Shown here piece after piece: positions 1 to 64,000 of a stretch of DNA of 64,000 nucleotides. The position numbers were made by a program, and so were the translations under genes. The stretch spans positions 1-64,000 of the forward strand of contig NZ_JAGPOT010000021.1 of the NCBI RefSeq assembly GCF_018224015.1, in the 5' to 3' direction. Below the pieces are notes generated by a model, which saw only the letters and a list, made by a program, of their open reading frames with translations, was not told where the DNA came from and ran no database searches. The stretch comes from Pseudarthrobacter albicanus (lineage in GTDB: Bacteria > Actinomycetota > Actinomycetes > Actinomycetales > Micrococcaceae). Position 1 is the first letter of the stretch, and each line of letters starts with the position of its first letter.

Positions 1-66
1 CGACAGCACCTCCAACGCGGCACGCTGACCATCGGAGACCACCAAAGCAGGAGCTGGATTCGACAT
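1..66 (-). mobile_element. Transposase N-terminus, probable IS630 family (partial, runs off the window)
   Basis: The first 22 codons of a minus-strand gene start with ATG at 66 and continue past the left edge. The peptide begins MSNPAPALVVSDGQRAALEV. This resembles the amino end of actinobacterial IS630-type transposases, where a short linker leads into a helix-turn-helix that binds the element's terminal inverted repeat. A GGGGG stretch just upstream could serve as a ribosome binding site. The catalytic DDE domain lies outside the window, so the family call rests on 22 residues only. The element sits immediately downstream of nrdF, whose stop is at 135, and both are on the minus strand. Confidence 0.5.
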
Positions 67-134
67 GCCCCCAGCTTAACGGAACACTCATAAACTATTT
101 TGGAGACACACCACTAGGTTGACACCTCAGACGA

Positions 135-1157
<1,023 letters not shown>

Positions 1158-1174
1158 CTAATTCAATTCCAAGT

Positions 1175-1216
1175 TGTCTGTGTGGGCCCCAGAACTGTCC
1201 AGCACCCACACAGACA
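1175..1216 (-). terminator. Stem-loop between the twin-repeat gene and nrdF
   Basis: A perfect 12-bp inverted repeat (TGTCTGTGTGGG at 1175-1186 against 1205-1216) encloses an 18-base loop. It begins 11 bases past the stop of the small upstream gene and ends about 65 bases before the nrdF start. No strong T-tract follows on the minus strand. It may be an inefficient terminator, an attenuator or an mRNA-processing hairpin controlling nrdF. Confidence 0.5.
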
Positions 1217-1226
1217 CTTTAGACTC

Positions 1227-1436
1227 CTAGACCCACTGCCGGACGGTCTGGCCCGGGTTCCGTGTGGCCGCATTGTCTGTCACGAACTGACCTGTGTCAG
1301 CCGAGCGGTTGACGAGTCTGGTGTTGGACGTTCCCGGTCCAACGAACTCAATCGTCGTAGTGCTGGGACGCCGTTGTGCGGTCGCCATAGGGATGAATTC
1401 CCCCGTCTTTGCGTCGCGCGCAATCTTCTGAGCCAC
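1227..1436 (-). CDS. Small protein with two TGxF(V/I) repeats, function unknown
   Basis: A 69-residue basic protein starts at a GTG (1436) with a purine-rich AAGGGAG site upstream; longer in-frame starts lack such a site. It consists of two related segments. The first has RDAKTGEFIPMATAQRRPST and the second RSADTGQFVTDNAATRNPGQ. Each has an Arg-x-Ala-x-Thr-Gly-x-Phe core followed by Ala, Arg and Pro positions at equal spacing. Small proteins with this duplicated pattern are common as conserved hypotheticals in actinobacteria and proteobacteria, and no function is assigned. The gene lies between nrdE and nrdF on the same strand, an unusual position. Co-transcription with nrdF is possible but a hairpin lies between them. 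Confidence 0.7.
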   Translation of the reverse strand: MAQKIARDAKTGEFIPMATAQRRPSTTTIEFVGPGTSNTRLVNRSADTGQFVTDNAATRNPGQTVRQWV

Positions 1437-1593
1437 TGGGGCTCCCTTCTGCCGAATGCTCGGCCGTTGATTCCTAGCTGACCGTTTGGCAGCTACCGAA
1501 CCTCGCTTCGGGGAGTTGGACTTTCGTCCTGGCTCCCTGATACATTCGACATTCCAGGGATTCAATTTGGAACGTCTCGTAAGCGAGATTCTT

Positions 1594-1621
1594 GAGGAGT
1601 CATGTTGTCGCATGACTCCTC
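1594..1621. terminator. Stem-loop in the nrdE / small-gene interval
   Basis: A perfect 11-bp stem (GAGGAGTCATG at 1594-1604 against 1611-1621) with a 6-base loop is followed on the plus strand by AGTCTTTTA. A smaller hairpin, TCTCG-TAAG-CGAGA, lies just before it near 1575-1588. The T-rich tail is on the plus strand although flanking genes read minus, so it may act against antisense transcription or as part of the small gene's leader. Confidence 0.45.
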
Positions 1622-1653
1622 AGTCTTTTAAGTCTTAGGCGTACTGGCGCTCC

Positions 1654-1679
1654 CGCCGGCGGGCGGGCGCCCGCCGGCG
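1654..1679 (-). terminator. GC-rich hairpin downstream of nrdE
   Basis: An 11-bp perfect stem (CGCCGGCGGGC at 1654-1664 against 1669-1679) with a 4-base loop lies 32 bases beyond the nrdE stop. No uridine run follows on the minus strand. Many high-GC actinobacterial terminators lack one, so it is the best terminator candidate for nrdHIE. Confidence 0.6.
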
Positions 1680-1710
1680 TACCCAGCAAAAATCAATCTA
1701 AATCAGTTGA

Positions 1711-3888
1711 TTAAAGCATACACGAAACACAATTTTCCACCTCCGTCCCTTCCAGCGCGAGCTGGCGGAGACGGATGTAGTAGATGGTCTTGATGCCCTT
1801 GCGCCAGGCGTAGATCTGGGCCTTGTTGATGTCGCGGGTGGTGGCGGTGTCCTTGAAGAACAGCGTCAGGGACAGGCCCTGATCCACGTGCTGCGTGGCC
1901 GCGGCGTAGGTGTCGATGACCTTCTCGTAGCCGATCTCGTACGCGTCCTGGTAGTACTCCAGGTTGTCGTTGGTCAGGTACGGCGCCGGGTAGTAGACGC
2001 GGCCGAGCTTGCCTTCCTTGCGGATCTCGATCTTGGACGCCACCGGGTGGATCGAGGAGGTGGAGTTGTTGATGTAGGAGATCGAGCCGGTCGGCGGCAC
2101 GGCCTGCAGGTTCTGGTTGTAGATGCCGTGCTCCATGACGGAGGCCTTCAGCCCGCGCCAGTCATCCTGCGTGGGGATGTGGATGTTCTTGAACAGCTCG
2201 GCGACCTTCTCCGTCTCCGGCACCCATTCCTGCTCCGTGTACTTGTCGAAGAACTCCCCCGACGCGTACTGGGACTTCTCGAACCCGCCGAAGGTCTGGC
2301 CGGTCTGGATGGCCAGCTTGTTGGAGGCCCGAAGGGCGTGGAACACCACCGAGTAGAAGTAGATGTTGGTGAAGTCGATGCCCTCTTCGGAGCCGTAGTG
2401 GACCCGTTCCCGCGCCAGGTAGCCGTGCAGGTTCATCTGGCCCAGGCCGATCGCGTGGCTCTGGTCATTGCCGCGGGCGATCGAGGGCACCGAGGTGATG
2501 TCGGACATGTCCGACACCGCCGAGAGCGCGCGGATGGCGGTCTCGATGGTCAGCCCGAAGTCCGGCGAGTCCATGGCCTTGGCGATGTTCAGCGAGCCCA
2601 GGTTGCAGGAGATGTCCTTGCCGGTCTCGTCGTAGGACAGGTCCTCGTGGTACGTGGTGGGCTGCGAGACCTGGAGGATCTCGGAGCACAGGTTGGACAT
2701 GATGATCTTGCCGTCGATCGGGTTGGCCCGGTTCACGGTGTCCTCGAACATGATGTACGGGTAGCCGGATTCGAACTGGATCTCGGCGAGGGTCTGGAAG
2801 AACTCGCGCGCCTTGATCTTGGTCTTCTTGATCCGGGAATCGTCCACCATCTCGTAGTACTTCTCGGTGACCGAGACGTCGGAGAACGGCATCCCGTAGA
2901 CGCGTTCGACGTCGTACGGCGAGAACAGGTACATGTCCTCATCCTTCTTGGCCAGCTCGAAGGTGATGTCCGGGATCACGACGCCGAGCGAGAGGGTCTT
3001 GATGCGGATCTTCTCGTCCGCGTTCTCCCGCTTGGTGTCCAGGAACCGGTAGATGTCCGGGTGGTGGGCGTGCAGGTACACCGCACCGGCGCCCTGGCGG
3101 GCACCGAGCTGGTTGGCATAGGAGAAGCTGTCCTCGAGGAGCTTCATCACGGGGATGACGCCGGAGGATTGGTTCTCGATCTGCTTGATCGGCGCGCCGA
3201 CCTCGCGGATGTTGGTCAGGGCAAAGGCCACGCCGCCGCCGCGCTTGGACAGCTGCAGGGCGGAGTTGATGGACCGGCCGATCGACTCCATGTTGTCTTC
3301 GATGCGGAGCAGGAAGCAGGAGACCAGCTCGCCGCGCTGCTTCTTGCCGGCGTTCAGGAACGTGGGGGTGGCCGGCTGGAAGCGGCCCTCGATGATCTCG
3401 TCCACCATCTGCAGGGCCAGCTGCTCGTCGCCGCGGGCCAGGTGCAGGGCCACCATGCAGACGCGGTCCTCGTAGCGCTCCAGGAACCGCTTGCCGTCGA
3501 ACGTCTTGAGCGTGTAGGAGGTGTAGAACTTGAAGGCGCCCAGGAAGGTCTCGAAGCGGAACTTCTTCTTGTACGCGCGGCTGTAGAGCTCGCGGATGAA
3601 GTTCATCGTGTACTGGTCGAGGGTCTCGCGCTCGTAGTACTCGTTCTTGACGAGGTAGTCGAGCTTCTCCTCGAGGTCGTGGAAGAACACGGTGTTGTTG
3701 TTCACGTGCTGCAGGAAGTACTGGTGGGCAGCCTCGCGGTCGGCCTCGAACTGGATCTCGCCGTTCGGTCCGTACAGGTTCAGCATCGCGTTGAGCTCGT
3801 GGTAGCTCAGGCCGTGGTAGGCGGCCGGCATGGCCGGCTTCTGGCCCTCGGGCCTGGTTACTGCTGTGTCTGCGACAGTCGTGTCCAA
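1711..3888 (-). CDS. nrdE: Class Ib ribonucleoside-diphosphate reductase, alpha subunit
   Basis: This catalytic large subunit reduces ribonucleoside diphosphates to deoxy forms using the NrdF radical and electrons from NrdH. The protein is 725 residues, typical for NrdE. Visible landmarks are the N-terminal [12 protein letters not shown] region, the [12 protein letters not shown] loop, NLCSEI and CNLGSLN in the barrel, and the C-terminal redox tail ending CVSCML. The TTG start at 3888 is preceded by GGAAGAG and overlaps the 3' end of nrdI by 31 bases, which suggests translational coupling. The E. coli NrdA-type ATP-cone domain is absent, as expected for class Ib. Confidence 0.97.
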
Positions 3889-4361
3889 AACTCTTCCAAT
3901 CCTTGTTGAACCCGGCTGACGTCTTCCGGCGTCCCCATGAGCTCAAATCGATATAAGTGGGGAACCTTGCACTTGGCGGCGACGATGTCCCCGGCCATGC
4001 AGTAGTTGTCCCCGAAATTCGTGTTCCCCGCGCCGATCACTCCGCGGATCAGCTTCCTGTTCTGCGGGTTGTTCAGGAAGCGGATGACCTGCTTGGGAAC
4101 GGATCCCTCTCCCCCGGTGCCGCCGTAGGTCGGAACCACCAGCACGAACGGTTCGGCCGCCACCAGCGGGTTGTCCCTCGGGTAGAGGGGGATCCGGGCG
4201 GCGTCGATGCCCAGCTTCGCGACGAAGCGCCGGGTGTTCTCCGAGGTGGAGGAAAAGTAGATGAGGTGGCTCCGTGTGATCCCGGGAGCCTCCATGCTGT
4301 CAGCTTCCCCGCTTACAGCCTTTGCAGCCACCCGAGCACCGGACATTGCCGTTGCAACCAT
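3858..4361 (-). CDS. nrdI: Flavodoxin-like protein NrdI
   Basis: NrdI is a flavodoxin that supplies oxidant for assembling the manganese-tyrosyl radical cofactor of NrdF. The core runs from [16 protein letters not shown], the FMN phosphate-binding loop, through [10 protein letters not shown] to [16 protein letters not shown], all family hallmarks. The start at ATG 4361 is favoured by an AGGTGA site five bases upstream. A second ATG at 4295 with GGGGAAG upstream would remove a 22-residue tail that is not part of the fold and give a more usual length. The gene lies between nrdH and nrdE with a 31-base overlap into nrdE. Confidence 0.94.
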
Positions 4362-4400
4362 AGGAGTCACCTCATCAGCGTTTCAGGCTACAGCAGCGTT

Positions 4401-4640
4401 TCACGCTACGGCGAATGCCTGCGCCAGTTCCTCGATCTTGTCCGGGCGGAAACCGGACCAGTGGTCCTGGTCCGTGACGACAACCGGGGCCTGCAGGTAG
4501 CCCAGGGACTTCAGGCGCTCGAGGGCGTCCGCGTCCTGGGAGATGTCGACGCTCTGGTAAGTGATGCCCTTCTTGTCCAGTGCGCGGTATGTTGCGTTGC
4601 ACTGAACACAGGCCGGCTTTGTGTAAACCGTGACGGTCAT
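4401..4640 (-). CDS. nrdH: Glutaredoxin-like electron donor NrdH
   Basis: This small thioredoxin-fold redoxin reduces the class Ib reductase NrdE and is itself reduced by thioredoxin reductase. The 79 residues start MTVTVYTKPACVQCNATYRA, with the CxxC active site CVQC at 11-14. Residues near 60 (WSGFRPDKI) match the NrdH-type substrate-binding end. It is the first gene of nrdH-nrdI-nrdE, about 40 bases before nrdI. The NrdR-like operator described at 4811 lies about 170 bases upstream. Confidence 0.96.
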   Translation of the reverse strand: MTVTVYTKPACVQCNATYRALDKKGITYQSVDISQDADALERLKSLGYLQAPVVVTDQDHWSGFRPDKIEELAQAFAVA

Positions 4641-4810
4641 GGTCCCTGTCCCCTTTGTTGAAGTCTCTGGTACTGCGTTTCGTGTACGGCGTCTGGTGCG
4701 TCGTTTACAGGTGCGGCGCCGGTGCTGCGGTGTCTGCGCTGCGGCCTCTCCGGCGGGCGTTTTCTGGCCCGTCCTGCCTTGCGCCGATGCTCTGCTCGAA
4801 CTGTATGTCG

Positions 4811-4857
4811 ATACTACATGTAGTGCAAGAGCCCCGCGTGGACCCCAAGATGATGTA
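4811..4857 (-). promoter_or_regulatory. NrdR-type operator upstream of nrdHIE
   Basis: ATACTACATGTAGTGC at 4811-4826 is a near-perfect palindrome matching the NrdR-box pattern (ACACwAtATaTwGTGT). A second, degenerate site containing CCAAGATGATGT lies about 31 bases away near 4842-4857. Paired NrdR boxes are typically spaced by about three helical turns. NrdR is the zinc/ATP-cone repressor of ribonucleotide reductase operons. The first box is convincing by eye; the second is weak. The rest of 4641-5040 shows no credible gene. Confidence 0.7.
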
Positions 4858-5050
4858 TTACAAGTATGTCATTTCACGCAGGTTTAATCCACAGGAGAGG
4901 GCCTTCAAAACGTCCGTGATCCCGCGGTTTTTGGGGACGGAATCCACAGGCTGTGGAGTACTTAGCCACAATTAATCCGCCCGCGTGTCGCCGCAGAGAC
5001 GGCGTGTCGGGCCGTGAGGCAGGGCACCACATCGGGTGGCCGGACACACA

Positions 5051-5084
5051 GGTAAGGCGGACACCTGGGGGTGCCCGCCTTACC
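5051..5084 (-). terminator. Terminator hairpin after the cfa-like gene
   Basis: A 10-bp perfect stem (GGTAAGGCGG at 5051-5060 against 5075-5084) with a 14-base loop lies 29 bases beyond the stop of the cyclopropane synthase gene. It closes the three-gene minus-strand operon and separates it from the nrd control region. Confidence 0.65.
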
Positions 5085-5112
5085 TTGGGCGACTCGTCTT
5101 GCAGCCGGATTC

Positions 5113-6462
5113 CTACGCCGCCCGGCCGTCCAGCACGATCTGCTGGACGTCGAGGTAGCCGGACTGGAAGCCGGCCCGGGAGTAGCAGAGGTAGAACAGC
5201 CACATGCGCTGGAAGATCCCGTCGAAGCCCTGGCCGCGGACCTCGTCCGCGCGGCCCATGAAGCGCTCCTCCCAGAGGCGGAGGGTCTGGGCGTAGTGCT
5301 CCCCCATGGCGAGTCGCTCCCGGACGCGGAGTCCGGTCTGCTGCGCGGTGATGTCCTCGATGGCGCGCACGGACGGGATGACCCCGCCCGGGAAGATGTA
5401 CTTGTGCACCCAGGTGTAGCTGGACCGGGTGGCGAGCAGCCGGTCATGGCCCATCGTGATGGCCTGGATGGCCACCTTGCCGCCCGGGGCGAGGACACGC
5501 TCGATCGTCTGGAAGTACGTGGCCCAGTATTCGAAGCCGACGGCCTCGATCATCTCAACCGACACGACGGCGTCGTACTCGCCTTCGACGGCGCGGTAGT
5601 CCTTGAGCTCGATCGTGACGGCGGCGGCATAGCCGGCCTCCGCCACGCGCCGCCGGGCCAGTTCCTGCTGCTCGCTCGAAAGGGTGACGGAGTAGACGGT
5701 GGCGCCGCGGGCGGCGGCCCGGAGGGCGAGTTCGCCCCAGCCGGTGCCGATCTCCAGCACCCGGGTGCCCCGCCCGACGCCGGCCTTGTCCAGCAGCCTG
5801 TCGATCTTGGCCCGCTGGGCGCCGGCCAGGTCCGCCCAGCCGACGCTCCCCAGGGCATTGCCGGATTCCGGGAAGAGGGCGCTGGAGTAGGTCATGGTCT
5901 CGTCCAGGAAGGAGGCGAAAAGGTCGTTGGAGAGGTCGTAGTGCCTGGCGATGTTGGAGCGCGTGTTCTGTTCGGTGTTGCGTTCCTTACGCGGCTGGCG
6001 CGGCACGTAGAGGGCCCGCAGTTTCTGCATCCACTCCGGCACCAGGGTGCCGACGCTTCCCGCGAACACCTCCAGCACGGCCGTGAGGTCGGCCGCGTCC
6101 CAGTCGCCGGCCATGTAGGACTCGCCCAGGCCGATCAGCCCGCCGTCGCCAAGCCGAGCCGCGAACGCCTCCGGCCGGTTGACCGTCATGACCGGCACGG
6201 GATGTCCGGAAGACTTTCCCAGCACGGTCCCGTCCGGGTAGCGGACTTCCAGCGGGAGCCGGCGGACGGCGGCCTTGAAGACGGCGTCCGCGACGCGGCC
6301 GGCGACGGCGGCCTTCAGTCCCGAGGGCACCGCGGCGATGCCGGGCCAGGCCTCGGCGTCGACGTCGTTGGGCGGCTGCGGGACCGTGTAGGGCACCGCA
6401 GAGGGCGCCGCGGAGGGAAGGCACTGTGCTGCGGCCGGTCGGCCCGCATCGGTCATGGTCAT
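5113..6462 (-). CDS. Cyclopropane-fatty-acyl-phospholipid synthase family methyltransferase
   Basis: This SAM-dependent enzyme probably methylates unsaturated acyl chains of membrane phospholipids. The 449-residue protein has the family's N-terminal lipid-binding region (SYMAGDWDAADLTAVLEVF near 117-135). It continues with NIARHYDLSNDLFASFLDETMTYS, the SAM site VLEIGTGWGELAL, SVEMIEAVG, and the C-terminal MWLFYLCYSRAGFQ segment. The ATG at 6462 follows AGGAGG by eight bases. A longer in-frame reading to 7215 is only antisense-like extension into the DUF1365 gene. The start overlaps the DUF1365 stop by 4 bases (ATGA), so translation is coupled. The product could be a cyclopropane, a 10-methyl or a furan precursor; the sequence does not decide. 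Confidence 0.93.
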   Translation of the reverse strand: MTMTDAGRPAAAQCLPSAAPSAVPYTVPQPPNDVDAEAWPGIAAVPSGLKAAVAGRVADAVFKAAVRRLPLEVRYPDGTVLGKSSGHPVPVMTVNRPEAFAARLGDGGLIGLGESYMAGDWDAADLTAVLEVFAGSVGTLVPEWMQKLRALYVPRQPRKERNTEQNTRSNIARHYDLSNDLFASFLDETMTYSSALFPESGNALGSVGWADLAGAQRAKIDRLLDKAGVGRGTRVLEIGTGWGELALRAAARGATVYSVTLSSEQQELARRRVAEAGYAAAVTIELKDYRAVEGEYDAVVSVEMIEAVGFEYWATYFQTIERVLAPGGKVAIQAITMGHDRLLATRSSYTWVHKYIFPGGVIPSVRAIEDITAQQTGLRVRERLAMGEHYAQTLRLWEERFMGRADEVRGQGFDGIFQRMWLFYLCYSRAGFQSGYLDVQQIVLDGRAA

Positions 6463-7190
6463 TGGACTGCCTCCTGTGAGGGGTGGTGTGGTCGTTTGAT
6501 GACGGGCAGGCCGCGTGCCCACAGCCTGATGCCCTGCCAGTGGATCTGGGCGACGACGCGCAGCGGTGCCAGCGGGACCGCGAGCGCGGCGGCGAGGATG
6601 TTCGGCACGGTCGCCTCGCGGCGTTCGCCGTCCATGGTGGCGATGAAGGGCTTCTGCCCGTCCCGCTCCAGGACGATCGAGACCGCGAGCCGTTCGCCGG
6701 GTTCCGGCAGTTTCATCCGGTACCGGCCCTCGACGTCGTTGAACGGCGAGACGTAGAACGCCTTGGCGACGCCGGCGCGGCCGGCGTCGTCCGTTTCGAG
6801 GAGGTAGCAGTGCCGTTCCCCGTAGGTGTTGTGGACCTCGGCGACGACGCAGCGCAGCTCCCCCGCGGCGTCGTGGCACCAGAACAGGGACAGCGGGTTG
6901 AACACCTGCCCGAACACGCGGGCGCTCGCGAGCATGGTGATCCGGCCGCCGTCGGGCGCTTTCCCCCGGGTGGCGAGGAAGCGTTCGACGTTGCCCCGCA
7001 GGGTGCCGGCCGGGTCGCCCAGGTGGTCCGCGGCGCTGAAGCCGGCGAGCGGCTTGAGGAAACGGGGCAGCGCCGGGAGCCGGTCGACGTCGACATACCA
7101 GCTGTAGCTGCGGTAGGTGAAGGCGTTGTGCAGCGGGGTGCGCCGCACGTGCGCGATGGAGGTGCGGTAGATGGCGGCGGTGGTGCTCAT
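6459..7190 (-). CDS. DUF1365 family protein
   Basis: A 243-residue DUF1365 protein. The family is recognised by the start IYRTSIAHVRRTPLHNAFTYRSY, by RITMLASARVFGQVFNPLSLFWCHD near 83-107, and by EVHNTYGERHCYLL and KAFYVSPFNDVEGRYR. No biochemical activity is established. It is repeatedly found between an FAD amine-oxidase-like protein and a Cfa-type methyltransferase, exactly as here. That context suggests an accessory role in acyl-chain modification, which is inference. It overlaps both neighbours by four bases. Confidence 0.93.
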   Translation of the reverse strand: MSTTAAIYRTSIAHVRRTPLHNAFTYRSYSWYVDVDRLPALPRFLKPLAGFSAADHLGDPAGTLRGNVERFLATRGKAPDGGRITMLASARVFGQVFNPLSLFWCHDAAGELRCVVAEVHNTYGERHCYLLETDDAGRAGVAKAFYVSPFNDVEGRYRMKLPEPGERLAVSIVLERDGQKPFIATMDGERREATVPNILAAALAVPLAPLRVVAQIHWQGIRLWARGLPVIKRPHHPSQEAVQ

Positions 7191-8566
7191 GTCGCCTCCG
7201 CGGAGACGGCCTCACGCACGACGGCGGCCCCGTCCCAGCTGCGCCCCAGCCGCGCCGCTGCCCTGACGCCGGAGAGGGCGCCGTCCTCGTGGAAGCCCCA
7301 GCCGTGGTACGCCCCGGCGAACGCCAGCCGGCTGTCCCCCAGTTCGAGAATCTGCTGCTGCGCCCTGACGGACTCCGGCGTGTACTGGGGGTGCTCGTAG
7401 ACCATCCGCTCCAGCACGGCGCCGTCCCCGATCAGCCCGGCCTCGCCCAGGCTCACGATGTAGGGCCGGCCGTCGGCAGGGTTCAGCCGCTGCAGCCGGG
7501 TCAGGTCATAGCTGACCAGGACCTTGTCCGGCCGGGCGTCGCAGGACGGGAGGCGGTAGTTCCAGGCCGCCCTGGCGTTGCCGCTGGCCGGCAGCACCGA
7601 GTCGTCGCGGTGGAACACGGTGTGGTTGACCGAGTAGGGCATGTTCCCCAGGGCGTCCTTCTCGGCGGGCGAGGCGTCGGAAAGCAGGCGCAGCGCCTGC
7701 CCGGGATGGGTGGCGATCACGACGGCGTCGAAGGTCTCGGTGGTGAAGTTGCCGGCGGCGTGCCGGCTGGTCAGTTCGACGCCGTCCGCGGTGCGCCGCA
7801 CGCCGGTGACGGGGCTGGCGAGGCGGATGTCCGGCAGCGTCGCGGCGAGCTTGTCCACGTAGCTGCGGGAGCCGCCGGTGACGGTCCGCCACTCCGGTGA
7901 GCCGGAGACCCCGAGCAGGCCGTGGTGGCCCAGGAAGGTGAAGAGGTAGCGGGCCGGGTAGGCCAGCGCGGTGGTGGGGTCGCAGGACCAGACGGCGCTC
8001 ACGATCGGCGTCATGAAGTGTGAATTGAAGTAGCTGCTGAACTTCTCGCGGGCCAGGAAGTCCCCCAGCGTCAGCTCCGCTGCGTCGGTACCGGTCCCTG
8101 CTTCGGTGCCTGTCCCGCCGTCGGCGAGCAGGGCACGGGCCCGGCGGTAGAAGCGCGTCACCTCCAGCAGCATCAGCAGGTACCGGCCGCGCAGCAGGGT
8201 GGAGGGCCGCGGGATGATGCCGCGGCCCTTGGCCCGGGCGCCGGCGTATTCGAGGCCGCAGCCGTCGCAGCGGATGGACATGCTCATTTCGGAGGGCTGG
8301 GTTTCGACGCCCAGTTCGGCGAAGAGCCGCAGCAGCGTGGGGTAGGTCCGCTGGTTGTGCACGATGAAGCCGGTGTCCACGCCCAGGACCGAACCGTCCG
8401 CCTGCGGCACGTCGTGGGTGTGGGCATGGCCGCCCAGCCGGGAATCGGCCTCGAAGAGGGTCACCCGGTCTGCCCTGTTCAGCACATGGGCGGCGGTCAG
8501 GCCGGCCACGCCGCTGCCGATGACGGCCACCCGCCGGCCGTGGGGAATCCCTGCTGCTTGTTGCAC
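7187..8566 (-). CDS. FAD-dependent amine-oxidase-like oxidoreductase
   Basis: A 459-residue flavoprotein. The Rossmann dinucleotide site VAVIGSGVAGLTAAHVL lies at about 11-27, followed by VTLFEADSRLGGHAHTHDV, typical of the NAD(P)-binding amine-oxidase superfamily. Near the end is the second FAD contact LAFAGAYHGWGFHEDGALSG. The GTG at 8566 is chosen because AGGAG lies 8 bases upstream. Further in-frame upstream sequence overlaps the divergent regulator's promoter and is not protein-like. It is the first gene of the oxidoreductase-DUF1365-cfa operon. By analogy with fatty-acid desaturating or reducing partners of Cfa-like enzymes it may act on acyl chains; the substrate is unknown. Confidence 0.9.
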   Translation of the reverse strand: MQQAAGIPHGRRVAVIGSGVAGLTAAHVLNRADRVTLFEADSRLGGHAHTHDVPQADGSVLGVDTGFIVHNQRTYPTLLRLFAELGVETQPSEMSMSIRCDGCGLEYAGARAKGRGIIPRPSTLLRGRYLLMLLEVTRFYRRARALLADGGTGTEAGTGTDAAELTLGDFLAREKFSSYFNSHFMTPIVSAVWSCDPTTALAYPARYLFTFLGHHGLLGVSGSPEWRTVTGGSRSYVDKLAATLPDIRLASPVTGVRRTADGVELTSRHAAGNFTTETFDAVVIATHPGQALRLLSDASPAEKDALGNMPYSVNHTVFHRDDSVLPASGNARAAWNYRLPSCDARPDKVLVSYDLTRLQRLNPADGRPYIVSLGEAGLIGDGAVLERMVYEHPQYTPESVRAQQQILELGDSRLAFAGAYHGWGFHEDGALSGVRAAARLGRSWDGAAVVREAVSAEAT

Positions 8567-8726
8567 TGTTCTGCTCCTGTTGGCTTGCCGGAATCGTCCT
8601 GGTGAAACATCTATGGGCAATTCGTGGCCGCGGGGCCGGCGGATGTGTGCCAGTTTCCGCGCGGGGGCAGGGTTCCGGGTTCTATGCCAGAATGAAGCGG
8701 GATTCCGGCACGGCGAAGGGCAGCCA
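8567..8726. promoter_or_regulatory. Divergent promoter region between the lipid operon and its LysR regulator
   Basis: This 160-bp interval separates the minus-strand oxidoreductase (GTG start 8566) from the plus-strand LysR gene (TTG start 8727). It should hold both promoters and any LysR operator. The arrangement is the classical one for a LysR regulator acting on its divergent neighbour. I could not place a clear T-N11-A operator by eye. Confidence 0.45.
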
Positions 8727-9641
8727 TTGATCAACCCCGTTCACCTGCGGACGCTCGTTGAGGTGACCCGGCTGGGTTCCTTCGCGGCGGCCGCGGGCCG
8801 GCTCGGCTACACGGCGTCGGCGGTCTCGCAGCAGATGTCGGCCCTGGAACGCGATACCGGGGTTGCCCTGTTCCTGCGCTCGGCCCGCAGCATCCAGCCC
8901 ACGGACGCTGCCCTGGTCATGGCCCGGCACGCGGCGAAGGTCCTCACCGACATCGAGGCGCTCATGGCTGCGGCCGCGCGGACCCAGGACAGCGCCAGCC
9001 AGGAGCTGCGGCTGGGCATCTTCCCCAGCCTGGCGACCTACGTGCTGCCGCGGATCCTGCAGAACCCGGCCTGGAAGAACCTCGGGATCGACCTGCGGGT
9101 GTCCGTGGCGGAGCCCGCCCGGACCATCCAGGGGCTGCGGACCGACGGCGAACTCGATGTTGCCCTGGTCTACCAGGTGGGCCAGTCGGGCCTGGCCTGG
9201 CCGCACACCCTGAACCGCCAGTGGATCGGCGACGACAATTTCCGGGTGGTGCTGCCCGCGGCGTGGGGCATCGGCGCCGGGTCCAAGGTGGCCGCGGACC
9301 ACCTGTCCGGGATGCCCTGGATTGTCCACCACCCGGGCACAAGCGACGCGACCGTGATCGAACGGCTCTTCGCCAGCTGCAACCTGCACCCGCGGGTGGT
9401 GGCCTACAGCGATGACTTCCATGCCAGCCTCGGGATGGCGGCGGCCGGGCTCGGTGCCGCCCTGGTCCCCGAGCTCGCCCTGCTGAACCGCCCGGCCGGG
9501 GTGGTGGTGCTGGATGTTCCGGAGATCCGGCTGGCCCGGAACGTCTTTGCCCTGCTGATCAACGAGAAGAAGACGGCCCGGGTCCAGCTGTTCGTGGAAC
9601 TGCTGGCGGACACGCTGCAAAAGCTCGGCACCACCGGCTGA
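8727..9641 (+). CDS. LysR family transcriptional regulator
   Basis: A 304-residue LysR-type regulator. The N-terminal winged helix-turn-helix is clear (HLRTLVEVTRLGSFAAAAGRL, then TASAVSQQMSALERDTG). It is followed by a periplasmic-binding-like effector domain (LRLGIFPSLATYVLP, then DVALVYQVG). The TTG at 8727 is preceded by AAGGG at six bases; reading further upstream runs into the divergent promoter. Its orientation makes the oxidoreductase-DUF1365-cfa operon the likely target. The effector is unknown. Confidence 0.9.
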   Translation: MINPVHLRTLVEVTRLGSFAAAAGRLGYTASAVSQQMSALERDTGVALFLRSARSIQPTDAALVMARHAAKVLTDIEALMAAAARTQDSASQELRLGIFPSLATYVLPRILQNPAWKNLGIDLRVSVAEPARTIQGLRTDGELDVALVYQVGQSGLAWPHTLNRQWIGDDNFRVVLPAAWGIGAGSKVAADHLSGMPWIVHHPGTSDATVIERLFASCNLHPRVVAYSDDFHASLGMAAAGLGAALVPELALLNRPAGVVVLDVPEIRLARNVFALLINEKKTARVQLFVELLADTLQKLGTTG

Positions 9642-9736
9642 AACGGTACCATTTCCGTGCCGCCCGGCCGGGCCGCGACCGGACAAAAACCTTGGGAATG
9701 CTGGAACGGAGCGGTTTTCAGGACTATGTTGAAGTT

Positions 9737-10243
9737 ATGAACAAGGTAGCGAGCCAGCACTTCGGCGAAGTCGAGCTCAACCACGGGAGAGAGCATAATT
9801 TCTCCGCCACGCATGAACTGGCGGGCCATCCTGTGGAGCTTGACCTGAATGTCAACGCCCATGACCGCTTCGACGAGGCGGCCCTGCACAAGGTTGACTA
9901 CCGGCTGCGCTTCCTGCCCGAACTCGTGGACCAGGTCCGCGAGATGATCGCGGCGGAGCTGGAGGAAGAAGGCACCAGCCCGCAGGAGTACCGGCACTTC
10001 CACTGCAACGCCATCAACGCCGAGCACCTGAAGAAGGTCTTCGGCGTCGCGGACAAGAACCAGCTGACCAACGAGGTCTTCCTGAAGGCACTCAAACTGG
10101 GCCACGTGGGCATCTACCCCGGCCAGCCCGAGCGGTATTTCGTCCTGGACTTCACCCTCGGCGCGCATTTCACCGACGAGGTCCTGGTCGCCTCGGCGGA
10201 TGAGGACGGCGTCGTGGACGACGAGATCCTCTGGGAGTCCTGA
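9737..10243 (+). CDS. DUF2004 domain protein
   Basis: A 168-residue acidic cytoplasmic protein of the DUF2004 type. It starts MNKVASQHFGEVELNHGREH and continues with a charged region around FDEAALHKVDYRLRF and a C-terminal HVGIYPGQPERYFVLDFTLG segment. The ATG at 9737 is chosen because homologous proteins begin near an HFG(E/R) motif; a TTG at 9692 is possible but less likely. It stands alone on the plus strand with a strong bidirectional terminator after it. No function is known. Confidence 0.8.
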   Translation: MNKVASQHFGEVELNHGREHNFSATHELAGHPVELDLNVNAHDRFDEAALHKVDYRLRFLPELVDQVREMIAAELEEEGTSPQEYRHFHCNAINAEHLKKVFGVADKNQLTNEVFLKALKLGHVGIYPGQPERYFVLDFTLGAHFTDEVLVASADEDGVVDDEILWES

Positions 10244-10258
10244 ATCGATTAAGGGAGT

Positions 10259-10302
10259 ACGACGGCGGCCGGTCACCTTGAGGGGTGACCGGCCGCCGTC
10301 GT
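10259..10302. terminator. 19-bp perfect hairpin, bidirectional terminator
   Basis: A perfect 19-bp inverted repeat (10259-10277 against 10284-10302, arms beginning ACGACGGCGGCC) with a 6-base loop lies between the convergent DUF2004 gene and metE. It should terminate both. Confidence 0.8.
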
Positions 10303-10305
10303 GTT

Positions 10306-10357
10306 CGGTGGTTGAGCCTGTCGAAACCTGGATCTCGGCAGGCTCGATCACCGGTGT
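10306..10357. repeat. REP-like intergenic element
   Basis: The sequence contains GTTGAGCCTGTCGAAACC followed by an imperfect inverted copy (GCAGGCTCGATCACCGG). Elements with the core GGTTTCGACAGGCTCAACCAC are scattered between genes in many Arthrobacter and related genomes. It lies between the terminator and the metE stop. Only one copy is present in this window, so the repeat status rests on prior familiarity with the core. Confidence 0.55.
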
Positions 10358-10360
10358 GGA

Positions 10361-12709
10361 CTACTGCGCTGCTTCCAGCAGTCCGGCGCGGACCGTCCTG
10401 GCGGCCGTGACCAGGTTGCGCAGGGACTCTTCGGTCTCGGCGTAGCCGCGGGTCTTCAGGCCGCAGTCCGGGTTGACCCAGAGCTGGCGGGACGGGACGT
10501 GCTTGACGGCGGTGCTGAGCAGCTCCGTGACTTCCTGCTCGCCCGGGACGCGCGGCGAGTGGATGTCGTAGACGCCCGGGCCGACGCCGCGGCCGAAGCC
10601 GTGGTGCTCGAGGTCGTGGACAACCTCCATGCGGGAGCGGGCGGCCTCGATCGAGGTGACGTCGGCGTCGAGGCCGTCGATCGCGTCGATGATGGCGCCG
10701 AACTCGGAGTAGCACAGGTGGGTGTGGACCTGGGTGCTGTCCCCGGCGCCGGCGGTCGCGAGGCGGAAGGACTTCACTGACCAGTCCAGGTACGCGGCCT
10801 GGTCCGCCTTGCGCAGCGGCAGGAGCTCGCGCAGGGCGGGCTCGTCCACCTGGATGATCTTGATGCCGGCGGCTTCGAGGTCGGCGATCTCGTCGCGGAG
10901 GGCCAGGGCCACCTGGTTGGCGGTCTCGCCGAGGGGCTGGTCGTCGCGGACGAAGGACCAGGCCAGGATCGTGACCGGACCGGTGAGCATGCCCTTCATC
11001 GGCTTCTTGGTCAGGGACTGGGCGTACTCCGCCCACTGAACCGTGATGGGGGCGCTGCGGGTGACGTCGCCCCACAGGATGGACGGGCGGGTGCAGCGTG
11101 AGCCGTAGGACTGGACCCAGCCGTGCACGGTGACGTCGAAGCCTTCGAGGTTCTCGGCGAAGTACTGGACCATGTCGTTGCGCTCGGGCTCGCCGTGGAC
11201 CAGGACGTCGAAGCCGAGCTCTTCCTGCAGCTCAACGACGCGCTTGATCTCATCCTTCATGAGCTGCTCGTACTGCTCCGTGGTCAGCTCGCCCTTGTTG
11301 GCGCGGGCCCGGGCGGTGCGGATTTCACCGGTCTGCGGGAACGATCCGATGGTGGTGGTCGGCAGCGGCGGCAGGTGCAGGGCCTCGGTCTGCGCGGCTT
11401 CGCGGACGCCGTAGGCGGAGCGGTTGAAGTCGGCGCCGGTCAGCGCGGCGGTGCGGGCCCGGACCCCTGCACGGCGGACGCCCTCGGCGGCGGCGCGGTC
11501 GGCGATGATGCGGGTGGCCTCGTCGATGGCCGGCTGGACGTCCTGTGCCTGGACGCCGGTGGCCGGGTCGGTGAGCAGGCCGGCCAGGGTGACCACCTCC
11601 GCCGTCTTCTGGTCGGCGAAGGCCAGCCAGCTGCGCAGCTGGGCGGAGAGCCGGACTTCCTCGTCGACGTCGTGCGGGACGTGCTGGGTGGAGGTGGAGG
11701 TGCTGATGGCCAGCGTGGCCACGCTCTTCTGCAGCTCGGCGATCTTGTCCGCCGAGGCGGCAAGGTCGTTGCGCCAGATGTTGTGGCCGTCCACGACGCC
11801 GGCGACGAGGGTCTTGTTGCCCAGCGCGGCGAGGGCGGCGGCGGAGGGGACGGCGCCCTTGAAGACGTCCAGGTGCAGGGCGTCGATGTTCGTGGCGGCG
11901 AGCGTGCCGAGCTGGCCGTTGAGCGCGCCGTACGGGGTGGAGACGAAAAGCTGCGGGCGCTGGGCCGTGGCGGCCAGGGCCTCGTAGGAGCGGGCGACGG
12001 CGGCCTGGATTTCCACGGCCGGGGTGTCCTGGTCCACCACGAGGGCGGGCTCGTCGAGCTGGACCCAGCTGGCGCCGGCGGCGGCAAGCTTCTCCAGCAG
12101 TGCGGTGTACACGGGGAGGATGTCCTCGAGGCGGGACAGCGGGCTGAAGCCGGCCGGGGCGTCGTCGGAGGCCTTGCTCAGCAGCAGGAACGTGACCGGG
12201 CCGACAATGTACGGGCGGGTTTCGACACCGTTGGCGAGGGCGTATTCGAATTCCTCGACGATGCGGTTGGAGGTCAGCGCGAAGCTGGTTTCGGGGCCGA
12301 TTTCCGGCACGAGGTAGTGGTAGTTGGTGTCGAACCACTTGGTCATTTCCAGCGGCTGCTGGTCCTTGGTGCCGCGGGCCAGGGTGAAGTAGCCGTCGAT
12401 GTCCAGCTGGCCTTCGGCGTTGAGGAGGTTGCCGAACCGGGCCGGCACGGCGCCGAGGTGGGCGGCGGCGTCGAGCACCTGGTCGTAGTAGGAGAAGGTG
12501 CCGGGGACCGCTGCGGCCTCGGTCAGGCCCAGTCCCTGGAGGCGCCGGGCGGTGCCGAGCTGGATCTCCTTGGCGGCGGCGTCGAGCGCGGCGGCGTCGA
12601 TCCTGCCGGCCCAGTAGGCCTCCACGGCCTTCTTGAGTTCGCGGCGGCGGCCGATGCGCGGGTAGCCCAGGATCGAGGCGGACGGGAAGGGGGTGTTCTT
12701 GTCAGTCAT
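10361..12709 (-). CDS. metE: Cobalamin-independent methionine synthase
   Basis: MetE transfers the methyl group of 5-methyltetrahydropteroyl-triglutamate to homocysteine without cobalamin. The 782-residue product begins SASILGYPRIGRRRELKKAVE, as MetE does. The zinc-binding half is present: VHTHLCYSEFGAIID supplies His and Cys, followed by SIEAARSRMEV and VNPDCGLKTRGYAE. The ATG at 12709 follows AAAGGA by six bases; the longer open frame to 13327 overlaps metF and is not used. It is downstream of metF by 59 bases on the same strand, so both probably share the long leader upstream of metF. MetF produces the methyl donor for MetE. Confidence 0.97.
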   Translation of the reverse strand: MTDKNTPFPSASILGYPRIGRRRELKKAVEAYWAGRIDAAALDAAAKEIQLGTARRLQGLGLTEAAAVPGTFSYYDQVLDAAAHLGAVPARFGNLLNAEGQLDIDGYFTLARGTKDQQPLEMTKWFDTNYHYLVPEIGPETSFALTSNRIVEEFEYALANGVETRPYIVGPVTFLLLSKASDDAPAGFSPLSRLEDILPVYTALLEKLAAAGASWVQLDEPALVVDQDTPAVEIQAAVARSYEALAATAQRPQLFVSTPYGALNGQLGTLAATNIDALHLDVFKGAVPSAAALAALGNKTLVAGVVDGHNIWRNDLAASADKIAELQKSVATLAISTSTSTQHVPHDVDEEVRLSAQLRSWLAFADQKTAEVVTLAGLLTDPATGVQAQDVQPAIDEATRIIADRAAAEGVRRAGVRARTAALTGADFNRSAYGVREAAQTEALHLPPLPTTTIGSFPQTGEIRTARARANKGELTTEQYEQLMKDEIKRVVELQEELGFDVLVHGEPERNDMVQYFAENLEGFDVTVHGWVQSYGSRCTRPSILWGDVTRSAPITVQWAEYAQSLTKKPMKGMLTGPVTILAWSFVRDDQPLGETANQVALALRDEIADLEAAGIKIIQVDEPALRELLPLRKADQAAYLDWSVKSFRLATAGAGDSTQVHTHLCYSEFGAIIDAIDGLDADVTSIEAARSRMEVVHDLEHHGFGRGVGPGVYDIHSPRVPGEQEVTELLSTAVKHVPSRQLWVNPDCGLKTRGYAETEESLRNLVTAARTVRAGLLEAAQ

Positions 12710-12768
12710 GGGAAGTCCTTTGAAGTCGTGGGTGATTCGTTGGCAGGAGGTGACGAAGTTTGTGGTGC

Positions 12769-13776
12769 TCAGCTGGCCACTGGCTCGCGGACCGCCGCGG
12801 GCCGCCGTGCTGGCTGTTGCCGTCCGGCGGCTTGCCGTCCGGCGGCTTGCACAGCGGCGCGCCGCGGCCGGGGCAGCGCGAGTTTGTCCAGCACCTTCAG
12901 GGCTGCGGAGTGTTCGTTGAAGGTGTACAGGTGGATGCCGGGGGCGCCGGCGTCCAGCGCCGCGTTGGCGAGGTCCACGGTGGCGCCGACCCCGATCCGG
13001 GTCCGTTCGGCGTCGGTACCGGCGGCGGTGAGCCGATCGATGAGTTCCGGCGGCGGTTCCACACCGGTCAGCTCTGCCAGCCGGGCGAGCCGGCGGAGGC
13101 TGGTGAGCGGCATGACGCCCGGAATGATCGGGATGGTCACCCCGGCCCGGCGTGCCCGGGTCAGCAGGTCCGCGTACTGCTCGGTGTGGAAGAAGACCTG
13201 GGTGATGGCGAAGTCGGCGCCGGAGCGCTGCTTGGCCAGCAGCACTTCGATGTCGTGCGCAGCACTCGGGGATTCCGGGTGCCGGGTGGGGTACGCGGCG
13301 ACGCCGACGGCGACCTTGCCGGCGCACAGCAGCGCCGAGCGGCGCTGCTCCACGCGGCGGATGAGTTCGATCAGGTCCTGGGCGTAGCGCAGCGACCCTT
13401 CCGGCGGCGTGCCGCCGTCCTTGGGCTGGTCGCCGCGCAGCGCCAGGATGCCGCGCACCCCGACGTCGAGCAGCTCGCCGATGATCTCCGCCAGTTCCTC
13501 CGGGGAATTACCCACGCAGGTCAGGTGGGCCAGAGGCCGCAGCGTGGTCTCCTGCACGAGCCGGTTGATGAGCTCGACGGCGGTGCTCCGGTTGGAGCCG
13601 CTGGCGCCATAGGTCACGGACACGTAGTCCGGGTCCGTGGTTTCCAGTTCGCCGATGGTGGTCCAGAGCGATTCCGCGGCGGCGGGTGACCGCGGCGGGA
13701 ACAGCTCATAGGACAGCGCGACAGGCGCCGCGCCGGCAAGATTTGGATGGGTGTCAATAAGGCTTGGTGGAGACAT
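12769..13776 (-). CDS. metF: 5,10-methylenetetrahydrofolate reductase
   Basis: MetF is a flavoenzyme that makes 5-methyltetrahydrofolate for methionine synthesis. The 335-residue protein has SYELFPPRSPAAAESLW at the start, then YVSVTYGASGS, HLTCVGNSPEEL, GILALRGDQP, FAITQVFFH and PIIPGVMPLTS, all diagnostic. The C-terminal 35 residues are Arg/Ala/Gln-rich with a duplicated AAGRQ segment and are not part of the barrel. The ATG at 13776 follows AAGGA by six bases. The gene begins the metF-metE unit. Confidence 0.96.
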   Translation of the reverse strand: MSPPSLIDTHPNLAGAAPVALSYELFPPRSPAAAESLWTTIGELETTDPDYVSVTYGASGSNRSTAVELINRLVQETTLRPLAHLTCVGNSPEELAEIIGELLDVGVRGILALRGDQPKDGGTPPEGSLRYAQDLIELIRRVEQRRSALLCAGKVAVGVAAYPTRHPESPSAAHDIEVLLAKQRSGADFAITQVFFHTEQYADLLTRARRAGVTIPIIPGVMPLTSLRRLARLAELTGVEPPPELIDRLTAAGTDAERTRIGVGATVDLANAALDAGAPGIHLYTFNEHSAALKVLDKLALPRPRRAAVQAAGRQAAGRQQPARRPAAVREPVAS

Positions 13777-14015
13777 TTGCGTCCTTGGCTGTGAGCCACT
13801 GGCGGTGTCAGCGCCGGAAATCCGGGAGCTGTGCCGTCAATGAATTGAGTTTGGGGAACACGGAGGGAACTTCTGCAGGACGCAGCCGCGACTGTTACGC
13901 CTGATACGAAGTTGTCCGTGAGCAAATGTCAGGCCCACATGGGGGCACCCACACCCTCCTCGGCCGCCCTGGGGCGGCCTGCAGCGGAGGATCGCTGACA
14001 CGTTACTGAGGTAAC
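13777..14015 (-). promoter_or_regulatory. Long structured leader upstream of metF-metE, unassigned riboswitch candidate
   Basis: On the minus strand this leader can fold into a three-way junction. P1 pairs TGTCAG (14000-13995) with CTGACA (13932-13927). Inside it P2 pairs CCTCC (13990-13986) with GGAGG (13959-13955) and is capped by a GGCCGCCC/GGGCGGCC hairpin (13962-13979). A GCCC/GGGC hairpin sits at 13933-13946. Further on are CCGGA-AA-TCCGG (13814-13825) and GGCT-CAC-AGCC (13787-13797), the latter beside the metF ribosome binding site, where it could occlude translation. A palindrome GTTAC-TGAG-GTAAC (14002-14015) at the upstream end may be an operator. I cannot match a named SAM, SAH or cobalamin class. 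Confidence 0.5.
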
Positions 14016-14371
14016 TTGCTTACAACTGTAGGGGCCCCCGCGGGGGCATTCAAGTCGGCTGCCGAATTAAGACGCGGCTTTACGGAACATTTGCGGGGCC
14101 GGACAGAATATTGTTCGCGGTCTGGTCCGGTTTGCATGGCCGGGGCGGCGTGCCCTGCCTTCCCGTCCACGCCCGCCCGGCCCCGGGACCGCGGCGGATC
14201 CGGCGCATGCCGCACAACGGCCCGGGCATGGTCCCGTGGGTCTGCCCTGAGGCAGGGCATCCGGCTGCGCGGAGGTTTTCTTAGAGTCGAGGCGGGGGCT
14301 TGACACGTGTGAACTATCGATATAAGCCCGAAGTCACGGACGACTGTTTGACCAACCCGGAGGGCAGCTCA
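14016..14371 (+). promoter_or_regulatory. Promoter region of the secreted lectin-fold gene
   Basis: No gene is visible here. A TTGACA at 14300-14305 is followed 15 bases later by TATAAG (14321-14326), a plausible though slightly short-spaced sigma-A promoter. A TGCCCTG-AGG-CAGGGCA hairpin lies near 14243-14260. The ribosome binding site GGAGGG is seven bases before the ATG at 14372. The 14041-14240 part is GC-rich spacer. Confidence 0.5.
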
Positions 14372-15112
14372 ATGAAACAGCTACAAAGACTGGGGCTTGC
14401 CGGCCTGCTTCTGGCGCCACTGCTGGGGGCCGGCCTGACCACTGCAGGGATCGCGTCTGCGGCCACCACAAGCTGCCAGCCCACCGCGCCCGCCCCGACC
14501 GACTCCTACCCCGGCACCACCGTCGTGGCCGACAACTTCGAATCGGGAACCCTGGCCCCGTTCATCGTCCACAGCGCCGGAACCGGGACCGCCACGGTCT
14601 CTTCAGCACTGGCACTCTCAGGCGGCTGCGCCGGCTACCTGCACGTAACCTCCGACCCCGGCGCCCTGGCCTACCTCTCCGCTCCCCTGCCCGCGGGCAC
14701 CCCGGCCGCCTACGCAGACGGCTGGTTCAACATCACCACGGCCGGCCTGGCAGGCAGCGACGTACCCTATTTCCGGTTCTTCTCCGGAACCACGCGGATC
14801 GCGGACGTCTACCGGTACAACAGCAACGGCCAGCTCTGGCTGCGCGTGACATCACCAACCGGCGCTTCCGTCTATACACGCCTGCTGGCCTCCAGCATCC
14901 CCCTGAGCTCCTGGCATCACGTCGTCGCGCACGTCGTGCCCAACACGAGCGCTACAACGATAGAGGTCTGGTTTGACAGCGTCCTCGTCTATTCCAGCAA
15001 CCAGGTCAGCACCGGATTCACCACCTTGTCGGCCGTGCAGCTCGGCGCCGAACACGCCAGGCAGATGGGTGACAACTACCTCGACGACATCATCGTCAAG
15101 AGCGGCTCGTAA
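14372..15112 (+). CDS. Secreted protein with a single concanavalin/LamG-like domain
   Basis: A 246-residue exported protein. Residues 1-31 form a signal peptide with a hydrophobic stretch (GLAGLLLAPLLGAGL) and an Ala-x-Ala type cleavage region. The mature part looks like a jelly-roll lectin/glucanase-fold domain: DNFESGTLAPF, AYADGWFNITTAG, DVPYFRFFSGTTR, then SSWHHVVAHVVPN, EVWFDSVLVY and VQLGAEHARQMGDNYLDDIIV. It is clearly paralogous to the N-terminal half of the LGFP-repeat protein at 19791-21917 but ends after the lectin-like domain. No catalytic residues are recognised; a carbohydrate-binding role is inferred from the fold. Confidence 0.82.
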   Translation: MKQLQRLGLAGLLLAPLLGAGLTTAGIASAATTSCQPTAPAPTDSYPGTTVVADNFESGTLAPFIVHSAGTGTATVSSALALSGGCAGYLHVTSDPGALAYLSAPLPAGTPAAYADGWFNITTAGLAGSDVPYFRFFSGTTRIADVYRYNSNGQLWLRVTSPTGASVYTRLLASSIPLSSWHHVVAHVVPNTSATTIEVWFDSVLVYSSNQVSTGFTTLSAVQLGAEHARQMGDNYLDDIIVKSGS

Positions 15113-15199
15113 AAGCAGGGCCGGGCCGGAGACGGCGTTGGAAGCGGAGACAGGGGCGGGGCCCTCCCCATTGCGCGGGTGCAGGGCTATCCTGTTGCC

Positions 15200-15403
15200 A
15201 TGATCCAGCTTCCAGCCAGCTACCAGGAGTACCTCGCGGGCAAGAGCGAGAGTCTCATCAACACCGTCCGGCCGATCCTGATGCAGTCCGCGGCGGACAA
15301 ACTGCACGGTGTCCGGGTCACCTACAACCGCGGTCCGACCGGCCACCAGGCGCATCTGGACGACACCATCCCCTTCGGCACCGTCATCGAAGACATCGAC
15401 TGA
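15200..15403 (+). CDS. Small conserved protein, function unknown
   Basis: A 67-residue protein starting MIQLPASYQEYLAGKSESLI and ending in TIPFGTVIEDID. It is soluble with no signal or membrane segment. It resembles small conserved hypotheticals of Micrococcaceae. A TATCCT hexamer lies six bases before the ATG, which suggests a leaderless transcript; there is no ribosome binding site. It stands alone between the secreted protein and the convergent ROK regulator. Confidence 0.72.
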   Translation: MIQLPASYQEYLAGKSESLINTVRPILMQSAADKLHGVRVTYNRGPTGHQAHLDDTIPFGTVIEDID

Positions 15404-15480
15404 GGGTACTGCCTGGCTGTAGGGTCGCGGCTGGCCGGCGGGTCCCGGCCGGCTGTCGTGTCCTGCCCGGTCCCCGAGTC

Positions 15481-16797
15481 CTAACCCTCGAGCAGGAGGC
15501 GCTGGGAGCGCGGGGCGAGGGTGTGCTCGAGCACGAGGCACGCCGCGCCGATTGCGCCGACATCCTCTCCGACTCCGGTGCCCACCACCTCGATGGCGTG
15601 GATCCTGCGGGTGGCGCTGCTCTCCCTGACGAGGTCCGGGATCCGTTCCAGATACCGCTCGGACAGACAGGACCAGAACGGGCCGCCGAACACCACGCGG
15701 TCCACGTCCAGCACGTCGGTGACGGTTGAGACGGCCCGCGCCACAAGCACGGCGGAACGTTCGATGATCTGCCTGGCCTGCCCGTCCCCGGCAGCGGCCT
15801 GGGCGCAGAGCCGGACAAAGCGCTCCTGGACCGCCGGTCCGTCTGCGGCGCCGGTGGCGCCGGCGGGATCGGTGGGTTCGGTGGCGCCGACGGGATCGGT
15901 GGGGTCGGTGCGGTCGCCGGAACAGGCCAGGATGCCGGCCGACTCGGCCTGGGCCACGAGCACCCGCGGGATGCAGGTGGAATTCACGCAACCGCGCTGC
16001 CCGCAGTCGCACGGCGGCCCGCCGGGGTCCACCACGATGTGCCCGATCTCGCCGGCGTTTCCCGAGGTGCCGCGCACCACCTCGTCGTTCAGGACGATTC
16101 CGCAGCCGATGCCGGTCCCCATATACAAGAAGATGAAGCTGCCGGCACCGCTGGGACCGCCGGCCCAGGTCTCGGCCACGGCAGCGCTGGTGGCGTCCTT
16201 GTCCACGAGAGTGGACAGCCCGGTGGCCGCCGCCAGGGCGTCCCGCAGCGGCACGCGGTGCCAGCCGGGCAGGAGCGGCGGGTCCACTACGATGCCCTCC
16301 CCAAGGTCAACGGGGCCCGGCGAAGCGACGCCCAGCCCGGCGATCCTGGCCGCCTCCACGCCGGAATCGTCGATCAGCTGCTTGATCTCGGCGGCAATGG
16401 TGCCAATGACGGCGTCCGGGTCCGCGCCGGCCGGAGTCGTGATCCGGGAATGTTTGACCACGGCGCCGACGAGGTCCAGCACCACGAAGGTTGTCACGGC
16501 CGGGTCCAGATGGACCCCCACCGCGTACTTTCCGGAGGAGTTCAGGCGCAGCATGGTCCGCGGCTTGCCCGGACCGGTGCCTTCCTTGCCCGCCTCCACG
16601 ATCAGGTTCTGGTCCAGCAGCCGGCGGGAAATATTGGAGACCGTCTGCGGGGACAGCCCGACGAGCTGGGCCAGCTCCACCCGGCTCAGGCCGGCCGGGG
16701 CGCGCCGGATGGCATCCAGGATGACGGTGAGGTTGAAGTCACCCATGCGGGGCAGATTCGTTCCGCGCCGTGGTGAGGGCCGGCGGATCTCAGTCAC
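15481..16797 (-). CDS. ROK family transcriptional regulator
   Basis: A 438-residue sugar-responsive regulator. The first 80 residues hold a winged helix (FNLTVILDAIRRAPAGLSRVELAQL, VSNISRRLLDQ). The ROK kinase-like domain follows: AVGVHLDP, GLGVASPGPVD, LVDKDATSAAVAETW, then GTSGNAGEIGHIVVD and the zinc-binding CDCGQRGCVN. The GTG at 16797 has AGGGGG upstream. Between the zinc site and the C-terminal helices is an extra low-complexity insert of about 25 residues rich in Asp, Pro, Thr, Gly and Ala. The ligand is probably a sugar but cannot be named. Confidence 0.92.
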   Translation of the reverse strand: MTEIRRPSPRRGTNLPRMGDFNLTVILDAIRRAPAGLSRVELAQLVGLSPQTVSNISRRLLDQNLIVEAGKEGTGPGKPRTMLRLNSSGKYAVGVHLDPAVTTFVVLDLVGAVVKHSRITTPAGADPDAVIGTIAAEIKQLIDDSGVEAARIAGLGVASPGPVDLGEGIVVDPPLLPGWHRVPLRDALAAATGLSTLVDKDATSAAVAETWAGGPSGAGSFIFLYMGTGIGCGIVLNDEVVRGTSGNAGEIGHIVVDPGGPPCDCGQRGCVNSTCIPRVLVAQAESAGILACSGDRTDPTDPVGATEPTDPAGATGAADGPAVQERFVRLCAQAAAGDGQARQIIERSAVLVARAVSTVTDVLDVDRVVFGGPFWSCLSERYLERIPDLVRESSATRRIHAIEVVGTGVGEDVGAIGAACLVLEHTLAPRSQRLLLEG

Positions 16798-16880
16798 TGA
16801 TACCCCCTGGACGTCGTCGGTTTAGCAGTGCTGATCCCAGCATGGCACGTTACGCGCGGGCATGCGCCCACCCGCCGCCT

Positions 16881-18050
16881 TTACGCTCCGGCAGTTTTCC
16901 TGGTGCTTGCCGTCACGGTGAATTTCGGGTTCCTGCCCACCTCACGGGTGGGGCCGATCAGGCGTTCCAGCGCGGGCCGGTAGTGCAGGTGGCTGTTGAA
17001 CACCGTCCACAGTTCCCCGCCCGGGGCCAGGACGCGTCCCGCCGCGTGGATCATCTTGATTCCGGCCCCGGCGTGCACGGCGGCCCCCAGGTGGAAGGGC
17101 GGGTTCAGGAGGACAAGGTCGGCACTCCCCTGCGGCAACGAGCTGAGGGCGTCATCCTGGAGGACGTCGATCCGGTCCTGGAGCCCGTTGGCCCGGGCCG
17201 TAGCGAAGGCGGAGTCGACGGCGGCGGCCGACTGGTCGGTGGCCGTGACCCGCGCGTCGGGGTTGCTGCGCGCGTACATCGCCGCAAGGATTCCGGTGCC
17301 GCAGCCCAGGTCGATGGCGTGCCGGGCGTGCGGCATCCGGGGCAGGAAGTCCAGCAGGAACCGCGTTCCGATGTCCAGGCCCGTGCCGGCGAAGACGGCG
17401 CCGCGGGCACAGACTGTCAGGCCCAGCTCGGCGTTCAATTCGATGACGGGAAACGGCGGAGCACCGGTGGCCGGCCTGGGTCCGCTGGCCAGCAGGATCC
17501 GTGATTTCTGCCGGGCGAGCTGGGGCTGGACCGTGCCGAAATAGCGCTCCAGGACCGCGTTCATGCCCCGGCTCATGTGTTTGACCCTGCCACCGGCCAA
17601 CAGCACGACGCCGGGTGCGGCGTGGCGGGCCACGGCGTCGGCGATTTCCTCCAGCTCAGCCAGCGACTTCGGCAGCTGCAGCAGCACCACCGACGCGCCC
17701 GCCAGGAGGGCCGCTCCCAGCGGGAGCTGTTCGAAGCCGCCGGTGATGCCGAGGGCTTCGGCGTTATGGCGCAGCGCGCGCTCGCCGGTGATGAGGTCCT
17801 GGTGCACCCGCACCGGATGGTTTTCGGCACCGGCACCGGCAGCGGAGACAGACTCGAGGGTCAGCGCGCCGAGGGTCAGGGCGCCGTAGCGGTCCCCCAC
17901 GACGGCGGGCATGCTGCCGGGTCCCAGGAGGCCGGCCGCGGTGTCCAGCAGGAGCTTGTCCGTGGCATCCCAGGCCTGGAGGTTCGCTGCCTCGACGTCG
18001 GGGAACCTCCTGAGCCGGGAGATGAGGGTTTCAAGCGTGTTGTCAGCCAC
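16881..18050 (-). CDS. Class I SAM methyltransferase, RsmC/RlmG-like
   Basis: A 389-residue protein with the architecture of rRNA guanine-N2 methyltransferases. The N-terminal half is a degenerate methyltransferase-like domain. The C-terminal half has the SAM site HAIDLGCGTGILAAMYA (about 245-261), DARVTATDQSAAAVDSA, and the catalytic NPPFH motif near 319. NPPFH is typical of the RsmC/RlmG branch, which modifies 16S or 23S rRNA. It starts at a GTG (18050) without a strong ribosome binding site. Which guanine is modified cannot be told from the sequence. Confidence 0.88.
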   Translation of the reverse strand: MADNTLETLISRLRRFPDVEAANLQAWDATDKLLLDTAAGLLGPGSMPAVVGDRYGALTLGALTLESVSAAGAGAENHPVRVHQDLITGERALRHNAEALGITGGFEQLPLGAALLAGASVVLLQLPKSLAELEEIADAVARHAAPGVVLLAGGRVKHMSRGMNAVLERYFGTVQPQLARQKSRILLASGPRPATGAPPFPVIELNAELGLTVCARGAVFAGTGLDIGTRFLLDFLPRMPHARHAIDLGCGTGILAAMYARSNPDARVTATDQSAAAVDSAFATARANGLQDRIDVLQDDALSSLPQGSADLVLLNPPFHLGAAVHAGAGIKMIHAAGRVLAPGGELWTVFNSHLHYRPALERLIGPTREVGRNPKFTVTASTRKTAGA

Positions 18051-18073
18051 GTTCGCTGTGCCGCCTAGTCTGT

Positions 18074-19276
18074 TCAGGCCTGGGTGTTCAGGCTTGGGTG
18101 TTCAGGGCCGACAGCCGACTCATCCTGCGCCGCCAGCATCTTCGCGATGCCCGTCACGGCGGCCCTGCCGGCCCGGTTGGCGCCGATTGTCGAGGACGAG
18201 GGGCCGTAGCCGACCAGGTGGACCCGCGGCTCCACAGCCACGCGGGTGCCGTCCATCGCGATTCCGCCGCCGGGCCCGCGCAGATGGAGCGGGGCAAGGT
18301 GTTCGAGCTCGGCCCGGAAACCGGTGGCCCACAGGATCACGCCGGCGGCCAGGAAGCTCCCGTCGGCCAGCCGCACGCCGTCGGGCTCGATCCCGGTGAA
18401 CATCGGGTGCCGCTCGAGCACGCCGCGGGCGGCGGCGGCGCGAAGTGCCGGGGTCCAGATCAGCCCGGTCACCGCGACGACGCTCTGCGGCGGAAGCCCC
18501 TGGCGCACGCGCTCCTCGACGAGGGCGACGGCGTCGTGGCCCGCCTGCCGGTCGAAGGCTTCGTCCCGCCAGACCGGTTCCCGGCGGGTGAACCACGTGG
18601 TGCTGGTGACCTGGGAGATCTCGTCGAGCAGGCCGACGGCCGAGATGCCGCCGCCGACCACGATCACGTGGCGGCCGCGGAATTCTTCGGCAGAAACGTA
18701 GTCCGCGACGTGGAGCTGCCGCCCCCGGAAGGTCGCCTGGCCCGGGTAGATGGGCCAGAAGGGCCGGGTCCAGGTGCCGGTGGCGTTGATCACGGCCCGG
18801 GCGGACCACCCGCCGCGGGAGGTGGTGATCCGCAGGCGTCCGGCAGCATCCTCGTCCTCCCGGCGGACGGCGCGGACCTGGACCGGCCGCTCGATGGCCA
18901 GTGCCAGGTCCTGCTCGTAGCCGCCGAAGTAGCGGGTGAGGAAACTTGAGCTGGCCTCGGCCGGGTCGACGTCCGGCTGCGCGATGCCGGGAAGGTCGCT
19001 GATGCCGTTCACCGTGGCCATCAGCAGGCTCTTCCAGCGGTGCCGCCAGGCCCCGCCCGGGCCGTCCTCGGCGTCGAGCACGGTGTACGTCCGGGGCGCG
19101 GCGGCGCCGGCGGCCGCCCCCGCCTCCGTCGTCGCGGCCCCTGTTGCCGCGGTCCCGGCGGGGACGAAGCCGCGGCGCTGCAGGTGGTAGGCGGCGGAGA
19201 GCCCGGCCTGCCCCGCGCCGATCACGACGACGTCGGCGGACCGCAGCTTGCCGTCGGCTGTGCTCAGGGCGGTAAT
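18074..19276 (-). CDS. FAD/NAD(P)-dependent oxidoreductase, flavin-monooxygenase-like
   Basis: A flavoprotein of about 400 residues. The FAD site DVVVIGAGQAGLSAAYHLQRR is near the start and GGAWRHRWKSL follows. INATGTWTRPFWPIYPG and a second dinucleotide site HVIVVGGGISAVGLLDEI come next, and ILWATGFRAEL lies near the end. This pattern fits flavin-containing monooxygenase or TrkA-like oxidoreductases. The start is uncertain. Reading further upstream overlaps the PhnA-type gene in another frame, and the only plausible starts are rare codons: ATT at 19276, 9 bases after GGAG, or CTG at 19267. A 25-residue Ala/Thr-rich insert follows the first Rossmann motif. Confidence 0.82.
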   Translation of the reverse strand: MTALSTADGKLRSADVVVIGAGQAGLSAAYHLQRRGFVPAGTAATGAATTEAGAAAGAAAPRTYTVLDAEDGPGGAWRHRWKSLLMATVNGISDLPGIAQPDVDPAEASSSFLTRYFGGYEQDLALAIERPVQVRAVRREDEDAAGRLRITTSRGGWSARAVINATGTWTRPFWPIYPGQATFRGRQLHVADYVSAEEFRGRHVIVVGGGISAVGLLDEISQVTSTTWFTRREPVWRDEAFDRQAGHDAVALVEERVRQGLPPQSVVAVTGLIWTPALRAAAARGVLERHPMFTGIEPDGVRLADGSFLAAGVILWATGFRAELEHLAPLHLRGPGGGIAMDGTRVAVEPRVHLVGYGPSSSTIGANRAGRAAVTGIAKMLAAQDESAVGPEHPSLNTQA

Positions 19277-19289
19277 GGCGGTGGCTCCG

Positions 19290-19640
19290 TCAGATCGTCT
19301 TGACGACGCTGGACTTGAGCTGCATGGGGCCGAAACCGTCGACCTTGCAGTCGATGTCATGGTCGCCGACGCCGTTGACGAGGCGGATGCCGCGGACCTT
19401 CGTGCCCACCTTGATGGGGGCGGAGCTGCCCTTGACCTTGAGGTCCTTGATGACGGTGACAGTGTCCCCGTCAGCCAGGATATTGCCGACCGCGTCCTTG
19501 ATGGTGGCGTCGGCGGGTTCTTCCCCGGTGTCCGCGGCCGGGGACCATTCATGCGCGCACTCCGGGCAGACCAGGAGCGCCCCCATCTCGTAGGTGTATT
19601 CGCTGGCGCATTCGGGGCACGGCGGCAGGGTCTCGTTCAC
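19290..19640 (-). CDS. Zinc-ribbon PhnA/YjdM-type protein
   Basis: A 116-residue protein of the PhnA (YjdM) type, which despite its name has no established role in phosphonate catabolism. The N-terminal zinc ribbon is CPEC-x14-CPEC. After an acidic linker comes the SH3-like core [23 protein letters not shown] and [22 protein letters not shown]. The GTG at 19640 is preceded by TATTAT seven bases upstream and by no ribosome binding site, so a leaderless transcript is likely. The FAD oxidoreductase follows within 14 bases. Confidence 0.9.
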
Positions 19641-19790
19641 ATGCCCAATAATAGTCGGGGCCGGCGACGTGGGCCCCCGACGCGAGGAAACCTCCGGGCG
19701 GGAGGACTTTCTTGGCAAGTGCACCCGGATCCGGAGGTCTCAACAACTTCCATCGAAGCTGCGCTTGGAGTCATTCCTCACTCATCTGCA

Positions 19791-21917
19791 TCACGAAATG
19801 CGAGTGCCGGTGACCGGTGACCAGGAGATTTGCCCTCCCTGGTAACTCTGGGCGACGCTGCCGCCGCCGATGGGATGCTCGTCGGAGGTCGGGTAGCCCA
19901 GACGGCCGTTGAGGAAACCCGTGGACGCCCACGCTATACGGATGGCACCGCCTGTGGGATGCGCGCCCGTGCCAGCCGACCAGATGATCGCCCCGCCCTG
20001 GTAGTTCTGATAGCAGCCGCCGCCGGGCTGCCCGCAGACAACGTCGCCGGTGGGATAGCGCAGGAATCCGCTCAGGAACCCTGTCCTGGCCCAGGCCGCC
20101 CGGACGTCCCCGGATGTGGGGTGCGCGCCCGTGCCGGCCGACCAGATGATCGCCCCGCCCTGGTAGTTCTGATAGCAGCCGCCGCCGGGCTGCCCGCAGA
20201 CAACGTCGCCGGTGGGATAGCGCAGGAATCCGCTCAGGAACCCTGTCCTGGCCCAGGCCGCCCGGACGTCCCCGGATGTGGGGTGCGCGCCCGTGCCGGC
20301 CGACCAGATGATCGCCCCGCCCTGGTAGTTCTGATAGCAGCCGCCGCCGGGCTGCCCGCAGACAACGTCGCCGGTGGGATAGCCCATGAATCCGCTCAGG
20401 AACCCTGTCCGGGCCCAGGCCGCCCGGACGTCCCCGGATGTGGGGTGCGCGCCCGTGCCGGCCGACCAGATGATCGCCCCGCCCTGGTAGTTCTGATAGC
20501 AGCCGCCGCCGGGCTGCCCGCAGACAACGTCGCCGGTGGGATAGCGCAGGAATCCGCTCAGGAACCCTGTCCGGGCCCAGGCCGCCCGGACGTCCCCGGA
20601 CGTGGGGTGCGCGCCCGTGGCAGCCGACCAGATGATCGCCCCGCCCTGGTAGTTCTGATAGCAGCCGCCGCCGGGCTGCCCGCAGACAACGTCGCCGGTG
20701 GGATAGCCCATGAATCCGGTCAGGAACCCTGTCCGGGCCCAGGCCGCGCGGACGTCCCCGGATGTGGGGTGCGCGCCCGTGGCAGCCGACCAGATGATCG
20801 CCCCGCCCTGGTAGTTCTGATAGCAGCCGCCGCCGGGCTGCCCGCAGACAACGTCGCCGGTGGGATAGCCCATGAATCCGGTCAGGAACCCTGTCCGGGC
20901 CCAGGCCGCGCGGACGTCCCCGGATGTGGGGTGCGCGCCCGTGGCAGCCGACCAGATGATCGCCCCGCCCGGGTAGTCCTGATAGCAGCCGCCGCCGGGC
21001 TGCCCGCAATTTATCGGCGCGGTTGACGTCCCGAGATCGGGGTTCGCGGCCGCCACGGCCTGGATGTCGGTCGTGGCCGCGGGCGGGACGGTGCCGCCCC
21101 CTCCGCCCCCTCCGCCGCCGCCGGGACCGGGGAGGATGCCGGGTACCGGTCCGGGAGTTCCGGAGCCGCTGTTGATGATGACGTCATCGACGTAGAGGTC
21201 ACCCTTTTGCTGATCGTGTTCGGCCCCGAGCTGCACGGTGTCGAACCTAGGTGCAGTGATGTTGACCTTGTTGCTGGCAAAGACAGACTGCCCGTCCCAC
21301 CAGATCTGTACCCCGGTCGAGGTGCCCTTGGGAACGACGTGCATCACCAGATGGTGCCAGGTACCCAGAGCAACCGTGGGAACGACAGTGGTGTAGATGA
21401 ACCCCGTGGGGGACGTCACCCGGACCACGAGATCATTGGAGATGTTATGCCGGAAGACATCCAGGTATCGGATGCCGCCGGAAAAGAAGCGGAAATACGG
21501 AACGTCGTTCCCTGCCACACCCTCTTTGGCGACATTGAACCAGCCGTCCGCGTACGCCTCCTTCATCCCGGACGTCAGGCCTACGGACATTTTGGCGATC
21601 GAACCGTTGTCCGTGGTTGCATGCAGGAAGGCCGAGCAGCCCGGAGAGTGCGAAGATGCCGAGGAGACCGAGACGGTTCCCGTAACCGCGGTGAAGGGTG
21701 TGAACGGGGACAGAGTTCCCGATTCGAAGTTGGTCGCTGCCGCCGTCTTCCCCGGATAAGGATCCGTGGGTGCGGGAGTACCGGGCTTGCAGGACACGGC
21801 CGCCACGGCCGCTTCGCCATTGAATGCTATGGTGCCCATCAGCGGCAGGGCGAGCGCTAGTGCAAGACCCAGCCGAGATAGTCGCCTCACTGATCGAGGC
21901 CATGTGTGCTCGCGCAT
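19791..21917 (-). CDS. Secreted lectin-fold protein with eight LGFP repeats
   Basis: A 708-residue exported protein. Residues 1-39 are a twin-arginine-poor signal peptide with GLALALALPLMG. A LamG/concanavalin-like domain follows to about 255 and is paralogous to the protein at 14372-15112 (shared DVPYFRFFSG, WHHLVMHVVP, DTVQLGAEH). A Pro/Gly linker with nine glycines leads to eight LGFP repeats of 54 residues with the pattern YPTGDVVCGQPGGGCYQNYQ. The first and last copies are divergent. LGFP repeats occur in actinobacterial envelope proteins and are thought to anchor proteins to the cell surface. Each unit has two cysteines that could pair. The ATG at 21917 has a GGAAG 12 bases upstream. 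Confidence 0.9.
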   Translation of the reverse strand: MREHTWPRSVRRLSRLGLALALALPLMGTIAFNGEAAVAAVSCKPGTPAPTDPYPGKTAAATNFESGTLSPFTPFTAVTGTVSVSSASSHSPGCSAFLHATTDNGSIAKMSVGLTSGMKEAYADGWFNVAKEGVAGNDVPYFRFFSGGIRYLDVFRHNISNDLVVRVTSPTGFIYTTVVPTVALGTWHHLVMHVVPKGTSTGVQIWWDGQSVFASNKVNITAPRFDTVQLGAEHDQQKGDLYVDDVIINSGSGTPGPVPGILPGPGGGGGGGGGGTVPPAATTDIQAVAAANPDLGTSTAPINCGQPGGGCYQDYPGGAIIWSAATGAHPTSGDVRAAWARTGFLTGFMGYPTGDVVCGQPGGGCYQNYQGGAIIWSAATGAHPTSGDVRAAWARTGFLTGFMGYPTGDVVCGQPGGGCYQNYQGGAIIWSAATGAHPTSGDVRAAWARTGFLSGFLRYPTGDVVCGQPGGGCYQNYQGGAIIWSAGTGAHPTSGDVRAAWARTGFLSGFMGYPTGDVVCGQPGGGCYQNYQGGAIIWSAGTGAHPTSGDVRAAWARTGFLSGFLRYPTGDVVCGQPGGGCYQNYQGGAIIWSAGTGAHPTSGDVRAAWARTGFLSGFLRYPTGDVVCGQPGGGCYQNYQGGAIIWSAGTGAHPTGGAIRIAWASTGFLNGRLGYPTSDEHPIGGGSVAQSYQGGQISWSPVTGTRIS
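19960..21010 (-). repeat. 162-bp tandem repeat array encoding LGFP units
   Basis: Six to seven direct copies of a 162-bp unit lie head to tail inside the coding region, with exact periodicity: the same block starting GTAGTTCTGATAGCAG recurs at 20001, 20163 and 20325 and so on. Copies are almost identical in DNA and differ at a few positions (CGCAGG/CCATGAATCC, GCCGGC/GGCAGC). The interchange of these variants among units suggests gene conversion or unequal exchange. Being in multiples of three, copy-number change would keep the frame. Confidence 0.92.
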
Positions 21918-22261
21918 TTTAGAGACCCACTTCCGACCGTCTATCGACAATTGGTCATTGCCACGAAACTAGACGCCGGAGCACGGCGGCGCACGAGTAG
22001 CGGCTACTCGAATACAGGTAGCTCCTACGCAGCTTCCACTTGGATCGAGGCCCAGTAGGGATAGGACAAGGAGATCACGGTACACAACGCGAAGAGGTGG
22101 GGTGGCCTCGACGGAATCCCCCGAAACCCGGCAGGTCCGCAGCAGATCCCCGGGGACAACGAAACGAGCCACCCAAGCGGATGGCTCGTTTCGTATTCAA
22201 ATTGCTGAGGCCCCGCTCAAGCGCATGGACTTTGTCCACGTTCCGAGCAGTGCCTTTACGG
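21918..22261. other. Intergenic region upstream of the LGFP gene
   Basis: No convincing gene. It holds the upstream region of the LGFP gene, and a hairpin CGAAACGAGCCA (22160-22171) against 22182-22193 with a 10-base loop. This hairpin lies about 70 bases beyond the first tRNA-Ala and is its likely terminator. Confidence 0.6.
22160..22193 (-). terminator. Probable terminator of tRNA-Ala copy 1
   Basis: A 12-bp perfect stem with a 10-base loop lies downstream of the tRNA on the minus strand. The run after the stem is TTGTCC, so the uridine tract is weak, but the 3' arm itself ends in GTTTCG. Confidence 0.5.
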
Positions 22262-22334
22262 TGGAGCTGAGGGGACTCGAACCCCTGACCCCCTGCATGC
22301 CATGCAGGTGCGCTACCAGCTGCGCCACAGCCCC
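22262..22334 (-). tRNA. tRNA-Ala (anticodon GGC), copy 1
   Basis: A 73-base cloverleaf on the minus strand. The acceptor GGGGCTG pairs with CAGCTCC (one G-U), the anticodon loop is ATGGCAT within a CTGC/GCAG stem giving GGC, and the T-arm is AGGGG-TTCGAGT-CCCCT. The discriminator is A and the full CCA is not encoded (CCG follows). Its sequence is identical to the copy at 22653-22725. Confidence 0.95.
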
Positions 22335-22652
22335 GAAATTGACGGGAAAGAACTCTCTTCCCGAAAGCAACCTGATCAGCTTAAACCATATTTCCTGCAG
22401 ACGCGAATCGACGTTCGTTCTGGTGAAAAACCAGTGGAAAAGCAGCGAAAAGACTCTTGACCAACCGGCGACGCGGTCGCGGGGCACTTTGACAGGGACA
22501 CGCCGTCGTTCAGCACTCTCCAGTGCCATTATGGGTCCAAAGTCCCCCGGGACGGCGCCAGCCCGGACGGCGCCAGCCCGGACGGCGACCGAAGGGGCGG
22601 CCGCGGGCATAAAAAATCCGCCGGAATCTTTCGATTCCGGCGGATTATCCGG
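22335..22652. other. Spacer between the two tRNA-Ala copies
   Basis: This 318-bp spacer contains no gene. It includes a short tandem repeat of GCCCGGACGGCGCCA (two full copies plus a partial, 22545-22590) and the strong terminator of tRNA copy 2. The rest shows lower GC and no coding signal. Confidence 0.6.
22611..22646 (-). terminator. Rho-independent terminator of tRNA-Ala copy 2
   Basis: A 14-bp perfect stem (AATCCGCCGGAATC at 22615-22628 against 22633-22646) with a 4-base loop is followed on the minus strand by a six-T run. It is a textbook terminator starting 7 bases after the tRNA. Confidence 0.9.
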
Positions 22653-22725
22653 TGGAGCTGAGGGGACTCGAACCCCTGACCCCCTGCATGCCATGCAGGT
22701 GCGCTACCAGCTGCGCCACAGCCCC
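22653..22725 (-). tRNA. tRNA-Ala (anticodon GGC), copy 2
   Basis: This copy is identical in all 73 positions to the one at 22262-22334, with the same ATGGCAT anticodon loop. It lies immediately downstream of rsfS on the same strand, the usual place for this tRNA in related genomes, so copy 1 is more likely the extra one. It has its own strong terminator. Confidence 0.95.
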
Positions 22726-22883
22726 GAATTTTCGTTGCCCCGGCTCCGCCCGCTGACGCGTCCGGCTCCGGTACTTTGTCCGGATCTCTCCGAAGCAACT
22801 CAAATATCTTAGAACAGCCTTTCCGAAAATTCCAAATCGGGCATATTCAGGCTGGTGCTGTTCAGGCCGTTCCGTCCGTGCGG

Positions 22884-23285
22884 TTACTCCGTTTCGGTGC
22901 CGGCAGCCGCCTTCGCCGAGGCATCGTCTCCGAGCTGGAGATCGACGACGGGGCAATCCTTCCACAGGCGCTCCAGCGCGTAGAACACACGGTCTTCCTC
23001 GTGCTGGACGTGGATGACGACGTCGGAGTAGTCCAGCAGGACCCAGCGGCCGCCGGAGCGGCCTTCGCGGCGCGTGGGCTTGAGGTCGAACTTGGAGAGT
23101 TCTTCCTCGACGCCGTCGACGATGGCGTTGACCTGGCGTTCGCTGGGCGCCGAGGCGATCAGGAAGACGTCGGCCAGCGCAAGACGCTCGCTGACGTCCA
23201 GGGCGACGATGTCATCGGCCAGCTTCTCAGCGGCAGCTCGGGCTGCGTGGCGGGCTGTGGCGATGGATGAATCGGTTGCAGTCAT
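22884..23285 (-). CDS. rsfS: Ribosome silencing factor RsfS
   Basis: RsfS binds ribosomal protein uL14 and blocks subunit joining during starvation. The 133-residue protein shows the family core: KLADDIVALDVSERLALADVFLIASA, RQVNAIVDGVEEEL, then GGRWVLLDYSDVVIHVQHEEDRVFYALERLW. A short acidic C-terminal tail is added. The ATG at 23285 follows AAGGAG by five bases. It is the last protein gene of the nadD block and is followed by tRNA-Ala. Confidence 0.96.
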   Translation of the reverse strand: MTATDSSIATARHAARAAAEKLADDIVALDVSERLALADVFLIASAPSERQVNAIVDGVEEELSKFDLKPTRREGRSGGRWVLLDYSDVVIHVQHEEDRVFYALERLWKDCPVVDLQLGDDASAKAAAGTETE

Positions 23286-23392
23286 GGGACTCCTTGTTGT
23301 GATGTAAAACTGTTGAGGTGTGAAAGCTTGTTGTCCCGGCGCTGTGTTTCGAGCGCTGGCGTGCTGGTGCCTGCGCTGGCCAGGCTGCGGAA

Positions 23393-24733
23393 CTAGCGTC
23401 CCAGGCTGGTGATGATCAGCGTGATGCCGGCGACGAGGGCAAGAACGCCCAGGGCCAGCACCGCCACCTGGATCATCCGGAGGCGGCGGGCCCGGCCGAG
23501 ACCGGCCGTGGCCGCATCGAGCGGATCTAGCCCATAGGCTGAACTTGCGGCCACCGGCGCCCGGCCCGCAAACTGCTCCTCCGACTCCGGCGCCGAGGCG
23601 GTCCCGGGGGTGCCGCTTGAGGACGCTGCCAGCCCGGATGCTGCCCTTGCGGCAGCCTCCGCACGGGCCAGCACCCCGGCCCGGCCGGTCGTGGGGCGGG
23701 GGCCCCGCTGCAGCGAAAACCCGGGGCGACGCGTGCCGGACTTCCGGGGGTTCTCCACCCGGGGGCCCGGGTTGGTAACGACCGGAACATAGGACGTGGC
23801 AGGGCGCTTCATGACCGGCCGCTCCACGCCAGGGACCTCGACGAATTCCAGCGGCGTGACCATGGCCAGGTTGCTGGCGGTCGACGGGTCGCTGCGTACC
23901 GGGGCCGGCCGGCTGTTTTGTTCGGCCAGCTTCTGCTTGGCCGCGGCGCGGCGGTTCAGCACCGCGGCGCGCTCAGCCAGCGCAATCTGTTCGGCGAGCA
24001 CATCCGGATCGACGGCGTCGGGATCCGTGGCAGCGATGTGCTCCATTTTTGCGACCTGGTTGTGGGCCTGCCGGGCCAGGAGTTCCCGGGCCGCCAGGGC
24101 CTGTTCCACGGTCATCCCCTCCGGCGGCGGCCCTCCGGTGCGCAGCGTGCCGCCGGCCGATTCCTGCCCCAGGGCGGGCCCTGGGGCGGGCCGGGGGGCC
24201 TGGCCGGGGGTCGGGGCGCCGGGCTGGCCGCCGGACCGGGGCGCCGGTCCGTTACCCGCCCCGGGATGCGCGACGACCGGGGTGGCCCGGGTCCGCGGCG
24301 AGACCGGAACGATCAGATTGGCGGCGGTGGCCGGAGCCGTTTCGGCCGCCAGTTGCAGCAGGCGGAGCTGGCGCCGGGTGGGCGCTCCTCCCGGTGCGAG
24401 ATGGCCCTCTTTCTCCGCAAGTTCCTTAATGGTGCGCAGTGTGGCCCGGTCCCGCGCCCGGACCTGCGAGGAGCGTTCGGCGGAAGAGTGTTCGGCGGAG
24501 GACTGGGCGCGGACCGAGTCGGCGGGGCCTTCCGCCATCCGGCGGCTCCGGCCGGCGGGTTCGGCGGCAGCAGGCCCGGCGGGGTCAACGGGGGCAGGTG
24601 TCGAGGCAGGTTTTGCGGCAGCCGGAACCACGCCGGGACCCGTGGTGCCGGGCTCCTGGTTCGCTTCCACGCGTTCGGCTCTGGCCTGGCGCAATTCGCG
24701 CCGGCTGCGGACGGGAGGCTGTTCCTGACTCAT
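23393..24733 (-). CDS. Low-complexity protein with a C-terminal membrane anchor, function unknown
   Basis: A 446-residue protein that is mostly predicted disorder: long Ala/Pro/Gly/Arg tracts, an Arg-rich start (SRRELRQARAERVEANQ), a helical stretch around 210-270 (MTVEQALAARELLARQAHNQ, then VLAEQIALAERAAVLNRR) and one C-terminal transmembrane helix (VAVLALGVLALVAGITLIITSL). That topology puts nearly all of it in the cytoplasm with a tail anchor. It starts 7 bases after the nadD stop, so it is coupled to nadD, and is followed by rsfS. I recognise no family. Genes of this type in this slot occur in related genomes but are poorly conserved in sequence. Confidence 0.75.
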   Translation of the reverse strand: MSQEQPPVRSRRELRQARAERVEANQEPGTTGPGVVPAAAKPASTPAPVDPAGPAAAEPAGRSRRMAEGPADSVRAQSSAEHSSAERSSQVRARDRATLRTIKELAEKEGHLAPGGAPTRRQLRLLQLAAETAPATAANLIVPVSPRTRATPVVAHPGAGNGPAPRSGGQPGAPTPGQAPRPAPGPALGQESAGGTLRTGGPPPEGMTVEQALAARELLARQAHNQVAKMEHIAATDPDAVDPDVLAEQIALAERAAVLNRRAAAKQKLAEQNSRPAPVRSDPSTASNLAMVTPLEFVEVPGVERPVMKRPATSYVPVVTNPGPRVENPRKSGTRRPGFSLQRGPRPTTGRAGVLARAEAAARAASGLAASSSGTPGTASAPESEEQFAGRAPVAASSAYGLDPLDAATAGLGRARRLRMIQVAVLALGVLALVAGITLIITSLGR

Positions 24734-24740
24734 GGCAAAC

Positions 24741-25469
24741 TCATTCAGTGCGGGCTGGTTGGATTATCTCGATGGCCGGGTCATGCCGCGCGTCGATCCC
24801 CGCAGCTTCGCCCTCCGCAGGAATATGCTCCGCAGGAAAGTGCCCAGCAGCGCCGCTCGCGGCGTCGGCCCGGCCTTCGTAAAGGCCATACTTGGCGATG
24901 TACTGCACCACGCCGTCGGGCACGAGATACCAGACAGGGTTTCCGGCCGCCACCCGGGCACGGCAGTCCGTCGATGAGATGGCCATGGCCGGGACCTCCA
25001 GCAGGCTGACGTCCTTCCGGCCCATGCCGTCCAGCACGTGGCCCGGCCTGGTCACGCCCACGAAGTGCGCCAGCGACCACAGCTCGTCGATGTCTTTCCA
25101 GGAAAGAATCTGGGCCATCGCGTCCGCGCCGGTGATGAAGAAGAGGTCGGCGTCCGGGCGCAGGGTGCGCAGGTCACGCAGCGTGTCGATCGTGTACGTG
25201 GGCCCCGGCCGGTCCACGTCTACCCTGCTGACGGTGAAGCGCGGGTTCGAGGCCGTCGCGATGACAGTCATGAGGTACCGGTGCTCGGCCTCGCTGACCT
25301 TCCTGCTTGACTTCTGCCAGGGCTGGCCGGTGGGCACGAACACCACTTCGTCCAGGCCGAACTTGGACGCGACCTCGCTGGCCGCGACAAGGTGGCCGTG
25401 GTGGATCGGATCGAAAGTTCCGCCCATCACGCCCAGGCGCAGGCGGCGCGTGGCGCCGCTCTGCTTCAT
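24741..25469 (-). CDS. nadD: Nicotinate-nucleotide adenylyltransferase
   Basis: NadD adenylates nicotinate mononucleotide in NAD synthesis. The nucleotidyltransferase signature [18 protein letters not shown] is at the N-terminus, with [30 protein letters not shown] and the [12 protein letters not shown] motif towards the end. The last 45 residues (after [10 protein letters not shown]) are an acidic, Ala-rich extension beyond the usual end. The ATG at 25469 lacks a clear ribosome binding site; reading further upstream overlaps the small membrane-protein gene. It is followed directly by the low-complexity gene and rsfS. Confidence 0.95.
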
Positions 25470-25482
25470 GGTGGCGGAAATA

Positions 25483-25722
25483 TTAGTGGCCCTGCCCGTG
25501 ATCGTGCTTGTTGGGGTGCTGGCGGTGCGGATCCGCATGCTCATCGGCGGCCTCGTGGCGCCTGCCCAGGTTTGAGTAGGACAGGGTGATGAACATCATG
25601 ACGAGCAGGACCGCGAACATCGAGGCGCCAATGACAAACGGCGGTGCAATCAGCGGTGCCAGTTCCTCATGCCCGGATTCGCCGGCGGCGGCGACGAATG
25701 TGGCGATCTGCTGCAACAGCAT
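25483..25722 (-). CDS. Small membrane protein, function unknown
   Basis: A 79-residue protein with one transmembrane helix (about 28-50, [21 protein letters not shown]). A short N-terminal part precedes it, and a His/Asp-rich C-terminal tail ([18 protein letters not shown]) follows. The tail could bind metal but nothing proves it. It lies between proA and nadD in the same direction, 13 bases from nadD, and recurs in this position in Micrococcaceae. No function is known. Confidence 0.8.
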
Positions 25723-25802
25723 GTTCTCCCCTAGTTGAGTTCAGGATGTGACGACGGCGGATGTCCCTGCCGTCCGTTCTTCCGTTCCATGTTACAGCGT
25801 TG

Positions 25803-27155
25803 CTAGCCCCTGATCTGGCCCTCGCCCTGCACAATCCACTTCGTGGTGGTCAGCTCGGTGAGTCCCATGGGCCCGCGGGCGTGCAGCTTCTGGGTGGAGA
25901 TCCCCACCTCGGCGCCGAGGCCCAGCTCGCCGCCGTCGGTGAACCGGGTGGAGGCGTTCACGATCACCGCGGCCGAATCGACCTCCGCGATGAAGCGCTC
26001 GGCGTTGGCGAGGTCGTTGGTCAGGATGGCCTCGGTGTGCCCGGTGGACCAGGTCCGGATGTGCTTGACGGCGTCATCCAGGCTGTCCACCATGGCCACG
26101 GCAAGGTCCAGGTCCATGTATTCCATGGCCCAGTCCTCCTCGGTGGCGGGCACGGAGTCGATCGACGCCGGGAGGGCGGCGCGGATCCGCTCGTCCGCGT
26201 GCAGCCTGACGCCGGCCGCGCGGAGGGCCGCGGCGACGGCGGGCAGCACGGTGGACGAGGAGTGCACGAGTAGCGTCTCCACCGCGTTGCACACGCTGGG
26301 CCGCTGGGTCTTGGCGTTGAGCAGGATGTCCACGGCCATTTCCTCGGTGGCGGAGGCGTCCAGGTAGATGTGCACGTTGCCTTCGCCGGTCTCGATGACC
26401 GGAACGGAGGCGTTGGTGACGACGGACTGGATCAGTTCGCGGCCGCCCCGGGGAATGAGGACGTCCACCCGGCCGCGGGCGCGCATGAGCGCGTTGGCAC
26501 CTTCGCGGCCGTACTGGTCCACGCTCTGGACGGCGTCGGCCGGCAGCCCTGCCGATTCCAGGGCGTCGCGGAGGATTGTGACGAGGGCGGCGTTGGTGGC
26601 TGCGGCAGCGGTGCCCCCGCGCAGGATCACGGCGTTGCCGCTCTTGAGGGCGAGCCCGGCGATATCCACGGTGACGTTCGGCCGGGCCTCGTAGATGGCC
26701 GCCACGACGCCCATCGGCACGTTGATCTGGCGCAGGCGCAGGCCGTTGGGCAGCGTCTGGCCGCGGACCACGTTGCCGACCGGATCGGGCAGGGTGGCCA
26801 GGTTTTCCATGGCGGCGGCCAGCGCATCGATCCGGCTGCCAGTGAGGGTCAGCCGGTCCAGCAGGGCCGCGCTGGTGCCGTTGGCCCGGCCGGCGGCGAC
26901 GTCCCTGGCGTTGGCGGCCAGGATCTGGCTCTTGCTCTCGAGCAGCGCGGCGCTGATGGCGCGCAGGCCGAGGTCCTTCCACGCACGGTTGGCGCGCGCC
27001 ATCCTGCGGGCGGCGTGGCGGGAGCGGTCGGCGATGGCGTGGACGGCCGTTTCAACCTCCGCCGGAGTGGAGATGTTCCCCTGCTCCGCCGCGGGAGGAA
27101 GCTGCGTAGAATCGTCGGAATTGCCAGCGGCCTGGTGAACTATTGCCTCAGTCAT
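25803..27155 (-). CDS. proA: Glutamate-5-semialdehyde dehydrogenase (gamma-glutamyl phosphate reductase)
   Basis: ProA reduces gamma-glutamyl phosphate to the semialdehyde, the second step of proline synthesis. The 450-residue product has PMGVVAAIYEARPNVTVDIAG, the catalytic cysteine in KTQRPSVCNAVETLLVH (about residue 285), EEDWAMEYMDLDLAVAMV and NASTRFTDGGELGLGAEVGIS. The first 30 residues are a non-conserved extension. TAGACT lies six bases before the ATG, which suggests an internal leaderless promoter in the 26-base gap after proB. Confidence 0.97.
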   Translation of the reverse strand: MTEAIVHQAAGNSDDSTQLPPAAEQGNISTPAEVETAVHAIADRSRHAARRMARANRAWKDLGLRAISAALLESKSQILAANARDVAAGRANGTSAALLDRLTLTGSRIDALAAAMENLATLPDPVGNVVRGQTLPNGLRLRQINVPMGVVAAIYEARPNVTVDIAGLALKSGNAVILRGGTAAAATNAALVTILRDALESAGLPADAVQSVDQYGREGANALMRARGRVDVLIPRGGRELIQSVVTNASVPVIETGEGNVHIYLDASATEEMAVDILLNAKTQRPSVCNAVETLLVHSSSTVLPAVAAALRAAGVRLHADERIRAALPASIDSVPATEEDWAMEYMDLDLAVAMVDSLDDAVKHIRTWSTGHTEAILTNDLANAERFIAEVDSAAVIVNASTRFTDGGELGLGAEVGISTQKLHARGPMGLTELTTTKWIVQGEGQIRG

Positions 27156-27181
27156 CCTTCAAGTCTAGGCGAGTGGACCGC

Positions 27182-28333
27182 TCAGACCAGCACCAGGTCG
27201 TCCACATGAACAACCTCACGGTCGAACCCACGGCCCAGGGACTCGCCGAGTTCCACGGTGGAGCGGCCCAGCATCTGCGGCAGTTCCGCGGCGGAATAGT
27301 TGACCAGCCCGCGGGCGATCACCGTGCCGTCACCGGACACCATCTCCACGGCGTCACCGGCTTCAAAGGTTCCCTCCACTGATGATATTCCGGCGGGGAG
27401 CAGCGAGGTGTGATTGTCCCGCACTGCCCGCACGGCGCCGTCGTCGAGGAAGAGCCGGCCCTGGACGTGCGCCAGGTGGGCGAGCCACATCATCCGTACG
27501 GATTTGCGGCCGCCGTTGACGGTGAACCAGGTCCCCACGTCCTCACCCGCCAGGGCGGCTGCGGCGTTGGCTGTTGAGGTGACCAGGGCCGGGATGCCGG
27601 AATCGGCAGCCATGGTGGCCGCCTCGACCTTGGTCTGCATCCCGCCGGTGCCCACGCCTGCCTTGCCCGGCTTGCCGATGGACACGCCCTCGAGATCCTC
27701 GGGGCCATCCACCTGCGGAATGCGCTTGGCGCCCTTGGCTGGCGGGCCGTCGTACAGCGAGTCGACATCCGAGAGCAGCACCAGGGCGTCGGCCCGGACC
27801 AGATGCGCCACGAGGGCTGAGAGTCTGTCGTTGTCGCCGAAGCGGATCTTGTGCGTGGCCACAGTGTCGTTCTCATTGACCACCGGCACGACGCCGAGGT
27901 TGAGCAGCCGGTTCAGGGCACGGAATGCGTTCGCATGGTGGCTGCGCCGCATCAGGTCATCAGCGGTCAGCAGAACCTGGCTGACGGTGACGCCGTGGGC
28001 CCCGAACGCCTGGGTGTAGCGGGCCATGAGCAGTCCCTGCCCCACACTGGCGGCGGCCTGCTGGGTGGCGAGGTCACGCGGCCGCTTCATCAGGCCCAGG
28101 GGGGCCAGCCCTGCCGAGATGGCTCCCGAGGACACGAGGATGATCTCCGTGCCGGCGATCGCCTTCGCCGCCAGGGCATCCGAAAGCCCGGTGAGGGCCT
28201 CTTCCGAAATCCCGCCCTTGATGCTGGTGAGCGATGACGATCCGACCTTGACCACAATCCGGCGGGCCCGGGCGAGCACCCTGCGATCGTCGATCTTCGG
28301 TTCCTCGATGAATATTGCGGAATTTTCAGTCAC
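27182..28333 (-). CDS. proB: Glutamate 5-kinase
   Basis: ProB phosphorylates glutamate in the first, feedback-regulated step of proline synthesis. The 383-residue protein has RRIVVKVGSSSLTS near the start, IILVSSGAISAG, VNENDTVA and KVEAATMAADSGIP. It ends in a PUA domain (GRLFLDDGAVRAVRDNHTSLLPAGI, DAVEMVSGDGTVIARGL). The GTG at 28333 gives MTENSAIFIEEPKIDDRR and follows GAGGAG at about 13 bases; an ATG at 28354 overlapping the obgE stop is the alternative. It follows obgE directly. Confidence 0.96.
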   Translation of the reverse strand: MTENSAIFIEEPKIDDRRVLARARRIVVKVGSSSLTSIKGGISEEALTGLSDALAAKAIAGTEIILVSSGAISAGLAPLGLMKRPRDLATQQAAASVGQGLLMARYTQAFGAHGVTVSQVLLTADDLMRRSHHANAFRALNRLLNLGVVPVVNENDTVATHKIRFGDNDRLSALVAHLVRADALVLLSDVDSLYDGPPAKGAKRIPQVDGPEDLEGVSIGKPGKAGVGTGGMQTKVEAATMAADSGIPALVTSTANAAAALAGEDVGTWFTVNGGRKSVRMMWLAHLAHVQGRLFLDDGAVRAVRDNHTSLLPAGISSVEGTFEAGDAVEMVSGDGTVIARGLVNYSAAELPQMLGRSTVELGESLGRGFDREVVHVDDLVLV

Positions 28334-28343
28334 TTCTGCGGTC

Positions 28344-29933
28344 TCACTCCTCATCGTCGGCGGCCAGTCCACTCTCCTTGAGCGGCTTGGCGGCCCGGCG
28401 TCCGCTGACGGATTCGGTCCAGATGCCGGCCTTGCGTTCGGCTTCGAGCTCCGCGCGGGCGGCGGCCTTGGCCTCGCGGCGCTCGACCTGCTCGTCGCGC
28501 TTCTGCCCGCGGGTGGGGCGGTCGCCGATATCGGCGAAGCGGACGTCGGTGCCGCGCGGGGCGGCCAGCAGCTCGGCGCCGGCCATCATGGTCGGCTCCC
28601 AGTCGAAGACGACGCCGTCGTCCTCGCCGATCACGACCATGTCGCCCGGCGTGGCGCCCTTCTTGAACAGTTCGTTTTCGACGCCGAGCTTGGCGAGGCG
28701 GTCCGCGAGGTAGCCGATCGCTTCCTCGTTGGTGAAGTCGGTCTGCTTGACCCAGCGCACCGGCTTGTCACCGATGACGCGGAACAGCGGCTCCAGGTTC
28801 TTCTCTTCGCGGCGGATCAGGAAGCCGGATTCGTTGACGGCGCGGGGCTTCAGCACCGGCGCGTGCACCTTGGGCGGTGCGGCGGCGACGGCGTCGCGGG
28901 CTGCCTTGACGATCTCACCCATGGCGAAGCCGAGCTGGCGGAGGCCTTCGTGGCTCGTGGCGGAGACTTCAAAGACCTTGTAGCCGCGGGATTCCAGTTC
29001 CGGGCGGACGAACCCGGCCATGTCCTTGCCGTCCGGCAGGTCCACCTTGTTCAGGGCGACCAGTCGGGGGCGGTGGTTCAGCGGCACGACTTCGCCGTCG
29101 GTTCCGCTGTAGCTCATGTCCACCGCGTACTTCTCAAGCTCGGCCTCGATGATGGCCAGGTCGGAGAGCGGGTCACGGTCCGATTCGAGCGTGCCGCAGT
29201 CCAGGACGTGCACCAGGGCGGCGCAGCGCTCGACGTGGCGCAGGAAGTGGTGGCCGAGGCCCTTGCCCTCGCTGGCGCCCTCGATCAGGCCCGGGACGTC
29301 GGCGATGGTGAAGCGTACTTCGCCGGCCTGGACGACGCCCAGGTTCGGGATCAGCGTGGTGAACGGGTAGTCCGCGATCTTGGGGCGCGCGGCGGACATC
29401 GCGGCGATGAGGCTGGACTTGCCGGCCGAGGGGAATCCCACGAGGGCGATGTCCGCGATGGACTTCAATTCCAGCACGATGTCGCTGGAGTCGCCTTCGA
29501 TGCCGAGCAGGGCGAAGCCGGGGGCGCGGCGCTTCTGCGAGGACAGCGAGGCGTTGCCGAGGCCGCCGATGCCGCCGGCTGCGGCAATGAATTCCGTGCC
29601 TTCGCCCACGAGGTCGGCCAGGACCTGCCCGTCCTTGGACTTGACCACGGTGCCCTCGGGGACCGGAAGGATCAGGGTTTCGCCGCTCTTGCCGCCGCGC
29701 CAGTCGCCCATGCCGGGGCCGCCGTTGGTGGCGTGGCGGTGCGGGGCATGGTGGTAGTCGAGCAGGGTGGTGGTCTGCGGGTCGACCCGCAGGATGACGT
29801 CGCCGCCGTTGCCGCCGTTGCCGCCGTCGGGTCCGCCGAGGGGCTTGAACTTCTCCCGGTGGACGGAGACACAGCCGTGGCCGCCGGTACCGCCGGATAC
29901 GTGCAGTACTACCCGGTCTACAAAGCTCGCCAC
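28344..29933 (-). CDS. obgE: GTPase Obg
   Basis: Obg is an essential GTPase involved in large ribosomal subunit assembly and stress control. The 529-residue protein has the glycine-rich OBG domain ([31 protein letters not shown]). The G domain follows with [34 protein letters not shown] and [10 protein letters not shown], then the C-terminal OCT domain ([22 protein letters not shown]) and a basic/acidic tail. The GTG at 29933 has GAGGAG six bases upstream. It sits between rpmA and proB, its usual place. Confidence 0.97.
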
Positions 29934-30050
29934 GTGGATCTCCTCAGTGCTGTTCCTCAGGTCCACAAAGGGGCCCAAGATGATTGTAATGCGGTTAAAA
30001 CACCGGTGGAGCGGACCTAATGGCCCGCCCCACCGATTCAGAACTTGGTA

Positions 30051-30314
30051 TTACTCTGCAGCTGCAGCAGCCACGATGTTCACAACGCGACGACCACGGC
30101 GGGTGCCGAACTCGACGGCCCCGGGGGCCAGGGCGAACAGGGTGTCGTCCCCGCCGCGGCCGACGCCGGCGCCCGGGTGGAAGTGCGTGCCGCGCTGGCG
30201 GACGATGATCTCGCCGGCGGAAACTACCTGGCCGCCGAAGCGCTTGACGCCGAGGTACTGGGCGTTGGAGTCACGACCGTTGCGAGTGGAACTCGCGCCT
30301 TTTTTATGTGCCAT
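30051..30314 (-). CDS. rpmA: 50S ribosomal protein L27
   Basis: The 87-residue protein begins [20 protein letters not shown] and contains [20 protein letters not shown] and [17 protein letters not shown], all diagnostic of bL27. It needs no N-terminal processing because it starts directly at AHKKG, as is usual outside Firmicutes. It is transcribed after rplU and before obgE. Confidence 0.98.
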
Positions 30315-30375
30315 TTGAAATGCCTGCCTTAAAAATTCTGGGGAATCTGCGGAAAACCTGAACAGTAACGGTTAG

Positions 30376-30684
30376 TTACTTGATACCGGTGATCTTGACC
30401 TTGGTCAATTCCTGACGGTGACCCTGGCGCTTCTTGTAGCCGGTCTTGTTCTTGAACTTCTGGATGACGATCTTCGGACCACGGAGGTCTTCGAGGATCT
30501 CAGCCGTAACCGTTACCTTGGCCAGGTCCGCGGCAGCGGACGTGACCTTGTCACCGTCTACCAGGAGCAGTGCAGGCAGCTCAAAGGTGCTGCCGGCTCC
30601 ACCGGGGACGCGGTTCAGGGTAACGAAGTCTCCAACGGAAACCTTCTCTTGCCGGCCGCCTGCGCGGACAATCGCGTACACCAC
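30376..30684 (-). CDS. rplU: 50S ribosomal protein L21
   Basis: The protein is 102 residues when started at the GTG at 30684 ([20 protein letters not shown]), the usual bL21 start; a GTG four codons upstream is less likely. The C-terminal signature [20 protein letters not shown] is present. It is the first gene of the rplU-rpmA-obgE-proB-proA run. Confidence 0.97.
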
Positions 30685-31054
30685 TGTGGAACTCACTTCT
30701 CTCGACGTTTATTACTAGATTTGCGTGCGGAACCTGGGGCCAAATTGTTTGGACCGGCTCACGCTGTGCCTCTACGCCGGTGGATTCCCCGGGGGAACCC
30801 ATGAGCTATTCCGTGGACAATACCGACGCGAATTCACTGATTGGAATACCGCGGGGACTGCCCTTGAGGTCATAACCCAAGTGTTGGCGTAAGCACCGAA
30901 GATCCAGACTACGCTAATTTTGCCTTCGGCCGCAAATGAGGCTGGTTCCGGTGGATGGTTCGTGCTGGGCGCCACTGGCCTTGGCCAGGGGGTTGCCGAT
31001 AGAACCTCCGGAACCGTGCCCGACCATCGTACAGGCTCCCCGGTCCCCGCCGGG
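30685..31054 (-). promoter_or_regulatory. Promoter and long leader of rplU-rpmA
   Basis: No gene is visible in this 370-bp interval. A possible sigma-A promoter reads TTGCGG (30935-30930), an 18-base spacer and TAGTCT (30911-30906) on the minus strand. That would give a 5' leader of about 210 bases. It contains a GGTTCCC/GGGAATCC-type hairpin near 30784-30802. Long leaders before rplU are known in other phyla for autogenous control; whether this one works that way is untested. Confidence 0.45.
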
Positions 31055-32665
31055 TCAGGCGTGCAGCCGCGGCGCGTCGAAGAAATCGACCTCGTAGCGC
31101 GATGACTGCCGGAAGGCCAGTGCCATGGCCTGCCGTTCGCTGTCCGGGGCCCGCCGCGCCGCCGCATCGGTGTAGGCGACCGCCTGCCGGGTCGCGGCGG
31201 CAAACTCCTCGTCCGCGTAGGTGCGCAGCCAGGCCGCGTAGGGGTGCCCTGCCGGGGCTCCCGCGGCGAGGAACTCCCCGTGCAGCGTGGCACCGACCTC
31301 GGCGTAGAGCCAGAAGCACGGCAGGACCGCGGCCACCAGCACCCCGTAGCTGCCGGAGACCGAGGCGGCCAGCAGATGGTCCACGTAGGACTTGGTGACG
31401 GGGCCCAGTTCCTGGCCGGCGGGGCGGGTGGCCAGCCACGTGCGGTGCAGCTCCGATTCGACTTCGAGGCAGTTCTGCGCGCCGCGGGCCCAGAAGAGCT
31501 GTTCGGCTTCCGACGGCGCGAGGGCCGACGCCCGGGCCAGCACCCGGGAGTAGCCGTTGAGATAGATGGCGTCCTGCGCGAGGTAGTAGGCGAAGTCCTT
31601 TTCCGGCAGGGTGCCCCCTGCCAGGCCGCGGATGAACGCGAGGCCGTAGATCGCCTCGAGGTCCGCCGCAGCCCCTTCCCAGACCGCCATGGCAAACTCG
31701 CCTTCCGCCGGGGCCGGGGTGCCGGGGTGCAGCCCGGCCGGGCCGGGATGGGGCAGGTGGTGGAAGTGATGGACGGGGCCGTTGCCGGATCCGACGTCGA
31801 GGCTCCCCGACTCCCGCAGCGCCCCCTGCAGCCACGGCTTGACCTCCCGGAGGGCGGCCTCCCAGTCCCCCACCCGGGCCTGCACGGTGGCCATCGCGGA
31901 GGACAGGGAGCATCCGGTGCCGTGGCTGTTGCGGGTCGGAATGCGCTCCCCGGGCACCACCACGGTCTCCCGGCCCAGCAGTCCGCCCGTGTTGACGAGC
32001 GCGTCGGGACAGCCGCCGGCGTCGGCCCCGCCGTCGTTGTCGCCGTCGTTGAGGGCGTCGGCGTCGTTGAGGTGGCCGCCCTTCACCAGCACCGTGGTAC
32101 CCGCCAGCGCGGCGAGCCGTTTGCCCTGCGCCAAGGCCTCCGCCCAGTCCGCGGCGACGGGCTCCCGGAGCAGGATCGCCAGTTCGGCGAGGTTGGGGGT
32201 GATCAGGTCCGCCAGCGGCAGCAGGGTGTGCAGGGCCGTCTCGGCGGACTCCCGCAGGAGCCGGTCCCCGCTCGTGGCCACCATCACCGGATCAAGCACC
32301 ACGACGCCGGGGCGCACCTTCTCGAGCCAGCTGCGGACGGCGTCGATCACGGCCGCGTCCCCCAGCATGCCGATCTTGACGGCGTCGATGGCGATGTCGT
32401 CGCTGACCGCCTCCAGCTGCGCGGTGAGGAATTCCGCCGGGGGGACGTGCACCGCCCGGACGCCCCGGGTGTTCTGCGCGGTCAGGGCGGTGATGGCCGC
32501 CATGCCGTAGCCGCCGTTCGCGGCGATGCTTTTCAGGTCGGCCTGGATCCCGGCCCCGCCGGAGGGATCGGAGCCGGCAATGGCCAGCACGCGGGGAATC
32601 CGGGGCGGCGCGGACGTGCGCGGCCGGTACGGCAGAAATTCAGACTGAAGACTTGGTGAGGACAA
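31055..32665 (-). CDS. ThiD-TenA fusion: HMP(-P) kinase with a C-terminal TenA/thiaminase II domain
   Basis: A 536-residue bifunctional thiamin enzyme. The N-terminal ThiD part has VLAIAGSDPSGGAGIQADLKSI, MLGDAAVIDAV, VVLDPVMVATSGDRLL and the ATP-site SHGTGCSLSSAMA near 250. After a Pro/His linker (about 305-325) comes TenA: FIRGLAGGTLPEKDFAYYLAQDAIYL, a catalytic cysteine in VAAVLPCFWLYAEVG, and YADEEFAAATRQAV. ThiD phosphorylates the pyrimidine precursor and TenA salvages it from degraded thiamin. The TTG at 32665 has AAGGGA 8 bases upstream; an ATG at 32674 has none. A TPP riboswitch precedes it. Confidence 0.93.
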   Translation of the reverse strand: MSSPSLQSEFLPYRPRTSAPPRIPRVLAIAGSDPSGGAGIQADLKSIAANGGYGMAAITALTAQNTRGVRAVHVPPAEFLTAQLEAVSDDIAIDAVKIGMLGDAAVIDAVRSWLEKVRPGVVVLDPVMVATSGDRLLRESAETALHTLLPLADLITPNLAELAILLREPVAADWAEALAQGKRLAALAGTTVLVKGGHLNDADALNDGDNDGGADAGGCPDALVNTGGLLGRETVVVPGERIPTRNSHGTGCSLSSAMATVQARVGDWEAALREVKPWLQGALRESGSLDVGSGNGPVHHFHHLPHPGPAGLHPGTPAPAEGEFAMAVWEGAAADLEAIYGLAFIRGLAGGTLPEKDFAYYLAQDAIYLNGYSRVLARASALAPSEAEQLFWARGAQNCLEVESELHRTWLATRPAGQELGPVTKSYVDHLLAASVSGSYGVLVAAVLPCFWLYAEVGATLHGEFLAAGAPAGHPYAAWLRTYADEEFAAATRQAVAYTDAAARRAPDSERQAMALAFRQSSRYEVDFFDAPRLHA

Positions 32666-32670
32666 GACGG

Positions 32671-32753
32671 ACATCCCTTCGCCGGTGCTAACCGGACAGG
32701 TTCAACGGGTCTGGATCTCAGCCGGCCCGATGCGCGGCACCCCGTGTCAGTCC
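32671..32753 (-). promoter_or_regulatory. TPP (thiamin pyrophosphate) riboswitch
   Basis: On the minus strand the THI element is unmistakable. The 5' part reads ACACGGGGTGCC (32747-32736), followed by GGCTGAGAT and ACCCGTTGAACCTG. It ends CCGGTTAGCACCGGCGAAGGGA, written here as CCGGTTAGCACCGG plus CGAAGGGA. The last segment contains the apparent ribosome binding site AAGGGA of the ThiD-TenA gene. Ligand binding would therefore mask translation start directly, the usual mode in high-GC actinobacteria. Confidence 0.95.
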
Positions 32754-32785
32754 CCCAGCCTAGCCGCATCCCTTAACGACCGCAC

Positions 32786-32835
32786 GGGTGCGGCCCGGGA
32801 GCGGCGTATTGCTACGCCGCTCCCGGGCCGCACCC
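32786..32835 (-). terminator. 23-bp perfect hairpin after the RNase E gene
   Basis: A perfect 23-bp inverted repeat (arms at 32786-32808 and 32813-32835, starting GGGTGCGGCCCGGGAGCGG) with a 4-base loop begins 24 bases beyond the rne stop. No uridine run follows. It separates rne from the TPP leader and is probably the rne terminator. Confidence 0.75.
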
Positions 32836-32859
32836 GCGGTTCAGGCAGTTGCTGGAGGC

Positions 32860-35800
32860 CTACAGCTCCGACGCCGGCACGCCGACGCCGAGGATGATCG
32901 GCTCGTTGGCCGCCGCGGGCCTGGCCGCCGGCGTTGCTGCGGCCGGGACCTTGGCCTCGTGGACGGCTCCGGCTGCGGCGGGCCGGGTTGCCTCGCGGTG
33001 TTCAGTTGCCTCGCGGTGTTCAATGGACGTCACGTTGGCAGCACCCTGGGCGCGGCTGGCGCTCCGGTTCCGGCGACCGCGGCGGGCACGGGACGTGGTG
33101 GCCCCGGCTTCCCGGACCTGGTCTTCATCGTGCCGGGCGGCGGCCTGCGGGGCGGCGTCGAGCCGGGCGGCCTCCTGCGGGACGGCGTCGAGCCGAGCGG
33201 CGGCCGGCCGGGCTTCGCCGCCTTCGCTCAGGTGGGCGAAGGCCTCGGTCAGCAGGTCCAGCGTGAAAGCGGGAGCCTTTACCTCCCCGGCGTGCTCCAC
33301 GAACGGCAGGGCAACCTGCTCGCCGCCGAAGGTCAGCACGGCGGCCGGACGTCCGGCGGACGCTTCTTCCTTCCCGGTCCCCTCCGCGCCTGGCTCAACG
33401 GCCGCCTGGCGCGTCCCGGCGTCGCGCTGGCGGGTTCCGGCCTCGGCGGTTTCCCCGTCGTGCAGGTGGGCGGCGTGCGCCGCGGCGGCGATGTTCGCCA
33501 GTGCGGCACGTGTTGCCTCCGCCTTGGCGTGGCGCTCCTCCTCGGTCGGCTCGGGGTGCGCCGGCGCGGACAGGGCAGGCTCCAGGGCCTGTCCGCTCTT
33601 TCCGCGGCGGCGGCCCTTGCGCTCGGTCCGTGCCGCTGGCTGGGCTTCGGCCCGCGGCACGTAGTGCTCCGCGGCGACGGTGTTGGCCCGGCGGTGTTCG
33701 ACGGGCTCGTCGTGGGTGACGATGCCCCGGCCCGCGCAGGCCTCGCACTGTTCGCCGAAGACCTCCAGCAGCCCGGTGCCCATCCGCTTGCGGGTCATCT
33801 GCACGAGCCCCAGCGAGGTCACCTCGGCCACCTGGTGCTTGGTGCGGTCCCGGCCCAGGCACTCCACCATGCGGCGCAGCACGAGGTCGCGGTTCGATTC
33901 GAGCACCATGTCGATGAAGTCGATCACGATGATGCCGCCGATGTCGCGGAGCCGGAGCTGCCGGACGACTTCCTCGGCCGCTTCCAGGTTGTTCTTGGTA
34001 ACGGTCTCCTCGAGGTTTCCGCCGCTGCCGGTGAATTTGCCGGTGTTGACGTCCACCACGGTCATGGCTTCGGTGCGGTCGATCACGAGGGAGCCGCCGG
34101 AAGGCAGGAACACCTTGCGGTCCAGCGCCTTGTGGATCTGCTCGTCGATGCGCCAGGCCGCGAAGATGTCCGTGTCCTTGGTCCACTTCTCGAGCCGGCC
34201 CACCAGGTCCGGCGCCACGTAGGTGACGTAGGCCTCGATGGTGTCCCAGGCTTCCTCGCCGGAGACGATCAGCTTGGAGAAGTCCTCGTTGAAGACGTCA
34301 CGGACCACCTTGATGGTCAGGTCCGGTTCGCCGTAGAGCAGCTCGGGGGCGAGGATCTTGGTGGACGTGGACTGGCTTTCGATGCCTTCCCACTGGGCGC
34401 GCAGGCGGTTGATGTCGTGCGTGAGCTCTTCCTCGGAAGCACCCTCGGCGGCGGTGCGGACGATCACGCCGGCGTCTTCCGGCAGGCGGTCCTTGAGGAT
34501 CCGCTTGAGGCGGTTGCGTTCGACGTCGGGCAGCTTGCGGGAGATCCCGGTCATGGAACCGCCGGGCACGTACACGAGGTAGCGGCCGGGCAGCGAGATC
34601 TGGCTGGTGAGGCGGGCGCCCTTGTGGCCGACCGGGTCCTTGGTGACCTGGACCAGCACGGAGTCGCCGGACTTCAGCGCGTTCTCGATCCGGCGCTGCT
34701 TGCCCTCGAGGTTGACGGATTCCCAGTTGACTTCGCCGGCGTAGAGCACGGCGTTGCGGCCGCGTCCGATGTCAACGAAGGCGGCTTCCATGGAGGGCAG
34801 CACGTTCTGGACCTTGCCCAGGTAGACGTTGCCGATCAGGGAATCCTGCTGGGTCTTGGAGACGAAGTGCTCGGCCAGGACGCCGTCTTCGAGGACGCCG
34901 ATCTGGATTCTGTCGTCGCGCTGGCGGACGATCATCTGGCGGTCCACGGATTCGCGGCGAGCCAGGAACTCGGCCTCGGTGATGACGGTGCGGCGGCGGC
35001 CGGTGTCGCGGGATTCGCGGCGGCGCTGCTTCTTGGCCTCAAGGCGGGTGGAGCCCTTGAGGGACGTGACGCGGTTGTTGACCGGCGCCTCGCTGGCGGC
35101 GCGGGGTGCACGGACGCGGGTCACCGTGTTGGGCGGGTCGTCGTCTCCCCCGCCGGTCAGTTCGAGGTCCTGGTCGCCGCGGCGGCGGCGACGGCGGCGG
35201 CGTGAGGTCACGCCGTCGTCCATGGTGCCCTCGGCGCCTTCGTCGGTCTCCTCTGCGGAGCCTTCCGTTTCGGTGTCGGCGCCCTGTTCGTTCTCGGTGC
35301 GGGTGCGTCCGCGGCGTCCCCGGCTGCGGCGCCGACGGCGGCCGCTGGCGTCCTCGCCCTCTTCTTCGTCTTCCTCAGCCTCGGCGGCAACCGGGGCCGG
35401 GCGGACCGCGGCGCTCAGATCGGGGGCCTGGAAAATCATCGAGGTGACGGCGCCGGGCTCGAGGAAGAGCGAGGCGGCCGCGGAGAGCTTCTCGGCAGGG
35501 GCTTCTGCTGCGGTTTCTGCGGGAGCTTCAGGGGCCGCCGCGGTGACGGTTTCGGCGGCAGGTTCCACAGGCGGTTCGACGGCGGCGGCGTCCCCGGCTG
35601 CGGGGACGTCTGCTGCGGGGGCGTCTGCTGCGGGGATCGCCTCAGCTGCCGGGGCGGCGGTGGCGGTGTCCCCGGCTGCGGGGGCGGCGGCCTTGGCGCG
35701 GCTGGCACGGCGTCGGACGGGCTTTTCCATGACGGAAGCCTCGACGGCGGTTTCCGCAGCGGGCTGGGTCCCAGCCGCGACGGCGGTTTCCGCAGCGGCG

Positions 35801-36129
35801 GTTTCCGCAGCAAAGGGCAACGGCTCGGCCGTCACTGCCGGCTTGCGGGCGCGGGTACGCCGGGCCGGCGCCTTCGCTTTAACCTCGGTGGCCGCTGCTT
35901 CGGCGGGTTCGGCTGCGGGGGAACCGGCGGGAGCTTCCGCGGCGGCTTCGGCGTCGGGGGCCGTGCCGGCGGCCTCTGGCGCCTCCGCGGGCTCCGCCGG
36001 CTGGGCCTTCGGCGCGACCTTGCGCCGTGCCCTGATAGGGCGCTTGGGCGCCGCGGGTGCAGCTGATTCTGCTGTTTCTTCGGTAACGATTGCTTCTTCG
36101 TTAACGGCTAGAACCTGGTCATTATCCAT
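32860..36129 (-). CDS. rne: Ribonuclease E/G family protein
   Basis: This endoribonuclease makes the main cuts in mRNA decay and rRNA/tRNA processing. The 1,089-residue protein has a long Ala/Glu/Pro and Arg-rich N-terminal extension (about 1-370, with an SRRRRRRRRG tract). The S1 domain follows (LIGNVYLGKVQNVLPSMEAA, FVDIGRGRNAVLYAGEVNW), then the catalytic core with MTVVDVNTGKFTGSGG and IIVIDFIDMVLESNRD, which carries the metal-binding aspartates. The zinc-link CEACAGRG is next, and a disordered C-terminal tail closes the protein. The catalytic core in the middle with flanking disorder is typical of actinobacterial RNase E. The ATG at 36129 follows AGGAG by 11 bases. Confidence 0.95.
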   Translation of the reverse strand: MDNDQVLAVNEEAIVTEETAESAAPAAPKRPIRARRKVAPKAQPAEPAEAPEAAGTAPDAEAAAEAPAGSPAAEPAEAAATEVKAKAPARRTRARKPAVTAEPLPFAAETAAAETAVAAGTQPAAETAVEASVMEKPVRRRASRAKAAAPAAGDTATAAPAAEAIPAADAPAADVPAAGDAAAVEPPVEPAAETVTAAAPEAPAETAAEAPAEKLSAAASLFLEPGAVTSMIFQAPDLSAAVRPAPVAAEAEEDEEEGEDASGRRRRRSRGRRGRTRTENEQGADTETEGSAEETDEGAEGTMDDGVTSRRRRRRRRGDQDLELTGGGDDDPPNTVTRVRAPRAASEAPVNNRVTSLKGSTRLEAKKQRRRESRDTGRRRTVITEAEFLARRESVDRQMIVRQRDDRIQIGVLEDGVLAEHFVSKTQQDSLIGNVYLGKVQNVLPSMEAAFVDIGRGRNAVLYAGEVNWESVNLEGKQRRIENALKSGDSVLVQVTKDPVGHKGARLTSQISLPGRYLVYVPGGSMTGISRKLPDVERNRLKRILKDRLPEDAGVIVRTAAEGASEEELTHDINRLRAQWEGIESQSTSTKILAPELLYGEPDLTIKVVRDVFNEDFSKLIVSGEEAWDTIEAYVTYVAPDLVGRLEKWTKDTDIFAAWRIDEQIHKALDRKVFLPSGGSLVIDRTEAMTVVDVNTGKFTGSGGNLEETVTKNNLEAAEEVVRQLRLRDIGGIIVIDFIDMVLESNRDLVLRRMVECLGRDRTKHQVAEVTSLGLVQMTRKRMGTGLLEVFGEQCEACAGRGIVTHDEPVEHRRANTVAAEHYVPRAEAQPAARTERKGRRRGKSGQALEPALSAPAHPEPTEEERHAKAEATRAALANIAAAAHAAHLHDGETAEAGTRQRDAGTRQAAVEPGAEGTGKEEASAGRPAAVLTFGGEQVALPFVEHAGEVKAPAFTLDLLTEAFAHLSEGGEARPAAARLDAVPQEAARLDAAPQAAARHDEDQVREAGATTSRARRGRRNRSASRAQGAANVTSIEHREATEHREATRPAAAGAVHEAKVPAAATPAARPAAANEPIILGVGVPASEL

Positions 36130-36623
36130 ATGTGGCAACACTCCTGCCCCTGATGCGCCGCCACATCCGGCACCCGTTGGGGCAATTATTCGTCAACACC
36201 CGCAGGCATTGACAGAAGTCAATTGGATACCCTCAGGTTCGCACCGGCAGAGGGGTGCGGCAGCCCTGGAGGGCCGGCGAGATTGTTCTGAAACCCGTTG
36301 ACCTACACGCCACAACCAGGTGCCGTCCAATGGAATTGCGGGATAGCCTGGATCTGAGGATCCGTAGCTCCCTACTCATCATTGGCGGTCTTGGGAACAA
36401 AGTCGCCGGACCGGAATCCGGATGTGGATCGGGTTCCAGCCACGATCATTGTCTCACAAGAGCCGCCAAAGCAGGCGTAAGCACGGCGCCGCGGGCAGTA
36501 TCGCGCACCAACTGCGCACCGCAGGGGCGCCGCCGGGCCGGCCCAGGGGCACATCCCCGGCAACGCCGAGCCTGCGGCGATACAATCGGACCAGTTGCAA
36601 CCGACGCAAAGGACTGTTATTCC
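36130..36623. other. Divergent interval between rne and the VKOR gene
   Basis: This 494-bp region holds the rne leader (minus) and the VKOR promoter (plus). No credible gene is present. A possible rne promoter TTGGAC with TGTAGG at 17-base spacing lies near 36296-36335 on the minus strand. RNase E mRNAs usually have long 5' leaders that mediate self-cleavage, and this interval leaves room for one. Confidence 0.4.
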
Positions 36624-37295
36624 ATGCCCAGCATCTCCAGCGCAACCGGCGACGCGACCGTGCAGCAGCGGGGCCCCGGCCCGGCAACCGCCCGGCGGCC
36701 CCTTCCCCCGATGACCCGCGACCGGCCGTTCGCGTGGCTCCTGCTGGTGACCGGCGTCGTCGGCTGGCTGGCCTCCGGAACCCTGGTGCTGGAGAAACTC
36801 GAGGTCCTCAAGGACTCCACTCACGTCACCGTCTGCGACGTGAACCCGTGGATTTCGTGCGGCCAGGTGATGCAAACGTGGCAGAGCTCGCTGTTTGGCT
36901 TCCCCAACATGTTCATCGGGATCGTCGCGTTCGCCGTCATCATCACCACGGCCATGGGCATCCTCGCCGGCGCCACGTTCGCCCGCTGGTACTGGCTGGG
37001 CCTGCAGGCGGGCGTGACCCTGGGATTCGCCTTCGTGGTGTGGCTCTGGTCCCAGGCCCTGTACTCCATCCACATCCTGTGCCCGTTCTGCATGATTGTC
37101 TGGGCTGTCATGATTCCGACGTTTGTCTGGGTGAGCATCCGCAACGTGTCCCACGGCGTGATCCCGCTGCCGGCCGGCGCGGCCCGGATCCTGGGCGACT
37201 CCGGCTGGATCCTGACGGCGCTGCTCTACGTTGCCGTGATCGCGACGATCTTCTTCGCCTTCATCCAGGTCTTCGCCGGCACCTCCGGCTACTGA
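36624..37295 (+). CDS. Vitamin K epoxide reductase family membrane protein
   Basis: A 223-residue VKOR homologue. Bacterial VKORs reoxidise DsbA-type proteins for extracytoplasmic disulfide formation, passing electrons to menaquinone. Features are a disordered 34-residue start, a first membrane helix (FAWLLLVTGVVGWLASGTLVL), and the loop cysteines in VCDVNPWISCGQVM. These are followed by GFPNMFIGIVAF, further helices and the quinone-side CPFC motif (LYSIHILCPFCMIVW). There is no fused thioredoxin domain. The ATG at 36624 follows AAAGGA. It stands alone on the plus strand. Confidence 0.93.
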   Translation: MPSISSATGDATVQQRGPGPATARRPLPPMTRDRPFAWLLLVTGVVGWLASGTLVLEKLEVLKDSTHVTVCDVNPWISCGQVMQTWQSSLFGFPNMFIGIVAFAVIITTAMGILAGATFARWYWLGLQAGVTLGFAFVVWLWSQALYSIHILCPFCMIVWAVMIPTFVWVSIRNVSHGVIPLPAGAARILGDSGWILTALLYVAVIATIFFAFIQVFAGTSGY

Positions 37296-37318
37296 CAGCC
37301 GGCACCTGCAAGGAGCCC

Positions 37319-37373
37319 GAACGGACACTTGAGGCCCCAAATCGGCATGATTTGGGGCCTCAAGTGTCCGTTC
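37319..37373. terminator. 25-bp perfect inverted repeat, bidirectional terminator
   Basis: Arms at 37319-37343 and 37349-37373 (starting GAACGGACACTTGAGGCCCC) are perfectly complementary over 25 bp with a 5-base loop. It lies between the convergent VKOR and ndk genes and should terminate both. The length exceeds what termination needs. Confidence 0.8.
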
Positions 37374-37393
37374 GCGCTGGAAGGGGACGCAGG

Positions 37394-37807
37394 TCAGAAC
37401 CAGATGCCGATCTCGCGCTCGGCGGATTCCACCGAGTCCGAGCCGTGGACCAGGTTCTGCTGGACCTTCAGGCCCCAGTCGCGGCCGAAGTCGCCGCGGA
37501 TGGTGCCGGGCGCCGCCGTCGTCGGGTCCGTGGTGCCGGCGAGCGAGCGGAAGCCCTCGATCACGCGGTCTCCCTCGTAGACGGCCGCGACGACGGGTCC
37601 GCTGAGCATAAACTCGACCAGCGGCTCGTAGAACGGCTTGCCGAGGTGCTCCTCATAGTGCTGCTCCAGCAGTTCCCGGCTCGCGTCGACCTTCTTGAGC
37701 TCGGCCAGGGCGTAGCCCTTGGCTTCGATCCGGCCAAGGATGGCGCCGGTCAGGTTGCGGGCGACGCCGTCGGGCTTGATCAGGACGAGGGTGCGCTCAA
37801 GGCTCAC
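37394..37807 (-). CDS. ndk: Nucleoside diphosphate kinase
   Basis: Ndk balances nucleoside triphosphate pools. The 137-residue protein (GTG start at 37807, with GGAG six bases upstream) has RTLVLIKPDGVARNLTGAI, GPVVAAVYEGDRVIEGFRSLAG and the catalytic histidine in NLVHGSDSVESAEREI. It follows the DUF4233 gene by about 50 bases on the same strand. Confidence 0.97.
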   Translation of the reverse strand: MSLERTLVLIKPDGVARNLTGAILGRIEAKGYALAELKKVDASRELLEQHYEEHLGKPFYEPLVEFMLSGPVVAAVYEGDRVIEGFRSLAGTTDPTTAAPGTIRGDFGRDWGLKVQQNLVHGSDSVESAEREIGIWF

Positions 37808-37859
37808 AGTTGCTCCAATGTGTCGGGGTGGGGTTTCGGTCAAAGTCTACGGGTTCCGG

Positions 37860-38330
37860 TTACGGGGTCTGGGCGCCGGCACCGGGCGCCGGTTCCGGGC
37901 CCGCCGGATGGGCGGCGTCCCAGGCGGCCTGCTCGCGTTCGCGCCGAGCCGCCTCGCGGTCGATCCGGATGCCGGTCCTGATCCCATACCACCAGGCCGC
38001 CGCGAAGAGCACTCCCACCACATACATCGTGGGCTCGACGATTCCGGCGAGGATCAGCACGAGCTGCAGGATCCAGCCCAGTCCCACGCCCCAGGGCCTG
38101 GAGACGACCGCGCAGGTGAACACGAGCACCAGGAACAGGGCGATCCCGACCGTGAAGATCAGGACCGGTGAAATCTCGCCGCGCCGCAGTCCGAAGACGG
38201 CCAGGGTGCCGAACAGCACCACGAAGGCTTCCAGCAGCAGGACCGTGGAGGCAAACATGACCTTGGTGGAGCGGCGCTTCTTGGGCATGCCCGGGCGCCA
38301 TTCGCGCTGGGCCTTGGTCAGTCGTGCCAT
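37860..38330 (-). CDS. DUF4233 membrane protein
   Basis: A 156-residue protein with four hydrophobic helices between about 25 and 118. It starts MARLTKAQREWRPGMPKKRR and contains GLRRGEISPVLIF and SRPWGVGLGWILQLVLILAG, characteristic of DUF4233. A charged, Pro/Ala-rich tail ends in the cytoplasm. It lies between folC (4 bases away) and ndk, the conserved actinobacterial arrangement. No function is known. Confidence 0.92.
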   Translation of the reverse strand: MARLTKAQREWRPGMPKKRRSTKVMFASTVLLLEAFVVLFGTLAVFGLRRGEISPVLIFTVGIALFLVLVFTCAVVSRPWGVGLGWILQLVLILAGIVEPTMYVVGVLFAAAWWYGIRTGIRIDREAARREREQAAWDAAHPAGPEPAPGAGAQTP

Positions 38331-38333
38331 CGC

Positions 38334-39692
38334 TTAGGCATCCGCCTTTCCGAGCAGGATCCGGGCTTCCGCGACGAGCGTGATGGACCCGGTGACCAGC
38401 ACGCCGCCGGCGAGGTCCTCGTTGGCTTCGGCGCGTTCCACGGCCCATTCCAGGGCGTCGTCGAGCTTCTCGGCGACGTGGATGTTGTCCTCGCCGAAGC
38501 CCAGGTCCAGCGCGAGTTCGGCGAGGTCCTCGGCCGGCACCGCCCGGGGGGAATTGGACTGGGTGAAGCAGTAGTCCGCGTCGAGGCCGCCCAGGGATTC
38601 CTTGAGCTGGCGGAGGATCTCCTCGGCGTCCTTTTCGCGCAGGACGCCGACGACGGCCACGAGTTTGGTGAAGCTGAACGCCTCGTGGATGGCCTCGGCC
38701 GAGACCCGGATGCCTTCGGGGTTGTGGGCCGCGTCCACGATGATGGTGGGCGCGGTGCGGACCACTTCGAGCCGCCCGGGGGACGTGACGGAGGCGAAGG
38801 CCTCCTGCAGGATGTCGGCGTCGAGCGCCTTCTCGCCGCCGAAGAAGGCCTCCAGGGCCGCTATGGCGACGGCGGCGTTCTCGGCCTGGTGCGCCCCGTG
38901 CAGGGGCACCAGGAGGCCCTCGTAGCGGCCCGCGATGCCCTGGATGGTGACCATCTGGCCGCCGACGGCGACGGTCCGGGATTCGACGCCGAACTCCACG
39001 CCCTCGAAGCGGAACGGGACGTGCGTTTCCTTGGCCTTCTCCAGCAGCACCTGCGCCGCGTCCACGGGCTGCGCGGCGCTGATCAGGAAGCCGCCGGGCT
39101 TGATGATGCCGGCCTTTTCGAGGGCGATGTCCCCGGTGGTGTCGCCCAGCAGGTCGGTGTGGTCCAGGGAGATCGGGGTGACGACGGCGACCTGGCCGTC
39201 GCCGACGTTGGTGGCGTCGGTGATGCCGCCCAGGCCCACCTCGATGACGGCCACGTTGACCGGCTGGTCCGCGAAGACGGCGAAGCCGAGGATGGTCAGG
39301 CACTCGAAGTAGGTCAGCCGGGGTTCGCCCCTGGCCTCGAGCTCGCCGTCCACGATGGCCAGGTACGGGCGGATCTCGTCCCAGATCCGGACGAAGGTCG
39401 CATCCGATACGGGGGCGCCGTCGATGCTGATCCGTTCCGTGACCTTGGACAGGTGCGGGCTCGTGTACCGGCCGGTGCTGAGCCCGTGCGCGCGCAGGCC
39501 GGCCTCGATCATCCGGGCCGTGGAGGTCTTGCCGTTGGTGCCGGTGATGTGGATGATCGGGTAGGCCTTCTGCGGCTCCCCCAGGATGTCCATCGCCCGG
39601 CGCAGCGGGGCCAGCCTCGGCTCCATCTTGTTTTCCGGGGCGCGTCCCAGCAGTTCGGCGTAGACGCTTTCTACAGAGAATTCGTCGGTCAT
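38334..39692 (-). CDS. folC: Bifunctional folylpolyglutamate synthase / dihydrofolate synthase
   Basis: FolC adds glutamate to dihydropteroate and to reduced folates. The 452-residue protein has IIHITGTNGKTSTARMIEAGL (P-loop), GRYTSPHLSKVTERI, IEVGLGGITDATNV, LDHTDLLGDT and DAAHNPEGI, in the expected order. It starts 4 bases past the ileS stop, so the two are coupled, and is followed by the DUF4233 gene. Confidence 0.96.
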   Translation of the reverse strand: MTDEFSVESVYAELLGRAPENKMEPRLAPLRRAMDILGEPQKAYPIIHITGTNGKTSTARMIEAGLRAHGLSTGRYTSPHLSKVTERISIDGAPVSDATFVRIWDEIRPYLAIVDGELEARGEPRLTYFECLTILGFAVFADQPVNVAVIEVGLGGITDATNVGDGQVAVVTPISLDHTDLLGDTTGDIALEKAGIIKPGGFLISAAQPVDAAQVLLEKAKETHVPFRFEGVEFGVESRTVAVGGQMVTIQGIAGRYEGLLVPLHGAHQAENAAVAIAALEAFFGGEKALDADILQEAFASVTSPGRLEVVRTAPTIIVDAAHNPEGIRVSAEAIHEAFSFTKLVAVVGVLREKDAEEILRQLKESLGGLDADYCFTQSNSPRAVPAEDLAELALDLGFGEDNIHVAEKLDDALEWAVERAEANEDLAGGVLVTGSITLVAEARILLGKADA

Positions 39693-39696
39693 GGGC

Positions 39697-42600
39697 TCAG
39701 GCCTCTACTTTTTCGGCGGTGGATTGTTCGGCCGGAACTTTTTCGACCGTGATCTGCGGTTCCTTGACGTCGGCCGGAACGGTGTCCAGCCGGACGGTCA
39801 GGGTCTCGGTCTGCACGAGCCCGGCGTGGGCCAGCAGCGCACCGATGGTGTCCGGCGCCGCGGTGACGGTGGTGTGGATCCGGTCGCTGACGTTGAGTCC
39901 GGCGTCCTTGCGGGCCTGCTGGATGGCGCGGACCAGGTCCCGTGCCGTGCCTTCGGCCTCGAGTTCGGGCGTGACCTCGGTGTTGAGGACTACGAACCCG
40001 CCGCCGGGCAGGACGGCGGCTGCCCTTGCGCCGGTTCCCGGGGCGGCTTCCGCCACGACGGTCTCGAGGGTGTATTCCTGCGGCTCAAGTTCGAGACCGC
40101 CGGCGGTCACCACGCCGGCCTCGTCCACGGACCAGTCGCCGGACTTGGAACCCTTGATGGCCTGCTGGACGTTCTTGCCCAGGCGCGGACCGGCGGCCCG
40201 GGCGTTGACCACGAGCTTTTGTTCGATGCCGAACTCCTCCGGGGTGGCGCTCCCGGCGTCGAGCAGGCGGACCGAACGCAGGTTCAGTTCATCCTTGACG
40301 ACGGCGGCGAACCCGGCCAGCGCGTCCGCGCCGGGCGCCACGACGGTGAGTTCCTGCAGCGGCAGCCGCACGCGGAGGTTGGCAGCCTTGCGCAGCGAGG
40401 ATCCGGTGGAGCAGATCTGCTGGACCCGGTCCATCGCCTCGACGAGCCCGGCATTGGCCGGGAACAGTTCAGCCTCCGGCCAGTCGGCCAGGTGCACGGA
40501 GCGTCCGCCGGTGAGCCCGCGCCAGATCTCCTCGGAGACCAGCGGCAGCAGCGACGCCGCCACCCGGCAGACCGTCTCCAGCGCCGTGTAGAGGGCGTCG
40601 AAGGCGTCCGCGTTCTCGTCGAAGAAGCGCTGCCGGCTGCGGCGCACGTACCAGTTGGTGAGCATGTCCAGGTAGCCGCGCAGTTCGTCGCAGGCCCCGG
40701 AGATGTCGTAGCTGTCCAGCTGGGCGGTCATGTTCCGGACCAGGTCGCCGGTGTTGGCCATGAGGTACTGGTCCAGGGTGTCGGCGTAGCCGTCGTAGCG
40801 CAGCTTCGCGTCGTACCCGGACGCTTGTCCACCGACTGCGCCGGCCGCGTTCGTGTACAGCGTGAAGAAGCTGTACACGTTCCAGAGCGGCAGGATGACC
40901 TGGCGGACGCCGTCGCGGATTCCCTGTTCGGTGACCACGAGGTTGCCGCCGCGCAGGATGGGGCTGGACATCAGGAACCAGCGCATCGCGTCGGAGCCGT
41001 CGCGGTCCAGGACCTCGGAGACGTCCGGGTAGTTGCGCAGGCTCTTGGACATCTTCTGCCCGTCCGAGCCCAGCACGATGCCGTGGCTGATGACGTTCCG
41101 GAACGCCGGCCGGTCAAACAGCGCCGTGGACAGGATGTGCAGCATGTAGAACCAGCCGCGGGTCTGCCCGATGTACTCGACGATGAAGTCCGCCGGGTTG
41201 TGGGTGTCGAACCAGGCCTCGTTTTCGAACGGGTAGTGGACTTGGCCGTAGGGCATGGAGCCGGAGTCGAACCAGACGTCCAGCACGTCCTCGAGGCGGC
41301 GCATGACGGACTGGCCGTCCTCCGGGGTGCGGGGGTCGTCCGGGTTGGGCCGGGTCAGCTCGTCGATGAAGGGCCGGTGCAGGTCAACCTGGCCGTCCTT
41401 GTTCAGCGGCAGCCGGCCGAAGTCGGCCTCGATCTCGGCGAGGGAGCCGTAGACGTCGGTGCGCGGGTAGTCCGGGTCGGTGGACTGCCAGACCGGGATG
41501 GGGCTGCCCCAGTAGCGGTTGCGGCTGATGGACCAGTCGCGGGCGTTGGCGAGCCACTTGCCGAACTGGCCGTCCTTGACGTTGCCCGGGATCCAGTTGA
41601 TCTCCTGGTTCAGCTCGGACATGCGGTCCTTGATCTTGGTGACCTCCACGTACCAGGAGGACACCGCGCGGTAGATCAGCGGGTTCCGGCAGCGCCAGCA
41701 GTGCGGGTAGCTATGCTCGTAGCTGGCCTGGCGGACGAGACGGCCGCCGGCGCGCAGGACCTGGGTGATCGGCTTGTTCGCGTCGAACACCTGCAGCCCG
41801 GCAATCCCGGCGAGCGGGCCGTGGCCGAACATCGGCAGGAACTTCGCGCCCTCGTCCATGGACAGGACCACGGGGATGCCGGCCTCTTCGCAGACCTTCT
41901 GGTCATCCTCGCCGTAGGCGGGCGCCTGGTGGACGATGCCGGTGCCGTCGGTGGTGGTGACGTACTCGGCCACGAGGAAGCGCCAGGCGTTTTCGGTGCC
42001 GAACTTCTCGGCGTCGTCGAGGTAGTCCCAGAGCGGCTCGTAGCCCAGCCCTTCCAGCTCGGCGCCGGTGTGGGTGGACACGACGACGGCCTCGGCAGCC
42101 GCGGCGCCCTCGGCGCCGTCGCCGTAGCCGAGGTCCTTCGCGTAGGAGCCCAGCAGGTCCGCGGCGAGCAGGAAGCTGCCCGTGACGGGAGCCTCCGCGG
42201 CGGCAGCTTTCACACCGTTGGGTCCGGCAGGCAGCACGGCATACGTGATGGACGGCCCGACGGCGAGCGCCAGGTTGGTGGGCAGCGTCCAGGGCGTGGT
42301 GGTCCAGGCGAGCGCCTGCACGCCGGCGAGCTGCCGGGACAGCTCCGACTCCCCCGCCGTGATGGGGAACGTGACGGTGACGGTCTGGTCCTGGCGGTTC
42401 TTGTAGACGTCGTCGTCCATGCGCAGCTCATGGTTGGACAGCGGCGTCTCGTCCTTCCAGCAGTAGGGCAGCACGCGGTAGCCGTTGTACGTCAGGCCCT
42501 TTTCGTGCAGCTGCTTGAAGGCCCACAGCACGGATTCCATGTATTCGACGTTGAGCGTCTTGTAGTCGTTTTCGAAGTCCACCCAGCGGGCCTGGCGGGT

Positions 42601-43092
42601 GACGTATTCCTGCCATTCGCCGGCGTACTTCATCACCGAGGAGCGGCAGGCGTCATTGAACTTGTCGATGCCCATGGCCTCGATCTGTTTCTTGTCCGTC
42701 ATGCCGAGCTGCTTCATCGCTTCCAGTTCGGCGGGCAGCCCGTGGGTGTCCCAGCCGAAGCGGCGCTCCACCCGGTGTCCGCGCTGGGTCTGGTAGCGGC
42801 CCACGAGGTCCTTGGCGTAGCCGGTCAGCAGGTGGCCGTAGTGCGGGAGGCCGTTGGCGAAGGGAGGCCCGTCGTAGAACACGAATTCGTTGCTGCCGGG
42901 TGTCCCGCCGGGCAGGTCGGGGCTGCGCTGGTCGATGCTCGCCTGGAAGGTGCCGTCCTCGTCCCAGTACTTGAGGATGCGTTCTTCGATCTCCGGGAAC
43001 TTCACGGAGGCCGACACACCAGACGTGTTGGAAGCAGAGGTGGTGGCGCCTGGGCCGACGGGAGCGGCGGAGGCCTTCGGGTAATAAGTCAT
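39697..43092 (-). CDS. ileS: Isoleucyl-tRNA synthetase
   Basis: A 1,131-residue class I synthetase. The adenylate site shows [19 protein letters not shown] and [11 protein letters not shown]; the tRNA-binding half includes [13 protein letters not shown] and [12 protein letters not shown]. The length and the absence of a classical C-terminal zinc finger fit the eukaryote-like IleS2 type, which in other bacteria tolerates mupirocin; that resistance is an inference from type. The ATG at 43092 has AGGA seven bases upstream. It is preceded by an ATC-specifier T-box leader and followed by folC. Confidence 0.95.
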
Positions 43093-43149
43093 CTCGACAT
43101 CCTGGGTTGAGCTGGTGAACAATTTCAGGATGCGAGGACGGCCCGTACG

Positions 43150-43365
43150 CTGTTGTCCATTGTTGCTGTCCAACGTTGCCGGCACCGCGGTACCACCTCA
43201 CTTACCGTCGCCGGGCCCCTGTGAGAGGACAGAGCACCGGCGTCGGCCGCTCATTACTGCTGTGACGGGCTTACCCGTCCGGTTCTACTGGCCCCCACGC
43301 GCCTGGTGGCGAAGGCGTTCTTCCGGAAGCTCACCGGTGATGGCCGGGTCAAAGCTGTTGCCACC
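43150..43365 (-). promoter_or_regulatory. T-box leader of ileS
   Basis: On the minus strand the T-box core GGTGGTACCGCGG is present at 43197-43185. Upstream, GACCCGGCCATCACCGG places an ATC isoleucine specifier (43341-43339) in a short stem-loop. The following CTTCCGGAAGAACGCC region and CCGGACGGGTAAGCCCGTC hairpin fit the short stem I type of actinobacterial ileS T-boxes. No intrinsic terminator is visible before ileS, so control is probably at translation start. Uncharged tRNA-Ile would switch the gene on. Confidence 0.9.
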
Positions 43366-43411
43366 AGTCTAACGGGTGTGCTGCGGGACTGGACAACCTA
43401 GACTCAGGCGC

Positions 43412-44494
43412 ATGAGCTTGCCCGATCCCGGCCGTCCCGCCAGGCTGGGCCCCCGGCGCCGCGGGGCCCGGGCGTGGCGCGCGCTGGCGCTGCTGACGGC
43501 CCTGCCGCTGGCGGCGCTCGCGGTCTTCCGTGCCGTGCCCGGCGAGTGGCCCGCGGCGGTGGAGCAGTGGCTGGCCTTCACGCCGTGGCTGGTGCTGCCC
43601 GCCGCCGCCGGACTGCTGTTCGCCCTGCTGGGCCGGCGCGCCTGGCTGGTCGTGGTGGCTTCGGGGCTCCTGGCCGTGCAGCTGTTCTGGCTGTTCCCGC
43701 AGGACTACCTGGTGTCCCAGGACAACGCCGGGGGGACCCCCCGGGGCACTCCGGCCGGCGGCGCGCGGACGGTGCAGCTGAAGGTAATGGACATCAACGC
43801 GGAACTCGGCGGGGCGGATGCGGCCGAAATTGTGCGGCTGGTACGGGACAACGGCATCGGGCTGCTGACCATCCAGGAGCACACCCCGGCGCTGCAGGAA
43901 CGGCTGGCGGCCCAGGGGCTGGACAGTCTGCTGCCGAACAGGATCAGCCGCCCCGTGAACGGTGCCGCCGGCAGCGCGTTCTACTCCCTTCATCCCATGC
44001 AGCCGTTGGGTGCCCTGCCGGATTCCCAGTTCCAGGTGCCGACCGTCCGCCTTGTCCTGGACGCCGGCGGACAATCCGATGGGCAGTCCGATGGGCAGCC
44101 CGCGGTTCTGGACGTGACGAACGTCCACGCGCAGCCGCCGATTGGCGGCCGGATCGAACGGTGGCGCAGTGATCTCGCCGCGATCGGCACGCTCACGGCC
44201 GGTCCGGGGAACCTGCTGCTGGTCGGCGACTTCAACGCCACCTACGACCATTCCGAGTTCCGCCAGATCCTGCACGGCGGCCCCGGCGGCCGGCAGATGG
44301 TGGACGCGGGAACGGCCGCCGGGTCGCGGCTGGTTCCCACCTGGCCGATGGACGGGCAGCTGCTGCCCGGAGTCGTGATCGACCACCTGGTCACCAGCCC
44401 GCAGGTGCGCGCCACCGCCTATTCGGTGCACCGCGTGGCCGGGACGGACCACGCCGCCATCATGGCGACGCTGGCCGTCCCGGCAGCACCCTGA
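43412..44494 (+). CDS. Endonuclease/exonuclease/phosphatase family membrane protein
   Basis: A 360-residue EEP-family protein. Three hydrophobic helices occupy about 20-105 (ALALLTALPLAALAVF, LAFTPWLVLPAAAGLLFALL, AWLVVVASGLLAVQLFWLF). The catalytic domain follows with VMDINAELGGADAAEIVRLV, LLTIQEHTP, a degenerate middle, NVHAQPP, LLLVGDFNATYDH and VIDHLVTSP with a terminal GTDHAAI. The last three are the metal and phosphate-binding motifs. The domain probably faces outside. The substrate could be nucleic acid or a phospho-lipid. A partial paralogue follows it. Confidence 0.88.
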   Translation: MSLPDPGRPARLGPRRRGARAWRALALLTALPLAALAVFRAVPGEWPAAVEQWLAFTPWLVLPAAAGLLFALLGRRAWLVVVASGLLAVQLFWLFPQDYLVSQDNAGGTPRGTPAGGARTVQLKVMDINAELGGADAAEIVRLVRDNGIGLLTIQEHTPALQERLAAQGLDSLLPNRISRPVNGAAGSAFYSLHPMQPLGALPDSQFQVPTVRLVLDAGGQSDGQSDGQPAVLDVTNVHAQPPIGGRIERWRSDLAAIGTLTAGPGNLLLVGDFNATYDHSEFRQILHGGPGGRQMVDAGTAAGSRLVPTWPMDGQLLPGVVIDHLVTSPQVRATAYSVHRVAGTDHAAIMATLAVPAAP

Positions 44495-44530
44495 CCCACA
44501 ACGCGCCGGGCGCCGCATGGCCAGCAGAGG

Positions 44531-44911
44531 ATTGACCGCCACCTGACGGTCATGTCCCTGAACCTCGGCAGCTCGGAGGTGGATGCGGCCGCTGTGCTTG
44601 AGGCGGTGGCGGCGAACGACGTCGACTTTCTGGCGCTGCCGGAACTCAACCCGGTAACTCTGGAACGCCTTGAACAGGCGGGCATCGCCCGCCTCCTGCC
44701 CTACCCGGGCACCGACGTCGACTGGGCGAATGTCGGAAACGGGATTTTCCCGGTCTTCCCGCTGACGACGCCGGGCCGCGTCCCCGGCAGCGGGTTCTTC
44801 CAGAGCAGGCCCGCAGCCGAGGTGCGGGGCATCCCGGGCGGGATTCGCCTGACCTCGGTGCATGTGAATTCCCCGCGGCCCGGACACGTGCCCCGGTGGC
44901 CCTGGACCTAG
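44531..44911 (+). pseudogene. Truncated second copy of the EEP-family gene
   Basis: An open frame (ATG 44552) encodes only the first half of an EEP catalytic domain: LTVMSLNLGSSEVDAAAVLE aligns with the intact neighbour's LKVMDINAELGGADAAEIVR, and DFLALPELNPVTLERLEQAG with its QEHTPALQERLAAQG. It ends at 44911 with VHVNSPRPGHVPRWPWT. It lacks the GDFNA and DH catalytic motifs and has no membrane helices. It therefore looks like the remnant of a tandem duplication or a deletion product. The 3' end overlaps the stop of the convergent SDR gene. Confidence 0.75.
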
Positions 44912-45681
44912 CCCTTGCGGATCAGCTTGTAGTTGGAGGCCTGCGCCACCGGCCGGATCACGATCTGGTCCAGGTTGACGTGGTGCGGTGCCGCGACGGC
45001 GTAGCGGACCACCTCGGCGACGTCGGCGGGGGTCAGCGGCTTCTCGACGCCCTGGTAGACCTTCGCCGCGGCTTCCTCGCTGCCGAGCCGGTTGAGCGCG
45101 AACTCCTCGGTCTGCACCAGGCCGGGAGCCACCTCGATGACACGGACATTGTGCTCGGCCTCCTCCAGCCGCAGGGCGCCGGTGACGGCGTGCTGGGCGA
45201 ACTTCGCCGCGTTGTAGCCGCCGCCGGTCTCGTAGGCGGCCAGCCCCGCGCTCGAGGTCAGGTTCAGGACGGTTCCCTCGCCGCAGGCGCGCAGCATGGG
45301 CAGGAAGGCGCGGGTGAGCTTCATGGTGCCGAGGACGTTGACCTGGAACATCCACTCCCAGTCCTCCGTCTTGGCGTCACCCACCTTGTCCGCCCCGCGG
45401 GCGCCGCCGGCGATGTTGATCAGGGTGTCGATGCCGCCCGCGCGGGTGACCTCGTCCAGCAGCCGGGCGACGTCGGCGTCCTCGGTGACGTCGGCGGGGA
45501 CGGCCACGGCGCCGGTCTGCGCCGCGAGCGCCTCGAGCCGGTCCGCGCGGCGGGCGACGGCGAAGACCGTCCAGCCCTCGGTCCGAAGTGCGCGCACAGT
45601 GGCCTCGCCGATCCCGGTGCTGGCGCCGGTGACTACTGCTGCTTTGGCTACTGTTGCCTTGTTGTGGATTCCCTCAGTCAT
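44908..45681 (-). CDS. SDR family oxidoreductase
   Basis: A 257-residue classical short-chain dehydrogenase/reductase. The cofactor site is VVTGASTGIGEAT (about 17-29), with VARRADRLEALA suggesting NADP preference. LINIAGGARG is present, then the catalytic triad in NLTSSAGLAAYETGGGYNAAKFAQ (Ser, Tyr, Lys). VIEVAPGLVQTEEF and a C-terminal segment typical of the YdfG/serine-dehydrogenase-like group follow. The substrate is unknown. It is convergent with the EEP remnant and divergent from valS. Confidence 0.92.
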   Translation of the reverse strand: MTEGIHNKATVAKAAVVTGASTGIGEATVRALRTEGWTVFAVARRADRLEALAAQTGAVAVPADVTEDADVARLLDEVTRAGGIDTLINIAGGARGADKVGDAKTEDWEWMFQVNVLGTMKLTRAFLPMLRACGEGTVLNLTSSAGLAAYETGGGYNAAKFAQHAVTGALRLEEAEHNVRVIEVAPGLVQTEEFALNRLGSEEAAAKVYQGVEKPLTPADVAEVVRYAVAAPHHVNLDQIVIRPVAQASNYKLIRKG

Positions 45682-45793
45682 GGCACCACCCTAACGTCCC
45701 GGCTCCGACTCCCCGGTACGGTTGCGCCGGATGAAATCAAGCAGCACGCGTGCTGCTGCCGGGCGCCGCCGCGGAGCATGAAACAATTACCCC

Positions 45794-48412
45794 ATGGCTG
45801 AAGACACGCAGGGTACAGACACGCCCACCACCGCCCCCATCAATGTTCCGGACAAGCCCGCCCTGGAGGGGCTCGAGGCCGCCCTCACGCGGCGCTGGCT
45901 TGACGAAGGGACCTACAAGTTCAACCCGGACACCACCCGCGAGCAGGTCTACTCGATCGACACTCCCCCGCCCACCGCGTCGGGGTCCCTGCACGTCGGC
46001 CACATGTTCTCCTTCACGCAGACGGACGTCCTGGCGCGCTACCAGCGCATGATCGGGAAGAACGTGTTCTATCCGATGGGCTGGGATGACAACGGCCTGC
46101 CCACCGAACGCCGCGTCCAGAACTACTACGGGGTGCGCTGCGACCCCGCCGTTGCCTACGACGCCGGCTACCGGCCGCCCGCCGAGCCCGCCAAGAACCA
46201 GCGCGACTTCGACGTCGTCTCGCGCCGGAACTTCATCGAGCTGTGCGAGGAACTCGCCGTGGAGGACGAAAAGGTCTTCGAAAGCCTGTTCCAGACCCTC
46301 GGGCTCTCCGTGGACTGGCAGCTGACCTACCGCACCATTGACGACGTCTCCCGCGAGGTGTCCCAGCGCGCCTTCCTCGCCAACCTGGCCGCGGGCGACG
46401 CCTACATGGCGGAGGCGCCCACCCTGTGGGACGTCACCTTCCGCACCGCGGTGGCCCAGGCCGAACTCGAGGACCGCGAGGTCGCCGGCGCGTACTACCG
46501 CTACCCGTTCTTCACCGAAGACGGCGAGAAGATCTACGTCGAGACCACCCGCCCGGAGCTCCTCGCAGCCTGCGCGGCCCTGGTGGCGAACCCCGACGAC
46601 GAGCGCTACCAGCCGCTGTTCGGCAAGAAGGTCACCTCCCCGCTGTTCGGCGTCGAGGTGGAGGTCAGGGCCCACCCGCTGGCCAAGGCGGACAAGGGCT
46701 CCGGCATCGCCATGGTCTGCACCTTCGGCGACCTTACCGACGTCACCTGGTGGCGCGAACTCCAGCTTCCCACCCGGGCCATCGTGGGCCGCGACGGGCG
46801 CATCATCGGCGAGACCCCGGACTGGGTCACCACCGGCGAAGGCCGCGCCGCCTTCGCCGCGATCGCGGGCAAGACCGTCTTCAGCGCCAAGGAAGCCGTG
46901 GTGGAACAGCTGTCCGCCGCCGGACTGCTCGACGGCGAGCCGAAGAAGATCATGCACCCCGTGAACTTCTTCGAGAAGGGCGACAAGCCCCTCGAAGTGG
47001 TGACGTCCCGCCAGTGGTACATCCGCAACGGCGGCCGCGACGCGGACCGCCGCGAACGCCTGATCGCGCGCGGCCACGAGATCGAGTTCCACCCCGCCTT
47101 CATGCGCTCGCGCTACGAGAACTGGATTTCCGGGCTCAACGGCGACTGGCTGGTTTCCCGGCAGCGCTTCTTCGGCGTTCCGGTGCCGGTCTGGTACCCG
47201 CTGGACGCCGACGGCAACCCGGACTACGACGCTCCGGTCCTGCCCTCCGACGCGCAGCTGCCCGTGGACCCCGCCGCGGACGCGGCCCCGGGCTACGAGG
47301 AATCCCAGCGCGACGTGCCCGGCGGGTTCACCGGCGACGCCGACGTCCTGGACACCTGGGCGACCTCATCCCTGACGCCGCAGATCGTGGGCGGGTGGAG
47401 CCGGGACGGGGACCTGTTCGCCAAGGTCTACCCCTTCGACCTGCGCCCCCAGGGCCACGACATCATCCGCACCTGGCTGTTCTCCTCGGCCGTGCGCGCC
47501 GACGCCCTGCAGGACACGGCCCCGTGGAAGCACGCCGCCATCTCCGGCTGGATCCTGGACCCGGACCGCAAGAAGATGTCCAAGTCCAAGGGCAACGTGG
47601 TGGTCCCCACCGACGTGCTTGAAGAGTACGGCTCTGACGCGGTCCGGTACTGGGCCACGTCCGCGAAGCTCGGCGCCGACACGGCCTACGAGATCGCGCA
47701 GATGAAGATCGGCCGCCGGCTGGCCATCAAGCTGCTCAACGCCTCCAAGTTCGTGCTGAACCTGGGCGCCACCGAGGACTCGGTGGTTTCCGGGGACCTT
47801 TCGGTGCTGACCAACCCCCTGGACCGGGCCGTGCTGGCCCAGCTCTCCGACGTGGTGCGGCAGGCCACCAAGGCGTTCGACAACTACGACTACGCCCGGG
47901 CCCTGCAGATCACCGAGAGCTTCTTCTGGCATTTCACCGACGATTACGTGGAGCTCATCAAGGACCGCGCCTACGGTGCCGCCGGAGACGCCCAGCAGGC
48001 CTCCGTGCTGGCGGCGCTGGCGACGAGCCTGGACACGCTACTGCGGCTGTTCGCCCCGTTCCTGCCCTTCGCCACGGAGGAGGTCTGGAGCTGGTGGCGC
48101 ACGGGTTCCGTGCACCGCGCGCAGTGGCCCTCCGCGGTGGAGATCGACGGCGACACCACCTTGCTGGCGACCGTCGGGACCGCGCTGAGCGGCATCCGCA
48201 AGGCCAAGTCCGAGGCCAAGGTCAAGCAGCGCACCGAGGTCCTCTCCGCGACCATCACGGCCACGGAGTCCCTCACCACGCAGCTGAAGGCCGGCCTGGC
48301 CGACCTCAAGGCCGCGGCCAACGCCCGTGAACTGGAGCTGGTGGCCGGGGACGGCGAACTGACCGTGAGCGACGTCGTCCTGGCGGCCCCCGAGGAGCCT
48401 GCGCAGGCCTAG
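45794..48412 (+). CDS. valS: Valyl-tRNA synthetase
   Basis: An 872-residue class I synthetase. TASGSLHVGHMFSFTQTDVLARYQ holds the HIGH-type motif, WDDNGLPTERRVQNYYGVRC is typical of the actinobacterial form, and KKMSKSKGNVVVPTD carries KMSKS. The editing domain lies between (WWRELQLPTRAIVGRDGRII). The anticodon-binding helices and a short coiled coil end the protein. The ATG at 45794 is used. Its TAG stop shares the palindrome CTAG with the convergent GH15 gene's stop. Confidence 0.96.
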   Translation: MAEDTQGTDTPTTAPINVPDKPALEGLEAALTRRWLDEGTYKFNPDTTREQVYSIDTPPPTASGSLHVGHMFSFTQTDVLARYQRMIGKNVFYPMGWDDNGLPTERRVQNYYGVRCDPAVAYDAGYRPPAEPAKNQRDFDVVSRRNFIELCEELAVEDEKVFESLFQTLGLSVDWQLTYRTIDDVSREVSQRAFLANLAAGDAYMAEAPTLWDVTFRTAVAQAELEDREVAGAYYRYPFFTEDGEKIYVETTRPELLAACAALVANPDDERYQPLFGKKVTSPLFGVEVEVRAHPLAKADKGSGIAMVCTFGDLTDVTWWRELQLPTRAIVGRDGRIIGETPDWVTTGEGRAAFAAIAGKTVFSAKEAVVEQLSAAGLLDGEPKKIMHPVNFFEKGDKPLEVVTSRQWYIRNGGRDADRRERLIARGHEIEFHPAFMRSRYENWISGLNGDWLVSRQRFFGVPVPVWYPLDADGNPDYDAPVLPSDAQLPVDPAADAAPGYEESQRDVPGGFTGDADVLDTWATSSLTPQIVGGWSRDGDLFAKVYPFDLRPQGHDIIRTWLFSSAVRADALQDTAPWKHAAISGWILDPDRKKMSKSKGNVVVPTDVLEEYGSDAVRYWATSAKLGADTAYEIAQMKIGRRLAIKLLNASKFVLNLGATEDSVVSGDLSVLTNPLDRAVLAQLSDVVRQATKAFDNYDYARALQITESFFWHFTDDYVELIKDRAYGAAGDAQQASVLAALATSLDTLLRLFAPFLPFATEEVWSWWRTGSVHRAQWPSAVEIDGDTTLLATVGTALSGIRKAKSEAKVKQRTEVLSATITATESLTTQLKAGLADLKAAANARELELVAGDGELTVSDVVLAAPEEPAQA

Positions 48413-50235
48413 CTGCGGCGGGCCATCCGCTCCTCGGCGGTGTGGATGGCCCAGGCGGCGTTGACGAGGCCGATGTGGCTGAACGCCTGCGGGAAGTTCC
48501 CCAGGAGCTCGCTGCTGTCCGGGGCGACTTCCTCGGCCATCAGGCCCAGGTCGGTGGCAAACCCGGCTGCCCGCTCGAAGACTGCCCGGGCGCGCTGTGT
48601 GCGTCCGGCCAAGGCCAGGGCCTGGGCCAGCCAGAAGGTGCACAGCAGGAAAGTGCCCTCCTCCCCCGGAAGACCGTCGTCGGCGAGGTAGCGGTACACG
48701 AGGCCGCGTGAGTCCGTGAGACGCTCCTCGATGGCCTCGATCGTGGCGAGGATACCGGGATCGTCCGCCGGGAGGAAGCCCACGATGGCGAGCATCAGCG
48801 CCGAAGCGTCGAGGTCCTCGGAACCGTACGCCTGGGTATAGGCATTCGCCGCTTCGCTCCAGCCGTAGGTCCGGATGGACGCGGCAATCTGGTCCCGCAC
48901 CTCTTCCCAGCGACGGACCCGCTCGGGCGCCTGCAGGAGCTCGGCAAGGGTGATGGCCCGGTCGACGGCGACCCAGCACATGAGCTTGGAGTAGAGGAAG
49001 TGGCGCGGCTCCCCGCGGACCTCCCAGATGCCGTGATCTGCGGAGCGCCAGCGGGAGGCCGCGGCGTCCGCTGCGTCGGCGAGGAACCTTCTCGTTGCCG
49101 GTGCCAGCTCCGCGAGATACTCCGGCAGCGTGGCGGCGGCGTCGAGCAGTTCGCCGTAGACGTCGAGCTGCCGCTGGTCCCAGGCACCGTTGCCGACCCG
49201 GACCGGGGAGCTGGCACGCCAGCCCGGCAGGTGGGCAAGTTCGCGTTCGGGCAGCTCGCGTTCCCCGCCGATGCCGAACATGATCTGCAGTTCCTCGCCC
49301 GCGGCCAGCTGGCTTGCGGCTGCAGTCGCAAGGAACTGGAAGAAATTTCCCGCTTCATCCGGACAGGCCGCCACCCAGAGGGCCTGCAGGGTCATGCTCG
49401 CATCCCGGATCCAGCTGTACCGGTAGTCCCAGTTGCGCGTGCCGCCGGCCACTTCCGGCAGGGACGTCGTCGGGGCGGCCACGATGGCCCCGGACGGGTA
49501 GTACGTGAGGGCCTGCAGGATCCGTCCGCTGCCGGCGACGAGCTCCTGCCACGGGCCGTTGTAGGTCTGGTGCATCACCGACCAACTGGTCCAGCCCTGC
49601 ACTGTGTCCTCAAGCCGGCGCGCGATCTCCGCCTGGCCCCAGAAGACCGGTTCCCCGCTTCCGCTGGCCTGGAAGTGGACAGCGAAGCCGAGGACGTCTC
49701 CGGTCTGGAGGGTCACCCGGGCCTGCGCCGTGTCCGCGCCGAGCTGGAAGGCTGCCGCAGTCGAGAATGACAGCATCACGGCCCCCGCCCGGACCACGAT
49801 ACCGCCGTCCACCGCGCTCAGCAGCGGCCGGGCCAGCCCGTATTCCGGGCGGGGGCTGAAGACGATGTCGACCTCGACCGGTCCCTCGGTACAGGACAGC
49901 TGGCGGAGCAAGGTGCCGGGGGAATCCGCGCCGAGGTCATGGCCCCTCCTGCCGTCACCGAGGACCAGGGCGTCCGTGACGGTCACACACCCTTCGGGGG
50001 CCCTGTGGGTGGTTTCCAGAACCATCGTGGGTCCGAGGTAGCGCCGGGTTGAGGTGTATTCTCCGGCGGGACGGATGGACCAGAACCCCGCGTCCTGGCC
50101 CAACAGGCGTCCGAATACGGAGGGGCTGTCAAAGCGCGGGAAACACAACCAGTCCACGGAGCCGGCGGCACTGACCAGTGCGGCGGAGCGGCAGTCTGAC
50201 AGGAGGGCATAGGCCGCAATGGGTTCGCTGCTCAT
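48409..50235 (-). CDS. Glycoside hydrolase family 15 protein
   Basis: A 608-residue GH15 enzyme without a signal peptide, hence cytoplasmic. The family includes glucoamylases, dextranases and mycobacterial-type trehalases. Landmarks are AAYALLSDCRSAALVSAAGSVDWLCFPRFD at the start, the N-terminal beta domain, GGTRNWDYRYSWIRDASMTLQAL containing a catalytic-loop glutamate/aspartate region, DHGIWEVRGEPRHFLYSKLMCWVAVDRAI with the probable general acid, and GTFLLCTFWLAQALAL near the end. The ATG at 50235 is chosen; the open frame upstream is not protein-like. It could be a trehalase or glucoamylase. Confidence 0.92.
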   Translation of the reverse strand: MSSEPIAAYALLSDCRSAALVSAAGSVDWLCFPRFDSPSVFGRLLGQDAGFWSIRPAGEYTSTRRYLGPTMVLETTHRAPEGCVTVTDALVLGDGRRGHDLGADSPGTLLRQLSCTEGPVEVDIVFSPRPEYGLARPLLSAVDGGIVVRAGAVMLSFSTAAAFQLGADTAQARVTLQTGDVLGFAVHFQASGSGEPVFWGQAEIARRLEDTVQGWTSWSVMHQTYNGPWQELVAGSGRILQALTYYPSGAIVAAPTTSLPEVAGGTRNWDYRYSWIRDASMTLQALWVAACPDEAGNFFQFLATAAASQLAAGEELQIMFGIGGERELPERELAHLPGWRASSPVRVGNGAWDQRQLDVYGELLDAAATLPEYLAELAPATRRFLADAADAAASRWRSADHGIWEVRGEPRHFLYSKLMCWVAVDRAITLAELLQAPERVRRWEEVRDQIAASIRTYGWSEAANAYTQAYGSEDLDASALMLAIVGFLPADDPGILATIEAIEERLTDSRGLVYRYLADDGLPGEEGTFLLCTFWLAQALALAGRTQRARAVFERAAGFATDLGLMAEEVAPDSSELLGNFPQAFSHIGLVNAAWAIHTAEERMARRS

Positions 50236-50607
50236 GGCTATACCCTGACGGAATAATGCTCCGTGGGCCAGCCCTCTCCTGCCGGAAGTTCTCGGACAGG
50301 CTGTTCCCGTGCAAGCTGTTTCGGGCAAAGGGGAAGCCCCATCAGCGTTTTGCCGTCGGTGGGGCTTCGACTTTCGGTTATCACGTGACGTCTTAGATAA
50401 TCTGGCGGGATCCTCGGATTTTCAGGTCTTCCTACCTCGTCACCGGTAGCCATCATCTGACTTTGCCGAAGGCTGCGTCGGATGAGTGTCACTGAATCTT
50501 TGGTTCCTGCGTCCCGCTTCTCTCGAAGTGGGTAAATTCAATTGTTCTCCCCTGCCGGGGGATGCACAAGAGCTGGGGGAGAACTACAGCGGCGTAATTC
50601 TCCGTGG
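50236..50607. other. Unexplained intergenic region with structured elements
   Basis: A 372-bp interval of lower GC than its surroundings. It contains a 9-bp hairpin GAAGCCCCA (50333-50341) against 50360-50368 with an 18-base loop, and a second hairpin at 50544-50584. A minus-strand open frame (50238-50492) exists, but its third-codon positions are not GC-rich as in real genes here, so I do not call it. The region may hold the GH15 promoter and a small RNA. Confidence 0.4.
50544..50584 (-). terminator. Probable terminator of the DsbA-like gene
   Basis: A 9-bp perfect stem (GTTCTCCCC at 50544-50552 against 50576-50584) with a GC-rich loop lies 24 bases beyond the stop of the DsbA-like gene. 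On the minus strand it is followed by AATTGAATTTACC. Confidence 0.6.
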
Positions 50608-51225
50608 CTAGTTGAAGGACGGGCTTTCGGTCCGGCTGCGCTTGATTTCATAGAAGTACGGGAAGGAGGCCAGCGTCACGGTGGCGTCCCAGAGCCGCCC
50701 GGCGTCCTCGCCGCGGGGGATGCGGGTCAGGACGGGGCCGAAGAAGGCGGTGCCGTTGAAGGCGACGACGGGCGTGCCCACGTCCTGGCCGACGAGGGAG
50801 ATGCCGGCTTCGTGGCTGGTGCGCAGCCGGGCATCGACGTCATCGCTCTTGCCTGCTGCGGCGAGCACCGGCGGCAGTCCGACTTCGGCCAGGGACTTGG
50901 CGATGACCTCGTCGATGTCGCCGTTGCCCTCGTTGTGGATCTTGGTGCCCATGGCGTCATAGAGGGCCTTGATGTACTCGGTGCCGTGCTGTTCGGCCGC
51001 GGCGGTGATGACCCGCACCGGGGCCCACGCCTTGAGCATGAACTCCTTGTACTGCGCGGGAAGTTCGTCGCGTCCCTCGTTCAGCACGGCGAGGCTCATG
51101 ACGTGCCACTCGGTGGTGATGTCCCGGACAGCCTCCACTTCGCCGATCCAGCGGGAGGTGACCCATGCGAAGGGGCACATCGGGTCAAACCAGAAGTCGG
51201 CCTTGTTGGAAACGGTTTCAGGCAC
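50608..51225 (-). CDS. DsbA-family protein, Rv2466c-like, with a single active-site cysteine
   Basis: A 205-residue DsbA-fold protein resembling the mycothiol-dependent reductase Rv2466c. It starts PETVSNKADFWFDPMCPFAWVTSRW. Rv2466c-type proteins have CPWC at this place; here it reads CPFA, so the second cysteine is missing. The helical insert and the cis-proline region VGTPVVAFNGTAFFGPVLT are intact. A one-cysteine form could still work by a mycothiol-disulfide mechanism. The GTG at 51225 has AGGAG eight bases upstream. Confidence 0.88.
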   Translation of the reverse strand: MPETVSNKADFWFDPMCPFAWVTSRWIGEVEAVRDITTEWHVMSLAVLNEGRDELPAQYKEFMLKAWAPVRVITAAAEQHGTEYIKALYDAMGTKIHNEGNGDIDEVIAKSLAEVGLPPVLAAAGKSDDVDARLRTSHEAGISLVGQDVGTPVVAFNGTAFFGPVLTRIPRGEDAGRLWDATVTLASFPYFYEIKRSRTESPSFN

Positions 51226-51364
51226 AGGTGTTCTCCTTGGGTAAGTCAGCGGGGAAATTGCGCCGCGGTCCATCGGATGCAGCGCCACATCAAACGCGGG
51301 GCCACATCAAACGCACGGGCGCATCAACTCTTGACAGCGACCCGCGTCCCGGATTTATTCCGGT

Positions 51365-52645
51365 TCAGGCCGACTTGCGCCGCTTGACGTCGTGCGCGAT
51401 CAGGGTGGCAGCGGCCTTCTTGGCCACGACGGCTTCGGTGATCACGACGGTGGCGACGTCATCGCGGCTCGGGAGGTCGAACATCACCGGAAGCAGGACT
51501 TCCTCCATGATGGCGCGCAGGCCGCGGGCTCCGGTGCCGCGCTCGAGGGCCTGGTCGGCGATGGTGTTCAGGGCCTCCTCGTCGAAGACCAGTTCGACGC
51601 CGTCGAGCTGGAACATCTTCTGGTACTGCTTGACGAGGGCGTTCTTGGGCGTGGACAGGATCTGGATCAGCGCCGCGCGGTCCAGGTTCGAGACCGTGGT
51701 GATGACCGGCAGCCGGCCGATGAACTCGGGGATGAGCCCGAACTTCAGCAGGTCCTCGGGCATGACCTCGCCGTAGGAATCCGTGGTGTTCTTGACCTCG
51801 TTGAGCGGGGCGCCGAAGCCGATGCCCTTGCGCCCGGAGCGGGAACCGATGATCTCTTCAAGGCCGGCGAAGGCGCCGGCCACGATGAACAGCACGTTGG
51901 TGGTGTCGATCTGGATGAATTCCTGGTGCGGATGCTTGCGTCCGCCCTGCGGCGGAACCGAGGCGACGGTGCCTTCGAGGATCTTCAGCAGCGCCTGCTG
52001 CACGCCCTCGCCGGAGACGTCCCGGGTGATGGAGGGGTTCTCGCTCTTGCGCGAGATCTTGTCGATCTCGTCGATGTAGATGATGCCCTGTTCGGCCTTC
52101 TTGACGTCATAGTCGGCGGCCTGGATGAGCTTCAGCAGGATGTTCTCGACGTCCTCGCCCACGTAGCCGGCTTCGGTCAGGGCCGTGGCGTCGGCGACAG
52201 CGAACGGGACGTTCAGGCGCCGGGCCAGGGTCTGCGCCAGGTAGGTCTTGCCGCAGCCGGTGGGGCCGATCAGGAGGATGTTGGACTTGGCGATCTCGAC
52301 GTCGTCGTGGTGGACGCCGTCGGCGAGGTTGCTGCTCTTGGGGGCGTGTCCGGACTGGATGCGCTTGTAATGGTTGTAGACCGCGACGGCGAGCGACCGC
52401 TTGGCGGGCTCCTGGCCGATCACGTATTCCTGCAGGAAATCGAAGATCTCGCGGGGCTTGGGCAGTTCGAAACTGCCCAGGTCGGCTACTTCGGCGAGTT
52501 CTTCTTCAATGATCTCGTTGCAGAGTTCAATGCACTCGTCGCAGATGTAGACGCCGGGCCCGGCAATGAGTTTCCGTACCTGCTTCTGGCTCTTTCCGCA
52601 GAAAGAACACTTCAGCAGATCCGTGCTCTCGCCAATCCGAGCCAT
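51365..52645 (-). CDS. clpX: ATP-dependent Clp protease ATP-binding subunit ClpX
   Basis: ClpX unfolds substrates for the ClpP chamber. The 426-residue protein has the N-terminal zinc-binding domain ([15 protein letters not shown], then CDECIELC). The Walker A site is [17 protein letters not shown] and the Walker B is [16 protein letters not shown]-type features include [12 protein letters not shown], the [11 protein letters not shown] segment that carries the ClpP-contacting loop region, and the sensor-2 [12 protein letters not shown]. It lies downstream of clpP2 with about 200 bases between, including a terminator. Confidence 0.97.
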
Positions 52646-52790
52646 GTGTGAACCCCTTTAGTATCTTGCTGCTGCCTGTTTCGAACGGTAAGCAGCCTTG
52701 CACCATTACTGGAATCACGGACGACCCCAGGAGGCGACGGCCGTGACATGTTCCACTCTAGGTCACTTTCCCCCTGTTGGGTGGAAAGCG

Positions 52791-52829
52791 GACGCCGGTG
52801 CGGCCATTTGGGTGAGCCGCACCGGCGTC
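52791..52829 (-). terminator. Terminator after clpP2
   Basis: A 14-bp perfect stem (GACGCCGGTGCGGC at 52791-52804 against 52816-52829) with an 11-base loop begins 13 bases after the clpP2 stop. It suggests that clpX has its own promoter in 52646-52790. Confidence 0.75.
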
Positions 52830-52842
52830 GTGGACTTTCTTC

Positions 52843-53505
52843 TTACCTGGTGGTGAGAGCCTGGGGCTTGATCTTGCGGGAGTCAAGGACCTGGTCGATC
52901 AGGCCGTAATCCATGGCCTCGGCCGCGGTGAGGATCTTGTCACGCTCGATGTCGTTGTTGACCTGCTCCGGCGTGCGGCCCGAGTGCTTGGCCAGCGTGT
53001 CTTCAAGCCAGGCCCGCATCCGCATGACCTCGGCCGCCTGGATCTCCAGGTCGGAGGCCTGCCCGCCCTGTCCGCCGGACAGCGAGGGCTGGTGGATCAG
53101 GACGCGGGCGTTGGGCAGCGCCAGGCGCTTGCCCGGCGTGCCGGCCGCGAGGAGCACGGCGGCGGCGCTGGCCGCCTGGCCCAGGCAGACTGTCTGGATT
53201 TCCGGCCGGATGTACGTCATGGTGTCGTAGATCGCGGTCATGGCGGTGAAGGAGCCGCCCGGGGAGTTGATGTACAGCGTGATGTCGCGGTCCGGGTCGG
53301 TGGACTCGAGCACCAGCAACTGCGCCATCACGTCGTCGGCGGAGGCATCGTCAACCTGGACGCCCAGGAAGATGATGCGGTCCTCGAACAGCTTGGTGTA
53401 GGGGTCCTGGCGCTTGAAGCCGTACGGGGTACGCTCTTCGAACTGCGGCAGCACGTAGCGGCTGCTCGGCAGGTTGCCGGCAGTCGATCCGAAATTGTAG
53501 TTCAT
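52843..53505 (-). CDS. clpP2: ATP-dependent Clp protease proteolytic subunit 2
   Basis: The 220-residue serine protease subunit has the catalytic serine in [16 protein letters not shown], histidine in [13 protein letters not shown] and aspartate in [17 protein letters not shown]. The ATG at 53505 is favoured because AGGAG lies eight bases upstream; an ATG two codons earlier is too close to the site. Actinobacterial Clp protease is a hetero-tetradecamer of ClpP1 and ClpP2. It follows clpP1 by 38 bases. Confidence 0.96.
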
Positions 53506-53543
53506 GTCCATTGCTCCTGAATTCATCTCTGTCTACGTACCGG

Positions 53544-54224
<681 letters not shown>

Positions 54225-54420
54225 ATGTACTTACCTCTCACTGGCGACGGTGACGTCACTTGACGACATCACTGAACTTTCCTACTTGGACACTAACGGT
54301 TTTCCCGTCCGCTTTGTGCTCGGGCGTGGGGCTGTTCGCTGACGGCGCACGATTGCCGGGCGTCTGCCGGGGCCCTTCCCGCGGGCGGAATGGCGGGCTG
54401 CCCCGCGGGCGGCTCGACGG

Positions 54421-54463
54421 CTTAAAAGGCGCAGCCCCCGGATCGGTGATCCAGGGGCTGCGC
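54421..54463 (-). terminator. Rho-independent terminator of tig
   Basis: Stem GCGCAGCCCC (54429-54438) against 54454-54463, extended inside by GGATC/GATCC, is followed on the minus strand by CCTTTTAAG. It lies 24 bases after the trigger factor stop. The rest of 54225-54420 is the clpP1 upstream region. Confidence 0.88.
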
Positions 54464-54486
54464 GGGTCTGCCGGAGGCAGGGAGTG

Positions 54487-55899
54487 CTAGAACTTCACTG
54501 CTGCCGGGTCATCGCTCGGCGTGGCGTCGGTGGCGGCTTCGGATGCGTCTTCGGCGTCTGCCACAGTGTCTGCCTGTTCGGCGGTTGCCTCGACGGCTGT
54601 TTCTTCGCCGCCCGGGCGGACGAAGTCGCTGAGGTCAACCTTGTTGCCCTCCGAGTCGGTCACGTCGGCCTGGCCCAGGACGACGGCGAGTGCCTTGCGG
54701 CGGCGCACCTCGGAAACCATCATGGGGACCTGGCCGCTCTGATCGATGATCTGCGCGAACTGGTTCGGATCCATGCCGTACTGGCTGGCGCTCGTGACGA
54801 TGTAGTCGATCAGCTCGTTCTGGCTGACGCTGACGTCTTCCTTGTCCGCGATGGCGTCGAGGATGACCTCGTTCTGGAAGGCACGCGCGGTGTTGGCCTT
54901 GACCTCGGCGCGGTGCTCTTCGGTGTCGTGCTCGCCCTCACCGTGGGAGTTCTCGGCGCTGAAGTGCTGCTCAAGCTGCTCTTCGACGACGGATTCCGGG
55001 ACGGGAACCTCGATGAGCTCGACGAGCTTGTCGAGGACCTTGTCGCGGGCCTCAACGCCCTGTTCGACGACCTTGGACTCGACGGCCTGCTTGGCGAGGT
55101 CCTCGCGGAGTTCAGCCAGGGTGTCGAACTCGGAGGCCAGCTGGGCGAAGTCATCGTTGGCTTCGGGAAGTTCGCGTTCCTTGACGGACTTGACCACTAC
55201 CTTGACCTGGGCGGCTTCGCCGGCGTGCTCGCCGCCCACGAGGGTGGTGTCGAAGATGGCGTCCTCGTCCACGCTGAGGCCGGTGACGGCTTCGTCGAGG
55301 CCTTCGAGCATGGTGCCGGCGCCGACCTGGTAGGACAGGCCCGACGCGGAATCAACCTCGGTGCCGTCAACGGACGCAGCGATGTCGATGGTCAGGAAGT
55401 CGCCGTCGGCGGCGGGACGGTCCAGGGACTTCAGCGTGCCGAAGCGGCCGCGGAGTTCGTCCAGGGCCTTGTCGACGTCGGCGTCGGCGGATTCGGCCGC
55501 GGCGACCTCGACCTTGATGCCGGCGTAGTCCGGCAGCTCGATCTCGGGGCGGACGTCAACCTCGGCGTGGAACTTGAGTTCACCTTCGGTGGCGGACGGG
55601 TCCGGAACCTCGGTGATTTCGACCTCGGGACGGCTCAGCGGGCGGATGCCGGTCTCCTGGACAGCGGCCTGGTACCAGCCGTTGAGGCCTTCGTTGATGG
55701 CCGTCTCCAGGACGTAGCCGCGGCCGACGCGCTGGTCAATGAGCTTGGAGGGGACCTTGCCCTTGCGGAAACCGGGGACCTGGATCTGCGAAGCAACAGT
55801 CTTGTATGCCTCTGCGATGCTGGGCTTCAATTCCTCAAAGGGGACCTCAACATTGAGCTTGACCCGCGTGGGGGTGAGGTTCTCGACAGCGCTCTTCAC
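54487..55899 (-). CDS. tig: Trigger factor
   Basis: This ribosome-bound chaperone has peptidyl-prolyl isomerase activity. The 470-residue protein starts [20 protein letters not shown] and has the ribosome-docking signature GFRKGKVP around 44-51. The FKBP-type middle domain follows ([34 protein letters not shown]). The helical C-terminal arm region carries an acidic tail ([17 protein letters not shown]). It lies upstream of clpP1, the conserved order. Confidence 0.97.
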
Positions 55900-55967
55900 A
55901 GTCTAAGTACTCCTGGTTTGGGGGGATGGGGCTCTGCATTGCCACGTTCTGGCCATATGCGCAGAGT

Positions 55968-56042
55968 CGGGGTGACAGGATTTGAACCTGCGACTTCCTG
56001 CTCCCAAAGCAGGCGCTCTAGCCAAGCTGAGCTACACCCCGT
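55968..56042 (-). tRNA. tRNA-Pro (anticodon TGG)
   Basis: A 75-base cloverleaf on the minus strand. The acceptor CGGGGTG pairs with CACCCCG, the anticodon stem-loop is CCTGC-TTTGGGA-GCAGG (anticodon TGG), and the T-arm is GCAGG-TTCAAAT-CCTGT. The first base is C, as in bacterial proline tRNAs. It lies just upstream of tig. Confidence 0.95.
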
Positions 56043-56210
56043 AAGTGCACAGAACAGTCTACGGTCATACCGCGCCGATTTGCACATTTGACACCGGGGC
56101 CCTGCATTGGGTTTAGTTGTATCCGGCTTCACAAAGCCGCCCGGAAGTTTCCCGGATCGGCCTGGTCCACAAAACCTGGTCCACAAAACAGGCAGCCGAA
56201 GTGAATTCCC

Positions 56211-56284
56211 GGGGACGTAGCTTAGTGGTAAAGCCTCAGTCTTCCAAACTGATGATGCGGGTTCGATTCCCGTCGTCCCCTCCA
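56211..56284 (+). tRNA. tRNA-Gly (anticodon TCC)
   Basis: Plus-strand tRNA. The acceptor GGGGACG pairs with CGTCCCC, the anticodon stem-loop is TCAGT-CTTCCAA-ACTGA (anticodon TCC), and the T-arm is GCGGG-TTCGATT-CCCGT. The discriminator T is followed by an encoded CCA at 56282-56284. A strong terminator follows. Confidence 0.95.
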
Positions 56285-56297
56285 GGACAAGAATACG

Positions 56298-56327
56298 AAA
56301 AAAGCCCCTCTCCGGAGGGGCTTTTTT
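56298..56327. terminator. Bidirectional terminator of tRNA-Gly and the nei-like gene
   Basis: Perfect stem AAAAAAGCCCCTC (56298-56310) against 56315-56327 with a 4-base loop gives a T6 run on either strand. Its last base is the first base of the glycosylase stop codon. Confidence 0.92.
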
Positions 56328-57259
56328 CATGCCTGCTGGCAGCCCGGGCACCAGTAGAGCTTCCGCGCGCCCAGCTCCGCCAGCGCCACCGCCGATCCGC
56401 AGTCCCGGCAGTCGAGGCCCTGCCGCCGGTACACGAAGTGGGCCTCGTCGGCCGCCGGCAGCCCGGCGTCGGGCCCGCCGTCGGCGTTGCCCCAGTAGCG
56501 CGGAGGCGTGGTGATGATCCGGCCGTCGCGGACGCCGTCGGACATCACCGCCACGGTGTCATCCCAGAGCCGGCGCGCCGCGTCCGCGGGCAGCGCCGTT
56601 CCGGGAAGCCAGGGGTCCAGGCGCTGCCGGAACAGCAGTTCGGCGCGGTACACATTTCCGACGCCGGCGATCAGCTTCTGGTCCATCAGCAGCGCGGCGA
56701 GGGGCGTGCGCCTGGCCAGCATCCCGGCGACGAAGCTGTCCCGGTCGCCGGGAAGGTTGCGCAGCGGATCCGGGCCGAGCCTGGCCCTGACGGCTTCCGC
56801 TTCCGCCCGGGTGATCGCTTCGCACGTGGTGGCCCCGCGGAGGTCGGCCCAGCCGTGGGCGCCGGCGAGCCGCACCCGGACGGCGCCGACGGGCGCTGGC
56901 GGCCCCGCGTAGGGATCCGCCCCGGCGGCGGCCCCGCGCTCGTCATCGACAGGCTCGTCGTAGACCTCCCGCTCCCCCACCTTGCGCGGCGCCCCGATGC
57001 TGGAGGCGCCACGGAAGGTGGCGTCGCCGCCGAAGTCCCAGGCGCCGTAGAGGCCCAGGTGGACATGGAGCACCAGACCGTGCTCGAAGTCCAGGAACAG
57101 GTGCTTTCCCTGCGCGGCGGAGCCGGTGAGGGTGTGGCCGTCCAGCAGCGCCGCGCCCTGGCTAAACCTGCCCTGCGGGCTGGAGACCGCGAGCCGCTCC
57201 CCCGTGAAGACGTCCCCGAACTGGCGGGCCAGCCGGTGGACCGAGTGCCCCTCGGGCAC
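56327..57259 (-). CDS. Fpg/Nei family DNA glycosylase, endonuclease VIII-like
   Basis: A 310-residue base-excision repair enzyme. The catalytic N-terminus is PEGHSVHRLARQFGD, where Pro is the nucleophile after Met removal and PEG-H points to the Nei rather than the Fpg (PELPE) group. The H2TH region is KLIAGVGNVYRAELLFRQRLDP. The zinc finger CRDC-x16-CPGC is at the end. An acidic insert of about 20 residues (YDEPVDDERGAAAG) interrupts the beta domain. The GTG start at 57259 overlaps the rpiB stop by one base. It is probably specific for oxidised pyrimidines. Confidence 0.93.
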   Translation of the reverse strand: MPEGHSVHRLARQFGDVFTGERLAVSSPQGRFSQGAALLDGHTLTGSAAQGKHLFLDFEHGLVLHVHLGLYGAWDFGGDATFRGASSIGAPRKVGEREVYDEPVDDERGAAAGADPYAGPPAPVGAVRVRLAGAHGWADLRGATTCEAITRAEAEAVRARLGPDPLRNLPGDRDSFVAGMLARRTPLAALLMDQKLIAGVGNVYRAELLFRQRLDPWLPGTALPADAARRLWDDTVAVMSDGVRDGRIITTPPRYWGNADGGPDAGLPAADEAHFVYRRQGLDCRDCGSAVALAELGARKLYWCPGCQQA

Positions 57260-57753
57260 TACTGAACGACCTCGCCGGTGCGCTCGTATGCGGCGATCTT
57301 GCCGATCCGGCGGACGTGGCGCTCATCGTTGCTGAAGGGCTCGGCGAGGAAGGCCTCGATGATGGCGGTGGCCTCCTCGACGCTGTGCTGGCGGCCGCCG
57401 ACGGCGACGACGTTGGCGTCGTTGTGCTCCCGGGCCAGCTGGGCGGTGGACAGGTTCCAGGCCAGCGCCGCGCGGACGCCCTTGACCTTGTTGGCCGCGA
57501 TCTGCTCGCCGTTGCCGGAGCCGCCCAGCACGATCCCCAGGGCGCGGGTGCCGGCTTCCTGGTCCGCCACGACGGCGCGGGCGGCGTTGATGCAGAAGGA
57601 CGGGTAGTCGTCCTGCGCGTCGTAGGTCTGGGGCCCGTGGTCGATCATTTCGTAGCCCTTGGCGCCGAGGTAGCTGACGAGGTGGGCGCTGAGCTCCATG
57701 CCGGCGTGGTCGGTGGCGATGTGCACGCGCGGGAAGTCAGGGGAAGTAGTCAC
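57259..57753 (-). CDS. rpiB: Ribose-5-phosphate isomerase B
   Basis: RpiB interconverts ribose 5-phosphate and ribulose 5-phosphate in the pentose phosphate pathway. The 164-residue protein has VHIATDHAGMELSAHLVSYL, DYPSFCINAARAV, LGGSGNGEQIAANKVKGVRAAL with the catalytic loop, and NDANVVAVGGRQHS. The first cysteine in the SFCINAA loop matches the family. It is coupled to the downstream glycosylase gene by a one-base overlap. Confidence 0.95.
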   Translation of the reverse strand: MTTSPDFPRVHIATDHAGMELSAHLVSYLGAKGYEMIDHGPQTYDAQDDYPSFCINAARAVVADQEAGTRALGIVLGGSGNGEQIAANKVKGVRAALAWNLSTAQLAREHNDANVVAVGGRQHSVEEATAIIEAFLAEPFSNDERHVRRIGKIAAYERTGEVVQ

Positions 57754-57860
57754 GGCGGATCCGTTCAGTCGGGCGCCGGCAGTTCGGGGATCGGGGCTGC
57801 CGGGCTGCGGTTGGGGGCTGTTCCAAGCCTACTAGGGCGCCGGGTGGCGGCCGCCGCGGC

Positions 57861-58862
57861 TCACAGGTCCGCGGCTTCGCCGTTCCGGCGGGCGCGTGCC
57901 GCCACCCGGGACAGGACCTGCGCGATATTGTCCGCCGAGGCGATGCTTCCGCCGCTCACCGTCAGCTGCCGCCCGTCGGATGAATCGACGACGACGGCCG
58001 GGCCGCTGCTGACCAGCAGGGCCGTGGCGGTGCCGCGGCTCCGGTAGCCCCAGCCGCCGTAATCGGCGGCCTTGACCTCCTTCGGCGTCGCGGCCTCGAT
58101 CGCCGCCGCGGGGACGTCCATGACCCGCACGAAGCCCGCGGCGAACACCCGGAACCCGCTCCGGTCAACCCGGATACGGGCGACCAGGAGGGCCGCGCCC
58201 AGCACCGCGACAGCCACCAGGAGGGCCGCAAGCCACGGCACCGCGATGGCCAGCAGCGCGGCCGGCAGCAGCGTCGCAATCCCGATCATGACGAAGACCG
58301 AACTGCGGGCGTGCACCCACACCCGGACCGAGTCCCGGGCCAGATCCGGATCCAGTTCGCGTGCCAGGGCCTCCCGCATGGCCTGGTCATCATCGACCGA
58401 CCAGCGTTCGTCGGCCTTGAACACGAACCCCATGACCACCCCGAGGCCCAGGGCTGCCCCGCTGCCCAGGGCCAGGACGGACACGTCCACCCGGGAGTCC
58501 CGCGCGTTGGCCAGGCCCAGCTGGCCCACCAGCACGGCGGCGAGCACGGTCGCGACAAAGAGGCTCAGGGCCAGGCCGGCCCCCATCATGAGGCGGCGCA
58601 TCACCGCCGGGCGGGACAGCGGTGCCGCCTGCAGCAGCACGGCCCAGCCGATCAGCACGATCAGCGCCGCACCGGTCCCCGCGACGGCTCCGAACGGCGC
58701 AAAATCCGCCGCCCCGGCCTCGGTCCAGCGGACGGCCAGCGGCTCCGGCAAATCGGAACGGACCAGGAAGGCACAGACAAGGAAAGCGGCGGCCAGCACC
58801 ACGGGGAACCCCACCGCAAAGCGCAGGGCCCGCACGTCCACAGAATCCCGGAAGTGTCCCAT
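57861..58862 (-). CDS. DUF1648 membrane protein
   Basis: A 333-residue integral membrane protein. The N-terminal helix and short loop LPEPLAVRWTEAGAADFAPFG match DUF1648 (SdpI-related). Further helices occur at about 55-75, 90-113, 125-143 and a pair at 195-235, and a soluble C-terminal domain follows (IRVDRSGFRVFAAGFVRVMDV, AVVVDSSDGRQLTVSGGS). The ATG at 58862 has TAGCGT seven bases upstream and no ribosome binding site, so a leaderless start is possible. No function is known. Confidence 0.82.
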   Translation of the reverse strand: MGHFRDSVDVRALRFAVGFPVVLAAAFLVCAFLVRSDLPEPLAVRWTEAGAADFAPFGAVAGTGAALIVLIGWAVLLQAAPLSRPAVMRRLMMGAGLALSLFVATVLAAVLVGQLGLANARDSRVDVSVLALGSGAALGLGVVMGFVFKADERWSVDDDQAMREALARELDPDLARDSVRVWVHARSSVFVMIGIATLLPAALLAIAVPWLAALLVAVAVLGAALLVARIRVDRSGFRVFAAGFVRVMDVPAAAIEAATPKEVKAADYGGWGYRSRGTATALLVSSGPAVVVDSSDGRQLTVSGGSIASADNIAQVLSRVAARARRNGEAADL

Positions 58863-58996
58863 AACACCAACGCTACCGCGGCGCGCCCGCCGTGATGCCG
58901 GTTCTGTGACCCACGCGACTTGCCACCGGCCGGGGTCGTGAAAGAATAATTTCAAAGTATCGACTTCACTGTTTCTAGCCCTTCTGGAGGCACCAC

Positions 58997-61567
58997 TTGC
59001 CCGGTATGAACCTGACACGCGCCGAAGCACGCGAGCGCGCCGCCGTGATCGCCGTCGAGTCCTATGAAGTCAGCCTGGACCTGACCCGGGGGGAGAAGGT
59101 CTTCGGCTCCACCACGGCCGTGAAGTTCACGGCGAAGCCGGGGTCCTCGACGTTCATCGACGCGGTCACGCATGCGGTGCGGAGCGTGACCCTGAACGGC
59201 CGCGAGCTTGATCCGGCGGAGGTCTCCGACGGCATCCGTATCCAGCTGCCGGGACTCGCGGCGGACAACGAGCTGCTGGTCGTGGCCGAGGCCCCCTACA
59301 TGAACACCGGCGAGGGCCTGCACCGCTTCGTGGATCCGGTGGACAACGAGGTCTACCTGTACACCCAGTTCGAGGTCCCGGATTCCCGCCGGGTGTTCGC
59401 CGTCTTCGAACAGCCCGACCTCAAGGCCAGCTTCAGCTTCACCGTCACGGCGCCCTCGCACTGGGACGTGGTGTCCACCTCCCCCACCCCGGTACCGGTC
59501 GGGACCCTTCCCGGCACGGACGGCGCCGCCCGCTCCGTCTGGGAGTTCCCCCCGACCCCCCGGATTTCCTCCTACGTCACCGCCCTGATCGCCGGCCCGT
59601 ACCAGTGCGTCCGCAGCGAGGTGACCTCCGCGACGGGCACGGTGACCCCGCTGGGCGTCTTTGCCCGCAAGTCCCTCATGCAGTACCTGGATGCGGAAAA
59701 CATCTTCGAGCTGACCCGCCAGGGCTTCGAGTTCTACGAGGCGCAGTTCGGCTGCCCGTACCCGTTCGAAAAGTACGACCAGCTCTTCGTGCCGGAGTTC
59801 AACGCCGGGGCCATGGAGAACGCCGGGGCCGTCACCATCATGGAAGGCTACGTCTTCCGGGGCAAGGTCACGGACGCCCAGGTGGAGCGCCGGGCCATCA
59901 CCGTGCTGCACGAGCTCGCGCACATGTGGTTCGGGGACCTTGTCACGATGCGCTGGTGGAACGACCTGTGGCTCAACGAATCCTTCGCCGAGTACATGTC
60001 CCACCTCGCCGCCGTGGAGAACACCAGGTTCGACCACGCGTGGACCACCTTCGCCTCGGTGGAGAAGTCCTGGGCCTACCGTCAGGACCAGCTGCCCACC
60101 ACGCACCCGATCTTCGCCGAAATCAACAACCTGCAGGACGTTGAGGTCAACTTCGACGGCATCACCTACGCCAAGGGCGCCTCGGTGCTGCGCCAGCTGG
60201 TGGCCTGGGTGGGGCCAGACGAGTTCATCGCCGGCGTCCGCGAGTACTTCCGCAAGCATGCCTGGCAGAACACCGAGCTCAGCGATCTGATGGCCGAGCT
60301 GGAGAAGGCCAGCGGCCGGGACCTGGACAAGTGGGGCCGGCTCTGGCTGGAAACCGCCGGCGTCAACACCCTCCAGCCGGAGCTCTCCGTCAGTGCGGAC
60401 GGCGTGATCAGCTCCTTCGCGATCCTGCAGTCGGCCACCGAGGGCCAGCCCACCATCCGTCCGCACCGGCTCGCCGTCGGCTTCTACAACCTCAACGGCG
60501 CCGGGAAGCTGGAGCGTGTCCACCGTGAGGAGCTCGACGTCGACGGCGAGCGCACGCTGGTCCCGGCGCTGGCCGGGCGGCCGCGGCCGGACCTGGTTCT
60601 GCTCAACGACGACGACCTCGCCTATGCCAAGGTCCGCCTCGACCCGGCGTCCCTCGCCACGGCCACGGCCCACCTGAAGGACTTCGCCCGGAGCCTCCCC
60701 CGGACCCTGGTCTGGGGTTCGGCCTGGGACGCGGCGCGCGACGGCGAAAGCCCGGCCCGCGGCTATGTCGACCTGATCCTGGCCAACATCGCCGAGGAGT
60801 CCGATTCCTCCGTGATCCTGGTCCAGCTGCGCCAGCTGGCCACGACGCTGAACTTCTACGTCGCCGAGGAACACAAGGAAGCCACCATCGTGGCCGCGGC
60901 CGACCGGCTCTGGGAGCTTGCCTCCGGTGTTCCGGCAGGCTCCGACGCGCAACTGCAGTTCGTGATGTCCCATGCGCTGCTGGCACGCAGCGCCGGGCAG
61001 CTGGACACCATCGCCGGGCTGCTGGACGGTTCCCTGGTGCTGGACGGCCTGGCCGTGGACCAGGACCTGCGCTGGGAACTGCTCGCTTCCCTCGTCACCG
61101 GCGGCAGGGCGGGACAGGAACAGATCGACGCCGAGCTGGAGCAGGACAACACCGCCAGCGGGCAGAACGCGGCGGCCCTCGCCACGGCCGCCATCCCCAC
61201 CCCCGGGGCGAAGGCCGCGGCGTGGGAATCGATCGTGGTCAAGGGCGACCTCTCCAACGCCCTGCAGGGCTCCGCGGTGAACGGCTTCACCCGGGTCCTG
61301 GACACCGCCCTGCTGGAACCGTACTCCGGAAAGTACTTCGACGCCGTCCCCGGCATCATGGCCGACCGCACCCACGCCCTGGCGCAGCAGATCATCGTCG
61401 GACTCTACCCGGCCCAGCTGACCACGCAGGAGACGGTGGACCGCACCGACGCGTTCCTGGCCGCACTGCCGGAGGACAGCACGGCCCTGCGGCGCATGAT
61501 GCTGGAGAACCGCGACGGCGTGGCCCGCGCCCTGCGGGCCCGCCAGGCCGACGCCGGAGCGTCATGA
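58997..61567 (+). CDS. pepN: Aminopeptidase N (M1 family)
   Basis: An 856-residue zinc metallopeptidase. The exopeptidase motif is FNAGAMENAGAVTIMEGY and the zinc site is VLHELAHMWFGDLVTMRWWNDLWLNESFAEY, split here as HELAHMWFGD and WLNESFAEY. The ERAP1-like C-terminal helical domain is present. The start is TTG at 58997, six bases after GGAGG; the next ATG is three codons later. The enzyme degrades peptides in the cytoplasm. It overlaps the OsmC gene by four bases. Confidence 0.96.
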   Translation: MPGMNLTRAEARERAAVIAVESYEVSLDLTRGEKVFGSTTAVKFTAKPGSSTFIDAVTHAVRSVTLNGRELDPAEVSDGIRIQLPGLAADNELLVVAEAPYMNTGEGLHRFVDPVDNEVYLYTQFEVPDSRRVFAVFEQPDLKASFSFTVTAPSHWDVVSTSPTPVPVGTLPGTDGAARSVWEFPPTPRISSYVTALIAGPYQCVRSEVTSATGTVTPLGVFARKSLMQYLDAENIFELTRQGFEFYEAQFGCPYPFEKYDQLFVPEFNAGAMENAGAVTIMEGYVFRGKVTDAQVERRAITVLHELAHMWFGDLVTMRWWNDLWLNESFAEYMSHLAAVENTRFDHAWTTFASVEKSWAYRQDQLPTTHPIFAEINNLQDVEVNFDGITYAKGASVLRQLVAWVGPDEFIAGVREYFRKHAWQNTELSDLMAELEKASGRDLDKWGRLWLETAGVNTLQPELSVSADGVISSFAILQSATEGQPTIRPHRLAVGFYNLNGAGKLERVHREELDVDGERTLVPALAGRPRPDLVLLNDDDLAYAKVRLDPASLATATAHLKDFARSLPRTLVWGSAWDAARDGESPARGYVDLILANIAEESDSSVILVQLRQLATTLNFYVAEEHKEATIVAAADRLWELASGVPAGSDAQLQFVMSHALLARSAGQLDTIAGLLDGSLVLDGLAVDQDLRWELLASLVTGGRAGQEQIDAELEQDNTASGQNAAALATAAIPTPGAKAAAWESIVVKGDLSNALQGSAVNGFTRVLDTALLEPYSGKYFDAVPGIMADRTHALAQQIIVGLYPAQLTTQETVDRTDAFLAALPEDSTALRRMMLENRDGVARALRARQADAGAS

Positions 61568-62049
61568 ACCTGGACGAGCACCGCTACGCGCTGACGGTCC
61601 GGTGGACCGGGAACCTGGGCGAGGGAACGGCCACGTACCGCGGCTATTCGCGGGACCACGACGTCGAGATCCCCGGCCTGCCGGTCCTCAAAGGTTCCGC
61701 CGACCCCACCTTCCACGGCGACCGGCACCGCTACAACCCCGAGCAGCTGCTGCTGGCCGCGCTGTCCCAGTGCCACATGCTGTCCTTCCTGCACGTGGCC
61801 GTGCAGCACGGGGTGGTGGTGACGGCGTACGAGGACCAGGCCGCCGGGCTGATGCGGACCAACCGGGACGGCAGCGGCCAGTTCGAGTCGGTCACGCTCA
61901 AGCCCCTGGTGACCACCGCGGGTCCGGTCGCCGCGGGACTGCTGGCGGAGCTGCACGCCGAGGCGAACAAGGTCTGCTTCATCGCCCGGAGCGTCAACTT
62001 CCCGGTCCTGCACGAGCCGGCCGCCGCGGTGGGGCCCCAGGCCGGCTGA
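61564..62049 (+). CDS. OsmC family protein
   Basis: A 161-residue protein of the OsmC/Ohr superfamily. It begins HRYALTVRWTGNLGEGTATY and has DPTFHGDRHRYNPEQLLLAALSQCHMLSFLHVA, shown here in two parts (RYNPEQLLLAALSQCHMLSF) and with the first conserved cysteine. A second cysteine lies in EANKVCFIARSVNFPV. Two such cysteines give thiol-dependent peroxidase activity in Ohr and OsmC proteins. The ATG overlaps the pepN stop (ATGA), so it is translationally coupled. Confidence 0.92.
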   Translation: MNLDEHRYALTVRWTGNLGEGTATYRGYSRDHDVEIPGLPVLKGSADPTFHGDRHRYNPEQLLLAALSQCHMLSFLHVAVQHGVVVTAYEDQAAGLMRTNRDGSGQFESVTLKPLVTTAGPVAAGLLAELHAEANKVCFIARSVNFPVLHEPAAAVGPQAG

Positions 62050-62077
62050 ACCCTTTGCCGGCGCGGTGCCCTGCGGG

Positions 62078-62117
62078 GCCGTCGCGGGGCCCGGGTGCGC
62101 ACGGGGCCCGCGACGGC
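62078..62117 (+). terminator. Terminator after pepN-osmC
   Basis: A GC-rich stem (GCCGTCGCGGG at 62078-62088 against 62107-62117) begins 29 bases after the OsmC stop. It isolates the mscS gene, whose promoter must lie in 62118-62254. Confidence 0.6.
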
Positions 62118-62254
62118 GCTAATGTGGAAGATCAAGAGTCTTATGAGTCCCATGCGCCCGGCGAATGCCGGCCAGCGGTCCGGCCGCCCGCCCCACCTCC
62201 CGTTCCACCCCTGCCGGCCGGCAGCCAGCGCAGCAGTGAGGAGCACCCCCGCCG

Positions 62255-62929
62255 ATGTACAGCCCGTTTTCGACCACCCCGATCACGCCCATCACGCCGC
62301 CGGACATCTCGGTGATCAATGTGCCCGGACTCCTGATCAGCATCGGGGTCGGCGTTGGCATCTGGCTCGTGGCCTCCTTCCTGATCGCCGGGATCACGAA
62401 ACGGGTCGCCGCGGGCACCAAGTTCTTCAAGAAGCCGCACTTCCGCTGGGCGGCGCCTGCCCTCCGCGCCCTGGACCACGAACGCCGGGTCCAGCGGGCC
62501 CACACGATCGGTTCGCTGCTCAGCAGCATCGTCGGCGTCCTGATCGCCGTCATCACCATCATCTACGTGTTCAAGAACCTGAATGTGGACATCGCGCCGC
62601 TGCTGACCAGCGTGGGAATCCTCGGTGTGGCGATCGGCTTCGGCGCCCAGCAGCTCATCCGGGACTTCCTGGCCGGCATCTTCATCACCATCGAGGACCA
62701 GTACGGGATCGGCGACGTCATCGAAACGTCCGAAGTCGTGGGCACGGTCGAGGCCATGGGCCTGCGCATCACCCGGGTCAGGGCCGAGGACGGCACGGTC
62801 TGGTACCTGCGCAACGGGGAAATCCTGCGCGTCGGCAACCGTTCCCAAGGCACCTACATCCCTCCCACGGACGAACCGGCGGCCACCACCGACGCCGGAA
62901 CCGCCACCCAGCAACAGGCCGGAGAATAG
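62255..62929 (+). CDS. MscS family mechanosensitive ion channel
   Basis: A 224-residue, small MscS protein. Two membrane helices (about 24-48 and 88-110) precede the pore-lining helix GILGVAIGFGAQQLIRDFLAG and the beta domain FITIEDQYGIGDVIE and RITRVRAEDGTVWYLRNGEIL. The C-terminal vestibule domain is much shorter than in E. coli MscS. It opens under hypo-osmotic stress. The ATG follows GAGGAG. It is followed after 2 bases by the globin gene. Confidence 0.93.
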   Translation: MYSPFSTTPITPITPPDISVINVPGLLISIGVGVGIWLVASFLIAGITKRVAAGTKFFKKPHFRWAAPALRALDHERRVQRAHTIGSLLSSIVGVLIAVITIIYVFKNLNVDIAPLLTSVGILGVAIGFGAQQLIRDFLAGIFITIEDQYGIGDVIETSEVVGTVEAMGLRITRVRAEDGTVWYLRNGEILRVGNRSQGTYIPPTDEPAATTDAGTATQQQAGE

Positions 62930-62931
62930 CC

Positions 62932-63390
62932 ATGACGACCCCCAGCGCCGGCGAACCCCGGCAGCCCAGGCAACTGATGCAGAACGATCCGTTCAGCCAG
63001 CCCGGCTACACGGACAATTTCTACGACGCCGTCGGCGGCCACGAGACGTTCGTGAAGCTCGTCGACGTGTTCTACGACGGCGTCGCGGCGGATCCGCTGC
63101 TGCGGGCCATGTACCCGGAAGAGGACCTCGCGCCGGCCAAGCGCCGCTTCCTGATGTTCCTGGAGCAGTACTGGGGCGGCCCCACGACGTACGGCGAGGA
63201 GCGCGGGCACCCCCGGCTGCGGATGCGCCACGTGCCCTTCCGGGTCACGCCCGAGGCCAAGGATCGCTGGCTGCACCACATGCGTGACGCGGTGGATGCC
63301 CTTGCGCTCCCGCCGCTGTACGAAGGGACCCTCTGGGACTACATGGACCGGGCAGCCCTGTCCATGGTGAACAGCCCCTCCGAGGCCTGA
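62932..63390 (+). CDS. Truncated haemoglobin, group II (GlbO type)
   Basis: A 152-residue globin. The core is FYDAVGGHETFVKLVDVFYDGVAADPLLRAMYP, here quoted in two parts (GGHETFVKLVDVFYDG and DPLLRAMYP). FLEQYWGGPTTYGEERGHPRLRMRH follows, with the proximal histidine in the PRLRMRHVPF segment and a Tyr-rich distal side. A Trp near the end (RWLHHM) fits group II. It binds oxygen or nitric oxide. The ATG at 62932 has GGAGA upstream. It is coupled to the mscS gene. Confidence 0.94.
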   Translation: MTTPSAGEPRQPRQLMQNDPFSQPGYTDNFYDAVGGHETFVKLVDVFYDGVAADPLLRAMYPEEDLAPAKRRFLMFLEQYWGGPTTYGEERGHPRLRMRHVPFRVTPEAKDRWLHHMRDAVDALALPPLYEGTLWDYMDRAALSMVNSPSEA

Positions 63391-63403
63391 GCAGGCCTCC
63401 GGG

Positions 63404-64000
63404 TCAGAGACCGGAGCCGGTCCTGGCCAGGACGTGCCCGCGGGGTCCGCTGAGCCGGAACCAGCGGCCGGCGCGGTACAGCTGCTGCTCGCCGTCGGCC
63501 AGGAACCCGAGGGTGAGGGCCGCGAAGGCGGCACCTGACGGGAGCCCCCCGGCGTCGGGCAGGCCCCTGCCCCAGACCGTGGCCCGGGCGTTGTTGACGA
63601 CCAGGGCGCCAGGCTTGTCCGGAATGATCGCCGCGACCTCGGCGATGCCGGCCTCCGCGGCCTGCCGCAACACGGTGTCCTGCAGGCTGCCGAGCAGCTC
63701 CCAGCCGCTCCGGGGCGCCCCGATCCCGGCCCAGGACTCGGCGACGGTGACCGGCGGCAGCGGCAGTTCGACGTCGTTCTGCCCCGCACGCGCCAGCCGG
63801 TCCAGCACCGCGGAGATCGGCACGGTCACATCCGTGTCCGCCGGCTGCGCGAGCGCCATGGTCCGCAGCCCGAGGATGGTGGGCGTGGACTCCCCCAGCA
63901 GGCGGGGCCGGAGCACGCACACGTAGGCGGCCAGCACCGGGCCGGACGCCTGGAGCCGGATGGCGCCGTCGTCGATGGACCTGGCGCGGGTGGCAAAGGT
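63404..64000 (-). CDS. Unidentified protein, C-terminal part (5' end beyond the window)
   Basis: An open reading frame of 198 codons is open to the right edge on the minus strand, so the start lies outside. The visible part contains VAAYVCVLRPRLLGEST-like sequence, TVPISAVLDRLARAGQN, APRSGWELLGSLQDTVLRQA and GLPSGAAFAALTLGFL. It ends with YRAGRWFRLSGPRGHVLARTGSGL. It is soluble and Ala/Gly-rich with no recognised domain. It is convergent with the globin gene with 13 bases between the stops. Confidence 0.75.
   Translation of the reverse strand, partial: TFATRARSIDDGAIRLQASGPVLAAYVCVLRPRLLGESTPTILGLRTMALAQPADTDVTVPISAVLDRLARAGQNDVELPLPPVTVAESWAGIGAPRSGWELLGSLQDTVLRQAAEAGIAEVAAIIPDKPGALVVNNARATVWGRGLPDAGGLPSGAAFAALTLGFLADGEQQLYRAGRWFRLSGPRGHVLARTGSGL

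Follow-up and report, generated by a model that had tools for sequence, protein, structure and literature searches.

A riboswitch candidate outside the Rfam 15 families in the metF-metE leader of Arthrobacter and close relatives

The metF-metE locus

The window analyzed here is a 64,000-nucleotide (nt) stretch of the genome of Pseudarthrobacter albicanus (contig NZ_JAGPOT010000021.1), on the minus strand of which a leader of about 240 nt lies upstream of a metF-metE operon. The best family for the metF product, a methylenetetrahydrofolate reductase, is TIGR00676 (residues 21 to 299; E value, 2e-79) at 266.8 bits, which is below the curated cut-off of 293.7 bits, and the metE product matches TIGR01371, cobalamin-independent methionine synthase, at 983.5 bits, above the cut-off of 929.95 bits. 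A divergent open reading frame (ORF) on the plus strand (14372 to 15112) has a start that resembles a signal peptide by eye. The features of the locus are as follows.

10361 to 12709, minus strand: metE
12769 to 13776, minus strand: metF
13772 to 13780, minus strand: metF start region GCAAATGTC, with ATG at 13776 to 13774; predicted target of the tail, from complementarity and folding
13782 to 13786, minus strand: Shine-Dalgarno sequence AAGGA of metF, read from the sequence
13922 to 14015, minus strand: whole structured RNA, from P0 (14015) to the tail (13922)
13922 to 13930, minus strand: putative anti-start tail GACATTTGC, sharing GAC with P1; complementary to the metF start region
13928 to 13932, minus strand: P1 3' strand CTGAC, invariant
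13933 to 13946, minus strand: P3, GCCC-CCATGT-GGGC, flush with P1; one-sided G-U changes
13947 to 13952, minus strand: J2/3, GTGGGT, single strand; invariant columns in 55 sequences
13953 to 13992, minus strand: P2 stem, GGCCGCCC/GGGCGGCC, with a long variable cap in the window's genome; covariation
13995 to 13999, minus strand: P1 5' strand GTCAG, invariant; partner, 13932 to 13928
14002 to 14015, minus strand: P0, 5' hairpin GTTAC-CTCA-GTAAC; motif and both-sided changes
14025 to 14030, minus strand: predicted -10 hexamer TACAGT, conserved in anchored leaders
14048 to 14053, minus strand: predicted -35 hexamer TTGAAT of the metF promoter (spacer, 17 nt), conserved in anchored leaders

The two hexamers are located 10 to 38 nt upstream of P0. 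Among the anchored leaders (P0 motif present), the first T of the -35 hexamer is kept in 96% and the following T, G, and A in 64 to 70%, and the T, A, and last T of the -10 hexamer are kept in 94%. A generic sigma-70 scan placed this pair below threshold, and the terminator and generic promoter scans were empty. From the conservation of the pair, the transcript is predicted to start near 14017. A start downstream of 13927 had been named as one of the results that would speak against the original prediction of a structured leader; the predicted start lies upstream instead.

Distribution and association with metF

In the genus, 174 of 206 genomes matched the leader DNA, as did 94 of 295 genomes (13 of 32 genera) in the family, although at least four of the 94 family matches (G247, G323, G374, and G416, from 2 of the 13 genera) turned out to have no core, only some of the remaining ones having been read for it. 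The core was present in 134 of the 140 loci read, some genomes being represented twice, and always on the metF strand; the six loci that were dropped (L128, L129, and L131 to L134) had neither core nor metF. Where the alignment begins near the MetF start, the core began 84 to 244 nt before the first aligned MetF codon; these are upper values, some MetF alignments beginning at residues 19 to 22. The motif GTCAGCGA was present in all 134 core-bearing loci, before any selection by pattern.

A pattern scan of named genomes gave at least 116 stretches, 111 of which have metF within 400 nt downstream on the same strand, with four more cut at the edge of the locus. The matches listed came from Arthrobacter, Pseudarthrobacter, Paenarthrobacter, Sinomonas, Specibacter, Acaricomes, Haematomicrobium, and Psychromicrobium and from one assembly each of Renibacterium, Micrococcaceae, Sporosarcina, and Brevibacterium. 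The Sporosarcina match (L215; Sporosarcina beigongshangi contig NZ_JADHDY010000014.1) is an Arthrobacter-type element before metF and may reflect a contaminated assembly. For the comparisons below, 178 distinct leaders (177 of them on the tree) were selected with a search pattern in which GTCAGCGA, TGTGGGT, and CTGAC are obligatory, so that these letters are constant by construction.

A covariance model built from 41 short-cap sequences (58 positions), which did not include the window's own sequence, scored the element at 73.9 bits in the window's genome, the next-best place reaching 14.9 bits. Across the order, 16 of 396 genomes were matched (15 belonging to the window's family, plus a Brevibacterium match rejected below), and across the class, 4 of 394, all in the window's family, in a search whose filters lose weak matches. 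Among the 32 genomes of the genus that had no leader match, 18 were searched for MetF and none gave a match; MetH matches in the same 18 genomes (G110, G025, G154, G083, and 14 others) were all below the cut-off.

The Brevibacterium match (L156, which is L186 in the pattern scan) scored 29.5 bits, with an E value of 5.6e-4 for one genome in a search of 396, and was judged to be a chance match. The locus contains neither metF nor metE. The surrounding DNA was matched in 8 of 57 genomes of that genus, and in those eight, GTCAGCGA is kept in five and GTGGGT in five, but CTGACATTYG, which comprises the P1 3' strand and the tail, in only two. A lookalike of the first half of the element (GTCAGCGA plus GTGGGT) is found in four of the eight relatives (L156 and L275 to L282). 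The alignment of these sequences (A3) mixes strands and was left out of the evidence.

Conservation of the structure

The leader of the window folds with a z score of -2.83 relative to shuffled sequences (1 of 200 shuffles was equally stable), and the opposite strand is unremarkable (z score of -1.14). Conservation of the helices was assessed in an alignment of 55 elements hand-chosen from 110 distinct ones (A1, with L107 re-anchored by hand) and in the 41 sequences of the model alignment (A2), which is A1 minus 14 long-cap sequences. In A2, 99.3% of all cells pair, compared with 24 to 57% when the partners are slid. P2 is, from these alignments, maintained by covariation: both sides have changed at five of its six pairs in A2, the cells changed on both sides number 40, compared with 13.1 in shuffles, and the covariation score is 0.237, compared with 0.145; neither value was reached in any of 500 shuffles. 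The number of pairs changed on both sides (5, versus 3.8) and the number of pair types (10, versus 10.9) did not exceed the shuffles. When mapped on a tree of 177 MetF fragments, P2 shows at least 38 pair-type changes at its five variable pairs (8, 4, 9, 11, and 6), with a standard pair missing from 4 of 885 cells; sign tests on single pairs had too few independent contrasts to reach significance.

P1 is invariant in the 55 sequences of A1 and in all 41 sequences of A2. Since it never varies, covariation offers no proof of it, and the case for its existence is made by position and complementarity. The outer T-A pair of TGTCAG/CTGACA is present in 159 of 178 leaders and is therefore not part of the constant P1, which has 5 bp. 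P3 showed one-sided G-U changes plus one break in A2, and with 711 of 712 cells pairing, against 707 of 712 for an overlapping UGGG/CCCA hairpin, the two cannot be told apart by cell counts. The three-way junction that had been proposed by eye, with one long capped and one short stem, was recovered with P1, P2, and P3 in place, although only 5 bp of its closing helix are constant; the covariation expected of all three helices was found in P2, with P1 constant and P3 changing on one side only. The 5' leader of this metabolic operon contains a structured domain that is conserved, as expected of a riboswitch.

The bases of P3 and P1 also spell a minimal leader ORF, (A/G)TG NGG GYC TGA (13940 to 13929, minus strand), the translation of which could couple ribosome traffic to the structure. 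Its start, its three codons, and its stop have been retained in 177 of 178 elements, the first base being A or G throughout those 177. However, these bases belong to the two helices, the TGA is fixed by the search pattern, the second codon varies (TGG, AGG, and CGG), and no Shine-Dalgarno sequence is seen by eye at a normal distance; the reading frame may be a by-product of the structure, and its translation as the basis of regulation appears extremely unlikely.

P0 is the palindrome GTTAC-N4-GTAAC at the upstream end of the element, for which the original prediction had suggested a protein operator. Its motif, GTTRC..GYAAC, is found in 140 of 168 leaders, and both sides have changed at one pair in 9 of 55 sequences (GTTAC/GTAAC to GTTGC/GCAAC). 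These paired changes are not decisive because a palindromic operator would also change symmetrically. A repressor operator, with the conservation downstream of it being secondary, would be in keeping with the overlap of the palindrome with the predicted transcript start; however, the sequence occurs at 2 places in the genome, as does a control pattern, 28 of 168 leaders with a core have an altered motif or none, and the P2 covariation and the match of the tail described below would be left without an account. Such an operator is therefore highly improbable. The palindrome is probably a 5' hairpin and not the operator of a regulon, and its position at the transcript's predicted 5' end, together with its maintenance, in most cases, by paired changes, weakens the operator proposal further.

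A tail complementary to the metF start

In the comparison of leaders, the metF start is reached by the tail that follows P1, and in the window the tail is the exact reverse complement of the start region. This complementarity, as read from the sequences, is new relative to the original prediction. In the 178 leaders, 98.5% of 1,602 tail:start cells pair, in comparison with 17 to 43% for registers slid by 1 to 4 positions. All nine pairs are present in 165 of the 173 leaders outside the GACATTCG clade, eight in seven leaders, and six in one. Tails of the form GACATTTGT face starts with an A at position -4 (seven leaders); four leaders with the tail GACATTTGG also have an A at -4, which is a mismatch. 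The weaker fits are those of L108 (6/9) and of L114, L119, and one GACATTTGA leader (8/9 each). The five leaders of the GACATTCG clade have the tail GACATTCGT, by which the match to the start is broken, and show a match of 7 to 8 bp, TTCGTAC(G)/(C)GTACGAA, directly before the Shine-Dalgarno sequence (GAGG or AAGG).

When tails were scored with their own starts, the total was 762, against at most 746 in swapped sets, ahead in 60 of 60 swaps (85 distinct combinations, with kinship ignored). The start sequence CAAATGTC was found in none of eight metF leaders from the family that do not have the element. The second codon of metF is TCN in 175 of 178 leaders and CCN in 3, and CCAAGGA or a similar sequence precedes many metF starts. 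On the tree, the tail changed at least 5 times with one independent supported contrast, leaving a sign test without power. With so few independent changes, the tail:start covariation is suggestive and not conclusive by itself.

Folding of the leader and a possible switch

Folding of the free leaders placed the tail:start helix above 0.5 in 170 of 178 and P1 above 0.5 in none, and the start codon was less than 0.1 unpaired in 167 of 178. An initial run with 33 leaders agreed with this larger run (L001, L022, L090, L104, L113, and L122 were not part of it, being identical in sequence to a leader under another name or unqualified). For the free leader of the window, tail:start pairing was 0.998 and the start codon was 0.001 unpaired; forcing P1 raised the unpaired value of the start codon to 0.59 at a cost of 12.4 kcal/mol. 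At such a cost, the ligand would need assistance from kinetics or tertiary contacts. With P1 forced in all 178 leaders, the start was more than 0.3 unpaired in 159, with a mean of 0.49. Cells between the tail and the 3' strand of P0, which would extend P1, pair in 640 of 712 cases (207 to 356 when slid), and this extension exceeded 0.5 in only 71 of the 178 P1-forced folds. When P1 and P3 were forced together in the 33-leader set (without L071, identical in sequence to a leader under another name or unqualified), no valid fold was obtained for 4 of 33 leaders, and among the other 29, the start opened by more than 0.1 in 24 but not in 5. A second copy of the P1 3' strand, CGCTGACA, located downstream of the element, was also considered as an expression platform and was attributed to chance, with a match in 14 of 109 leaders.

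Judged by complementarity and folding only, a platform that competes with the aptamer fold is present. We consider it reasonably probable that the leader functions as an RNA switch acting in cis and belonging to no described class, in which a methionine-cycle ligand that stabilizes the core activates translation of metF-metE. In the free RNA, the tail GACAUUUGC would pair with the metF start region and bury the AUG. Once P1 has formed, the GAC of the tail would be taken up by P1 and the rest could pair with the 3' strand of P0, so that the AUG mostly opens in the models. A ligand that stabilizes the P1-P3 core may thus turn on metF and, through the operon, metE. The energy models, in which the start is buried in the free RNA and mostly opens when P1 is imposed, favor a translational switch that is activated on P1 formation.

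The same RNA may instead work with the opposite sign, as an OFF switch in which S-adenosylmethionine (SAM) stabilizes the core and helps the AUUUGC part of the tail to hold the start, so that it would replace, in function, the SAM riboswitch of related genera. Repression by SAM is the usual logic for methionine genes. Six of the nine tail:start pairs are compatible with P1, and with P1 forced, this six-pair helix exceeds 0.5 in 8 of 178 leaders. Of 21 further genomes of the family in which the element is absent, 8 gave a MetF match, and in the leaders of those metF genes, SAM or SAM-IV riboswitches were found at the gathering score in five and just below it in two (43.9 and 42.4 bits, against 44.4), with one leader having none; a SAM riboswitch at the same place in relatives favors SAM and repression and argues against an activating switch. 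However, P1 and the tail:start helix are largely exclusive in folding, the start is already buried in the free RNA, and SAM-IV is already present at four other places in the genome, so that a second SAM class would need a reason. We regard the SAM OFF switch as a possible but less probable reading. In L284 (from G260), a locus of the family whose metF has neither the element nor an Rfam riboswitch at threshold, an upstream ORF seems to end close before metF and no metE match was found.

Instead of sensing a metabolite, the RNA could be bound by a protein or by a small RNA acting in trans, with regulation again exerted through occlusion of the start codon. An association with a single locus and accepted matches confined to one family would fit a protein-RNA pair as well, and a small RNA that acts on metE has been reported in Streptomyces (PMC4365011). 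The invariant junction bases CGA and GUGGGU and the freely varying P2 cap, on the other hand, look like an aptamer pocket, and we consider a protein or small RNA partner unlikely.

Relation to known RNA classes

A scan of the whole window against Rfam 15 placed no family at threshold over the element; it returned four tRNAs and one thiamine pyrophosphate (TPP) riboswitch (32657 to 32754, minus strand, 59.6 bits), all away from it. Relaxed scans of the element, with E values up to 5 to 10, gave unrelated weak matches and no riboswitch model, a relaxed scan of the homologue L139 gave unrelated weak matches at most, and a scan of 15 element-bearing loci, including that of the window, gave one tRNA and nothing else. 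These scans yielded no clean match to a known class and agree with the original prediction that the leader fits no riboswitch class; its suggestion of a diverged known class has lost ground, since no riboswitch model appeared up to E values of 5 to 10 and relatives have SAM or SAM-IV at the same place, whereas the suggestion of an undescribed methionine-cycle RNA has gained from the structure, the P2 covariation, the association with metF-metE, and the absence of an Rfam match. The element looks like a riboswitch candidate outside every Rfam 15 family, present in Arthrobacter and close relatives.

Members of the SAM clan (RF00162, SAM; RF00634, SAM-IV) occupy the same position before metF in 5 of 8 family leaders without the element, and no covariance model of this clan matched at the element in the window or in the 15 element-bearing loci; the three-helix core presumably does not have the GGCAACC and kink-turn features of the clan. 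SAM-III, SAM-VI, and other translational riboswitches occlude the ribosome site. The element resembles SAM-III and SAM-VI in its small junction and its predicted control at the translation start but differs in that the start codon region itself would pair with the strand after P1, and Rfam did not list either class at the element. The S-adenosylhomocysteine (SAH) riboswitch has an activating sign. Its model (RF01057) gave no match at the element up to E values of 5 to 10. A published regulon study (PMC4239095) includes metF in the regulons of this riboswitch, a gene set like that found here.

A stretch of the plus strand (GGGGAACACGG...ACTGTTAC, about 13853 to 13897) that appears B12-like by eye was rejected as a cobalamin riboswitch, having no model match and lying on a strand whose fold was equaled or exceeded in stability by 29 of 200 shuffles. 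A search of titles and the beginnings of abstracts found no description of this RNA, although an earlier report is possible. The main text of PMC2864571, which presents 104 candidate RNAs, contains neither "methionine" nor "Arthrobacter".

Candidate ligands

Of the four SAM-IV elements in the window's genome, two are directly before metY and metX, a third precedes a cysteine-desulfurase-like gene, and the fourth heads a small ORF, an ORF that is rhodanese-like by eye, and an O-succinylhomoserine sulfhydrylase gene. Genes for homocysteine synthesis, metY and metX among them, are thus located behind SAM-IV, and those for homocysteine methylation behind the new RNA. A further SAM-like element, below the gathering score at 41.8 bits (G000:C179:50732-50854; L318, 733 to 855), lies before a gene for a MetE-like protein, whose matches to methionine synthase families are all under the cut-offs.

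Cobalamin riboswitches (RF00174) are often found upstream of bacterial metE. The window's genome, in an assembly that is 94.8% complete, contains no RF00174 match, at the element or elsewhere, and no MetH match, and of 17 genomes bearing the element, only 3 have MetH above the cut-off, which makes cobalamin unlikely as the ligand.

The ligand is the least certain part of the activating reading; we infer a methionine-cycle intermediate, most likely homocysteine or SAH and less likely SAM. The SAM and SAM-IV elements at this position in relatives and those before metY and metX in the window's genome were taken into account in this ranking. In Proteobacteria, according to PMC4239095, the same target pair, metE and metF, is activated in response to homocysteine by MetR, which is a protein, and SAH riboswitch regulons have ahcY and metF as core targets. 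A natural homocysteine riboswitch, activating at the level of translation, whose post-P1 strand would keep the metF start closed until homocysteine stabilizes the P1-P3 core, is conceivable but rather doubtful; no natural homocysteine-sensing riboswitch was found in the literature searched. If the homocysteine reading is true, the substrate of MetE would be read by one RNA and the end product SAM by another.

Implications

This element would add an orphan riboswitch class with a clear gene context, a short core, and 178 distinct natural leaders. A test of the mechanism is built in, as tail and start can be altered jointly. Some genera have SAM or SAM-IV at the position before this operon, and their relatives have an unrelated RNA there. 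Should homocysteine or SAH prove to be the ligand, the element may explain how an organism that uses MetE and has no cobalamin riboswitch matches metF-metE to supply. The element seems to be a so far undescribed RNA switch of the step that completes methionine synthesis.
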